A stretch of 48,899 bases of DNA from Kordiimonadaceae bacterium (GTDB lineage: Bacteria; Pseudomonadota; Alphaproteobacteria; Sphingomonadales; Emcibacteraceae), in contig JABJKT010000211.1 in assembly GCA_018660225.1 (NCBI GenBank), positions 1-48,899 on the forward strand. The letters run 5' to 3'. Below the pieces are notes generated by a model that was not told where the DNA came from, searched no databases, and saw nothing but the letters and a program-made list of their open reading frames with translations. Below, piece by piece: positions 1 through 48,899 of the stretch. Both the position numbers and the translations under genes were made by a program. How positions within the stretch are numbered: position 1 is the first letter of the stretch; the number at the start of each line of letters is the position of its first letter.

Positions 1-1182
1 GAATATGAAGATGGCCTTAAAGAAGATTTGTTATGGCTCGGCCTTAACTGGGACGAGACCGCAAAGCAGTCTGAACGCTTTGACCGTTATGATGCTGCCG
101 TTGAAAAATTAAAAGCCGATGGCCGACTTTATCCCTGCTATGAAACGTCGCAAGAGCTTGATCTTAAAAGAAAAGTTCAACTTGGCCAAGGTAAGCCGCC
201 GCTATATGACCGCGCCGGACTTAACATGACCGATGAAGATGTTGCCAAGTTTGAAGCAGAGGGTAGAACGGCGCATTGGCGCTTTAAGCTGAATATCCCG
301 GCTAGGGTTGAATGGGATGATCTTGTGCGCGGTCATCAAAATTTTGATATCGAAGCACTGAGCGATCCGATTTTGGTGCGCGGGGACGGCACTTATCTTC
401 ATACGCTGCCAAGCGTGGTCGATGATATTGATTTTGAAATCACCCATATTATGCGCGGCGAAGATCATTCAGCAAATAGCGCGGTGCAAACCCAGCTTTT
501 TGAAGCACTCGGTGCAAAGGCCCCTGAAATGGCCCATTTCGCTCTGCTAACTGGTGCAAAGGGCGAGGGGCTATCAAAACGCCTTGGTTCCGCGAGCATT
601 AAATCATACCGTGAAGATGACGGCTTAGAGGCCATGAGCATCTTAAGCCTTCTCTCCAAGATGGGATCATCAGACCCGATTGAGCCGTTTACATCAGTCG
701 AGCCGTTAATTGAAGGTTTTGAATTTAGCAAATTTTCCCGCGCGACCGCCAAGTTTGATCCCAATGATCTTGAAATATTAAATGCCAAGATTTTACATGT
801 GACGGATTTTGATGCAGTGAAAGACCGCTTGCCCGAAGGTGTTTCAGAAGCGATCTGGAACGTGGCGCGGGCTAACATCAAACATCTTGATGATGTGTCT
901 GAATGGCTGACTATTATAAATGGCCTGATTACACCGTTGATTGAAGATGCTGACTTTATTGCTAAAGCGGAAGCGCTCCTGCCGTCAGGTAACTGGGACG
1001 AGACAACATGGAAAGCATGGACAACCGCCGTCAAGGAAGAAACTGGTGCTAAAGGCCGCGGCCTCTTTATGCCACTACGCCAAGCCGTTACAGGACTTGA
1101 CCATGGCCCGGATATGGGTTCATTATTACCATTAATCGGTGAGCAACGTGTTCGAGCGAGATTAAATGGCCAGCAAGCTTAA
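1..1182 (+). CDS. gltX: Glutamyl-tRNA synthetase, 5'-truncated by window edge
   Basis: Charges tRNA with glutamate in the cytoplasm. The reading frame is open from base 1, so the N-terminal part of the Rossmann fold with the HIGH-type motif lies outside the window. The visible part starts in the catalytic domain (LKEDLLWLGLNWDE) and continues through the class I signature loop, here SKRLGS in place of KMSKS, about 540-600 nt in, and the C-terminal anticodon-binding helices. From memory, this loop is typical of the second GltX type (GltX2) common in alphaproteobacteria. The stop lies 17 nt inside cysS, so the two synthetases are probably cotranscribed and translationally linked. The family assignment is secure; whether it charges tRNA-Glu only or also tRNA-Gln cannot be told. 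Confidence 0.95.
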   Translation, partial: EYEDGLKEDLLWLGLNWDETAKQSERFDRYDAAVEKLKADGRLYPCYETSQELDLKRKVQLGQGKPPLYDRAGLNMTDEDVAKFEAEGRTAHWRFKLNIPARVEWDDLVRGHQNFDIEALSDPILVRGDGTYLHTLPSVVDDIDFEITHIMRGEDHSANSAVQTQLFEALGAKAPEMAHFALLTGAKGEGLSKRLGSASIKSYREDDGLEAMSILSLLSKMGSSDPIEPFTSVEPLIEGFEFSKFSRATAKFDPNDLEILNAKILHVTDFDAVKDRLPEGVSEAIWNVARANIKHLDDVSEWLTIINGLITPLIEDADFIAKAEALLPSGNWDETTWKAWTTAVKEETGAKGRGLFMPLRQAVTGLDHGPDMGSLLPLIGEQRVRARLNGQQA

Positions 1183-2503
1183 AATATACAACACTCTTAC
1201 TAATAAGAAGGAAGAGTTTAAACCAATCGACCCCGCACACATCACCATGTATGTGTGCGGCCCGACGGTTTATGACTTTGCCCATGTTGGTAATGCAAGA
1301 CCGGTTGTTGTATTTGATACGCTCGCTAGGCTGCTGCGTCATGATTTCGGCAAGCTTACTTACGCGCGCAACATTACCGACATTGATGATAAAATCATTG
1401 AAGCCAGTCAAAAGTCTGGCGAAGATATTTCAGTAATCACTGAAAAATATGCCCGTATTTATGAAGAAGATGTGGCAGCGCTCAATGCCGATATGCCGGA
1501 CATAGTGCCAAAGGCAACGGATTATATTGAAGAAATGAAGTCTTTAATCAGTGATCTGATTGAAAAAGATCATGCCTATGAAGCTGATGGACACGTACTG
1601 TTTCAGGTTTCAACAATGCAGGATTATGGCGGACTTTCAAACCGGTCAGTCGAAGACCTGCTCGCAGGCGCACGGGTTGATGTAGCGGATTATAAACGCG
1701 AAGCACCTGATTTTGTGCTCTGGAAACCGTCGAGCGATGCGCAGCCCGGGTGGGATAGCCCATGGGGTAGAGGCCGCCCCGGTTGGCACACCGAATGTTC
1801 AGCGATGATCGAAAAGAACTTCGGAAAAACAATAGACATTCACGGCGGCGGACAAGACTTAATATTTCCCCACCACGAAAACGAAATCGCCCAAAGCAAA
1901 TGCAGCCACGGCGGCGCAAACCTCGCTAACCACTGGATGCATAACGGCTATCTGACGGTAAACGGCGAAAAGATGTCAAAGTCACTCGGTAATTTTGTGA
2001 CGGTACATGAGCTTTTGGAAGAGCATGGTAAAAATATAGGGGAAGCTATTCGCATGTGTTTGCTTACAGCACATTATCGCCAACCCGTGGATTTTAGTAG
2101 TGATGGTATATTGCAAGCCAATAAACAATTAACAAAATGGTACAATCTTACTCAGGATGTAACAGCTACAAAACCTGCCGAAGAAATTCTAGAAGCATTG
2201 CGAAATGATTTAAATACGCCAAAAGCAATAATGGAATTACATCAGTTAGCAAAAGATGAAAATAGAAAAGGCGAATTATTAGCATCCGCTCAATTATTAG
2301 GATTATTATATCGAAAATTTGATAGTGATTTAACTGTTGGTGTACTAGAAGCGAATGCTGAATATGAAGCATGGTTATCTGAACGAGAAGAAGCTAAGAA
2401 AAATAAAGATTATGCTACCGCTGATAAAATCAGAGATAGATTTAAAGAGCATGGGATTACCATTAAAGACACCCCTGATGGACCTAAGCTGGAATTTGAT
2501 TAA
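1166..2503 (+). CDS. cysS: Cysteinyl-tRNA synthetase
   Basis: Class I synthetase that charges tRNA-Cys. The 445-residue protein is near the usual length. Visible motifs are the zinc ligand Cys31 in MYVCGPTVYD, the HIGH equivalent HVGN (40-43), the zinc-region WHTECSAM and HHENE stretches in the middle, and KMSKS at 269-273 followed by LGNF. The ATG overlaps the gltX end by 17 nt, and the stop overlaps the next ATG by one base. Composition is uneven: one 60-nt block near 1741-1800 is about 68% GC, while the C-terminal domain (about 2100-2480) falls to about 27-30% GC with many A/T-ending codons. The reading frame is intact throughout, so the gene is expected to be functional. Confidence 0.97.
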   Translation: MASKLKIYNTLTNKKEEFKPIDPAHITMYVCGPTVYDFAHVGNARPVVVFDTLARLLRHDFGKLTYARNITDIDDKIIEASQKSGEDISVITEKYARIYEEDVAALNADMPDIVPKATDYIEEMKSLISDLIEKDHAYEADGHVLFQVSTMQDYGGLSNRSVEDLLAGARVDVADYKREAPDFVLWKPSSDAQPGWDSPWGRGRPGWHTECSAMIEKNFGKTIDIHGGGQDLIFPHHENEIAQSKCSHGGANLANHWMHNGYLTVNGEKMSKSLGNFVTVHELLEEHGKNIGEAIRMCLLTAHYRQPVDFSSDGILQANKQLTKWYNLTQDVTATKPAEEILEALRNDLNTPKAIMELHQLAKDENRKGELLASAQLLGLLYRKFDSDLTVGVLEANAEYEAWLSEREEAKKNKDYATADKIRDRFKEHGITIKDTPDGPKLEFD

Positions 2504-3324
2504 TGGCCGGAACCGACCACAAAAAGCCTTCTAAAATTCAGGAAGATGGGCCTGCTATTATTCTTATTGTTCCCCAACTTGGGGAAAATATTGGTAAGGC
2601 TGTGCGGGCTATGTATAATTTTGGGCTTACGGACCTTCGCTTAGTCGCGCCGCGTGACGGCTGGCCTAATGAGGCGGCGGTGGCGCCGGCTGCGGGGGCA
2701 GATATCGTGCTTGATAAAGCGCGTGTGTTTGACACTACGGCGGAAGCGATTGCTGATCTGGAATATGTATATGCGACCACGGCGCGGCCGCGTGATATGA
2801 TTAAGGAAGTGGTGACGCCTAAGCGTTGTTGTGAACTTATGCGCGGGTTTGTGAATACGGGTAAAAAAGTCGGGCTGCTGTTTGGGCCGGAAAAGGCCGG
2901 TTTAAAGAATGATGATATTGCCCTTTCAACGGCGATTGTTTCTGTGCCGCTTAACCCGAGCTTCGCGTCAATAAATCTCGCGCAGGCGGTCGGGCTACTC
3001 TCTTATGAATGGTTTCAGACGGGCTCAGATATTCCTGATAGTTTTACCCCAACGCAGGATACATCACCCGCAACAGCGGGGGAGCTGCAAAAACTGTTCG
3101 ACCATATGGAAGAAGAGCTTAAAGAGGCGGGATATTTTCGCGCTGATCAGCGCCGCTCACTAATGCGCCGTAACCTTCGCAATATATTTACCCGCTCCGA
3201 GCTAACCCGTGAAGAAATAAGTACTATGCGCGGGGTCATAAAAGCCCTTGCCACGGGCGGCGGAGCGGGTTGGATCGCTGAGAAGGCAGAAATTGCGTTA
3301 AAGGCTAAGAAAAAAGCCGAATAA
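2503..3324 (+). CDS. trmJ: SPOUT-type tRNA/rRNA methyltransferase, TrmJ-like
   Basis: Predicted SAM-dependent 2'-O-ribose methyltransferase of the SpoU/TrmH class, closest in pattern to TrmJ, which modifies position 32 of several tRNAs. The trefoil-knot motifs are visible: motif 1 around PQLGENIGKAVRAMYNFGL (residues 25-43), motif 2 GLLFGPEKAGL in the middle, and motif 3 VPLNPSFASINLAQAV. A C-terminal helical extension of about 80 residues with RRSLMRRNLRNIF is typical of TrmJ. The start overlaps the cysS stop by one base (TAATG), implying coupled translation at the end of a gltX-cysS-trmJ operon. The exact target nucleotide is inferred from the family, not shown. Length 273 residues. Confidence 0.85.
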   Translation: MAGTDHKKPSKIQEDGPAIILIVPQLGENIGKAVRAMYNFGLTDLRLVAPRDGWPNEAAVAPAAGADIVLDKARVFDTTAEAIADLEYVYATTARPRDMIKEVVTPKRCCELMRGFVNTGKKVGLLFGPEKAGLKNDDIALSTAIVSVPLNPSFASINLAQAVGLLSYEWFQTGSDIPDSFTPTQDTSPATAGELQKLFDHMEEELKEAGYFRADQRRSLMRRNLRNIFTRSELTREEISTMRGVIKALATGGGAGWIAEKAEIALKAKKKAE

Positions 3325-3327
3325 CGT

Positions 3328-3355
3328 TTGACATCCCCTTAGATATAGCTATATT
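3328..3355 (+). promoter_or_regulatory. Predicted sigma-70 promoter of rpsD
   Basis: A perfect -35 hexamer TTGACA (3328-3333) and a -10 hexamer TATATT (3350-3355) are separated by 16 nt, directly after the trmJ stop. Transcription would begin near 3362, giving rpsD an untranslated leader of just over 100 nt. Prediction from sequence only. Confidence 0.7.
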
Positions 3356-3394
3356 CCGCGCATCTCTAATGACTTGAGTGAGAATCTCAGGTTG

Positions 3395-3422
3395 CGTAAT
3401 TCAGGGCATATCCTCAGTTACG
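3395..3422 (+). other. Hairpin in rpsD leader
   Basis: CGTAA (3395-3399) pairs with TTACG (3418-3422). Inside it a second short stem AGG/CCT is possible. A weaker hairpin (CTTGAG/CTCAGG) lies just upstream. S4 is an autoregulator in several bacteria, so this could be a binding structure, but no known S4 leader motif is recognised and the stems are short. Confidence 0.3.
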
Positions 3423-3468
3423 GCGCTGATACTAATATCAATTTTAACTAAAGAAGCGATTTGAAAAA

Positions 3469-4086
3469 ATGACTAAACGTACACAAGCTAAGTATAAGAT
3501 CGACCGCCGCATGGGCGAAAACATTTGGGGTCGTCCAAAATCACCAGTAAATTCCCGCGAATATCGTCCCGGTCAACATGGCCAGGGTCGCCGCGCTAAA
3601 CTTTCTGATTATGGTATCCAGTTGATGGCCAAACAGAAGCTTAAAGGCTACTACGGTGATCTAACCGAAAAACAATTTAAACGCATCTTCGCAGAAGCTG
3701 ACCGTCGCCGTGGTGATACCGGTGAAATTTTTGTAGGTCTGCTTGAATGCCGTCTTGATGCGGTTGTTTACCGTTCAAAATTCGTGCCTACTATTTTCTC
3801 TGCTCGTCAGTTTGTAAATCATGGCCACGTAACAGTGAACGGTAAAAAAGTAAACATTCCAAGCTTCATGGTAAAAGTGGGTGACGTTATTGAGATCCGT
3901 GAAAAATCACGTCAGATCCCAATGGTAATCCAAGGTATCCAGTCTAACGAACGTGATATTCCTGATTATATCTCGATCGAAAAAGATGGCGTTAAAGCAA
4001 CATTCCTCCGCGTACCAGCACTTGATGAAATTCCTTACGCGGTTCAAATGGAACCAAACCTAGTAGTGGAATTCTACTCACGTTAA
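3469..4086 (+). CDS. rpsD: 30S ribosomal protein S4
   Basis: Primary 16S rRNA-binding protein that nucleates small-subunit assembly and acts in decoding fidelity. The 205-residue sequence starts [21 protein letters not shown], followed by the conserved [17 protein letters not shown] stretch and an S4 RNA-binding domain near residues 93-155 ([28 protein letters not shown]). It is monocistronic: its own promoter lies upstream and a strong intrinsic terminator immediately downstream. Codon use is more C/T-ending and regular than in neighbouring genes, as expected for a highly expressed gene. The absence of the N-terminal zinc-ligand cysteines seen in some S4 proteins fits the C-minus type. Confidence 0.98.
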
Positions 4087-4108
4087 GGTCTTTTCTTATA
4101 AACAATTC

Positions 4109-4145
4109 AAAAGCCGCTTTGTATTTCGCAAGGCGGCTTTTTTTA
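4109..4145. terminator. Intrinsic terminator, probably bidirectional
   Basis: An AAGCCGCTTTG arm (4111-4121) pairs with CAAGGCGGCTT (4129-4139) around a 7-nt loop, followed by a run of T. On the opposite strand the same hairpin is followed by TTTT, so it can also end the convergent permease gene, whose stop codon lies at 4143-4145. Confidence 0.9.
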
Positions 4146-5456
4146 TTCAGCTGAATATTTCTGCGTCAAATAATATCCAATACCACCAGTAACAATAAGC
4201 CCGACGCTGAAGGCGATTTCAACGGGGTTGCCGATGGCGAGGTAAATCAGAGTCCATACTGTGATGGCGATAAAAATAACCGGCGGCAGGGGATAAAACG
4301 GTATCCTGAAATTACCGTCATTTTCGTCGCCACTACTCTTATCCTTACGCCTTAAAATAAACACACCGAATATCACCACTAGGCTATTCAGCGCCATAGT
4401 AGCGCCAGAAAAAATCAGGATGCTTTCAAAAGTGGCCGACCACAAAAAGCCGAGAGCCATTATTGACTGGAACCAGATCGCCATGGCCGGTATCTGATGG
4501 CTGTTTTTCCTGCTTAAAAATTTAAACAGTGAGTAATCCTCACCGAGCACCTGCAGCACACGCGGTGCGGCGACAATCATGGCGCTTACGGTTGAAACGA
4601 GCAGCAGTGATAATGATACGCCCATTATTGTCGCACCAATATCACCAAAAGCGTGGGTCGCGGCGATATAGCCGATTTCAAGTTTACCTGACATAGCATC
4701 CATTGGTGCAACGGCCATAAAAACATAATTAAGCAGCAGATAACAAATCATAACCGCAGCTGTGCCAACCACAAGAACGCGCGGTAAGGTTTTCTTCGGG
4801 TTTTCAAGTTCATCGGTAAGATAGGTGGCCGCGTTCCAGCCGGTATAAGCATAACTGACATAAATCAGTGAAACCGCAAACGCGCCGCCGGTAAATAACG
4901 GAATGTCCGATTGGTCAGGGACGTATCTGACATTTTGCACGCTATCAACGGCCATAAGAGCGGCTATTGAAAAAACTATGATAAGCAGGATTTTCCCGGC
5001 TGTAAAAAAACCTTGTAAATCGGCACTGTTTTTGTGGCTTGTCGCGTGGATGGCGGTTATTGTTATGATCAGAACGCTTGCCAGCCATAATGGGTTAAAG
5101 ACCGGGTAAACGGATGCAAGGTAAGTACCAAAGGTCATCGCGGCAAGGGCAGTCGGTGCGGCAAAGCCGACGGTTGCAGATATCCAGCCAGATATAAAAC
5201 CGGCACCAGGATGATAAATCCGGCTTAGGAAATTATATTCACCGCCCGAACGGGGCAGCTTGGCACTGAGTTCCGCGTAACAGAGTGCACCGCACAAAGC
5301 CATTAAACCGCCTAGTGCCCATAGCGCCATAATAACAAAGCCTGAACGAATGTCGGCAAGCTGAAAGCCGAGAGAGGTAAAAATACCGGTGCCGATCATG
5401 TTGGCGATAACAATCGCCATTGCCGTTCGTTCGCTGAATTTTCCCTTACTTGTCAT
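4143..5456 (-). CDS. APC-superfamily amino acid permease
   Basis: Predicted inner-membrane transporter of the amino acid-polyamine-organocation superfamily. The N-terminal segment carries the typical unwound-helix signature IANMIGTGIFTSLG, then GALCYAELSAKLPRSGGEYNFL, a hallmark of the family. About twelve hydrophobic segments run to residue 430. I chose the ATG at 5456 because GGGAAG stands just upstream; an earlier in-frame ATG at 5489 adds eleven residues but has no ribosome-binding site. It is a single gene, convergent with rpsD and sharing its terminator. The sequence resembles the LAT-like branch, but the substrate cannot be deduced. No regulator is adjacent. Confidence 0.85.
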   Translation of the reverse strand: MTSKGKFSERTAMAIVIANMIGTGIFTSLGFQLADIRSGFVIMALWALGGLMALCGALCYAELSAKLPRSGGEYNFLSRIYHPGAGFISGWISATVGFAAPTALAAMTFGTYLASVYPVFNPLWLASVLIITITAIHATSHKNSADLQGFFTAGKILLIIVFSIAALMAVDSVQNVRYVPDQSDIPLFTGGAFAVSLIYVSYAYTGWNAATYLTDELENPKKTLPRVLVVGTAAVMICYLLLNYVFMAVAPMDAMSGKLEIGYIAATHAFGDIGATIMGVSLSLLLVSTVSAMIVAAPRVLQVLGEDYSLFKFLSRKNSHQIPAMAIWFQSIMALGFLWSATFESILIFSGATMALNSLVVIFGVFILRRKDKSSGDENDGNFRIPFYPLPPVIFIAITVWTLIYLAIGNPVEIAFSVGLIVTGGIGYYLTQKYSAE

Positions 5457-5713
5457 AAGCTTCCCATATTTGAAGCACGAACTTAACATGCTGCTTAATA
5501 GGGAACAAGGCGTAAACTGCCGCTTTTGGAGGCATAAATTTGGGAAAATTATTAAATACCTTAATAATACTTAACAGAGTTTTAATGTATATCACTTATA
5601 AATGATTCTAATAAAATTTTAAGAGATTATAAAACAGGGTTTAGAAAAAAAATTCACCACCAAGAAATAATTTTTCGCACAGATTAATTAATTAAAATTC
5701 AGGTAAGAAGCCA

Positions 5714-5730
5714 TAACGAAAAATTCGTTA
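5714..5730. repeat. Small perfect inverted repeat in AT-rich gap
   Basis: TAACGAA and TTCGTTA flank AAA. It lies in the 316-nt AT-rich stretch between the permease start and the receptor fragment (5457-5772). It could be the operator or leader hairpin of the receptor gene. Nothing else is recognisable in that gap. Confidence 0.35.
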
Positions 5731-5772
5731 GAGAGGTTTCGAATAAAATATTATTATTAAAAAGGTTAAAAT

Positions 5773-6132
5773 ATGTCTTGGTTAAAATCGTTAGAGTTTA
5801 ATATTAAACAACGTCTGTTCGGTGGATTTGGAATTTTGTTCCTTACACTATTAATAGCAGTAGGAATTACAATTGTAAAAGTTGGTGACGCATCGGACGG
5901 TGTGGTTAGGCTTTCATCTTTACGGGTGCCCACTGCAAACGCCAGTGCGCAGATGGTTAATGATATTAACTCATCCCTCGCATCGCTTCGCGGTTGGATG
6001 CTCACCGGAAATGATATTTTTAAAGTGGAAAGAGTTGCCGTTTGGGAGAGTATTGCAAATGGTAAAAGCGAAATGGACCAGCTATCTCAGACATGGACCA
6101 ATCCAGATAATGTTAGTAACTGGGCCGAATAA
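5773..6132 (+). pseudogene. Methyl-accepting chemotaxis protein, N-terminal fragment
   Basis: The 119 residues match the start of a transmembrane chemoreceptor: an amphipathic N-terminus (SLEFNIKQRLFGGFG), a hydrophobic transmembrane segment (about 20-40), then a periplasmic helical region resembling the four-helix-bundle sensor (SSLRVPTANASAQMVNDINSS, ASLRGWMLTGND). The frame stops after NVSNWAE. The remaining sensor helices, second membrane segment, HAMP domain and signalling domain, normally several hundred residues, are missing. The loss point coincides with the end of an unrelated gene fragment on the other strand, so a deletion rather than a simple stop mutation is the likely cause. A ribosome-binding site (AAAGG) is still present, so a short membrane peptide could be made. 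No other chemotaxis gene is in the window. Confidence 0.75.
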
Positions 6133-6452
6133 ATAACACTTCTATCATTAGATTTAATCAGCTGAATTGTGATGCGTAATTTATCGGCAATATTACGGAT
6201 ACTGCCAAAGACTAGAAAATTAGCACCCAGTTTTTCTATTTCATCAAAATTTGTGAGATCTTTAATTTGTTGAGTGGAAAATTGAGAAACGACAGACAAT
6301 CCAACAAATTTTGATAAATTGGTAATTAGATCTTCTGTTAAGCCGTGGATTAAGGTTTTCAAGCGTTGATTTTGATTGAACACTTCAAATGGTAATACGG
6401 CAACGGATATGTTCTTATTTATTGTCAACGGCTCCCCCGTTCCAATCTGTAT
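6127..6452 (-). pseudogene. Fragment of adenylate cyclase-type/TolB-like domain protein
   Basis: The reading frame resembles the FlgO/TolB N-terminal-like domain that links effector and TPR regions in many alphaproteobacterial cyclase-type or transcriptional proteins: SVAVLPFEVFN, then GLTEDLITNLSKFVGLSVVS, and GANFLVFGSIRN..LRITIQLI. On the 5' side the frame is blocked by a TAA at 6453-6455; similarity begins with GTGEPLTINKN, a linker that normally follows a long N-terminal domain. On the 3' side similarity ends at about SVIYSAQ, and the frame then runs antisense into the chemoreceptor fragment. Both flanking domains are therefore lost. The only available start is TTG at 6428. Expression as a functional protein is unlikely. 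Confidence 0.6.
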
Positions 6453-6592
6453 TATTTATTTATTTAAAAAATACTCTTTTTTGAAAATGAATGCAAATTA
6501 TAGAAACGAGCAAAGGAGCGCGGCTCCAGTACTTATGAATATCAACGGAGTGAGATCAATGCGGTAAGCATAGCTCTCTAACCAATTATTGA

Positions 6593-6670
6593 TCTTCCCC
6601 CCACCTCGCATTGGCTCGGGCGGCCAGTCGGCCTTGCCTCCGCCCAATTGGGCGTCGGATTGGATCATAA
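6593..6670 (-). repeat. Structured dispersed repeat, copy A (partial)
   Basis: Shares the core of copies B, C and D, in the same orientation as D. Reading the minus strand: TATGATCCAATCCGA, stem CGCCC/GGGCG, stem GGCC-gact-GGCC, CCCGAGCC, GCGAGGTGGGGGGAAG; it then stops, lacking the distal hairpins present in the other copies. The flank at 6582-6594 (CCAATTATTGATC) resembles the inverted terminal GATCATAAATGG on the other side, so a short-inverted-repeat internal-deletion form is possible. It fills the gap between the pseudogene scar and grxD; the remainder, 6453-6592, is featureless. Confidence 0.8.
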
Positions 6671-6684
6671 ATGGGAAAAAAGCT

Positions 6685-7017
6685 CTAACCCTTAGGTTCA
6701 ATCCCGACGCTTTCGAAATGGGCTACTAGTTCGCCATTCGCGGCCATTTCGCGGATTATGTCGCAGCCGCCTAGGAATTCGCCTTTGACGTATAGTTGTG
6801 GGATGGTTGGCCAGTCGCTGTATTCTTTAATGCCGTCGCGTAGCGCTTCGTCCTGAAGCACGTTATGTGTTTCGTATGGCACGTTAAAATAGTTTAGAAT
6901 TTCTATAACAGTGGCTGAAAAACCGCACTGCGGGAACATTGCGTCGCCCTTCATGTAAAGAACAACATCGTTGCTTGTTACATCATTTTTTATGCGGTCA
7001 TGTACGGGGTTGGTCAT
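6685..7017 (-). CDS. grxD: Monothiol glutaredoxin, Grx4/GrxD type
   Basis: Small CGFS-type glutaredoxin that binds or transfers [2Fe-2S] clusters with glutathione and works with BolA proteins. The active-site motif CGFS is at residues 31-34 within [13 protein letters not shown]. Later family motifs are [22 protein letters not shown] (the cis-Pro TIPQ and the GG-D glutathione-binding region). The 110-residue length is normal. It lies 17 nt after bolA and is the last gene of the purC-to-grxD operon. The adjacent bolA supports a Grx-BolA complex. The ATG is preceded by AGGAAAAT. Confidence 0.95.
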
Positions 7018-7034
7018 TTTATTTTCCTGATATG

Positions 7035-7268
7035 TTATTCTGGTGCAGATGTTTGTAGTGAAAGGGCATGGAGTTCTCCGCCTATTTTACCCTTGAGGGC
7101 CTTATAGACCATCTGATGCTGCTGCACTCTGTTTTTTCCAATAAACTCATCGGATACGACGTGAGCAGCAAATTGGCTGCCATCACCGCGCATATCCTGA
7201 ACCTGAACGTCAGCGCCGGGAAGAATTTCCAAAATCATTTCTTTTATTTGAGGGGCTTCAAGGGCCAT
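7035..7268 (-). CDS. bolA: BolA family protein
   Basis: A 77-residue BolA-fold protein, with [41 protein letters not shown] and the loop ending in [12 protein letters not shown](K)[12 protein letters not shown]. The C-terminal His in ELHALSL is the invariant cluster-ligand position of the family. The sequence looks closer to the short IbaG/Fra2-like group than to E. coli BolA itself. It sits 9 nt after purL and 17 nt before grxD; BolA and CGFS glutaredoxins form cluster-bridged heterodimers, so the neighbour supports a role in iron-sulphur handling. Ribosome-binding site AGGAGAAG. Confidence 0.93.
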
Positions 7269-7277
7269 TCTCTTCTC

Positions 7278-9500
7278 CTAGCTTTCCGTTGACATATAGT
7301 TTGGCATCCATGATGCGTGGGCGTCAAGTAGTTCCTTAACAGATATAGTAAGTAGGTCTTCAATATCAAGAGCCTCACCACCAACAACGCCGATATTTTC
7401 GATTTTTACATCTGTCTCTGCCGCGTCACTGATAATAACATCTGCATCTGCTGCTGAGACACTTAACACATAACGGGCCTGATCTTCACCAAAGCCGTAC
7501 GCATGAGCCGGAATGTCGCCATTATTAAGGGCAATATTCATTCCTTTGCCTGATGCCATAGCCATTTCAGCTAAGGACACAAATAATCCACCGTCGGAAA
7601 TATCATGACAAGCACTGATGTTACCGTCCAAGATATGTTTTCTGACAAAATCACCATTTTTCTTTTCTAACTCAAGATCAACGGGGGGAGGCGCTCCTTC
7701 TTCGCGGCCTTCAATAATGCTTAGATACTGTGTGCAGCCGATATGGCCGTTGCTCTGCCCAACCAGTAAAATAACATCGCCATTTTCTTTTGGCGCGATT
7801 TTGATCATTTTGCTGCTGTCCTGCATAAGCCCAACGCCGCCAATGGCCGGGGTCGGATGAATACCGGTGCCGTTTGTTTCGTTATAAAGCGATACATTAC
7901 CGCTGATCACCGGATAATCTAGTACGGTGCAAGCTTCACGAATGCCTTCAATCGCACCAACAAATTGCCCCATAATGTCCGGGCGTTCGGGGTTGCCGAA
8001 ATTAAGACAATCGGTTATTGCCATCGGGTTTGCACCAACGGCAGTAATATTACGCCACGTTTCCGCAACTGCCTGTTTTCCGCCCTCAAAAGGGTCAGCG
8101 TAACAATAGCGCGGTGTACAGTCGGTTGAAATGGCCAGTGCCTTATCCGTGCCGTGAACGCGCACAACCGCAGCGTCGCCGCCCGGCATTTGAATAGTAT
8201 CGGCCATAACCTGATTATCATATTGCTGCCAGATCCAGGCCCGTGATGAAAGGTTAGCACTACCAACCATTTTAAGCAGTGTTTCACCAAGATCATTTGG
8301 TGCAGCCATATCAGCGGCGTCAATAACGGCTGGTGCTTCTGTTTTTACCCACGGACGGTCATATTCCGGCGAATTATCAGCCAGCGGCTGGGTCGGGATA
8401 TCCGCAACCACATTGCCCTGCCAAGTTAAAGTCAAGTTTCCGTCAGCGGTAATTTCACCGATCACGGCAAAATCAAGGTCCCATTTATGAAATAAGGCCT
8501 CAGCTTCTTTAACGCGGTCCGGCTTAAGCACAACAAGCATGCGTTCCTGACTTTCAGAAAGCATCATTTCGTAAGGGGTCATGCCTTCTTCGCGCTGGGG
8601 AACCATATCAAGGTTTAAGCTAAACCCAACACCGCCGCCAGACGCCATTTCAACTGATGATGATGTAAGTCCTGCCGCGCCCATATCCTGAATAGCGACA
8701 ACCATGTCCGTTGACATAAGCTCCAGGCACGCTTCAATAAGCAGTTTTTCAGTGAACGGGTCACCAACTTGAACTGTAGGGCGTTTTTCTTCACTATCTT
8801 CGGTAAATTCGGCGGATGCCATTGTTGCACCGTGGATGCCGTCACGTCCGGTTTTTGATCCCACATAAATCACAGGGTTTCCAACACCGGCCGCAGCAGA
8901 AAGGAAAATCTTATCCTGATCAGCAAGACCAACGGTCATGGCATTAACAAGGATATTACCGTCATAGGACGGATGGAAGTTGGTTTCCCCGCCTACGGTC
9001 GGCACACCAACGCAGTTTCCGTAGCCGCCGATCCCTTCAACAACACCGCTTAGCAGGTGGCGGGTTTTATGATGGTCGGTTGAGCCAAAACGAAGCGCGT
9101 TCATATTAGCAACGGGGCGCGCGCCCATGGTGAACACGTCGCGCAGTATGCCGCCGACACCGGTTGCGGCGCCTTGGTATGGTTCAATATAGGACGGGTG
9201 GTTATGGCTTTCCATTTTAAAAATCGCCGCTTGTCCGTCGCCAATATCAATCACACCGGCATTTTCACCGGGGCCGTGAATGACCCACGGCGCTTTGGTA
9301 GGAAGCGTTTTAAGATGAAGTTTTGATGATTTATAAGAACAATGCTCGCTCCACATGACCGAGAAAATCCCAAGTTCGGTCAGGGTAGGCGTGCGGCCAA
9401 GAATTTTGAGCATCAATTTATGTTCATCATCCGAAAGCCCGTGTTCTTTAATAAGGTCTTCGGTAATATCAGGGCTGTTATTCCAGTTTATGTCAGTCAT
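7278..9500 (-). CDS. purL: FGAM synthase subunit PurL (small type)
   Basis: ATP-dependent conversion of formylglycinamide ribotide to the amidine, fourth step of purine synthesis. The 740-residue protein is the small PurL that needs separate PurS and PurQ subunits. Visible motifs are [20 protein letters not shown] (about 48-68), [40 protein letters not shown] in pieces of the first nucleotide site, and a second AIRS-like half with [15 protein letters not shown] and [10 protein letters not shown]. It lies 12 nt after purQ and 9 nt before bolA. The length, little over half of E. coli PurL, is normal for this type and is not a truncation. Confidence 0.97.
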
Positions 9501-9512
9501 ACTTTATAAAAC

Positions 9513-10202
9513 CTAATTGAGGGAATTGATGATGCTTTCGAAAAAGCCACGACCATCCTGGCCGCCCTGCGCATTTTCGATAAATCTTTCAGGGTGTGGC
9601 ATCATACCGAGAATGTTTCCGCGCTCGTTCATTATGCCAGCAATATTATTCTGTGATCCGTTTGGATTTGAGCTAGGCGTTGCTTCACCCTTTTCGTCCA
9701 CATAACGAAAGGCAACCTGTCCGTTATCTTCGAGTTTGGCCAGTGTCTGATCATCGGCAAAATAATTACCGTCATGATGGGCTACCGGAATATCGACCAC
9801 TTGTCCGGTGTTATAGCGGTTGGTAAAGCTGCTATCTGAATTTTCAACCTTTAACTGGACTGTTTTACAAACGAACTTAAGCGATGCATTACGCATTAAA
9901 GCCCCGGGAAGGAGGCCCATTTCAGTAAGCACCTGAAAGCCGTTACAAACGCCGATCACGTATCCGCCGCGCTTGGCATGTTCTGCTATGGCCTTTATGG
10001 CTGGGGAGCGGGCCGCCATGGCGCCGCAGCGTAGATAGTCCCCAAATGAAAAACCGCCCGGTAAGGCGATCAGGTCAACATTGGGAATGTCACTGTCTTG
10101 ATGCCAGATTTTGTGCGGCGTCTGTCCGGTGATTTTTTCAAGTGCTACGTACATATCCCGATCACAGTTAGAAGCAGGGAAGGTAACAACAGCTGATTTC
10201 AT
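9513..10202 (-). CDS. purQ: FGAM synthase glutaminase subunit PurQ
   Basis: Class I glutamine amidotransferase that supplies ammonia to PurL. The nucleophile Cys86 lies in [12 protein letters not shown], and the catalytic pair His203/Glu205 in GMMPHPERF. The N-terminus [16 protein letters not shown] and [19 protein letters not shown] are characteristic. Its 229 residues match the family. It is placed between purS (22 nt upstream) and purL (12 nt downstream). Confidence 0.97.
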
Positions 10203-10224
10203 TTTTCGTTCCTAGGATAAAAGA

Positions 10225-10464
10225 TTAATCAATATCAATGGCGTAATTTTCAATGACCATATTGGACAGAAGCTTTTTACACATTTCTTCCACATTGGCC
10301 TTCGCCGCGGCCTTGTCGGTTTCCGCGAGGTCAAGTTCGATATATTTGCCTTGGCGAACATCATCGACACCACTAAAGCCAAGCGCATCAAGAGCGTGCT
10401 GGATCGCTTTTCCCTGCGGGTCTAATACGCCGTTTTTAAGAGTAATATGAACACGTGCTTTCAA
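10225..10464 (-). CDS. purS: FGAM synthase subunit PurS
   Basis: Small scaffold subunit that joins PurQ and PurL and helps channel ammonia. The 79 residues start KARVHITLKNGVLDPQGKAI, with the family pattern GFSGVDDVRQGKYIELDL in the middle. The start codon is TTG (10464-10462): alignment with the family N-terminus fixes it, and AAGGATAAACAC precedes it. The weak start may keep this subunit's synthesis in balance. It lies 25 nt after purC and 22 nt before purQ in one operon. Confidence 0.95.
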   Translation of the reverse strand: MKARVHITLKNGVLDPQGKAIQHALDALGFSGVDDVRQGKYIELDLAETDKAAAKANVEEMCKKLLSNMVIENYAIDID

Positions 10465-10489
10465 GTGTTTATCCTTTTAAATTTAAAAA

Positions 10490-11239
10490 TTAGTCTTCTT
10501 CTTTATCTTCAACTTCAAGTGATATGCCAAGTCGGCGCGCCACTTCCTGATAAGCTTCCACTTCACCGCCAAGATCTCGGCGGAAGCGGTCTTTATCAAG
10601 TTTTTCACCCGTTTCAAAATCCCACAGGCGGCAGTTATCCGGGCTAAATTCATCGGCCAGTACAAGAAAATGACCATCTTGTCCGTCAGTAAGTCTGCCG
10701 AATTCAAGTTTAAAATCAATTAGTTCAATGCCAACGGCTGCAAAAAATCCTCGTAGAAAATCATTGATTTTCGAGGTCATTTCCATCATTTCCATCAGCT
10801 CGTCTTCTTTGGCAATTTCAAGCACTAAAATATGATTTTCCGGGATCAGTGGATCACCAAGGTCATCATCTTTTAGGGAAAATTCAATAATCGGGCGCGG
10901 AAGGCGCAGGCCTTCTTCGATGCCGAATGTTTTAGCCATAGTACCAGCAACCGTATTTCGCACGATCACTTCAAGCGGAATAATTTCCACTTCATGACAC
11001 AGCTGCTCACGGTCTGAGAGCCGCTCGATAAAATGGGTCGGGATACCGATCGCGCCGAGGCGCGTCATAATCAGCTCGCTCATTTTATTATTGATAATGC
11101 CTTTACCGGCGATGGTGCCTTTTTTGACATTATTAAACGCCGTAGCGTCATCTTTAAAATATTGAATGATGGTGTCGGGCTTTGGACCTTTATAGAGTAT
11201 TTTGGCCTTGCCTTCGTAGAGCATTTCTTTATTAGACAT
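10490..11239 (-). CDS. purC: SAICAR synthase
   Basis: Ligates aspartate to CAIR in purine synthesis, ATP-dependent. Family landmarks: [14 protein letters not shown] near the N-terminus (ATP site), [31 protein letters not shown], and [25 protein letters not shown] near the C-terminal third. The 249-residue length is normal. It is the first gene of the minus-strand operon continuing into purS, purQ, purL, bolA and grxD. The upstream gap to the divergent ATPase-inhibitor gene (11240-11437) must hold its promoter; no clear PurR-type operator or riboswitch was recognised there. Confidence 0.97.
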
Positions 11240-11340
11240 GATCGTCCCTGAACAGTTTTAAAATAGCAGAATCAAGCGAGGACAATCTAACGTAAAAAGA
11301 ACTGAAAAACAATCAGACTTAGCCCTTTAAAATATTTTTT

Positions 11341-11357
11341 TTATTATTAAATAATAA
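11341..11357. repeat. AT-only palindrome in divergent promoter region
   Basis: TTATTATT and AATAATAA flank a single A. It sits between the divergent purC and ATPase-inhibitor genes and could be an operator, but the composition is so AT-rich that chance is a good explanation. Confidence 0.25.
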
Positions 11358-11437
11358 ATATGGAAATGAAATGAGAAATGCCGTAAACAGGCATGATGTA
11401 CTAATGAAATTTAAGCGAATTTAAGGAGCAAATACCC

Positions 11438-11761
11438 ATGTCGCAATTTGATGATCGGGAAAAAGCAGCGGAAAACCAGTTTTCCCATAATAAAGAACTG
11501 GAATTTAAAGCAACCGCCCGACGTAATAAACTATTGGGACTATGGGCCGCTGGCCTTATGGGGCTTGATGGCGACGCCGCAGCGGCCTACGCCCGTCAGG
11601 TTATTGAAAGTGATTTTGAAGAAACTGGCGAAGAAGATGTCTACCGTAAAGTAAAAGGCGACCTTGATGATAAAGGCTGCGATCAATCAGAACACCAGGT
11701 CCGTAAACAAATGGAAGATTTGATGATTGAGGCGCTAAGCCAAGTAAAAGCCGAAATTTAA
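11438..11761 (+). CDS. F1-ATPase inhibitor, zeta subunit (DUF1476)
   Basis: The 107-residue protein matches the alphaproteobacterial DUF1476 family, whose characterised members bind the F1 sector and inhibit ATP hydrolysis. Signatures are FDDREKAAENQFSHNKELEFK at the N-terminus, ATARRNKLLGLWAAGLMGL (about 25-45), YARQVIESDFEE and the C-terminal helices. The N-terminal helix is the inhibitory part in the known structures. Ribosome-binding site AAGGAG stands about 8 nt ahead of the ATG. It is a single gene with its own terminator, divergent from purC. The function is carried over from the family. Confidence 0.9.
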   Translation: MSQFDDREKAAENQFSHNKELEFKATARRNKLLGLWAAGLMGLDGDAAAAYARQVIESDFEETGEEDVYRKVKGDLDDKGCDQSEHQVRKQMEDLMIEALSQVKAEI

Positions 11762-11778
11762 ACGAACATGTTTTATTT

Positions 11779-11812
11779 AAAGCCGCTGATTTTTTATAGT
11801 CAGCGGCTTTTT
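11779..11812. terminator. Intrinsic terminator, shared by convergent genes
   Basis: AAAGCCGCTGA (11779-11789) and TCAGCGGCTTT pair around a 10-nt T-rich loop, followed by a T run. The pentapeptide gene ends at 11822 on the other strand and can use the same hairpin. Confidence 0.9.
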
Positions 11813-11821
11813 CTATGGCTT

Positions 11822-13126
11822 TTAACTCGCAAGCTGAACATTCTTGACAATAGCCAGTGAAAGCCCGGTTCCGTTTAGTTTTATATCGGAAAGTCGGGCA
11901 TTTTTAAAATCGGCATTTTTCACATTGGTATTGAGCAAACTAGCGCCGATCATATTGGCGTTACTGCAATCTGCGCCGCTCATATTGGCTCCGTCCAAAA
12001 TCGCCATGGAAAGATTAACGGACCATGTGCGCCCGGTTGGCTTACCTTTACTATCCGTCATCGCCAGTGGGGCCAGCGAACTGTCACCTAGATCCGCTTC
12101 AAATAATGTTGCACCGCGCAGGTTGGCACCATTAAGGCACGCTTTGCTAAGCTTGGCATGATCAAGGGTGGCACAGGAAAGGTCCGCCATCATCAGGCTC
12201 GCCCCCGTAAGATTAACACCTTCCAGATTGGCGCCGCGTAGATTGGCATAATAAAGCTGGGCCTTGGATAAATCCATTCCGCTAAGGTCGGCATTTTGAA
12301 GTTCGCAGCGCTCCCCGCGATTACCATTACTTACGACCCAAACCGTATGTTTAACCAGAATTTTAGCAATTTCGCGCTGAAGTCTTTCTTTTATTTGTTC
12401 AGCTGTTTCTGATTTCTCGGTGTTGAAGTCGCCATTGGTTTCTTCAAAATTGGCGCCGGTTGTTATGGCATTTGTAAAATTGGCGCCGGATAAATTGGCA
12501 CCTTTTACCGTACTATCAGATAAATCCGCACCGGTAAAGTTAGCATCAGAGAGATCGGCATTGCTAAGATCGGCCCCTTTAAAATTGGCATTGGTGAAAT
12601 TGGTTCCCGATAAATCAGCGTCTTTAAAATCGCATTTGTCAAATATCGCGCCTGTGCAGTCGGCATTTTTCATTGATGCGCCAGAAAGACAGCCACCGGT
12701 CAGCTTAACATTGTTCATTTCCGTATTGTCAAGATCGGCTTGGCGTAAATCTGACGTGACGATTTTCACATTCTCACCGCTATTATTAAGCAGTGTACCG
12801 CTACGCAGATCCGCATTGATTAGCTTTGTTCCGTGCAAAATGGCTTTATGAAATTTGGTACCGCGAAGATCGGCGCGCGATAAATCACTATCCGTAAGGT
12901 CAGCGCCCATGAACGACGCCCCAAACGCATCAACATCGCGAAGATCACTATTACAAAGATCACAGCCAACAAATTCCGAACCAACAAATTTGGCCGACTG
13001 AAGACTTGTGTTGTTAAAATTAAAACCGCTTAGATTTTCAAGCGTGAAATCGGCCCGCTGGCCACTATTGTTAAGCAACCATTTTTCATGGTCATTGATA
13101 TGATTATTCAGATCCTGAGGATGCAC
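11822..13126 (-). CDS. Pentapeptide-repeat protein with two beta-helix blocks
   Basis: 434 residues dominated by A(D/N)LXX repeats, which fold as a right-handed quadrilateral beta-helix. A first block (about 25-232) and a second (about 275-430) are separated by a charged helical linker (EKSETAEQIKERLQREIAKI). Each block is preceded by a similar module: a helix with His and Trp, then an NSGQRADF- or NGNRGERCEL-type turn leading into the LSG repeat, suggesting an internal duplication. There is no signal peptide or membrane segment, so it is probably cytosolic. The start is GTG (13126), preceded by AAAGGGG; no in-frame ATG lies near the N-terminus. The biochemical role is unknown; gyrase-mimic and scaffold roles are known for some family members, but nothing here supports either. 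Confidence 0.85.
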   Translation of the reverse strand: MHPQDLNNHINDHEKWLLNNSGQRADFTLENLSGFNFNNTSLQSAKFVGSEFVGCDLCNSDLRDVDAFGASFMGADLTDSDLSRADLRGTKFHKAILHGTKLINADLRSGTLLNNSGENVKIVTSDLRQADLDNTEMNNVKLTGGCLSGASMKNADCTGAIFDKCDFKDADLSGTNFTNANFKGADLSNADLSDANFTGADLSDSTVKGANLSGANFTNAITTGANFEETNGDFNTEKSETAEQIKERLQREIAKILVKHTVWVVSNGNRGERCELQNADLSGMDLSKAQLYYANLRGANLEGVNLTGASLMMADLSCATLDHAKLSKACLNGANLRGATLFEADLGDSSLAPLAMTDSKGKPTGRTWSVNLSMAILDGANMSGADCSNANMIGASLLNTNVKNADFKNARLSDIKLNGTGLSLAIVKNVQLAS

Positions 13127-13131
13127 TATAC

Positions 13132-13205
13132 TATACCCCTTTGTTACTCGTTACTGTTACTACTACTAAATAAATATAACGCACGAGTTATGAACAAAGG
13201 GTATA
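13132..13205. repeat. Long imperfect inverted repeat upstream of pentapeptide gene
   Basis: The left arm 13132-13151 (TATACCCCTTTGTTACTCGT) matches the reverse complement of 13183-13205, except for one C and a CATA insertion. The 31-nt centre holds three GTTACT units plus ACT repeats (13143-13167, partly in the left arm). It starts a few bases ahead of the GTG start codon, so it would lie in the promoter or leader of that gene. The rest of the gap to 13280 shows nothing recognisable. Confidence 0.65.
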
Positions 13206-13280
13206 ATATTCGCTCAAATTTTATGAGTATTTTATTCAAGGGGGAACTTATTCGCAGGGAGTTACTCTAATCTAACTATT

Positions 13281-13432
13281 TATGATCCAGACCGAAGCCC
13301 ATATTGGGCTGAGGCAAAGGTGACCACCCGCCCGAGACTTTTCGAGGTGGGGGGAAGGTCGCGAGACCGGGGGGCGAGCCCCCCACCAAATTAAAACCTA
13401 AGTTCTCAGGCCCCCAATTTCCGCAGAGCGGG
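13281..13432 (+). repeat. Structured dispersed repeat, copy B
   Basis: Successive stems: AGCCC(A)/(T)GGGCT (13296-13310), GGT-gacc-ACC (13319-13328), GGTC-GCGA-GACC (13357-13368), GGGGGG-CGAG-CCCCCC (13369-13384), CCTAA/TCAGG with one mismatch (13397-13410), CCGC-aga-GCGG (13421-13431). It begins TATGATCC like copies A, C and D. A 42-nt core is identical with copy C. It lies just 3' of the cytochrome gene (minus strand) in the same direction as copy C. Confidence 0.9.
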
Positions 13433-13461
13433 AAAACAAGTGTATTTTACCCCATCAATTA

Positions 13462-13893
13462 TCAATAAGTAGACTTATGACAACTGACGCAAGCACCGGT
13501 AATGCGGCCCGCCATATAATAACGGTCATGCTCCGCGTCCCACTTGGCTCTGCCGACGTCCGATAGGAATTTTGCCATAGCGTCCAGCAAAAACGGATGC
13601 TTGGAATTCAGATCACCAGATTGAAGCGTCTGTCCGATCCGCTCGATATCATCAAGGGTATCAACGATAGACTGCTGAACGGGCTCTCTCTCATCATATT
13701 CAATCGCAAGATCCCTATCTAACCCCTGTAAAGCAAAAGCAAGCTGGTGCATGCGCGACCGCAAATCGGCACCATCAACATAATCAAATGGCGGCGCATC
13801 AGCCACCTGCGGTTACCCCCCACTACCACCACTCGTACAAGACACAACAAACAAACTAAACAAAGCACCCATAAACACTAATAAATATTTCAT
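13462..13893 (-). pseudogene. c-type cytochrome lipoprotein interrupted by a stop codon
   Basis: From the ATG at 13893 the frame encodes a lipoprotein signal: MKYLL, hydrophobic core, lipobox VVSC with Cys19, then a Gly/Ser linker. Codon 27 (13813-13815) is TAA, after which the same frame continues for 117 codons (PQVADAPPFDYVDGADL...) to a C-terminal CVSCH heme-binding site followed by KSTY. A helical domain with a C-terminal CxxCH resembles cytochrome c'/c-556-type proteins. A GTG at 13806 could start the second part, but without signal peptide the heme could not be attached in the periplasm. So this is either a recently disabled gene, a base-call error or a stop that is read through. Direct repeats B and C flank it. 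Confidence 0.75.
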
Positions 13894-14027
13894 CTCAATT
13901 CCTTCTTTTTTTGTAAAGTATTACAATTATTAACGTGAGAACACTATAGCGCGCTGAAAGCAGCCGCAGAATGACGCAGGTCAAGTATTGATTGAAAGTG
14001 TAAGGTAAGAGGGGCAAGACCAATATA

Positions 14028-14181
14028 GCCAATTATGATCCAATCCGAAGCTTAGGCTGAGGCAAGGGCGACTGCCCTCCCGAGCTTATGCGAGGTGGGG
14101 GGAAGGTCGCGAGACCGGGGGGCGAGCCCCCCATCAATTAAATAACCTGAGTGCTCAGGGTTACAATTTTTTCGGAGAAGA
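14028..14181 (+). repeat. Structured dispersed repeat, copy C
   Basis: Same layout as copy B: GCCAATTATGATCCAATCCGAAG, a weak AGC/GCT stem, GGGC-gact-GCCC (14066-14077), GGTC-GCGA-GACC (14105-14116), GGGGGG-CGAG-CCCCCC (14117-14132), CCTGA-gtgc-TCAGG (14145-14158), and a short TTC/GAA-type distal stem replacing CCGC/GCGG. The start of the sequence (first 23 nt) is identical to copy D. It occupies the space between the cytochrome gene and the NTF2-like gene; 13894-14027 shows nothing recognisable. Confidence 0.9.
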
Positions 14182-14187
14182 AAAGAA

Positions 14188-14559
14188 TTAAGCAGCAACA
14201 CTGGTATTGATCATATCGCGGTGTATCCGCCAGTTGCCATCATTTTTTTTCCAAACTACCATAAATTTACCACTGTCAGCAACCACGTCCCCGGCGTAGA
14301 GCACATACTGGCCAACCTCAACCGCCGTATTACCAAGATCATCTATTTCTGCGGTGGTAAGTTCAAGGCGGGTAATCCCGCTATCAATCAAACCCTGCAC
14401 CGCACCAAGCACCGCATCAATACCCTTGATAGCCTCAGCCCCCGGCACCAAAAACCACGGATCATCAGAATAAAATTCTCTCATATTCTCAGCATCACCA
14501 GAAGCAATCCCCGCACAAAAAGGCCCATTCACCGCCGCAATTTCATCTTGAACACTCAT
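14188..14559 (-). CDS. NTF2-like/SnoaL-type small protein
   Basis: The 123-residue sequence has the cone-shaped NTF2 fold pattern: an N-terminal helix (DEIAAVNGPFCAGIASGD), AENMREFYSDDPWFLVPG, a central GIDAVLGAVQGLID helix, then beta strands ending in FMVVWKKNDGNWRIHRDMINTS. It resembles SnoaL/DUF4440-type proteins, which may be enzymes, binding proteins or immunity factors; no catalytic residues can be assigned. AGGGAGAAAAAT precedes the ATG. It stands alone between repeat copy C and the short palindrome pair. Confidence 0.75.
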   Translation of the reverse strand: MSVQDEIAAVNGPFCAGIASGDAENMREFYSDDPWFLVPGAEAIKGIDAVLGAVQGLIDSGITRLELTTAEIDDLGNTAVEVGQYVLYAGDVVADSGKFMVVWKKNDGNWRIHRDMINTSVAA

Positions 14560-14656
14560 AATTTTTCTCCCTGTTATTAATTACTGTGAACCGCATAATA
14601 ACAGAAAAAAGAAAAAAGAGAAATAGGTCAGGAAAGGGCAGAGAACCCATCCCTTT

Positions 14657-14750
14657 CGTCACTCGCCGACTTGATCGGCGAGTCTATTGTGAATGTGGTA
14701 AAGTCCTCGCTTTATGAATGGATCCGCCGATCAAGTCGGCGAATGACGAG
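14657..14750. repeat. Inverted pair of short palindromic (REP-like) elements
   Basis: Unit 1 (14657-14687) is CGTC followed by ACTCGCCGA-CTTGA-TCGGCGAGT. Unit 2 (14716-14750) is the same type in reverse: CGCCGA-TCAAG-TCGGCG with GGATCC and ATGACG flanks. A third unit lies at 47871-47905. Such GTCATTNCC...CTTGA...GGNAATCC palindromes are widespread between genes in alphaproteobacteria. The pair lies 20 nt beyond the trpE stop and may act as its terminator or as an mRNA-stabilising structure. Confidence 0.8.
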
Positions 14751-14769
14751 GGGCAGTGGTACTTCTTCT

Positions 14770-16293
14770 CTACTGAACGGCCTTATCCTGATCCGCAAAA
14801 TGCACTGCCTCTTCCGCGGCCCTCACTAGCGCTCTGGCCTTGGCTTCACATTCCGCATACTCACTTGCTGCGACACTGTCCGCCACAATGCCTGCACCCG
14901 CCTGAACATACATAACGCCGTCTTTAACGATTGCTGTTCTAAGTACAATGCACGTGTCCATGCTGCCATCTGCCGAGAAATAGCCGACTGCCCCGGCATA
15001 AATCCCGCGCTTCTCAGCTTCAAGCTCATCAATAATTTCCATGGCGCGGACTTTTGGTGCGCCGGATACTGTTCCGGCGGGGAAGCCAGCCGCCAAGGCT
15101 TTAAGCGCGTCATAGTCGTCGCGGATTTCGCCGCGGACGTTGGATACTATATGCATGACATGGGAATATAGTTCGATATTCATTTTTTCGGTAAGCGCGA
15201 CCGTGCCGACTTTTGATACGCGGCCAACATCGTTTCGGCCAAGGTCGAGCAGCATTAGATGTTCGGCGCATTCTTTTGGATCAGAAAGCAAATCTTCGGC
15301 GTTAGCTTTATCCTCTAGCGCGGTTGCGCCGCGCGGGCGGGTTCCGGCGATTGGGCGGATGGTTACTTCGTCGTCCCTAAGGCGCACGAGAATTTCCGGG
15401 CTTGAGCCAACAATGGAAAAATCACCGAATTTTAGATAGTATAAAAAGGGCGACGGGTTGGTGCGTCTAAGCGCGCGGTATAATGAAAAGGGCGGTAAAT
15501 CAAACGGCATTGAAAAGCGCTGACTAAGCACCACCTGAAAAATATCACCGGCGGCGATATAGTCCTGGGCGCGGGCGACCATGGCCGCGAACTTTTCTTT
15601 TGACGTGTTTGAAACCGGTTCTTCAAAACTGGCCGTTTCATCCATGCTCTGCGCGGATTTGCTTAAAGGCTGCGATAAGGCGCTGATAATATCGTTTAGG
15701 CGCTCTTCTGCGCGTAAGTAAGCCAGATCACTACTTATATCATCAGAAGGGCGTACTGGCGTCACAATGGTGATTAAATCAGTGATGCTATCAAACACCA
15801 CCATGATGGTTGGCCGCATGAACATACTGTCCGGTGTGCCCATGATGTCTTCTTTAGCGTCGGGTAATTTTTCCATTAGCCGCACCATGTCATAACCCAT
15901 ATAACCGATTAGCCCGGCCGCAGACGGCGGCATGGCTTCCGGTAGTTCAATCAGGCTTTCAGAAAATAGATCACGTAAACTTTCAAGCGATGGTTTATCA
16001 ATTTTTTCGAAATCTTCTTCGCGAACTCCGCCAAGGGTGCGGCGGTTTATTTCAGGACGATCACCTTCGCAGCGCCAGATAATATCAGGCTTAAGACCGA
16101 TAAAGGTATAGCGCCCACGAATAGCGCCCCCTTCGACACTTTCGAGCAGGCTTGAATAGTTTTCTGCTTCCGCCAGTTTAAGATAGGCGCTGACCGATGT
16201 TTCAAGGTCAGCAACCATCGCCGTCCACAGAACTTGCGCTTTCCCCGCTTTGTAAGACGTCTTGAAGTCATCTTTGGTGGGGAAAGTCGCCAT
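14770..16293 (-). CDS. trpE: Anthranilate synthase component I
   Basis: Makes anthranilate from chorismate using ammonia from TrpG, first step of tryptophan synthesis. 507 residues. The feedback-inhibition motif LLES is at 49-52 (SSLLESVEGG). The catalytic domain shows FQVVLSQRFSMPF, GSSPEILVRL, IAGTRPRG, DPKECAEHLMLLDLGRNDVGRV, AAGFPAGTVSGAPKVRAMEIIDELE and the C-terminal GAGIVADS. The start is the ATG 36 nt downstream of the ppiD stop, so both are likely cotranscribed. In many alphaproteobacteria trpG, trpD and trpC follow trpE directly; here they do not, and a repeat-rich segment takes their place. Confidence 0.97.
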   Translation of the reverse strand: MATFPTKDDFKTSYKAGKAQVLWTAMVADLETSVSAYLKLAEAENYSSLLESVEGGAIRGRYTFIGLKPDIIWRCEGDRPEINRRTLGGVREEDFEKIDKPSLESLRDLFSESLIELPEAMPPSAAGLIGYMGYDMVRLMEKLPDAKEDIMGTPDSMFMRPTIMVVFDSITDLITIVTPVRPSDDISSDLAYLRAEERLNDIISALSQPLSKSAQSMDETASFEEPVSNTSKEKFAAMVARAQDYIAAGDIFQVVLSQRFSMPFDLPPFSLYRALRRTNPSPFLYYLKFGDFSIVGSSPEILVRLRDDEVTIRPIAGTRPRGATALEDKANAEDLLSDPKECAEHLMLLDLGRNDVGRVSKVGTVALTEKMNIELYSHVMHIVSNVRGEIRDDYDALKALAAGFPAGTVSGAPKVRAMEIIDELEAEKRGIYAGAVGYFSADGSMDTCIVLRTAIVKDGVMYVQAGAGIVADSVAASEYAECEAKARALVRAAEEAVHFADQDKAVQ

Positions 16294-16329
16294 TGTTCTG
16301 TTCTATCTTATCTGAAGTTTTAAAGGCTA

Positions 16330-18252
16330 TTATTCAAGTGGTGCGGCAATTTGATTAAGCGTCGCTTGAACATTGGCATTATTAACAACGACCGGTAAAG
16401 CATCAAAAAGATGAACGATAAAGGCGCCCATCATATCATTTTGATAAGATGTTTTGATCTGGTCTTTGGTTTGGGTGATGGCGGCTTCATCAATTTCTTC
16501 GTTAAAGCTGCGACTTTTCACCCTTACAACAACATATCCGTCGCCATTGGCGGCCGGGATTGTTTCAATGTCACCAATGTTCTGGCCAAATATGCTTGCG
16601 TGGATATCTGTGCTGACGGCGTTATCTGTGTTTGCCCGCGCGACGGAAACCTCATTAACGATCTGCTCAGCGGTCAGGCCTTGAAATTCTGAAAGTGCCT
16701 TCGCGTCATTTTCACCGAGGGTGTAATTTTCAGTAATTTTCGTTGCCAGCTCAGATGCGAGGTCTTCTTTTCGCATCGCTGTCCAGTCGTTACCAACGTC
16801 TTCTTTCACGTCTTCAAAATCGCGTAGCACGCTTGGGATAATATTATCAACGCTCAGCATATAAAATTTGTTTGCGATACCTTCAAAAAGCTGAAGTTCA
16901 CCGCCGACTTGACCGGCAAATGTATTATCAAGAAATTCAACAATGAGCGGAAGGTCCAGTGATGCTGTGCCGTCCGGTGTCATACCTTCGATACTGACGG
17001 CGGACACTTTTTTAAGCTCAAGTGATAATGTTTCGGTGATTTCTTCAATCGGTGCACCGGCCGCAAGTTCATCATCGATTTTATTACGAATATCAAAAAG
17101 CTCATCTATCGCCTGATCCTGCTGAAGATCATTGATAATAGCCGCTTTTACATCTTCATAATTTTCTGTTGATCCCTGAATAACATCATTCAGTTTGAAA
17201 ATATAAAAACCAAATCCGCTTTCAATCGGCGCGGTATATCCACCATCAGCAAGATCAAAAAGAGCGGTTCCGGCTTCTTCGCCGTAAAGTTCAGCAAAAT
17301 CATTTTGTGTCTGTGCTTCAAAGGTTGCATTTTCAGCGCTTTCACCGGTTCTGTCCATGATCACGTCTGCAAAGCTTTTACCGCCTTCAAGTTCAGCGTA
17401 AGCCGTATCAGCGGCCTGTTGATCATCAAGCAGCATTTGAACAAAGCCACGTTCTTCATCCTTGGTATATTCAAAAAGTCTTGCTTCATATGATGCAAGC
17501 GCCTGTTCTTCGCTAACGTCGATATTATTTGCGAAATCATTGGCTGATATTTCAAAATAGCTCACATCGCGGTATTCAGACGCCATGTAGCTTATGGTGT
17601 TTTCGTCGTAATGGGCTTTTAAAATTTCATCTGTCATTTCACCAATGCTGGTCATGGTGCTGGCGGGGATGGAAAGAATTTCTGCTACGCGAAGCTCGGA
17701 AGCATATTTACTAAGAGTGTCCGTTGTTATTTCAGGGGCATCAACTGTATTAAGGAGTGCCTCAACAAAACTGTTACGGGCCATGTCGCTTCTTATTATT
17801 GTTTCGAATTCTTTTGACGAATAACCCTGGTTGCGGGCGAACTGGTCAAAAAAGCTGCGATTGAAGACACCTGTTTCATCCTGAAAAACAGGTATGCTAT
17901 ATATATAATTACGAAGTTCGCCATCGGTTACGCGTAGGCCAAGATTTGCCACTTCAACGTCATAGGCGATTTGTTCAACCATTCTATTGACGGTTTGGGA
18001 GCCGATAATTTGTGCGGCGAGCTCTTTTGTAATTTGATCACCGGCTCTTTGTTGGAGCTGAAGAAAATCATTTTCAAAGGCGCGGGCTAATTCATTAGGT
18101 GTAACTTTGCGGTCACCGACTTCTGCTACACCGCTTGTGGAGAGCGTCGATAACGGGTCACCAATACCCCATAAAGCGAAACTGAATATGAGAAGTACCA
18201 AAAGTATTCCGGCGACCAGCGAACCAGCGCCATTTCTTATAAATTCAAACAT
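16330..18252 (-). CDS. ppiD: Membrane-anchored periplasmic chaperone, PpiD/SurA-like
   Basis: 640 residues with one N-terminal membrane anchor (about 11-30, LVAGILLVLLIFSFALWGIG), then a SurA_N-type chaperone region (VGDRKVTPNELARAFENDF..., RVTDGELRNYIYSIPVFQ) and a parvulin-like domain (about 260-370, ending in GFGFYIFKLNDV), followed by a long C-terminal region. PpiD works at the Sec translocon exit, helping newly exported proteins to fold. Isomerase activity is doubtful because PpiD-type parvulin domains are often inactive. It is divergent from tpiA and stands upstream of trpE, an order common in alphaproteobacteria. The GxGDP(L)STLS segment after the anchor is typical of the family. Confidence 0.92.
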   Translation of the reverse strand: MFEFIRNGAGSLVAGILLVLLIFSFALWGIGDPLSTLSTSGVAEVGDRKVTPNELARAFENDFLQLQQRAGDQITKELAAQIIGSQTVNRMVEQIAYDVEVANLGLRVTDGELRNYIYSIPVFQDETGVFNRSFFDQFARNQGYSSKEFETIIRSDMARNSFVEALLNTVDAPEITTDTLSKYASELRVAEILSIPASTMTSIGEMTDEILKAHYDENTISYMASEYRDVSYFEISANDFANNIDVSEEQALASYEARLFEYTKDEERGFVQMLLDDQQAADTAYAELEGGKSFADVIMDRTGESAENATFEAQTQNDFAELYGEEAGTALFDLADGGYTAPIESGFGFYIFKLNDVIQGSTENYEDVKAAIINDLQQDQAIDELFDIRNKIDDELAAGAPIEEITETLSLELKKVSAVSIEGMTPDGTASLDLPLIVEFLDNTFAGQVGGELQLFEGIANKFYMLSVDNIIPSVLRDFEDVKEDVGNDWTAMRKEDLASELATKITENYTLGENDAKALSEFQGLTAEQIVNEVSVARANTDNAVSTDIHASIFGQNIGDIETIPAANGDGYVVVRVKSRSFNEEIDEAAITQTKDQIKTSYQNDMMGAFIVHLFDALPVVVNNANVQATLNQIAAPLE

Positions 18253-18446
18253 TAATTATTACCTGTTTACAAATCATTTAAAGCGCAGGAAATTTCAGCA
18301 CTTATCTACATTTGCGGCATAATAGGTATCTCCAACTTTAATCGCAACCATAAAAGAGCGTGAAAAATACGAATCCTTGTAGAAAAATGGATAAATATCT
18401 GTTAGTCAGGCTAATAATAAACATTAAATGAAGGATACAACCCGAT

Positions 18447-19205
18447 ATGACCGCTCCAAGAGCCCTTGTCGCCGGAAACTGGAAAATGAATGGCTTAAAG
18501 CAAGCAGTCTATGAAATTACCCGTTTAAATGAACTTATTAATGTAAATGGTGCAACATGCGATGTGCTGATTTGCCCTCCCTTTACCTTAATTGGCCATT
18601 TAAACTCGCTCTCTGCGCCTAATGTCGCTATTGGTGCCCAGGACTGCCATATGAATATGAGCGGTGCCCATACCGGGGATATTTCAGCTGAAATGCTTAA
18701 TGAACTGGGATGTGGTTATATTATTGTTGGTCATTCAGAACGCCGCGCCGATCACGGTGAAAGCAGTGAAACCGTTAACGCAAAAGCGGTCGCCGCGCAA
18801 AATGTTGGCGCGACAGCGATCATATGTGTTGGTGAAACTATTGAGCAGCGCGAAGCAGGCGAGGCCCTTGATGTTGTAACGACGCAATTAAAAGCATCGA
18901 TCCCGGATAGTGCGACTACGGATAATACAATTATTGCTTATGAACCGGTTTGGGCCATTGGCACGGGTAAAGTACCAACGGCGGCTGATGTGGCGGAAGT
19001 TCATCTTGCGGTTCGTAATCAATTGCTTGATCGCTTCGGCGCGGGCGGCGACGCAATTAACATTTTATATGGCGGCTCGGTTAAAGGCTCAAATGCCGCT
19101 GAGCTGATGTCGGTGGCTAATGTAAATGGTGCGCTTGTTGGTGGTGCGAGCCTTAAAGCGGATGACTTTTTTGATATTATTGCCGCTTTCGGCCATATTG
19201 GCTAA
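18447..19205 (+). CDS. tpiA: Triosephosphate isomerase
   Basis: Interconverts dihydroxyacetone phosphate and glyceraldehyde 3-phosphate. 252 residues. The substrate-binding NWKMN is at 11-15 (Asn11, Lys13), the catalytic His96 in IIVGHSERR, and Glu166 in [11 protein letters not shown], which leads into the phosphate-gripping loop. The C-terminal [12 protein letters not shown] and [10 protein letters not shown] complete the barrel. It is divergent from ppiD across 194 nt and followed by secG after 105 nt; no operator was recognised upstream. Confidence 0.98.
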
Positions 19206-19247
19206 AATTTATACTAGCCACGGGGCAATCTTTAGAGTAAAAGCCTC

Positions 19248-19275
19248 TTGTAAATAACTAAAATAACGCTATTTA
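19248..19275 (+). promoter_or_regulatory. Possible promoter of secG
   Basis: TTGTAA and TATTTA are separated by 16 nt in an AT-rich stretch ending 35 nt ahead of the secG ATG. A weak consensus match. Confidence 0.3.
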
Positions 19276-19310
19276 TTGATAGTGAAATTTTTTAATGAAA
19301 GAGTAAAAAA

Positions 19311-21352
<2,042 letters not shown>

Positions 21353-21360
21353 GCTTTTAA

Positions 21361-22647
<1,287 letters not shown>

Positions 22648-22661
22648 ATATCTTCAATCCT

Positions 22662-22707
22662 GACTCTCACATACTACATGTAGTATACCGAATAGAGTCT
22701 TGACTCT
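22662..22707. repeat. Nested palindromes between eno and ftsB-like gene
   Basis: A perfect 16-nt palindrome ATACTACATGTAGTAT (22671-22686) is nested inside GACTCT (22662-22667) and AGAGTC (22694-22699), and a further AGAGT-CTTG-ACTCT hairpin overlaps the right arm (22694-22707). A T7 run follows 9 nt later, so this may form the eno terminator; the central palindrome also resembles an operator. Confidence 0.5.
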
Positions 22708-22769
22708 ACACGATTCTTTTTTTGAAGAAAGTTCTTGACCCGGCGAATCGGATGTGATTCTCTCTGTGT

Positions 22770-23084
22770 ATGAAAAATGCTAAAACCGTATTATACCGCT
22801 TTAAGAAGATGACAGTGCCGCTGATAGCGCTCTTAATTTCAGCTTATTTTGCTGCGCATGGTTTTAAAAGCGTTAGTTCACAAACGTTGCTTGGTGCAGA
22901 AATTGCCACTCTTGAAATGGAGCAACAAAAGATCCGCGACGCGCGCGAAGATTTGGAATTACATGTTGGTCTTCTTTCAAGTAATCATGTGGATCCTGAC
23001 TATCTTGATGAACTTGTTCGCAAAGATCTTGGCTTTACTCATCCCGACGAAATTGTCATTTATGGCAATAAAAATAATAAATAA
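22770..23084 (+). CDS. ftsB: FtsB/DivIC-like septum formation initiator
   Basis: 104 residues with one membrane segment (about 14-30) followed by a coiled coil (LLGAEIATLEMEQQKIRDAREDLELHVGLL) and a short C-terminal domain (VDPDYLDELVRKDLGFTHPDEIVIY). This is the FtsB/DivIC layout, in which a small bitopic protein joins FtsL and FtsQ at the division site. The eno-ftsB-pdhA order is frequent in Proteobacteria and supports the call. Sequence conservation in this family is low, so the name rests mostly on layout and position. Confidence 0.85.
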   Translation: MKNAKTVLYRFKKMTVPLIALLISAYFAAHGFKSVSSQTLLGAEIATLEMEQQKIRDAREDLELHVGLLSSNHVDPDYLDELVRKDLGFTHPDEIVIYGNKNNK

Positions 23085-23128
23085 ATCACCCAATATTACA
23101 AAAGTCTTTTGTTTACATGTTGTTATAG

Positions 23129-23143
23129 TGTAAATAATTTACA
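23129..23143. promoter_or_regulatory. Palindrome upstream of pdh operon, possible operator
   Basis: TGTAAAT-A-ATTTACA is a perfect 15-nt inverted repeat; a further TTTACA half-site lies at 23112-23117. It is about 190 nt ahead of pdhA in a 250-nt AT-rich gap (23085-23334) that also holds AAGATTAATCTT (23267-23278). The binding protein is unknown. Confidence 0.4.
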
Positions 23144-23168
23144 TATTTAAAATATTAATATTTTATTA

Positions 23169-23191
23169 AATTAACCGAACTTTGGTTAATT
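23169..23191. promoter_or_regulatory. Second inverted repeat upstream of pdh operon
   Basis: AATTAACC and GGTTAATT flank GAACTTT, a perfect 8-bp inverted repeat. No T run follows, so an operator or leader hairpin is more likely than a terminator. Confidence 0.4.
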
Positions 23192-23334
23192 GAAAAAAAA
23201 TGTTGTATTTCAATAACTTTTAGTGATTATAGGGTTATGTTTTAAGGATTGTTCTATATCTTGTAAAAGATTAATCTTCAGAATTTTGAGGGTAAATTTT
23301 TAAGGACTAACATCAACAATATTGAGTGAAAAAT

Positions 23335-24384
23335 ATGGCTAAAAAACCAAGCCCCCGCAAGACGACTAAAAGCGGGAAACCAGCCGCGCGCCGTAAGGCC
23401 GTAAAAGCAAAAACAATCGCGGCTACCGATGAAGAGCTGATAAATTATTATAAAACCATGCTAATGATGCGTCGTTTTGAAGAAAAAGCCGGACAAATGT
23501 ACGGTATGGGTCTTATTGGCGGGTTTTGCCATCTTTATATAGGACAGGAAGCGGTCGTTACCGGTATCCAGTCAACCCTGAAAAAAGGGGACAGTATTCT
23601 TACCAGTTACCGCGATCATGCCCATATGTTGGCTTGTCAAATTGATCCAAAATTGATCCTTGCGGAATTAACGGGCCGTATTACCGGTATTTCTAAAGGT
23701 AAAGGCGGCTCCATGCATATGTTCAGTGTTGAGCATGGATTTTACGGTGGTCACGGTATTGTTGGGGCACAGGTTCCAATCGGTGCAGGGCTTGCGTTTG
23801 CTAATAAATACCGTAAAAACGACAATGTTTCTGTTACTTACTTCGGTGACGGTGCGGTTAATCAGGGCCAGGTTTATGAAAGCTTCAATATGGCCAAGCT
23901 GTGGAATTTGCCAGTCGTGTTTGTAATCGAAAACAACCAGTACGCAATGGGTACAGCACTAGCGCGTGCCTCGTCCGAAGTTGAATTATGCCGCCGCGGC
24001 GACAGTTTTAAAATTGACGGTGAAGCCGTTGACGGCATGGATGTGCTCGCGGTTCGCGAAGCAGCACAGCGTGCGGTCGAAAAATGCCGCGCTGGCGATG
24101 GACCGGCTCTTCTTGAAATGAAGACATACCGCTACCGTGGTCATTCCATGTCTGACCCTGCCAAATACCGCTCTAAAGAGGAAGTTTCAAAGATGCGTGC
24201 AGAGTTTGACCCGATCGATCAGGTGAAAAAACGCCTTATCGAAGGGAAGATAATGTCAGAAGATGACCTTAAGGCCATTGATAAAGATATTAAAGCCACC
24301 GTATCAGAAGCCGCTGAGTTTGCACAAAATAGCGATGAGCCGGACCCATCAGAACTCTATACCGACATTTTGGTCGCCGAATAA
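23335..24384 (+). CDS. pdhA: Pyruvate dehydrogenase E1 component, alpha subunit
   Basis: Thiamine-diphosphate enzyme subunit that decarboxylates pyruvate. A Lys/Arg/Pro-rich N-terminal tail of about 30 residues precedes ELINYYKTMLMMRRFEEKAGQMYGMG. The ThDP-binding motif begins near residue 171 (GDGAVNQG..., ending in ENNQYAMGT). Other landmarks: GKGGSMHMF, GGHGIVGAQ, YRYRGHSMSDP. I take the ATG at 23335; a GTG nine bases earlier is in frame but less likely. First of the genes pdhA-pdhB-pdhC-lpd-lipA, with gaps of at most 21 nt. Confidence 0.95.
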   Translation: MAKKPSPRKTTKSGKPAARRKAVKAKTIAATDEELINYYKTMLMMRRFEEKAGQMYGMGLIGGFCHLYIGQEAVVTGIQSTLKKGDSILTSYRDHAHMLACQIDPKLILAELTGRITGISKGKGGSMHMFSVEHGFYGGHGIVGAQVPIGAGLAFANKYRKNDNVSVTYFGDGAVNQGQVYESFNMAKLWNLPVVFVIENNQYAMGTALARASSEVELCRRGDSFKIDGEAVDGMDVLAVREAAQRAVEKCRAGDGPALLEMKTYRYRGHSMSDPAKYRSKEEVSKMRAEFDPIDQVKKRLIEGKIMSEDDLKAIDKDIKATVSEAAEFAQNSDEPDPSELYTDILVAE

Positions 24385-24405
24385 AGAAATAAAGGAAATA
24401 TCATT

Positions 24406-25791
24406 ATGTCTGTAGAAATTCTACTCCCTGCAATGTCACCAACGATGACCGAAGGTACTGTCGCTAAATGGACGGTATCTGAAGGGGACAAATTAGCACC
24501 CGGCGATATTATCGCTGAAATTGAAACCGATAAAGCAACGATGGAACTTGAAACCGACGAAGAAGGTGTGATGGGGAAAATCCTGGTTGATGCCGGTGCC
24601 GAAGGCATCGCCGTTGGAACACTTATCGCGGTTATACTTGAAGATGGCGAAGATGCCAGCTCTATTGAAGGGGTGACGGCGACGATCCATCCAACACCAG
24701 CAGTGCCGCCAACATCTATTGCAGCAGATGCACAGGACCTTGCACCAAAACCGGTTGCTGCCGTGCCGCAAGATGATGATATTCCCGATGATGTCACATA
24801 TAAAAATATGACGGTGCGTGAAGCACTCAGAGATGCTATGGCTGAAGAAATGCGCCTTGATTCTGATGTGTTTGTTATGGGTGAAGAAGTGTCTGAATAT
24901 CAGGGTGCCTATAAGGTTACCCAAGGATTGTTGCAGGAATTTGGCCCTGAACGTGTGATTGATACACCGATAACAGAACATGGCTTTGCCGGGCTTGGTG
25001 TCGGTGCGGCGATGGCTGGACTAAAGCCAATTGTTGAATTTATGACCTTCAACTTTGCCATGCAAGCTATTGATCAGATTGTTAATTCTGCGGCCAAGAC
25101 AAATTATATGTCCGGTGGTCAGATCAGATGCCCGATCGTATTTCGTGGACCTAATGGTGCCGCCTCACGTGTTGGCGCACAGCATTCACAAAACTATGCA
25201 TCATGGTATGCCCATGTTCCGGGACTTATCGTTATAGCGCCTTATTGCGCCATTGATAGTAAAGGACTTCTTAAATCGGCGATTAAAAGCCAGAACCCGG
25301 TCATTTTCCTAGAAAATGAAATTACCTATGGTTATAGCTTTGATGTGCCGGAAATGGATGATTATACAATTCCTATTGGAAAAGCCAAAATTGTCCGCGC
25401 TGGTGCTGATGTAACGTTGGTTAGTTACTCTATCGGTGTTAAATTCTCGCTTGATGCCGCTGAAAAACTTGCTGAACAGGGAATTGACGCGGAAGTGATC
25501 GACCTTCGGACTATTCGTCCGCTTGATATGGAAACGGTTATAGAATCCGTCAAGAAAACGAACCGCGTTGTTTGCGTGGAAGAGGGCTGGTCGGCTTGTT
25601 CTGTGAGTTCGGAAATTTCTGCGCGCCTTATGGAAGAGGCTTTTGATTATCTTGATGCACCGGTTATGCGGGTTACCAACGAAGATGTGCCGATGCCTTA
25701 TGCGGCAAACCTTGAAAAACTGGCGGTTGTTAGTGAAGATCGCATCATAGATACGGTAAAATCCGTTTGCTATAAAGAGGGAGACGCATAA
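24406..25791 (+). CDS. pdhB: Pyruvate dehydrogenase E1 beta subunit with lipoyl domain
   Basis: 461 residues. An N-terminal lipoyl domain (1-80) carries the attachment Lys43 in [12 protein letters not shown]; a Pro/Ala-rich linker (about 88-127) joins it to a transketolase-type pyrimidine-binding domain ([36 protein letters not shown]) and the C-terminal E1-beta domain. A lipoylated E1-beta is a known feature of alphaproteobacterial PDH. It overlaps pdhC by one base (TAATG), so translation is coupled. Confidence 0.96.
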
Positions 25792-27053
25792 TGGCTATAG
25801 AACTTCACATGCCGGCTCTTTCCCCGACTATGGAAACGGGTACATTGGCAAAATGGCTTGTTAAAGTGGGCGATACGGTTGAAAGCGGCACGATGATTGC
25901 TGAAATTGAAACCGATAAAGCAACAATGGAATTCGAAAGCATTGATGACGGTGTTGTCGGTAAAATTCTTGTTGAAGAAGGTGCTGAAAATATACCCGTT
26001 GGTCAGTTGATTGCGGTTCTGCTTGAAGAAGGCGAAGATGCATCGGTAGCGGATGATGTTTCCGCTGCGGAGCCTGTTGCAGTTAAAGAAGAAGTGCCTG
26101 CACCTGTAGGCGCACCTGTAGTAGCTCCGGCAGCTCCTGCACCCGTAGCGGTAGCGGCTCCTGCGCCAGCGCCGGTTGTTCAGGCTTCAACGGGTGATAG
26201 AGTATTTGCATCACCACTTGCCAGGCGTATTGCCGAGCAAAGTGGTTATGATATTTCGGCGATTTCAGGCACTGGACCGCGTGGCCGGGTGATCAAGCGC
26301 GATGTTGAAAGCTATACACCTTCTGCTGCGGCTTCTGCTGTGGCTGGTCCAGCGCCAATTGACGGTGATGCACCATATGAAGTGATTAAACTAAGCAATA
26401 TGCGCAAGGTAATTGCCAAACGACTTACGGAATCAAAACAAAATGTTCCGCATTTCTATCTTAGTGTTGATATTGAACTTGATAACTTGCTTGCGGCTCG
26501 TAAAAACCTTAACGCCATGTCGGATGAGTATAAAATTTCCGTCAATGACTTCGTGATTAAGGCCTGTGCTATGGCCCTGATCAAAGTTCCAGAAGCAAAT
26601 GTTCAGTTCCACGGTGATGTGATGCACCAATTTAAACGCGCAGACATCTCCGTTGCGGTTGCTATTGAAGGCGGTCTTATTACGCCGGTCGTACGCGGTG
26701 CTGAACAAAAAGGGCTTCGTGCTATTTCTGATGAAACAAAAGACCTTGCAAAACGTGCTCACGCGGGCAAGCTTGCACCTGAGGAATATTCTGGTGGGAC
26801 TTTCTCAATTTCCAATATGGGAATGATGGGTATTAAGCAGTTTGATGCGGTTATTAATCCGCCGCAAGCAGCAATCCTTGCGGTTGGTTCCGGTGAGCAG
26901 CGCCCCGTTGTTAAAAATGGTGAGCTCTCTGTTGCGACGGTAATGACCGTAACGCTTTCCTGCGATCACCGTGCCATTGATGGTGCAGTTGGTGCGGCTT
27001 ATCTCGGCGCGCTTAAAATGTTCCTTCAGGAACCATCAACGATGTTACTGTAA
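25791..27053 (+). CDS. pdhC: Dihydrolipoamide acetyltransferase, PDH E2
   Basis: Transfers acetyl from lipoamide to CoA and forms the core of the complex. 420 residues: a single lipoyl domain (1-80, Lys43 in [12 protein letters not shown]), an Ala/Pro/Val linker, a peripheral-subunit-binding domain (about 138-172: ASPLARRIAEQSGYD..GTGPRGRVIKRDV) and the trimeric catalytic domain with HxxxDG at 393-398 (DHRAIDGAVG). The AP-rich linker repeats are typical. pdhB contributes an additional lipoyl domain to the complex. Confidence 0.96.
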   Translation: MAIELHMPALSPTMETGTLAKWLVKVGDTVESGTMIAEIETDKATMEFESIDDGVVGKILVEEGAENIPVGQLIAVLLEEGEDASVADDVSAAEPVAVKEEVPAPVGAPVVAPAAPAPVAVAAPAPAPVVQASTGDRVFASPLARRIAEQSGYDISAISGTGPRGRVIKRDVESYTPSAAASAVAGPAPIDGDAPYEVIKLSNMRKVIAKRLTESKQNVPHFYLSVDIELDNLLAARKNLNAMSDEYKISVNDFVIKACAMALIKVPEANVQFHGDVMHQFKRADISVAVAIEGGLITPVVRGAEQKGLRAISDETKDLAKRAHAGKLAPEEYSGGTFSISNMGMMGIKQFDAVINPPQAAILAVGSGEQRPVVKNGELSVATVMTVTLSCDHRAIDGAVGAAYLGALKMFLQEPSTMLL

Positions 27054-27065
27054 GGAGTACGGATA

Positions 27066-28484
27066 ATGAGCACACAAAAATTTGATATAGTCGTTCTCGG
27101 CTCCGGTCCTGGTGGATATGTTGCCGCAATTCGCGCCGCACAGCTTGGCCTTAAAACGGCAGTGGTTGAGCGGGCCGAACTTGGCGGTATATGCTTAAAC
27201 TGGGGCTGTATCCCGACAAAAGCACTGCTCCGGTCTGCGGAAGTGTTTCATAATATGAAACATGCGAATGATTATGGCCTTGTTGCAGATAGCCTTGGGT
27301 TTGATCTTGATAAAGTAGTGGCGCGAAGCCGCGGTATTGCCGCGCAACTTAGTGGCGGCATTAAACATTTGATGAAGAAAAACAAAATCACCGTGATCGA
27401 AGGTAACGGAACACTTGTTTCGCCGGGAAAACTTTCCGTTGAAAAAGACGGTAAGATAACCACAGTTGAAGCAACGGATATTATCCTTGCGACCGGTGCC
27501 CGTGCCAAAGAACTACCGCATCTTAAAGCGGACGGTGAAATGGTATGGACTTATCGCCATGCGCTTGTGCCAAAAAAGATGCCAAAAAAGATGTTGGTGA
27601 TTGGATCTGGTGCAATCGGTATTGAATTTGCCAGCTTTTATAATGAGCTTGGTGCCGATGTTACGGTTGTTGAAATGATGGACCGGGTGCTTCCCGTTGA
27701 AGACGAAGAAATTTCAGCATTTGCGTTTAAATCCTTTAAAGCACAAGGGCTTAATATAATGACTTCGGCCTCTGTCACTAAGCTTGATAAGAAAAAATCA
27801 TCTGTGGTTTGTACTGTTGAAAGCAAAGGCGGAAAATCTGAGCAGATCGAAGTTGATGTGGTTATCATCGCCATTGGTATTGACGGCAATGTTGAAAATA
27901 TCGGACTTGAGCAAAATAATATCAAAGTGGACCGCGGCCATGTGGTAACCGATGAATGGGGCCATACAGGCGTTAAGGGCGTTCATGCGATTGGTGATCT
28001 TACCGGACCACCGTGGCTTGCTCATAAAGCTAGTCATGAAGGAGTTATTTTGGTTGAGAAAATTGCTCGTGATAAAGGTAATAAAGAAATCAAAGACCTT
28101 CATCCGATGGATAAAAGCAACATTCCCGGATGTACTTATTGTCGCCCGCAAGTGGCAAGTGTTGGCATGACTGAAAAAGCGGCTGTGGACGCCGGTCATA
28201 AAGTGAATGTCGGGCGTTTCCCGTTCATTGGTAATGGTAAAGCCATTGCAATGGGTGAAGCGGAAGGTATGATGAAAACTGTGTTTGACGCAAAAACTGG
28301 TGAGCTGCTCGGTGCCCATATGATTGGTGCGGAAGTAACCGAAATGATTCAGGGTTACACGGTTGCCAGAACGCTGGAAACCACAGAAACCGAGCTAATG
28401 CACACAGTATTCCCACATCCAACTATGTCGGAAATGATGCATGAAGCGGTACTTGATGCATTTGGTAAAACATTACATATGTAA
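27066..28484 (+). CDS. lpdA: Dihydrolipoamide dehydrogenase, E3
   Basis: FAD enzyme that reoxidises dihydrolipoamide with NAD+. 472 residues. FAD-binding GSGPGG (12-17), redox-active pair Cys43/Cys48 in GGICLNWGCIPTK, the NAD site GSGAIGIEFASFY, the second FAD motif GVHAIGDLTGPPWLAHKA, and the C-terminal HTVFPHPTMSEMMHEA with the catalytic His-Glu. It lies 12 nt after pdhC and 12 nt before lipA, and so is dedicated to the PDH operon, although it may also serve other complexes. Confidence 0.96.
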   Translation: MSTQKFDIVVLGSGPGGYVAAIRAAQLGLKTAVVERAELGGICLNWGCIPTKALLRSAEVFHNMKHANDYGLVADSLGFDLDKVVARSRGIAAQLSGGIKHLMKKNKITVIEGNGTLVSPGKLSVEKDGKITTVEATDIILATGARAKELPHLKADGEMVWTYRHALVPKKMPKKMLVIGSGAIGIEFASFYNELGADVTVVEMMDRVLPVEDEEISAFAFKSFKAQGLNIMTSASVTKLDKKKSSVVCTVESKGGKSEQIEVDVVIIAIGIDGNVENIGLEQNNIKVDRGHVVTDEWGHTGVKGVHAIGDLTGPPWLAHKASHEGVILVEKIARDKGNKEIKDLHPMDKSNIPGCTYCRPQVASVGMTEKAAVDAGHKVNVGRFPFIGNGKAIAMGEAEGMMKTVFDAKTGELLGAHMIGAEVTEMIQGYTVARTLETTETELMHTVFPHPTMSEMMHEAVLDAFGKTLHM

Positions 28485-28496
28485 TTTGAGAGAATT

Positions 28497-29480
28497 ATGA
28501 GCGAAGCAAAAAAAATATCCGACTATAAACGTAAGCCAGACTGGATCAGGGTAAAAGCGCCCACCTCCAAAGGTTATAATGAAACCCGCAATTTAATGCG
28601 CGGTCTTAAGCTTAATACGGTTTGTGAAGAGGCGGCATGTCCTAATATCGGGGAATGCTGGACCAAGAAGCATACGACTGTGATGATTTTGGGTGATACG
28701 TGTACCCGCGCTTGTCGGTTCTGTAATATTAAAACAGGAAAAGGTAATCCCGTTGATGTGGATGAACCAGCAAATGTAGCCGAAATGGTCGTTGTGACCA
28801 ATATGAAACATATTGTTATCACGTCCGTTGACCGTGATGATCTGGCGGACGGTGGGGCGGATCAGTTTGTAAAAGTGATCGCCGCTATTCGCGCGGTGGC
28901 ACCGGAAACAACCATTGAAATATTGACACCCGATTTTAGAAATAAACCGGGTGCGCTTGAAACTGTGATTGCGGCCAAGCCTGATGTGTTTAATCATAAT
29001 CTTGAAACGGTGCCGAGGCTTTATACCCGTATCCGTCCGGGCGCGCGTTATTTTCATTCATTAAACCTACTTTCAAAAGTGAAAGAAATTGATCCGGAAA
29101 TATTTACCAAGTCCGGTGTTATGCTTGGATTAGGTGAAGAAGAAGTGGAAGTGCTTCAGGTAATGGATGATATGCGTTCTGCTGATATTGATTTCATGAC
29201 CATTGGCCAATATTTGCAGCCAACAAAGAAACATGTTGAAGTAGAAGAATTTATAAAGCCGGATCAGTTTTTAAAATACAAAAAACGTGGTCTGGCCAAG
29301 GGTTTTCTTCATATTTCATCATCGCCACTGACCAGATCATCGCATCATGCCAGTGAAGATTTTGAAGTTTTAAAAGCGGCACGACTTGAACTTTTAAAGA
29401 AAAAAGGTAAAAGTCTAATGCAAGATTCGCCGATTGATATTGACGAGATGAAAAAGCATAATCCAAATTACGAGTTCTAA
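28497..29480 (+). CDS. lipA: Lipoyl synthase
   Basis: Radical-SAM enzyme that inserts two sulphurs into protein-bound octanoyl chains. 327 residues with both iron-sulphur sites: the auxiliary cluster ligands Cys43, Cys48 and Cys54 ([12 protein letters not shown]) and the radical-SAM ligands Cys69, Cys73 and Cys76 (CTRACRFC). The C-terminal RSSHHA holds the serine that binds the auxiliary cluster. Its place after the PDH genes fits its product, the lipoyl groups on PdhB and PdhC. It overlaps the next start by one base. Confidence 0.97.
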
Positions 29481-29911
29481 TGCCTAGATTTGTAGAAGAC
29501 AGGACATTCCATTACAGCGCACAGCAGATGTATGATCTGGTGGCGGACGTTAAGGAATACCCAAATTTTCTGCCGTGGTGTATTGGTTCAAGGCTTTATA
29601 ATCAAACAGATAATGATTTTTATGCTGATCTTATTATTGGTTTTAAAATGTTTCGTGAACGCTTTACATCGCATGTTATTCTGGGTGATAATCAAATCGA
29701 TATTAATTATATTAGAGGGCCGCTCAGCCACCTTCATAACCTTTGGCAGTTTAAAGACCTTGAGCAGGGGGGATCAATTCTTCATTTTGAAGTTGACTTT
29801 GAATTTAAGAATAAAATATTTCAAAAAATGGTCGGCGGATTATTTACCGAAGCAGTTCATAGAATGGTCGCTTCTTTTGAGATCCGAGCCGAAGAATTAT
29901 ACGGAAAATAA
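29480..29911 (+). CDS. RatA/Coq10-type START-domain protein
   Basis: 143 residues with the polyketide-cyclase/START fold of the Coq10 family: FHYSAQQMYDLVADVKEYPNFLPWC at the N-terminus and a C-terminal helix (FTEAVHRMVASFEIRAEELYG). Members bind lipids or ubiquinone; the E. coli homologue RatA was described as a ribosome-association toxin, but a quinone-related role is as likely in alphaproteobacteria. Translation is coupled to lipA (TAATG overlap), an arrangement common in this class. The precise function is uncertain. Confidence 0.88.
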   Translation: MPRFVEDRTFHYSAQQMYDLVADVKEYPNFLPWCIGSRLYNQTDNDFYADLIIGFKMFRERFTSHVILGDNQIDINYIRGPLSHLHNLWQFKDLEQGGSILHFEVDFEFKNKIFQKMVGGLFTEAVHRMVASFEIRAEELYGK

Positions 29912-29923
29912 AAGGATAAAAAA

Positions 29924-30610
29924 ATGACGACAGTATTTCCAGCCCAACCAACGCCACTTGTTGATGTTGCGGGTACCGATGATAAATTCCCCGTAAACCG
30001 CATTTATTGTGTCGGGCTTAATTATACTGACCATATTGTTGAATTTGGTGCAGATCCGGATAAAATTGATCCGGTATTTTTCATGAAACCAGCAGATGCC
30101 GTTGTTGCTGACCGTGCCCCCGTGCCCTATCCATCGCACACGAAAAATTTCCATTATGAAATCGAACTTGTGGTCGCCATAGACCGCGAGGCAAGCAATG
30201 TAAGCGTTGATGATGCGGAAGATTATGTCTTCGGTTATGCGGTTGGTAATGATTTGACACGCCGGGATATGCAGTTTGAACTTAAAGAAAAAGGCATGCC
30301 GTGGGATCCGTCAAAAGGATTTGATATGTCGGCACCGATATCTGCAATTCACCGTGTTAGTGATATTGGTCATCCAACTGAGGGCCGCATTTGGCTGAGT
30401 GTAAATGGCGACGTGAAGCAAGACGGCAACATTAATCAGATGATCGCAAAAGTGAACCAGATTATATCGAAGCTTTCAGAGCTTTACGTTTTGAAGCCGG
30501 GCGATCTTATTTACACGGGCACGCCGTCCGGCATTGGCCCGGTTGTTCCCGGGGATATTATGGAAGCGGGTATCGACGGTATTGATACGCTAACGACTAA
30601 AATTATTTAG
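29924..30610 (+). CDS. Fumarylacetoacetate hydrolase family protein
   Basis: 228 residues of the FAH fold: IYCVGLNYTDHIVEFG, the metal-ligand region FHYEIELVVAI with the ExE pair, then AVGNDLTRRDMQ, WDPSKGFDMSAPISA and the C-terminal LKPGDLIYTGTPSGIGPV. This is the short group that includes acylpyruvases and oxaloacetate decarboxylase-type enzymes. A ribosome-binding site (AAAGGA) stands ahead, 12 nt after the RatA-like gene, suggesting it belongs to the tail of the pdh-lipA operon. The substrate cannot be named. It converges with the next gene with only 9 nt between stops. Confidence 0.88.
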   Translation: MTTVFPAQPTPLVDVAGTDDKFPVNRIYCVGLNYTDHIVEFGADPDKIDPVFFMKPADAVVADRAPVPYPSHTKNFHYEIELVVAIDREASNVSVDDAEDYVFGYAVGNDLTRRDMQFELKEKGMPWDPSKGFDMSAPISAIHRVSDIGHPTEGRIWLSVNGDVKQDGNINQMIAKVNQIISKLSELYVLKPGDLIYTGTPSGIGPVVPGDIMEAGIDGIDTLTTKII

Positions 30611-30619
30611 GCGGCTCAA

Positions 30620-31393
30620 TTAAGTCTGGAGTATTTTTGCGCAGTCTTCTGCGTGGCTTGTAATCATGAAATGGCTTGCGTTATCAATTAGATAGAGGTT
30701 GCTGTTGGGAAGGTTATTATTCAGTGTGCTGGATATTTTCTTGGCTACATCATGGGAACGGCTGCCATTTATGAATGTGACAGGAATATCTAGATTTTTA
30801 TAATGTTCAATTTCCCTACCGTTTTCAGTACATAATACCCAGTGGCGGATGTTGTTTTTTGTCATGGTTGTCATGGCGGTTTGAATATGCGCAGGAACCG
30901 CGTCAAATGATCCTGCCCCACCCCAGAAATCAATTACTTTAGAGCAGGCGAGGGCATCGCTTATTGCAAGCGCCTGATTATATTCATCTCGAAAGCCGCG
31001 GATAATATTTAGTGTATTAGTTTGCGAAAAAACATTAAGCACGGCGACATCAACGGGTTCAAATAAAGTTAGCTTCTTTATGGGGAGGGCGTTATCCATA
31101 GCGGCGGCAAGTGCAACAACACCGCCATATGAATGGCCAATTAGGTGAATGCCGTGCTCCGTATTTGGTATATTTTCCAGAGCGCTTTTCAAGATATCAA
31201 ATTCAGGCTTAAATGTGGGGCTATCAAAATCATCAGAGTCCGCCATTCCCCCGTGACCGGGCAGGTTTACGGAGTGACAGTCAAAATGATCTGGCAAACA
31301 GTCAATTATTTTGCGCCAACTATTGGCATTGGCGAAGGAGCCATGCACAAATAAAAGGGGCAATGTGTTTTCCACGTTAGTTTTTTCTGTCAT
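30620..31393 (-). CDS. Alpha/beta-fold hydrolase
   Basis: 257 residues. Oxyanion-hole region LLFVHGSFANANSW near the N-terminus, nucleophile Ser88 in GHSYGG, a likely acid in the FINGSRSHD segment and the catalytic His241 in DNASHFM. The layout is that of esterases, lactonases and haloalkane dehalogenase-like proteins; the substrate is unknown. Single gene, convergent with the FAH-family gene. The upstream gap to 31572 is AT-rich with no clear signal. Confidence 0.8.
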   Translation of the reverse strand: MTEKTNVENTLPLLFVHGSFANANSWRKIIDCLPDHFDCHSVNLPGHGGMADSDDFDSPTFKPEFDILKSALENIPNTEHGIHLIGHSYGGVVALAAAMDNALPIKKLTLFEPVDVAVLNVFSQTNTLNIIRGFRDEYNQALAISDALACSKVIDFWGGAGSFDAVPAHIQTAMTTMTKNNIRHWVLCTENGREIEHYKNLDIPVTFINGSRSHDVAKKISSTLNNNLPNSNLYLIDNASHFMITSHAEDCAKILQT

Positions 31394-31572
31394 TTTTATT
31401 ACTCATTTTTATACGCATAAGCATATAGTAGCTTGAAATAAAAGAAAATATATTTGAAAATTTTACGGTATTAGTTTTATTTTATGTATTTATATGGTAT
31501 TTTAATTAAAATTAACTTTTTATTAACCATAGTCATTCTGGGCACATAGTGAATGACATAAAAAATGGGTAA

Positions 31573-32030
31573 ATGATGAGCGTTACGGTTAGACAAAAGG
31601 TAGACTTTTCAGTAAATGAATTGTCATCACCGCAGCAAGTTGCTTTTTATGAATATTGGCTTTCTATAAAAGGCGATAAGGATCTGCCATTGCGTGATGA
31701 CTTTAATCCAATGAAAATACCAAAAACATTACCGTATATTATTATGGAAGAAGTTTTTATGGATCCGGTGAGGTTTAAAATTCGGCTGATTGGCTCAAAA
31801 TGCAAGGCGCCGGGAAGTTATTTAGGTAAGTTCACCAATGATATAGCGGAAATGAAAGACATTACTAAGATGCTTGAAAAGGCGCTTGAATTCAAAAGCC
31901 TTATTTTTATTTTAATTCAATTAAGCATTCGATTGGCATGTTTGAATTATATTCTTCTCTGGTGCTTCCTTTTTCAAAGGACGGTGAGAATGTTAATATT
32001 CTCATGGCCTGTCACTGTCAAATACAGTGA
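31573..32030 (+). pseudogene. PAS_5-domain protein, frameshifted
   Basis: The first 107 codons match the single-domain PAS family PF07310 (PAS_5), frequent in alphaproteobacteria: FYEYWLSIKGDKDLPLRDDFNPMKIP..LPYIIMEEV..DPVRFKIRLIGS. After LEFKS the original frame gives an unrelated hydrophobic sequence, whereas another frame from about 31893 continues as KPYFYFNSIKH, then SLVLPFSKDGENVNILMACH, the expected family ending, stopping at 32028-32030. One extra A in the run at 31894-31897 would restore a protein of about 152 residues. So either one A was lost or the base call is wrong. The family's role is unclear; members are thought to be sensory. Confidence 0.75.
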
Positions 32031-32050
32031 ACAGGCGCAGAGTAAAAACT

Positions 32051-33298
32051 TTAGCTTGAAATATCTTTCATAACTTTTAGAAATTCTGTCACTTCATCAA
32101 TGGTGTTATAGTGACACATAGAAACGCGAATGCAGTTTACTTGATTAAGCGGATTAAGAATGTTTCTCGAATAATAATCATTCTTTCTAACATGAACACG
32201 TATTCCATTTTCCCTTAGGGCGCTAACAACATCAATAGAATCCATTCCATCAACCCATAGGGAAACTAGGCCCTTACGGTCAGGATTATCATTGCCGCCG
32301 ATAATGGTTACTTTATCCATATCGGCCAGTCCCTGCTGCCCGCCAGCGCCATAAATCATTGCATCGGTGATGTCTTTTTCGTGTTGACTGACGGCTTTTC
32401 CTGCTGCGATAAGGCGTTCGCGCAGGTTAGCAGAATTACTGAAATGGCCACCAAGCCAACTGAAATAATTCACCACTTCACTGAAGGTCGCGTAAGCCCC
32501 TGTATCGCGAGTGCCGAGTTCCCATTGTTCTTCCGGCGAGTCGATTAGGCGGTTATGAGGAATTTCAGCCATACGCGGAGAAACCCAGGCAACACCGTAG
32601 CCATGACGTGAGAAAACTTTATAAGGTGATATCACATAGCCATCGATATCATATCCATCAATATCAAGTGCACCGTGCGCTGCGTGCTGAATACCGTCAA
32701 CAATTATAAAACAGTCTGGTGATATTTCGCGGATGACTTTCGCTATTGATTTTACATCAACGGAAATGCCGGTCACCGGGCTTGTGTGTAATATAGTGGC
32801 CACTTTGGTATTTTCAGTGACATGGGGACGGTAATCATCGGCACTAACCGAACCCGTTTCATCATTATGAATTACTTTAATATAATTTGCCCCGGCTATT
32901 TCGGCCCAGCGTGTGCAGGCACTAACCGATGCTGGATGTTCAAGGGTACTGCCAACAACATCACATCCTTTATCCACAGCTAAAATAGCAGCGCTGATCA
33001 GACGAAACAGAAGTTCCGTACCGCTTTCGCCGACAAATACCTGTCCATCGGCTGCGCCTAAAAATTCGCGCATGTCAGATTTTGACTGGTTTATGATATT
33101 TACAAGTTCGTGGGAGGCAGGGTTATCGCGGCCCTGGTTATCAGGAACAGCGGCCATTTCCGTCGCTTTTTCCACCACAGATTTTAGGGTGAGGGCACCG
33201 CCGGCATTTTCAAAAAATATTCTTTTACCTTGGTACGGGCAGTGATCAATCAGTTCAAAACGGTCCCTGACTTCACTCATAAGTTCGTTGTTAATCAT
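32051..33298 (-). CDS. Class V aminotransferase, cysteine desulfurase-like
   Basis: PLP enzyme of 415 residues. PLP-site residues are Asp201 in VDGIQHAAHG with His205, and the Schiff-base Lys227 in ISPYKVFSRHG. The N-terminal YQGKRIFFENAGGALTLKSV and FVGESGTELLFRLI (phosphate-binding turn) resemble the selenocysteine lyase/cysteine desulfurase-like branch, but no IscS-type active-site Cys loop is evident and no isc/suf genes are near. The substrate is unknown. The first ATG has AAGG 12 nt upstream; an ATG six codons on is possible. Divergent from the small membrane protein at 33464. Confidence 0.82.
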   Translation of the reverse strand: MINNELMSEVRDRFELIDHCPYQGKRIFFENAGGALTLKSVVEKATEMAAVPDNQGRDNPASHELVNIINQSKSDMREFLGAADGQVFVGESGTELLFRLISAAILAVDKGCDVVGSTLEHPASVSACTRWAEIAGANYIKVIHNDETGSVSADDYRPHVTENTKVATILHTSPVTGISVDVKSIAKVIREISPDCFIIVDGIQHAAHGALDIDGYDIDGYVISPYKVFSRHGYGVAWVSPRMAEIPHNRLIDSPEEQWELGTRDTGAYATFSEVVNYFSWLGGHFSNSANLRERLIAAGKAVSQHEKDITDAMIYGAGGQQGLADMDKVTIIGGNDNPDRKGLVSLWVDGMDSIDVVSALRENGIRVHVRKNDYYSRNILNPLNQVNCIRVSMCHYNTIDEVTEFLKVMKDISS

Positions 33299-33358
33299 CG
33301 CAAAATAAACCTTAAATTAAAATTTGGAATATACATAACCATAAAGCGGATAATTTGC

Positions 33359-33376
33359 AATCACAGTAATGTGATT
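33359..33376. promoter_or_regulatory. Palindromic operator candidate between divergent genes
   Basis: AATCACA and TGTGATT are separated by GTAA, a perfect 7-bp inverted repeat. It lies in the 165-nt divergent gap between the aminotransferase and the membrane-protein gene. The ATC...GAT outline is compatible with a LysR-type or other dimeric regulator; none is encoded in the window. Confidence 0.4.
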
Positions 33377-33463
33377 ATTTCGTTGTGGGCGAAATTAATG
33401 ATTTTTGATAGGGTCATCCACAGTTACTCTTTATTTAAAATATATTACTCAGGGAATTTTAAA

Positions 33464-33880
33464 ATGAACGACAACTCGAACGCTTCAGCTCATCAAGCTA
33501 ATATTGAAACATCACTTTTTTTACTTCGACTGACAGTGTTTTTAGTCATGTTTGTCTGGACTTTGGATAAATTTATTGATCCCGGGCACGGTGCAAATAT
33601 ATTGAAAGGTTTTTACTTCATCAGTGGTGCAGGTGAGACGGTGATTATGATCATGGGGGCCGTTGAAATGGTTTTGATACTGGCGTTTTTGGCAGGAATG
33701 TGGAAAAAATATACTTATGGAATTGTACTGCTACTGCATGGCCTGACTACGTTCTCATCATGGCAACAATATCTAAATATGAATTTGTTGTTTTATGCGG
33801 CATGGCCGATGATGGCTGCCTGTGTGGCGCTATATTTATTGCGTGATCTTGATGTGAAATATACTGTTTTCAATCAATGA
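33464..33880 (+). CDS. Small DoxX-like integral membrane protein
   Basis: 138 residues with four predicted membrane segments: LLRLTVFLVMFVWTL, an AGETVIMIMGAVEMVLILAFL region, YGIVLLLHGLTTF and LLFYAAWPMMAACVALYLL. The layout and the R-x-x-x-F-x-x-W first helix resemble DoxX/MauE-type proteins, but the match is not strong. I chose the ATG at 33464 because it has GGGAA just upstream; the frame is open further back to 33230, but that part overlaps the aminotransferase and lacks a start signal. The sigma-54 regulatory region of the next gene begins 3 nt after its stop. Confidence 0.65.
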   Translation: MNDNSNASAHQANIETSLFLLRLTVFLVMFVWTLDKFIDPGHGANILKGFYFISGAGETVIMIMGAVEMVLILAFLAGMWKKYTYGIVLLLHGLTTFSSWQQYLNMNLLFYAAWPMMAACVALYLLRDLDVKYTVFNQ

Positions 33881-33883
33881 AGT

Positions 33884-33919
33884 TGTTCGAAAACGGACAT
33901 TAGTGTTCGAATGTGAACA
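33884..33919 (+). promoter_or_regulatory. Tandem palindromic activator sites
   Basis: TGTTCGAAAACGGACA (33884-33899) and TGTTCGAATGTGAACA (33904-33919) share the form TGTTC-N6-GRACA. Their starts are 20 bp apart, about two helical turns, so two dimers would bind on the same face. They lie about 65 bp upstream of a sigma-54 promoter, the position expected of an enhancer-binding protein. Confidence 0.7.
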
Positions 33920-33970
33920 GTGAAATAGTAAGGTGAAACTATAACATACTGATATATAATCATTTATTTA

Positions 33971-33987
33971 TTGGCACAATTATTGCA
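33971..33987 (+). promoter_or_regulatory. Sigma-54 (RpoN) promoter of the FtsX permease gene
   Basis: TTGGCACAATTATTGCA matches the -24/-12 consensus (TGGCAC-N5-TTGCA) with GG and GC exactly 10 nt apart. Transcription would start near 33998, leaving a leader of about 34 nt with GGAGGG ahead of the ATG at 34032. Confidence 0.85.
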
Positions 33988-34031
33988 TCAATTATAGTGG
34001 GAATAGGGTTCCGACTGGAGGGATCAGGTCA

Positions 34032-36458
34032 ATGTTTAAAAGCTATTTAACAAGTACTTTGCGAGATATCCTTAAAAACAAAGGGTATAGTTCAATAAAT
34101 ATTATCGGATTAGCTGTTGCACTGGCAGCTTGCCTACTCATCACGCTTTTTGTAGATGATGAGCTTGGGTATGATGATTTTATACCAAACGCTGATAATA
34201 AATATAGAATTGAAGTGATCGCCAGATCGGGTAATCAATTAGATGAGCCTTATTCGCACTTTATGGGTGCTTATGCGCCGATGATCAAGGAACGCTCGTC
34301 AGACGTACTTGATAGCACCCGCTATGAGACATCACAGGTTGCCGTTGGAACGGACGATAAGTTCTTTTATGAAAATGTGACTTTTGCAGATCCAAACTTC
34401 CTTGAATTTATGGGCTTTGATGCTCCAGCGGGTGTGCTTGATGATCAGCAGGCGATCGTTATAAACAGGACAACGGCCAATAAATATTTTGCCGGTGAAG
34501 ACGCTGTCGGTAAAACTTTGACGTTAAATAAAGAGAACGATTACAGGGTTGCCTATGTGATGCCAGATATGCCCCGTAAATCACATATGGCAATTGAAAT
34601 GATTGCCCCTTACCACCAAGTGCGCCAAGAGGGCGTAAATAGAGAATTTATGTCCATGAATAATGCGACATATGTTGAACTTCGTGACGGTTTATCTCCA
34701 GATTTTCTCACAGGGTTAATTGCTACATTGATTGATGAAAATGTTCAGCCTGGAAATGCTGGGACTAAAGCCAGTAGTTTCAGAGAGCCAGTTTTTGTTG
34801 CTGTTGGCGATGTGTATTTAAAATCACCTGCGGGCACAATCGGTAAAGCCAGTGGCGATATAAATATCGTTGTAGGATTTATAAGTGTAGCAGTGCTTAT
34901 TGTGATTATAGCTACTGTTAATTATATTAATCTAGCGACGGCACGGGCCATGAAACGAGCTAGAGAAGTCGGCATACGTAAGGTTATGGGGGCAACTAAA
35001 TCGCAGCTGATAACTCAGTTTCTGGGTGAATCGTTAGTCATAACGATAATTTCCTCACTTATTGCAATTGTATTTGTTGAGCTTACCTTGCCAATATTTA
35101 ATGATGCGCTAGGGCGGGATATTATGTTCGATTTATTTGCAAATCCTTTAAATTTTATCGTCTTGCTGCTTATTTCAGTATTTATCGGCCTTGTGGCTGG
35201 TTTGTACCCTGCGTTTTACCTTTCCTCATTCAATCCGGCGGCTGTGCTCAAGTCTGAAAAAGGAAATAGCAGTTCTATTTTTCTTCGTCAGTTTCTGGTT
35301 TTTCTTCAATTTTCCATTGCGATAACGTTAATTGCAGGAACAACCGTAATCGTCAGACAGACTATTTATGCAAACAGCATGGATCCCGGTTATGAAAAAG
35401 AAGGTGTGTTGCTCATTCGTAATCTAAGACAAAATGGATTACTGGATCAGGTGGAAATGCTTGATCAACAATTATCAACCATTGACGGGGTAACCCATGT
35501 TACGGCTTCGCAGTTTGTACCAACGGACCCATATGATTTTACCACGGGTATGTTTTTACCCGGCAAACGTAATGATGGTTTTGGCATGAGCATATTGTCA
35601 CATCAACCTGATTTTTTTGAAACGTACCAATTGCAACTGGCGGCGGGGCGTGGTCTTGATGAGAGTATCCCGCTTGATAAGGTAGAAGAGATTGACCGTG
35701 ATGGTGACGCAACAGTACAGACCAATGCGTTTCTTAATAGATCTTCTGCACGGTTCATGGGCTGGGTTGACCCAGAAGACGCAATCAATAAACAGATTGT
35801 ATGGTCTTTAGGTGAAACCAGCTTCCTTGAGTTTACCATTGTTGGAGTGATTGAGGACGTTCATTTGCGGTCTATTCATAATCCGGTTCGTCCTATGCTT
35901 TATTTTAATTTCCCAGACTTCTACCGTACCCTTAGTATTCGTTTTGCAACGGATGATTATGCCAGTCTAATTGCAGATTTAGAGAAGAAATGGGCGGATA
36001 TCGCACCGGGGGTTCCGTTAGGGTATCAGATATTATCAGAACGAGTGGATAATTTTTATGCTTCGGAAAATAGACAGGTGAAGGTGTTTGTCACTTTTGC
36101 TTTTATTGCCATCATAATATCAGCGGTTGGCCTTCTTGGGCTTACAGCCTTTTCAGCCGAGCGACGGACCAAAGAAATAGGCATTCGTAAAGTGCTTGGT
36201 GCACGGACAATTGATATTGTTAAGCTGATGCTTGGTCAATTTTCAAAACCGGTTCTGCTGGCTAATCTTCTGGCGCTTCCTGTTGCATGGTGGTTAATGG
36301 ATGGTTGGCTCTCCAGTTTTGAATACCGAATTGATTTAAATGCCATATGGTTCATTGGAGCGGGGCTTGCCGCGCTTATAATCGCCTGGGCAACAGTAAT
36401 CAGTTATTCAATAAAAGCCGCAAAAGCGAACCCGGTGGACTCTTTAAGATACGAATAA
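34032..36458 (+). CDS. FtsX/MacB-type ABC transporter permease
   Basis: 808 residues built from two similar halves. Each has an N-terminal membrane helix (first: about 20-42, INIIGLAVALAACLLITLF), an extracytoplasmic MacB-type core domain, and an FtsX permease domain with three helices. The conserved cytoplasmic turn KRAREVGIRKVMGATKSQLITQFLGES appears in the first half and ERRTKEIGIRKVLGARTIDIVKLMLGQFS in the second. This eight-helix form resembles permeases first noted in Bacteroidetes, acidobacteria and some marine Proteobacteria. No ATPase, membrane-fusion protein or outer-membrane gene is adjacent, so its partners are encoded elsewhere. Expression appears RpoN-dependent. Confidence 0.88.
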   Translation: MFKSYLTSTLRDILKNKGYSSINIIGLAVALAACLLITLFVDDELGYDDFIPNADNKYRIEVIARSGNQLDEPYSHFMGAYAPMIKERSSDVLDSTRYETSQVAVGTDDKFFYENVTFADPNFLEFMGFDAPAGVLDDQQAIVINRTTANKYFAGEDAVGKTLTLNKENDYRVAYVMPDMPRKSHMAIEMIAPYHQVRQEGVNREFMSMNNATYVELRDGLSPDFLTGLIATLIDENVQPGNAGTKASSFREPVFVAVGDVYLKSPAGTIGKASGDINIVVGFISVAVLIVIIATVNYINLATARAMKRAREVGIRKVMGATKSQLITQFLGESLVITIISSLIAIVFVELTLPIFNDALGRDIMFDLFANPLNFIVLLLISVFIGLVAGLYPAFYLSSFNPAAVLKSEKGNSSSIFLRQFLVFLQFSIAITLIAGTTVIVRQTIYANSMDPGYEKEGVLLIRNLRQNGLLDQVEMLDQQLSTIDGVTHVTASQFVPTDPYDFTTGMFLPGKRNDGFGMSILSHQPDFFETYQLQLAAGRGLDESIPLDKVEEIDRDGDATVQTNAFLNRSSARFMGWVDPEDAINKQIVWSLGETSFLEFTIVGVIEDVHLRSIHNPVRPMLYFNFPDFYRTLSIRFATDDYASLIADLEKKWADIAPGVPLGYQILSERVDNFYASENRQVKVFVTFAFIAIIISAVGLLGLTAFSAERRTKEIGIRKVLGARTIDIVKLMLGQFSKPVLLANLLALPVAWWLMDGWLSSFEYRIDLNAIWFIGAGLAALIIAWATVISYSIKAAKANPVDSLRYE

Positions 36459-36589
36459 ATAGAATTTATTATACTGATTAATTCCGAACTTTGATTAAAC
36501 TGGTTTTAATTAATCATAATTTCTTGAATTTTTTAATTTTATTGTTATTGTAAAAAAAATTAAAAAATAATTGGGGTAGAAGAAGTTTA

Positions 36590-36973
36590 ATGAATTCAAA
36601 ACTACCAAATGACGCGTCCAGTTTACTGGCAAAAATAGGTAATCCTTCGGGTATCGTTATCGCTATTGATGGGAACTATAATATTAGTTACTTCAGCGAT
36701 GAAGCTGTAAAACTTTTTGGCTATAAACCTGCCGAAGTTCTTGGTAAATCTCTTGTGGAACTCTTGCCAAAATACGCCAGAAAAAAACATGATGAATATG
36801 TTGATCATTTTGCCGCTTCTGAAGGAAAAGAGAGAGCAATGGGCGACCGGATGGCCGTATCCGGACTTAACAAGGATGGCGAAATACTCATCCTTGATGT
36901 TTCAATTCAAAAACACGAAAACGAAGAAATTCACTGCTACTCAGCAATATGCCGCAATCTTTCTGCAGCGTAA
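36590..36973 (+). CDS. Single PAS-domain protein
   Basis: 127 residues forming essentially one PAS domain: NPSGIVIAIDGNYNISYFSDEAVKLFGYKPAEVLGKSLVELLP, then the GxNKDGEILILDVSIQKHENE beta strands and the terminal YSAICRNLS strand. No kinase, cyclase, GGDEF or other output domain is attached. It may sense a ligand or redox state and act by binding a partner. The stop is immediately followed by the stop of the convergent hydrolase gene. The 131-nt AT-rich gap upstream shows no clear promoter. Confidence 0.8.
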   Translation: MNSKLPNDASSLLAKIGNPSGIVIAIDGNYNISYFSDEAVKLFGYKPAEVLGKSLVELLPKYARKKHDEYVDHFAASEGKERAMGDRMAVSGLNKDGEILILDVSIQKHENEEIHCYSAICRNLSAA

Positions 36974-38257
36974 TTAATCTTCTTTGGCAAGATATTCCAG
37001 CTTTAGACCTTTGGCGGAGCGGGGTTTGAAGCCTTTCCAGTTTGTGTCGCCTGTGCCGTCGTTGGAATTTGGGGTGACGCCAAGATAGTCATCCATACTA
37101 TTGTTGCCTTTTAACATTTTACCGAAATAGGCCGTTACGAAATGTTGGGCGATGTTGTTGGCGCGCACGCTATCCCATACCATGTCGGTATAATGGGTGT
37201 AGGCTAGGGACTTACCGTCATTAAATTTAGCAGTCCAGGCTTCATCCGGCGCAGGGATCGGCGCAATAGCATTGTGATTTGCGTTGGCGAAGGTGAGCAA
37301 GTAGCGGTTTATATTTTCAGTTTTTTCGAAAAGTGCTTTTGTGCCGGTTTCATAGCCCGATGTTTGATCTTCGCTACCGGTAATGAAAAATATTGGAATG
37401 CTAATATCGCTTAAGCTCTGATCATCCCAGAAACCGCTCCCCATCCCCCACGGGGCAAAGGCGATTATGGCTTTGTAAGTATCAGTGAACATCATGTCTT
37501 TATGGGCATAGGTGCCGGCCATGACCCGCTTTAAAATTTGATTTGGTGAAACATCAGGGTTTTCTGCGGCCTGCTTTGTGATGCCGCCGCCCGCACTAAT
37601 CAATGCGCCATAACCACCCATGGAATACCCCATTAATCCGGCGTTATTTGTATCAACCATTTTATAAAGAAAATGGCTTGTGTTTGTGTTCATGCGTTTC
37701 ATTTCGGTTAAAACGAATTTTTGGTCGAGCGGACGATTAAGCAATGTGCTGACGAAAGCACCAGCGTCCTGATACATACTGTCCGTATGATCAATAGAGA
37801 CGACAACATAGCCTTTTGAGGCAAGGTTTTCACCAAAATGGCTCATCAAAAATCGATTTCCCGGATAGCCGTGAGATATCACAACCAGTGGATAGGGATT
37901 TTCTGCTATGAGTGGCCTAGCGTCGCGAACAGCTTTACCGTAAAGGCTTACTTTTGTCTTTGCGTCGCGCAGCAATACGTTTTTATATTCTCCGCTTGTT
38001 CTATTTGTGTCGGCCGGATACCAGACTTCAACAGTGATCGGGCGGACATAGATGGAAAGCTCTTCGCCTTCTTTTAAATTAACGGCATCAATTTGATTGT
38101 TATGCTTTAAATTAAGGGTGCGAACGCCGATTTTGTAGATTCCCGGTTTTGCCAGTTCCGGCGCATCGGGTCTTAGTCCATCTATTCTGTTATTTTGTGC
38201 ACTTGCACTGAAAATTATTAGAAAATTTAAAATAATAACATATACGGCGTTTTTCAC
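36974..38257 (-). CDS. Secreted alpha/beta hydrolase, PAF-acetylhydrolase/chlorophyllase-like
   Basis: 427 residues with a signal peptide (about 1-20, ending ASA-QNN). After RTLNLKHN..ITVEVWYPAD the hydrolase core shows PLVVISHGYPGNRF (oxyanion region), IDHTDSMYQD, the nucleophile elbow GYSMGGYG, FFITGSEDQTSG (acid region) and FANANHNAI with the probable catalytic His. This pattern fits the platelet-activating-factor acetylhydrolase-like/dienelactone hydrolase group. The start is GTG with GGGAAG 7 nt upstream. The likely location is periplasmic or extracellular; the substrate is unknown. Confidence 0.78.
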   Translation of the reverse strand: MKNAVYVIILNFLIIFSASAQNNRIDGLRPDAPELAKPGIYKIGVRTLNLKHNNQIDAVNLKEGEELSIYVRPITVEVWYPADTNRTSGEYKNVLLRDAKTKVSLYGKAVRDARPLIAENPYPLVVISHGYPGNRFLMSHFGENLASKGYVVVSIDHTDSMYQDAGAFVSTLLNRPLDQKFVLTEMKRMNTNTSHFLYKMVDTNNAGLMGYSMGGYGALISAGGGITKQAAENPDVSPNQILKRVMAGTYAHKDMMFTDTYKAIIAFAPWGMGSGFWDDQSLSDISIPIFFITGSEDQTSGYETGTKALFEKTENINRYLLTFANANHNAIAPIPAPDEAWTAKFNDGKSLAYTHYTDMVWDSVRANNIAQHFVTAYFGKMLKGNNSMDDYLGVTPNSNDGTGDTNWKGFKPRSAKGLKLEYLAKED

Positions 38258-38277
38258 TTTATTCTTCCCTTGAAAAT

Positions 38278-39642
38278 TTAACCTCTTGAAGGTCTATAAT
38301 GTTTTTTGTTTTTCTTCTTTTTTCGAGCGCCGCCAGCAGGATTGTCTTGAGCCTGTCCGGAGCTATTTTTTGGTCTTCTGCTTTTAGCCGGATTATTTGA
38401 CGGCTTATGCTTTGGTTTCGATCTGTTGTTTGGTCTGTTGTTTCTTCTTGATGGTCTGTCATCATCACTGTCATCATTACCACCTTTTTCCGGCGGCTGT
38501 ACACCTTCAAGATGAAACGGATGATCTTCCATAACAGGGATCGTCTGACGGATAAGCTTTTGAATGTCTTTTAAGTACGCGCGTTCTTCATGATCACAGA
38601 ACGAAAGTGATATTCCGGTAGCACCGGCGCGGGCGGTGCGGCCAATACGGTGAACATAGCTTTCCGGCTCGTTTGGCAGATCGTAATTAATTACATGAGT
38701 GACGCCGTCCACATCAATACCACGCGCTGCAACATCGGTCGCTACGAGAGCGCGGATTTCACCATTCTTAAATGAATTTAACGCCTTCTGGCGGGCACTT
38801 TGCGATTTATTGCCGTGAATGGCACTAGAAGTGACACCAAGCTGATCGAGGTTCTTTGCCACCCGATTGGCACCATGTTTGGTACGGGTAAAGATAAGTA
38901 CCCTTTTAATGTTTTCATCCTTAAGCACGTAGGCGAGCAGCTTTCGTTTCATGTTTTTAGGGACATATAAAATATGCTGATCGACTTTTTCAGCCGTGGT
39001 CGCCGCAGGGGCCACTTCCACCCGGTCTGGATTGGTGAGGATGCTGTTGGCTAATCCTTCGACTGATTTAGGCATCGTTGCCGAAAAGAATAATGTCTGA
39101 CGTTTAGGGGGCAGTTCAGCGACAATCCGGCGGATATCACGGATGAAGCCCATATCAAGCATACGGTCTGCTTCGTCGAGAATTAAAAATTCCACGTCGC
39201 CCAGCTTGATATGCCCTTGTCCCATAAGATCCAGTAATCTGCCCGGTGTGGCGATTAGGATATCAACACCCGGTGCCATTGCTTTAATTTGCGGCTTTGA
39301 CGATGCGCCGCCGTAAACCAGATTTATTTTATAATGAAGATATTTGGAATATCTGCGGACATTTTCTTCAATTTGAACGGCAAGCTCACGGGTCGGGGCA
39401 AGGATCAGCGCGCGGGTGGTCTTTGGCCTTCTTTTTCCTTCACCTGCAAGGAGCAATTGAATAAGCGGTAAAGAGAAAGCTGCGGTTTTTCCGGTTCCGG
39501 TTTGTGCCACTGCGATAAGGTCATGACCTTCTAGAACTTTGGGGATCGCTTTTGACTGAATTGGCGTCATGGTCTGATAGCCACCTTCTTCGACAGCGCG
39601 AAGAATAGGGGCTCGAAGGCCAAGGTCGGCGAATTTAGTCAT
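38278..39642 (-). CDS. rhlE: DEAD-box RNA helicase, RhlE-like
   Basis: ATP-dependent RNA helicase of 454 residues. Motifs in order: F-x-DLGL and the Q motif YQTMTPIQ (22-29), Walker A AQTGTGKT (46-53), PTRELA, GG, TPGR, DEAD (156-159), SAT in FFSATMP, and HRIGRTARAG. The C-terminus from about 385 is a basic Asn/Arg/Lys/Pro-rich tail (DRPSRRNNRPNNRSKPK, KKKKNKKHYRP), a likely RNA-binding extension. I chose the ATG at 39642 because the motif-proximal MTKFADLGL is the normal N-terminus; an in-frame TTG at 39705 lies inside a hairpin. RhlE-type helicases act in ribosome assembly and RNA decay, often in the cold. Confidence 0.93.
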   Translation of the reverse strand: MTKFADLGLRAPILRAVEEGGYQTMTPIQSKAIPKVLEGHDLIAVAQTGTGKTAAFSLPLIQLLLAGEGKRRPKTTRALILAPTRELAVQIEENVRRYSKYLHYKINLVYGGASSKPQIKAMAPGVDILIATPGRLLDLMGQGHIKLGDVEFLILDEADRMLDMGFIRDIRRIVAELPPKRQTLFFSATMPKSVEGLANSILTNPDRVEVAPAATTAEKVDQHILYVPKNMKRKLLAYVLKDENIKRVLIFTRTKHGANRVAKNLDQLGVTSSAIHGNKSQSARQKALNSFKNGEIRALVATDVAARGIDVDGVTHVINYDLPNEPESYVHRIGRTARAGATGISLSFCDHEERAYLKDIQKLIRQTIPVMEDHPFHLEGVQPPEKGGNDDSDDDRPSRRNNRPNNRSKPKHKPSNNPAKSRRPKNSSGQAQDNPAGGARKKKKNKKHYRPSRG

Positions 39643-39660
39643 AGCAGTTGCTTTCAGGAC

Positions 39661-39719
39661 TTGATTGTCCGGTTGGTTGATGGCGCTTGATAACCCCTCA
39701 ACCAACCTGTGTCAATCAA
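39661..39719 (-). promoter_or_regulatory. Strong hairpin in the rhlE leader
   Basis: Inner arms GGTTGGTTGA (39671-39680) and TCAACCAACC (39698-39707) pair perfectly across 17 nt. Outer arms TTGATTG (39661-39667) and CAATCAA (39713-39719) pair perfectly too, with a small internal loop. No T run follows on the minus strand, so it is not a standard terminator for the upstream gene. Its end is 18 nt ahead of the rhlE ATG. Confidence 0.65.
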
Positions 39720-39734
39720 ATGCGCTAAGCTTAA

Positions 39735-42242
39735 TTATTTCCAATCCGGCGGGGTGATCAGGTTGGCGAGCAGTCTTGCTGCGCCGGGGACCTGATGTTC
39801 AAGCTGGTGATGGAGGATCAGGCAGCAATGATGATGCCAACCATCGCCAATTTTAGCGCTCAAAAGCCCGCCCGTAAGCGGTTCTTTACCGCGATCAGAC
39901 ATGGAAAGCAGCATTTCATATTCCGCTGATGCGCTATCAATGAAATATAGACCGCGTTCCTGATGCCAGTTCATCCAGTCCTCTACGCCGATTTTATTGG
40001 GGGCGTTCAGCAAATGATGATCGGGGAGCAGGTGTGTGACTTCTGCATTGGGATCAGTAATACGCCATCTGAATGACGGGCTGCCTATTTTTATCGGCCG
40101 TGGCGGTGTGGTGTCAGTGTTCCAGTCATCATCGGTGCGGTTATACTGGGTGACCAGGTTACCGCCGTCCTCAACATATTCACGTAAGTATGAACTTGTC
40201 GCGGTAAGATCAGCGCGAAAGGCGCGAATGCCAATCATGATGGTGTCATAAACGCTAAGATCAGCAGTTTTAAGATTATCTACGCTTAGAAGTGTCACAT
40301 CAACACCGAAACGGCTGAGCCAGAAATTAACCCGGTCGGCATCACGGCTTACATAACCGATTTTTAGGCGGGTCGGGATTTCAAGATCGATGGGCTGTAT
40401 CGCAAGAGTGTTCGGCACTACTTTACAGGTGTTTCTGATATGGGCGTAATCCATCATCAGCACATTTTCGCTTGTGCTCATGCCGTCTGCCGCCGCATAG
40501 GGCATTAAATCAATCCGCTCGTTACCGGTTGGGCCGTTTATGACGAACTTAAATTTGGCACTCTCAGGAAGCATACCTTTTTTAACGGTGTAAGTAGGTG
40601 GTATCACTTGCCAGTTTTCCGGGCTTTTTAAGCCTATTTCAATATCACTGTCCATTTCGGTGAATTTATCAACGCTAAGCGTCGCCTGAACCGGATCGCC
40701 GTCAGTAAGACGGTTATAAAATAGTCCGCTCGCTTCCCAGCTAAGATTAACCGGCGGGACAATAAGAACTGGATTTGCGGGTAGAAGGGTTTTTGTCGCG
40801 CCCCTACCGGATGTGGGAATACCAAAGATAGCGGAGAACCTTTCCGCTTTCCACATGGGTTCATAATCTTTATCAAGCGGATGATGATAGGCGGATTCAG
40901 CGGATACGGAAACGCTTATATCAATATCTTTTTGCTCACCGGGGCCAATTTTATAGTCGCTCAGATCAACTCTTTTAAAAGTTTTAACCGTTTCACCGAC
41001 CAAATAAAGAATAAGGCCGTTAAAGGGCTCAGTACTGGTGTTGTAAAGTGAAATTTTGCCGGTTAGTTCTTGTCCGGGGCTTACGAAATCGCGGTCCCAG
41101 ATCAGGTCTGCCTGTAGTCCGGATGCCTCAACAAAAGCGATGCCGAGCTGTCTTCTTTTAAGAGCTATTCTATGTTGGCACTGCGCAATAACGTCTTCGG
41201 ATTGATTTTTCATGGCTTCGTTGATTTGGGCGAGTTTAGCGGCTAGGGCGTCAAGATGTCCAAGCACGACTGCGCGGTCAGGAAAGGCGGCTATTGCAGA
41301 TGCTGTTGAAGATCCTGCTTCTTTTAACAATTCCGCGAACTCACCATCACTGATCGCGGCGAGATCATCATAGCTTTTCATAAGCCCGTTAAAGACGTCA
41401 TCTTCGGCGAGCGGGATATCAAGTTCACAGCGGTAGCGGTGCAGGTGGCTGAGTTCGGGTGCCGCTTCGCGCCATCTTCCCATGCCTTGGGTGAGGTGGC
41501 GAACCCGTGACCATTCACCGATTTGACGGTAGGTGGCGCCGTTGATGGGATCATACGTTCCAGTCGGTATGGCTATTGTAGCGTCTGGTGGGGCCTCGCT
41601 ATCGTCATAAACGCCGCCTCGGCCACTTGTTGCGGAAAGATAAAGCTTCTTGGCCTGCCACGGTTTTAGGCCGTCTTCTGTGATCTGTGCAGGGTAAGCG
41701 GTTGGGTCGGCTGCAAGGACATAAGCATCAATGGTAGCGCGGGTGACGGCGCGGTGATGGCCGTGCTGTCCGTCTACATCAAGGAAGGTTGGTGAGATGA
41801 TATCTGGTTTTTGCTGGCGGATGATGCGCACTAGTCGCTCCCGCATGCGGTCCTTGCCCCAATGTTCTTCGGCTTCGGCCGGATCGGTGGAAAAACCGAA
41901 ATCATCAATTTCATCACCAAATCTAGCCGAATAGAAATGTACTGACATGGGGATTTCTGAAGCGGCCGCCTGAAGTTCTTCGGTTCTAAATGCGCCAAGA
42001 TCATCACCTGCTTCGGTGCCGACGGCATTTTGGCCGCCTTTGCCACGGGTGGCGGTGGCATACATGACCCGTGCGCCTTGATTACGGGCGATGTAAGCAA
42101 GGATATGCGAGCGTTCATCATCGGGATGGGCGCCGCAGTTCATAAAGCTACCCACATGCTTAAGCGGGGTCAGCGCATTCCATAGTCTGTTTATGCCGCT
42201 AAGTTGTTGTTGTTCAGCAATTCTGCGCTGCGATTCAGTCAT
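39735..42242 (-). CDS. PIG-L family deacetylase with C-terminal GATase-like domain
   Basis: 835 residues. The N-terminal third is a PIG-L/LmbE zinc deacetylase: AHPDDE (38-43, metal ligands His and Asp), ATATRGKGGQNAVG, EELQAAASEI and DVDGQHGHHRAV (third metal ligand). A middle region of beta-sandwich character (about 385-600, with SLYNTSTEPFNGLILYLVGE) follows. The C-terminal part (from about 615: LKIGYVSRDADRVNFWLSRFGVDVTLL..YDTIMIGIRAF) looks like a ThuA/class I GATase-like fold. There is no obvious signal peptide. PIG-L enzymes remove acyl groups from N-acetylglucosamine-type sugars or bacillithiol/mycothiol precursors. It is divergent from the ABC operon, and its ATG has AGGGAA 6 nt upstream. 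Confidence 0.85.
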   Translation of the reverse strand: MTESQRRIAEQQQLSGINRLWNALTPLKHVGSFMNCGAHPDDERSHILAYIARNQGARVMYATATRGKGGQNAVGTEAGDDLGAFRTEELQAAASEIPMSVHFYSARFGDEIDDFGFSTDPAEAEEHWGKDRMRERLVRIIRQQKPDIISPTFLDVDGQHGHHRAVTRATIDAYVLAADPTAYPAQITEDGLKPWQAKKLYLSATSGRGGVYDDSEAPPDATIAIPTGTYDPINGATYRQIGEWSRVRHLTQGMGRWREAAPELSHLHRYRCELDIPLAEDDVFNGLMKSYDDLAAISDGEFAELLKEAGSSTASAIAAFPDRAVVLGHLDALAAKLAQINEAMKNQSEDVIAQCQHRIALKRRQLGIAFVEASGLQADLIWDRDFVSPGQELTGKISLYNTSTEPFNGLILYLVGETVKTFKRVDLSDYKIGPGEQKDIDISVSVSAESAYHHPLDKDYEPMWKAERFSAIFGIPTSGRGATKTLLPANPVLIVPPVNLSWEASGLFYNRLTDGDPVQATLSVDKFTEMDSDIEIGLKSPENWQVIPPTYTVKKGMLPESAKFKFVINGPTGNERIDLMPYAAADGMSTSENVLMMDYAHIRNTCKVVPNTLAIQPIDLEIPTRLKIGYVSRDADRVNFWLSRFGVDVTLLSVDNLKTADLSVYDTIMIGIRAFRADLTATSSYLREYVEDGGNLVTQYNRTDDDWNTDTTPPRPIKIGSPSFRWRITDPNAEVTHLLPDHHLLNAPNKIGVEDWMNWHQERGLYFIDSASAEYEMLLSMSDRGKEPLTGGLLSAKIGDGWHHHCCLILHHQLEHQVPGAARLLANLITPPDWK

Positions 42243-42328
42243 GTGGATTTCCCTGTTGTTCTAATAATGAAATTAGCAGTTCCTGCCCCTAAGTCAAGAC
42301 ACTGGAAATCAAATAAATTTAAGTCTAT

Positions 42329-42359
42329 GGTACTTTGAAAATAATGCAAAGAGGGTACC
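42329..42359. promoter_or_regulatory. Possible operator ahead of the ABC operon
   Basis: GGTACTTTG (42329-42337, after its first five bases imperfect) faces CAAAGAGGGTACC (42347-42359). It lies directly before the solute-binding-protein start, in the 122-nt gap shared with the divergent deacetylase. The symmetry is imperfect, and it overlaps the ribosome-binding site. Confidence 0.25.
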
Positions 42360-42364
42360 ACTAT

Positions 42365-43603
42365 ATGCGGCTGTTAATTGCCATACTGTTTACTTTGACC
42401 GTCGCTGGTCCTGCGGCGGCGGTTGAAATTGAATATTGGCAGTATAGCTATAAAACGCGCCTTGATGCTATGGATAAGCTGATCGCGCAGTTTGAAGCGG
42501 AAAACCCAGATATAACGGTCATTCATACTGATTTTCCCTATGCCCAGTATAGAACCAAGGTGGCAGCGTCCGTAGCGGCGGGCGAAGGGCCGGACGTGGT
42601 GCAGCTTTATTATGGTTGGCTTTCTGATTATTTATCAGCTGAAATTTTACAGCCGCTACCGACAAGTGAATTCCCCCATAGCGAGATTGAAGATGAATTT
42701 TTCCCGATGGTTGGCAATATGAATGTAAAGGGGGAATATTACGCGTTGCCGACAGCCGTTAGATCACTTGGGCTGTTCTGGAACAAGAAACTATTCCGCG
42801 ACGCCGGGCTTGATCCTGAGCGGCCACCACAGACACTAGATGAACTCGTCGATATGGCGAAAAAGCTTACTAAATATGACCGGGCCGGCAATATTATCCA
42901 GGTTGGCCTGACTATGGGGCCGATTAATCAGGATCATAATTGGTGGCGCGAAGTGCTGGTTAGGCAGTTTGGCGGCGCGCCTTATAATGAGGATACAACA
43001 AAGGTCACTTATGATGATAAGGCGGGCCTAAAGGCGTTTCAGTATTATGCGGACTTTGTACTTAAGCATAATGTCAGCGTGGTTGATTTTATGGATAAGG
43101 GGGAAATCGCCTTTAAAGCAGGAAGGGCAGCAATGCATATTGACGGATCGTTCGTGTTGAGCACATTTCAGCGCGCGAGACGGCTAGAATGGGGCGTGAC
43201 GGAACTTCCAAGTCATAACGCTATTAAGGCCAATTTCTCAAGTTATTGGGTCAATGGGATTACTAGCAAAGCGGTTGGTGAGAAAAAGGCTGCGGCCGAA
43301 AAGTTTCTGAAATTCATCACGACAAATCAGGCAATGCAATTGTGGCTTGATGACGTGGGTGAGCTTCCGGCGCGAAAAGCGGTGGCGATGCGAGCGGAAA
43401 ATAGTGATCATCCGCTTTATGGCGCCTTTATAAGAGGGCTGGATTATGCCTATACCACTGATTTTTATAGTGAAGCGGCGCAACGAAAAACGGTTGTTGA
43501 TATGCTGGACCGGATCGTGCTGACCGGGATGGGCGTAGCAGAAAGCTTGAGTATTGCCGCAGCAGAGGACCAGAAAATTATTGATGAGGGGCGGATTGAG
43601 TGA
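42365..43603 (+). CDS. ABC transporter solute-binding protein, family 1
   Basis: 412 residues. A signal peptide (MRLLIAILFTLTVAGPAAA, cleavage about residue 19) is followed by a MalE/UgpB-like fold: VEIEYWQYSYKTRLDAMDKLIAQFE, AASVAAGEGPDVVQLYYGWL, YYALPTAVRSLGLFWNKKLFRDAGLD, AMHIDGSFVLSTFQ and KAAAEKFLKFITTNQAMQLW. I chose the ATG at 42365 with AGAGGG upstream; an earlier ATG (42344) and a TTG (42335) are in frame but would put charged residues ahead of the signal. Family members bind oligosaccharides, glycerol-phosphates or other organic solutes. The stop overlaps the next start by 4 nt. Confidence 0.9.
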   Translation: MRLLIAILFTLTVAGPAAAVEIEYWQYSYKTRLDAMDKLIAQFEAENPDITVIHTDFPYAQYRTKVAASVAAGEGPDVVQLYYGWLSDYLSAEILQPLPTSEFPHSEIEDEFFPMVGNMNVKGEYYALPTAVRSLGLFWNKKLFRDAGLDPERPPQTLDELVDMAKKLTKYDRAGNIIQVGLTMGPINQDHNWWREVLVRQFGGAPYNEDTTKVTYDDKAGLKAFQYYADFVLKHNVSVVDFMDKGEIAFKAGRAAMHIDGSFVLSTFQRARRLEWGVTELPSHNAIKANFSSYWVNGITSKAVGEKKAAAEKFLKFITTNQAMQLWLDDVGELPARKAVAMRAENSDHPLYGAFIRGLDYAYTTDFYSEAAQRKTVVDMLDRIVLTGMGVAESLSIAAAEDQKIIDEGRIE

Positions 43604-44484
43604 GTAAGTCCCGCACCATAGCCCAGCGGCGGGCCATATGGGCGTGGCTCTTTCTGGCAGTACCGATTATATATTTTATATTGGTGCGGTTTTATCCGAC
43701 GCTCGATGCGTTTTCCATATCATTCACCGAGTGGAATATTGTTGGTGAGAAGACGTTTGTCGGCTTTGATAATTATGTCCGGCTTTGGGATGATCCGGTT
43801 TTTTGGATAGTATTAAGCAACACGTTTGAATATTTGGCGCTTGGGGTGCCTATATCGATGCTGCTTTCCTTTATTATCGCTTATTATTTGGATCAAGTCA
43901 GGTTTGGTCACGGTTTTTTGCGGGCGTGCTATTTTATTCCGTTCCTCACCACGGCGGTGGCGATGGCGTGGGTCTGGCGCTGGTTTTATCAACCGGTGCC
44001 GATTGGTATTATTAATATGGCATTAGGGCAATTGGGGATAGTGCAGCAAGGTTTCCTGCGTTCTACAACTCAGGCGCTGCCGGCGGTACTCGCTCCGGCG
44101 ATTTGGGCTGGGCTTGGTTTTCAAATCATTATTTTTATCGCCGGTATTCGCGCTATACCGACGAGTTACTATGAAGCGGCGAAGATTGACGGTGCGGGTG
44201 CGTGGCAGGTGCTTCGTGAAATAACCCTGCCTCAACTTAGGCCGACGATAATTTTCCTGACTGTGATCAGCTCAATCGGCTTTCTACGCATTTTCGATCA
44301 GGTTTATAACATGACACAGGAAGGGGAAGGCGGCCCCCTTAACGCGACCCGTCCACTGGTACTGAATATTTATAAAGCGGCCTTCGAGGATTTCGAAATG
44401 GGCATGGCAACGGCGCAGACGGTGGTTTTATTCACTATTCTGCTGATCATCACCATAATTCAATTAAGGGTGCTTAGAAAATGA
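43600..44484 (+). CDS. ABC sugar-type permease, MalF/UgpA-like
   Basis: 294 residues with six predicted membrane helices, starting AIWAWLFLAVPIIYFILVRFYPTLDAFSISFTEWN. The cytoplasmic EAA loop is YYEAAKIDGAGAWQVLREITLPQLRPT, which couples to the ATPase. The start codon is GTG and overlaps the binding-protein stop; its own stop overlaps the second permease by 4 nt (ATGA). It forms the channel together with the next gene. Confidence 0.92.
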   Translation: MSKSRTIAQRRAIWAWLFLAVPIIYFILVRFYPTLDAFSISFTEWNIVGEKTFVGFDNYVRLWDDPVFWIVLSNTFEYLALGVPISMLLSFIIAYYLDQVRFGHGFLRACYFIPFLTTAVAMAWVWRWFYQPVPIGIINMALGQLGIVQQGFLRSTTQALPAVLAPAIWAGLGFQIIIFIAGIRAIPTSYYEAAKIDGAGAWQVLREITLPQLRPTIIFLTVISSIGFLRIFDQVYNMTQEGEGGPLNATRPLVLNIYKAAFEDFEMGMATAQTVVLFTILLIITIIQLRVLRK

Positions 44485-45299
44485 AGCAAATAGCCCCGAA
44501 AAAGATTGTTATATGGACATTATTATTTATCGGTGCGGTGATTATGATGACGCCGATTATATTTATGTTTTCGGCGAGTTTTAAGTTTAATGACGAGATA
44601 TACGAACTGGCGCTAATAAGTTCAGAGCCAACATTAAGTAATTATATTTATCTATTTGGTAATACTGAATTTTTAATGTGGTTCACTAATTCTATTTTTG
44701 TTGCGTTACTGACCACATTATGCGTGCTCTTTTTCGATAGTCTGGTTGGTTATACATTATGCAAATTCCGCTTTCGAGGCCGAAAAATCATATTCATTGC
44801 CATTTTATCAACCCTAATGATCCCGACGGAGATGCTGGTGATTCCGTGGTATATTCTGGCGCGGGATTTGGGGCTGCTTGATAGCTATATCGGGCTGATA
44901 TTCCCCGGTATTATGACCGGGTTTGGCGTGTTTTTGATGAAACAGTTTTTTGAAAGTGTCCCGGATGATTATCTTGATGCGGCGCGGATTGACGGTATTA
45001 GCGAGTTTGAGATTTTTACCAAAATTGCCATACCCATGGTGACGCCGGCTTTATCGGCGCTGGCGATATTTACTTTTCTTGGAAACTGGACAGCATTTTT
45101 ATGGCCGCTTATTGTCACATCTAGCGCGGAGCTTTATACTATTCCGGTGGGACTGTCGTCATTTAGCGGCGAGTTTCAAAGCGAATGGGAAATGATTATG
45201 ACCGGTGCGGCGGTGGCGAGCTTGCCGACCTTGCTAATATTTTTAATTTTGCAGCGATATATCATTCGCGGCGTTATACTTGGGGGTTTAAAGGAATGA
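44481..45299 (+). CDS. ABC sugar-type permease, MalG/UgpE-like
   Basis: 272 residues with six helices. The N-terminus is VIWTLLFIGAVIMMTPIIFMFSASFK; the EAA loop is YLDAARIDGISEFEIFTKIAIPMVTPALSA; FLGNWTAFLWPLIV and the C-terminal QRYIIRGVILGGLKE are characteristic of the MalG group. It is followed 19 nt later by the lyase gene, making the lyase part of the transporter operon. Confidence 0.92.
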   Translation: MKQIAPKKIVIWTLLFIGAVIMMTPIIFMFSASFKFNDEIYELALISSEPTLSNYIYLFGNTEFLMWFTNSIFVALLTTLCVLFFDSLVGYTLCKFRFRGRKIIFIAILSTLMIPTEMLVIPWYILARDLGLLDSYIGLIFPGIMTGFGVFLMKQFFESVPDDYLDAARIDGISEFEIFTKIAIPMVTPALSALAIFTFLGNWTAFLWPLIVTSSAELYTIPVGLSSFSGEFQSEWEMIMTGAAVASLPTLLIFLILQRYIIRGVILGGLKE

Positions 45300-45318
45300 T
45301 GAGGATTAAAGGAATAAG

Positions 45319-46836
45319 ATGACAAATATAACCGATGAAAGCGTGTTTCCTAATGAAACCTATAAGGAAACCGTGCTTGCACCACTTTTTGAAGCATCAA
45401 AAGAGACCTTTGCCGAATATCATTTCCGCGTCAATATTGCCCATGCGGTGATGCTGGTTGAGCAGGAAATACTGACAGAGCAGCAGGGCCGCGATATCAT
45501 TAACGGCTTGATTGATGTTGAAAAAAGCCTTGATCTGAGCGCGCTTGAGTATACTGGGGAGGTAGAGGATTATTTCTTTTATGTGGACGGGGAATTGAAG
45601 AAAAAGCTTGGCATTGATCTGGCCGGGCGGCTCCATACCGGGCGCAGCCGTAATGATATTGACCATACCATCTTTAAAATGCACCTAATGGACCTCAGTG
45701 CGGTGATGCTGACCGAACTGAACCAGTTGGTCGCCACACTACTTCAGGCAGCGGATAAGGGCAAAGCGACGATTATTCTGGCCTACACCCACGGTCAACC
45801 GGCCCAACCGACCACTTGGGGTCATTATTTGGGGGCTTTTCTTGAAAATATTCAGCGCGATGTTGCGCGCATTACCCATGCGCTTGATACCGTGGACCAA
45901 TGTTCCATGGGCGCGGCGGCCATAACCACGACCGGCTTTAACTTAAACCGTGAACGCATGGCGCAGTTGCTCGGTTTTCAGGTTTGCCAAGAAAATTCAT
46001 ATGGCTGTATTTCAAGCATTGATTATGTCACGGGGCTTTATTCGGCACTCAAAGTGATGTTCATTAACATCGGGCGCTTCGTGCAGGACCTTGCGCAGCG
46101 AACAGGGTTTGAGACGGGGCATCTTTATATGCCAAATGATCTGGTGCAGATAAGTTCGATCATGCCGCAAAAGCGAAACCCGGTACCGATTGAACATATG
46201 CGCTTGATGGCGAGCCTTTCGGCCGGGCACTGCGACACGGTGATAAACACCATGCATAACACGCCCTTCACGGACATGAACGATAGCGAAACCGAAGTGC
46301 AGCGCGCCGGACATGCGGCCTTTGATTCTGGGATGAGGCTTCTTAAGCTTCTAGGCGAGGTGGTGGGTGCGGTGCAGGTTGACGAGGAACGCATCGCAGA
46401 ACACATGGCGCAGAGCTGCGCGACGATAACTGAGGTTGCCGATAGTCTCGCGCGCATTGAGGGGATATCCTTCGCGCAGGCCCACGAAATTGCCGCGGAT
46501 ATGGCGCGGGTGGCGATTGATAAAGATTGCCCGCTTGATCAGTTTGATTTTGATGAGTTTTCAAATCTTTATAAAAAGCATACCGGGAATGATACGGCTA
46601 TTGATCCAGAAAAATTGGCAGAAATAGCATCACCGGGATATTTCATTGCGGTGCGTAGCTTAACCGGCGGGCCAGCGATACCGGCCTTTGAAGAAAGCCT
46701 TAAAAAATATACCGCCTGCGCCATTGATCAAAGCCATCAGAATGTGGCGTTTTTTGAGCAGATTGTTGGCTCGCGCGAGATACTAGCGGCAGCGGTTAAG
46801 GCCATTATGGGCGAAACGCAAGAGGGAAATAAATAA
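45319..46836 (+). CDS. Argininosuccinate lyase-like enzyme of the transporter operon
   Basis: 505 residues of the fumarase/aspartase superfamily, closest to ArgH. Motifs: LHTGRSRND (about 95-103), [16 protein letters not shown], the signature [10 protein letters not shown] (279-288) and [11 protein letters not shown]. These lyases split C-N bonds and release fumarate. It departs from typical ArgH: no WGGRF N-terminus, RSRNDI instead of [18 protein letters not shown] instead of MPQKKNPD, and about 40 residues longer. Being embedded between transporter genes, it probably acts on the imported compound rather than in arginine synthesis. Related ArgH-like lyases include EDDS lyase. The stop overlaps the ATPase start by one base. 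Confidence 0.8.
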
Positions 46837-47846
46837 TGTCCAAGGTAAGTTTATCAAATATTTCAAAAAGTTTCGGCCAGGGAAAAAAGAGCGTAGAGGT
46901 TATAAAAAATCTTGATTTGGAAATAGCGGATAAAGAACTGCTCGTGCTTGTCGGCCCGTCGGGCTGCGGTAAATCAACTTTGCTGCGTATGGTGGCGGGG
47001 CTTGAGGATATTTCGGGCGGCGATATTTCCATTGGTGATCGGGTCGTCAATAATTTAGAGCCAAGAGAGCGCAACATCGCCTTCGTGTTTCAGAATTACG
47101 CCCTTTATCCCCATATGAGCGTTGAAAAAAATATATCCTTCGGCCTTCGGGCTGCTAAAATGGATAAGGCACTAATAAAAGAAAAAGTCGCGGCAGCGGC
47201 GGAAATACTTGAACTTGAAGAACTGATGGACCGTAAACCGGCTGAACTTTCCGGTGGACAGCGCCAACGGGTCGCCATGGGCCGGGCCATGGTCCGCGAA
47301 CCAGACGTGTTCTTGTTTGATGAACCGCTCTCCAACTTAGACGCCAAATTACGCGCGAGCATGCGTCTTGAGATTAAACGCCTGCATGAACGCCTAAAGA
47401 CCACCATCATCTACGTCACCCACGACCAAATGGAAGCCATGACCCTAGCCGACCGCATCGTCATCTTAAAAGACGGCGAAATCCAGCAAATCGGCTCACC
47501 GATGGAGCTATACCAAAATCCGGCCAATCAATTCGTCGCAGGGTTTATAGGTAGCCCGGAAATGAATTTCCTTGCGGGTGAAGATGGTAAAACCATGGGG
47601 ATTAGGCCAGAAGATATATACTTGGCCGGCTCTGCACCTGAACTCTCTGAAGCGAAGCGAATGAACGCGACACTCCAAGTAAGCGAGCCGCTCGGGGCGG
47701 AGACGCTGCTGACGTTTGATTTTGAAGGGCAGGGGCTGACCGTTAAAGTGCCGGGCGTTGCGACGGTTGAAGCCGGGGCGGAAGTGGAGCTGGTGATTGA
47801 TGGGGGGAAGGTTTGCTTTTTTGGGATGGATGGGGAGAGGTGTTAG
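46836..47846 (+). CDS. ugpC: ABC transporter ATPase, UgpC/MalK type
   Basis: 336 residues. Walker [10 protein letters not shown] (40-48), Q-loop [12 protein letters not shown], signature [14 protein letters not shown] (138-151), Walker B FLFDEP (Asp162), D-loop SNLDAKLR, H-loop VTHDQMEAM, and a C-terminal TOBE region ([12 protein letters not shown]) typical of the CUT1 sugar group. It powers the two permeases. Last gene of the operon; translation is coupled to the lyase. Between about 47330 and 47520 the coding strand is A/C-rich; from 47690 to the stop it is G/T-rich. The symbol refers to the family, not to a proven glycerol-phosphate substrate. Confidence 0.93.
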
Positions 47847-47870
47847 ACCTCCCGCACCACCCGCACCACC

Positions 47871-47905
47871 CGTCATTACCCGACTTGATCGGGTAATCCA
47901 TTCGG
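47871..47905 (+). repeat. Short palindromic (REP-like) element, third copy
   Basis: CGTC followed by ATTACCCGA-CTTGA-TCGGGTAAT and CCATTC: a perfect 9-bp stem with the same CTTGA loop and flanks as the units at 14657-14750. It lies 25 nt beyond the ugpC stop and may serve as the operon's 3'-end structure. Confidence 0.8.
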
Positions 47906-47941
47906 GGGTAGAGAATATATGATAGTTTATTTAATTAATCC

Positions 47942-48100
47942 CCGCTCTGCGGAAATAGCCTTCCTGAGCACTTAGGTTTTTTAAATAATGGGGGCTCGCC
48001 CCCCGCGCTCGCGCGCTTCCCCCCACCTCGCATAAGCTCGGGCGGCCGCTTGGCCTTGCCTCAGCCCTTTAGGCGGGCTTCGGATTGGATCATAATTGGC
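47942..48100 (-). repeat. Structured dispersed repeat, copy D
   Basis: Opposite orientation to copies B and C. On the plus strand: CCGC-tct-GCGG (47942-47952), CCTGA-gcac-TTAGG (47963-47976), GGGGG-ctcg-CCCCC (47990-48003), GCGC-TCGC-GCGC (48005-48016), CGGGC-GGCC-gctt-GGCC, AGCCC/GGGCT (48063-48079) and a terminal GGATTGGATCATAATTGGC identical with the start of copy C. The fourth stem is GCGC/GCGC here but GGTC/GACC in B and C, so pairing is kept while the bases differ. Confidence 0.9.
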
Positions 48101-48165
48101 TCTTCTTGTGCTGCTCTCGTTGCGTGCTTATATATAATAGAGATATTGGCTATAGGAGAGATGTT

Positions 48166-48408
48166 ATGACTATTGAGGTTTTACGGGATTTATTGGGGTG
48201 GTGTGCGGTTATTAATATTGGGTTTCTTTGGTTTTGGGCTTTGTTTTTGATTTTGGGACATGATTTTGTTTATCGGTGGCATACGCGCTGGATAACTCTG
48301 TCTGTCGAGCGGTTTGATAGTCTTAATTATCAGGGGATTATGATTTTTAAGATAATTATCCTGTTTTTTAATGTTGTGCCTTATCTGGCGCTTAGGTTTT
48401 TTGTTTGA
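48166..48408 (+). CDS. DUF6868-like small membrane protein
   Basis: 80 residues with two membrane segments (about 10-32, CAVINIGFLWFWALFLIL, and 62-78, IIILFFNVVPYLALRFF) joined by a short hydrophilic loop with FVYRWHTRWITLSVERFDSLNYQGIM. From memory this matches the small conserved family DUF6868, of unknown function. The ATG at 48166 has TAGGAGAG just upstream. Coding-strand composition is strongly G/T-rich. It stands alone between repeat copy D and the RidA-family gene. Confidence 0.75.
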   Translation: MTIEVLRDLLGWCAVINIGFLWFWALFLILGHDFVYRWHTRWITLSVERFDSLNYQGIMIFKIIILFFNVVPYLALRFFV

Positions 48409-48462
48409 CGGGGTGGTGGTTTTTTATATTGTTGATGACTTAACAATATGAGGAACATTATC

Positions 48463-48899
48463 ATGAAAATAATTGCAATTATTATGTTTGGCTGGACTTT
48501 GCTTGTGGGCTCTGCGGCTTTGGCGCAGGAACGTGTTTCGGTTAATAGTGAAGGTATCACCACCCTTGACCCGCCGAGCATTTACCGACCAGACCGTTAT
48601 AGCCACGGCAAACTGGTGCCGATGGACGCACAGATGTTATTCACGGCCGGGCAGGTCGGTGCTGATCAAAATGGGGATTATGCAGATGGCATTGAGGCGC
48701 AGGCGGATCAGGCCTTTAAGAACTTATACGCGGTTGTTAAGGCGGCGGGGATGGGAGCCGAAAATGTGTTGAAGATTACGATGTTTTATTTAAAGCGTGA
48801 AGATATCGGCACTATCATTGCCGCGCGCGATAAATATTTCGGAGAAGGTTTTCGGCCAAATAGCACGGCGCTAGTAGTCGCGTCATTAGCCGGGCCACA
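48463..48899 (+). CDS. Exported RidA-family protein, 3'-truncated by window edge
   Basis: Frame open from the ATG at 48463 (GAGGAA upstream) to the end of the window. A signal peptide (about 1-22: KIIAIIMFGWTLLVGSAALA-QE) precedes a RidA/YjgF/Rid domain: AQMLFTAGQVGADQNGDYADGIEAQADQAFKNL, then AAGMGAENVLKITMFYLKREDI and the beginning of the STALVVASLAGP region. Cytosolic RidA hydrolyses reactive enamines/imines; an exported member must do something else or act on a periplasmic substrate. The Arg that marks canonical RidA activity would lie at or beyond the visible end. Confidence 0.8.
   Translation, partial: MKIIAIIMFGWTLLVGSAALAQERVSVNSEGITTLDPPSIYRPDRYSHGKLVPMDAQMLFTAGQVGADQNGDYADGIEAQADQAFKNLYAVVKAAGMGAENVLKITMFYLKREDIGTIIAARDKYFGEGFRPNSTALVVASLAGP

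Follow-up and report, generated by a model that had tools for sequence, protein, structure and literature searches.

What kind of element is the chain of hairpins that recurs in the intergenic DNA of this Kordiimonadaceae bacterium (Emcibacteraceae), and does the pairing of its stems reflect selection on a folded strand? The window, here the whole stretch analysed, is contig JABJKT010000211.1 of assembly GCA_018660225.1 from position 1 to 48,899 (48,899 nt). The sequence-only reading had recognised four copies, A to D, with A and D inverted relative to B and C, and direct reading, repeat comparison and a covariance model all place the copies there (Table 1). Among the long repeats of the window, inverted and direct, they are the main ones; they align well with each other and, as had been claimed, are intergenic in all four cases. 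A covariance model of the 55-nt core has exactly four matches in the window, at 66 to 77 bits, with the next best at 6.7 bits.

Table 1. Repeat copies, their hairpins and neighbouring features in the window
Feature	Position	Strand	Description
Copy A	6591-6674	-	Only the 5' part, with truncation 3' of hairpin 3; core 6604-6658, 77.4 bits
Copy B	13281-13432	+	Full monomer, G-run/C-run 3' variant; core 13292-13347, 66.3 bits
Copy B hairpin 1	13292-13314	+	CCGA-AGCCC..GGGCT-GAGG; tandem G.A mismatches within the paired stem; covariation-supported
Copy B hairpin 2	13318-13329	+	AGGT GACC ACCC; covariation-supported
Copy B hairpin 2 loop	13322 and 13324	+	Covarying positions, alignment columns 36 and 38
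Copy B hairpin 3	13332-13347	+	CCGAG ACTTTT CGAGG; covariation-supported
Copy B hairpin 4	13357-13368	+	GGTC GCGA GACC; read from the sequence
Copy B hairpin 5	13369-13384	+	GGGGGG CGAG CCCCCC; read from the sequence
Copy C	14028-14181	+	Full monomer; core 14045-14095, 66.9 bits
Copy C hairpin 4	14105-14116	+	
Copy C hairpin 5	14117-14132	+	
Copy D	about 47942-48100	-	Full monomer; core 48026-48083, 75.6 bits
Gene between copies B and C	13462-13938		Like a 148-aa CXXCH lipoprotein of relatives
Second dispersed hairpin repeat	14657-14688, 14717-14763, 16895-16926, 47871-47902		CGTCATTACCCGACTTGATCGGGTAATCCATT and variants
156-nt stretches	24501-24656 and 25886-26041		Inside neighbouring ORFs 24406-25791 and 25791-27053

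The variant stems described earlier are also present in the letters: the closing pair of stem 1 is A-T in copies B, C and D and C-G in A, stem 2 takes the forms GGT/ACC, GGGC/GCCC and GGCC/GGCC, and stem 4 is GGTC/GACC or GCGC/GCGC with a GCGA loop between. Across the class, the unit is ~100 nt long (~105 nt in genome G603) and has about four hairpins, a fourth hairpin domain lying 3' of a core of three (hairpin 1 - CAAG - hairpin 2 - GC - hairpin 3). In Emcibacteraceae-type copies, the same CCGA..GAGG frame, with tandem G.A mismatches, recurs in hairpins 1 and 3. In distant copies, hairpin 3 is CCGAGCTTATGCGAGG, followed by AAGCC AAG, a hairpin 4 with a GGAY loop and then CGCCCGGCGTTTGAGGG - AAACAAAA, a 3' domain that differs from the GGGGGG..CCCCCC domain of the window copies, and GTAGGAAA lies ~20-30 nt upstream only in a few Sphingomonadaceae-like copies. 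The window copies are monomers without terminal inverted repeats, and neither they nor the G603 units have a GTAG tetranucleotide by the hairpin.

Other features of the window were noted in passing. The gene between copies B and C is interrupted, close to its 5' end, by an in-frame stop behind a G-run and is possibly a pseudogene or an assembly error; in three relatives (G008, G010, G011) the homologous DNA does not adjoin trpE. The second dispersed hairpin repeat, which also occurs elsewhere in the same genome and is separate from the multi-hairpin family, looks like a CGTC-tagged REP (PMC3733652). The two 156-nt stretches are 75% identical, and the neighbouring ORFs that contain them are probably paralogous genes.

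As four window copies are too few to prove covariation, the proof comes from 53 non-redundant cores from many genomes, aligned without reference to structure. Over the 15 pairs, standard pairs occupy 97% of cells, and cells with both partners changed number 83, compared with 25 +/- 3.4 in shuffles; when partners are slid out of register, pairing falls to at most 43%. RNAalifold, unprompted, returned the same three hairpins. Under a tree-aware null, for which substitutions were replayed along a FastTree tree by our own script modelled on R-scape (100 replicates, with the tail extrapolated), significance is reached by four structure pairs, with each of the three hairpins represented (E 0.002-0.016), and the structure accounts for six of the seven best pairs. 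The seventh lies inside the hairpin-2 loop, which is GACY or AAGY, and this covariation (E = 0.02; Table 1) suggests that the loop forms a recognised structure. The covarying stems of the sequence-only reading are thus borne out, and compensatory stem covariation is real. Folding energy was rejected as structural evidence: the hairpin chain is missing from some minimum-energy folds of single copies, and z-scores relative to dinucleotide shuffles were -2.3, -2.4 and -0.2 for RNA and -2.7, -0.6 and +0.4 for DNA, with copies C and D unexceptional. As single copies are weakly, or not at all, more stable than shuffles, the structural case rests on the covariation.

A covariance-model search, which had been proposed as a check, found many copies in this and related genomes. 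In the genome that contains the window (G000; 3.04 Mb in 219 contigs, 94.6% complete), at least 19 were counted, copy numbers per genome being lower bounds throughout. Here, copies are often paired 0.7-1.5 kb apart (contigs C135, C118, C73, C8, C102 and C145), and such pairs enclose one or two small accessory genes. The core is present in 113 of the 299 genomes sampled from the order and in 47 of 100 from one large family, which we take to be Sphingomonadaceae-like on the basis of Sphingobium plasmid matches and general knowledge. At the level of the class 15 of 289 genomes match, the core being present in further alphaproteobacterial orders, and in a sample of 398 genomes from the phylum all 11 that match are within the Alphaproteobacteria; some of the isolated weak matches in distant families could reflect chance. 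A strict pattern identified 34 stretches in named genomes; every one of these carries the label Alphaproteobacteria or Proteobacteria, or the name Emcibacter or Iodidimonas. Phages gave no match, nor did IMG/VR viral contigs searched with the strict pattern, and no plasmid carries a window copy; copies of the kind found in relatives occur on a few large replicons of Sphingobium, and Azospirillum gave one weak match.

In some relatives, the copies have a higher-order arrangement. Many of those in the near-complete genomes G588 and G603 are head-to-head dimers of ~240 bp in total, with inverted arms, a short spacer and outer ends TTTTGTTT..AAACAAAA, and there are near-identical copies within G588. 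The G603 loci retrieved hold 38 arms of ~105 nt, which form eight head-to-head dimers (spacer 29-40 nt) and leave 22 other arms, 21 solitary and one in direct tandem behind a dimer. Elsewhere there are tandem arrays with ~97-nt steps, or inverted pairs. No head-to-head dimer was found in G000, so a dimer model is, for that genome, transferred from its relatives.

Comparison of related genomes revealed sites that are filled in some and empty in others. The 23S-5S rRNA spacer carries a copy, in one orientation, in all three operons of G015 and likewise in G030, two copies in the opposite orientation in G019, and one in G011; the copies lie at different places in these filled spacers, and the spacers of G013, G014, G016 and G017 are short and without a copy. 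The G019 spacer (L203 1620-2100) also has a different tandem repeat, ACGAGCTCAAGGCTTACTTGGTTTTGTATCCAGTGTT. At a second site, which lies between genes, a dimer is present in G603 and G632, and G633 has a 70-nt gap between matched flanks with no dimer. As presence and absence differ between species, insertion is the simplest reading, with deletion possible at each site, and mobility is inferred from this comparison. There was no consistent target-site duplication at the junctions inspected by eye, namely those of the rRNA spacers, of the G603/G632/G633 site and of the G603 dimers.

The locations of 176 non-redundant copies were evaluated relative to simple gene calls and, together with reading by eye, indicate a preference for the 3' ends of genes, for terminators and for convergent regions. 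Where a region held a single copy and both its neighbours were called, it was convergent in 25 cases and divergent in 6, as raw counts. The core often starts 25-45 nt after the upstream stop codon, and reading by eye placed several copies immediately after an intrinsic terminator or a tRNA gene. Forty-seven copies fall inside ORFs picked by the simple gene caller, and many of these ORFs look spurious. An apparent orientation bias of 86:30 with transcription was rejected, as it mostly reflects convergent regions, in which the gene lying 5' of the element always has the element's orientation; in tandem gene contexts of single-copy regions, 21 copies are oriented along and 16 against transcription, with no significant bias.

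The search for a mobilising enzyme covered two families, Y1/RAYT transposases (PF01797) and reverse transcriptases (PF00078), and linked no transposase to the element. The RAYT-type transposase that the sequence-only reading had proposed to look for is absent both from G000, with control genomes positive, and from complete genomes with many copies. PF01797 had no match in 17 of 20 copy-bearing genomes, including the complete or near-complete G588, G603, G630, G144, G254, G199 and G256. Some relatives do carry Y1 transposases, and across 61 relatives there is no evident association, judged by eye and not by a statistic, between Y1 presence and copy number. Reverse transcriptase is absent from G000, G588, G603, G630, G144, G102, G165, G120 and G117. 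Both candidates were rejected as mobiliser, given their absence from key genomes: Y1/RAYT transposases are excluded as the mobilising enzyme, reverse transcriptases likewise in several genomes, and with RAYT absent the family is, strictly, no REP/RAYT system.

The copies are best explained, with a probability that we put at about 0.62, as a non-autonomous, REPIN/MITE-like mobile palindromic repeat of the Alphaproteobacteria. The REP/MITE-like dispersed family that the sequence-only reading envisaged is supported by the 19 or more copies of G000, the empty sites, the inverted dimers of relatives, the tree-aware covariation and the lack of an Rfam match; its other suggestion, an untranslated RNA element, is less likely. 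A folded single strand, probably of an inverted dimer, would be recognised by an enzyme acting in trans, allowing the element to spread; selection on the fold within the mobile lineage would then generate the compensatory changes, and insertions would be tolerated chiefly behind stop codons and terminators, where they cause little damage. The window monomers would be solo arms or belong to a lineage that propagates as monomers. We would only tentatively suggest that these multi-hairpin foldback elements are propagated across the Alphaproteobacteria by an enzyme or replication process outside the known palindromic-repeat routes, with neither Y1/RAYT nor reverse transcriptase.

The same observations have to be weighed under other explanations. 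An RNA element of mRNA 3' ends, folding to protect, terminate or regulate the upstream mRNA with host selection maintaining the fold, would accommodate the clustering of copies at a short distance behind stop codons, the conserved single-stranded linkers and the covarying hairpin-2 loop; strict linker conservation (CAAG, CCGA..GAGG) and a broad range are also expected of a functional RNA and so count against a mobile repeat. This explanation is nevertheless unlikely, as orientation in tandem contexts is not significantly biased, copies also lie antisense within rRNA spacers and are gained and lost between species, and an A-rich tail behind a hairpin does not make an intrinsic terminator. With three terminal pairs dropped, changes of inner pairs to G.T outnumber those to A.C by 15 to 5 (p = 0.04), the direction predicted for RNA folding of the written strand, whereas over all 15 pairs there are 20 and 12 such events and, in a control set of 28 tRNAs from the same loci, 15 and 0; as the outcome depends on terminal pairs picked after the counts were known, it does not decide between RNA and single-stranded DNA.

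Quasi-palindrome correction, in which template switching during replication repairs imperfect hairpins, is a known mutational process that generates compensatory changes, here without selection on a fold, and the family is palindromic and GC-rich. Such correction would remove the tandem G.A mismatches of hairpins 1 and 3 (CCGA..GAGG), and their persistence in nearly all Emcibacteraceae-type copies, together with nearly invariant linkers and the appearance of copies at new sites, makes this explanation very improbable. Like REPINs (PMC3116915), the family has inverted doublets, lies between genes, is present in many copies and has a similar fold, and Y1 transposases are present in some relatives, as would be expected of a true REP/REPIN family whose RAYT has since been lost or lies in uncovered parts of the genome. 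That history appears improbable, more so than an RNA element, given the general lack of Y1 in copy-bearing genomes, complete ones included, its lack of evident association with the copies, and arms of ~100 nt with no GTAG tag.

Short palindromic repeats are common in bacteria and, to our knowledge, only the GTAG/RAYT type has a plausible mobiliser. The present family occurs widely within one class, has several hairpins with strong covariation and is polymorphic among related genomes, its hosts lacking the known enzymes, and the near-identical copies and dimers of G588 and G603 make a search for the mobiliser practical. With the covariance model, annotators could recognise a sequence that breaks assemblies and that, in rRNA spacers and at the 3' ends of genes, goes without a label. 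The sequence-only reading did not recognise the family. No Rfam 15 family matches the window or any copy tested at gathering or permissive thresholds, the weak hits being due to chance. No published description was found in the open-licence literature, searched by topic and by sequence, and an earlier account elsewhere is possible. The family is a RAYT-less, multi-hairpin, REPIN/MITE-like one, found neither in Rfam nor in the literature searched.

REPs are units of 20-40 nt with one hairpin and a GTAG tag, associated with RAYT (Y1) transposases, and REPINs are REP doublets that form hairpins (PMC3116915, PMC3733652). Like these, the present copies are dispersed intergenic palindromes, single, in clusters or in inverted doublets with a short spacer, that are sited at gene ends and can fold as a single strand; the doublets are frequent in G603 and occur in G588, but not in G000. 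The arms, in contrast, are ~100 nt long with about four hairpins, lack the GTAG tag, and occur in many-copy genomes with no Y1/RAYT gene. CGTC-tagged REPs are dispersed palindromes as well, and the authors who described them found no transposase dedicated to them (PMC3733652); here, however, there is no CGTC at the unit ends and the multi-hairpin unit is longer. Prokaryotic MITEs (reviewed in PMC10969869) are short, non-autonomous elements whose ends are inverted and which insert beside genes, and the arms of the dimers resemble such ends in acting as long imperfect terminal inverted repeats. As differences from MITEs, no consistent target-site duplication was evident at the inspected junctions, no parent insertion sequence or autonomous copy was noticed in passing, and the internal hairpin order is conserved across orders. 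With Rfam RNA families it shares covarying hairpins and conserved linkers. In arrangement and placement, the family is like known mobile palindromes, while falling outside the definition of a REP.
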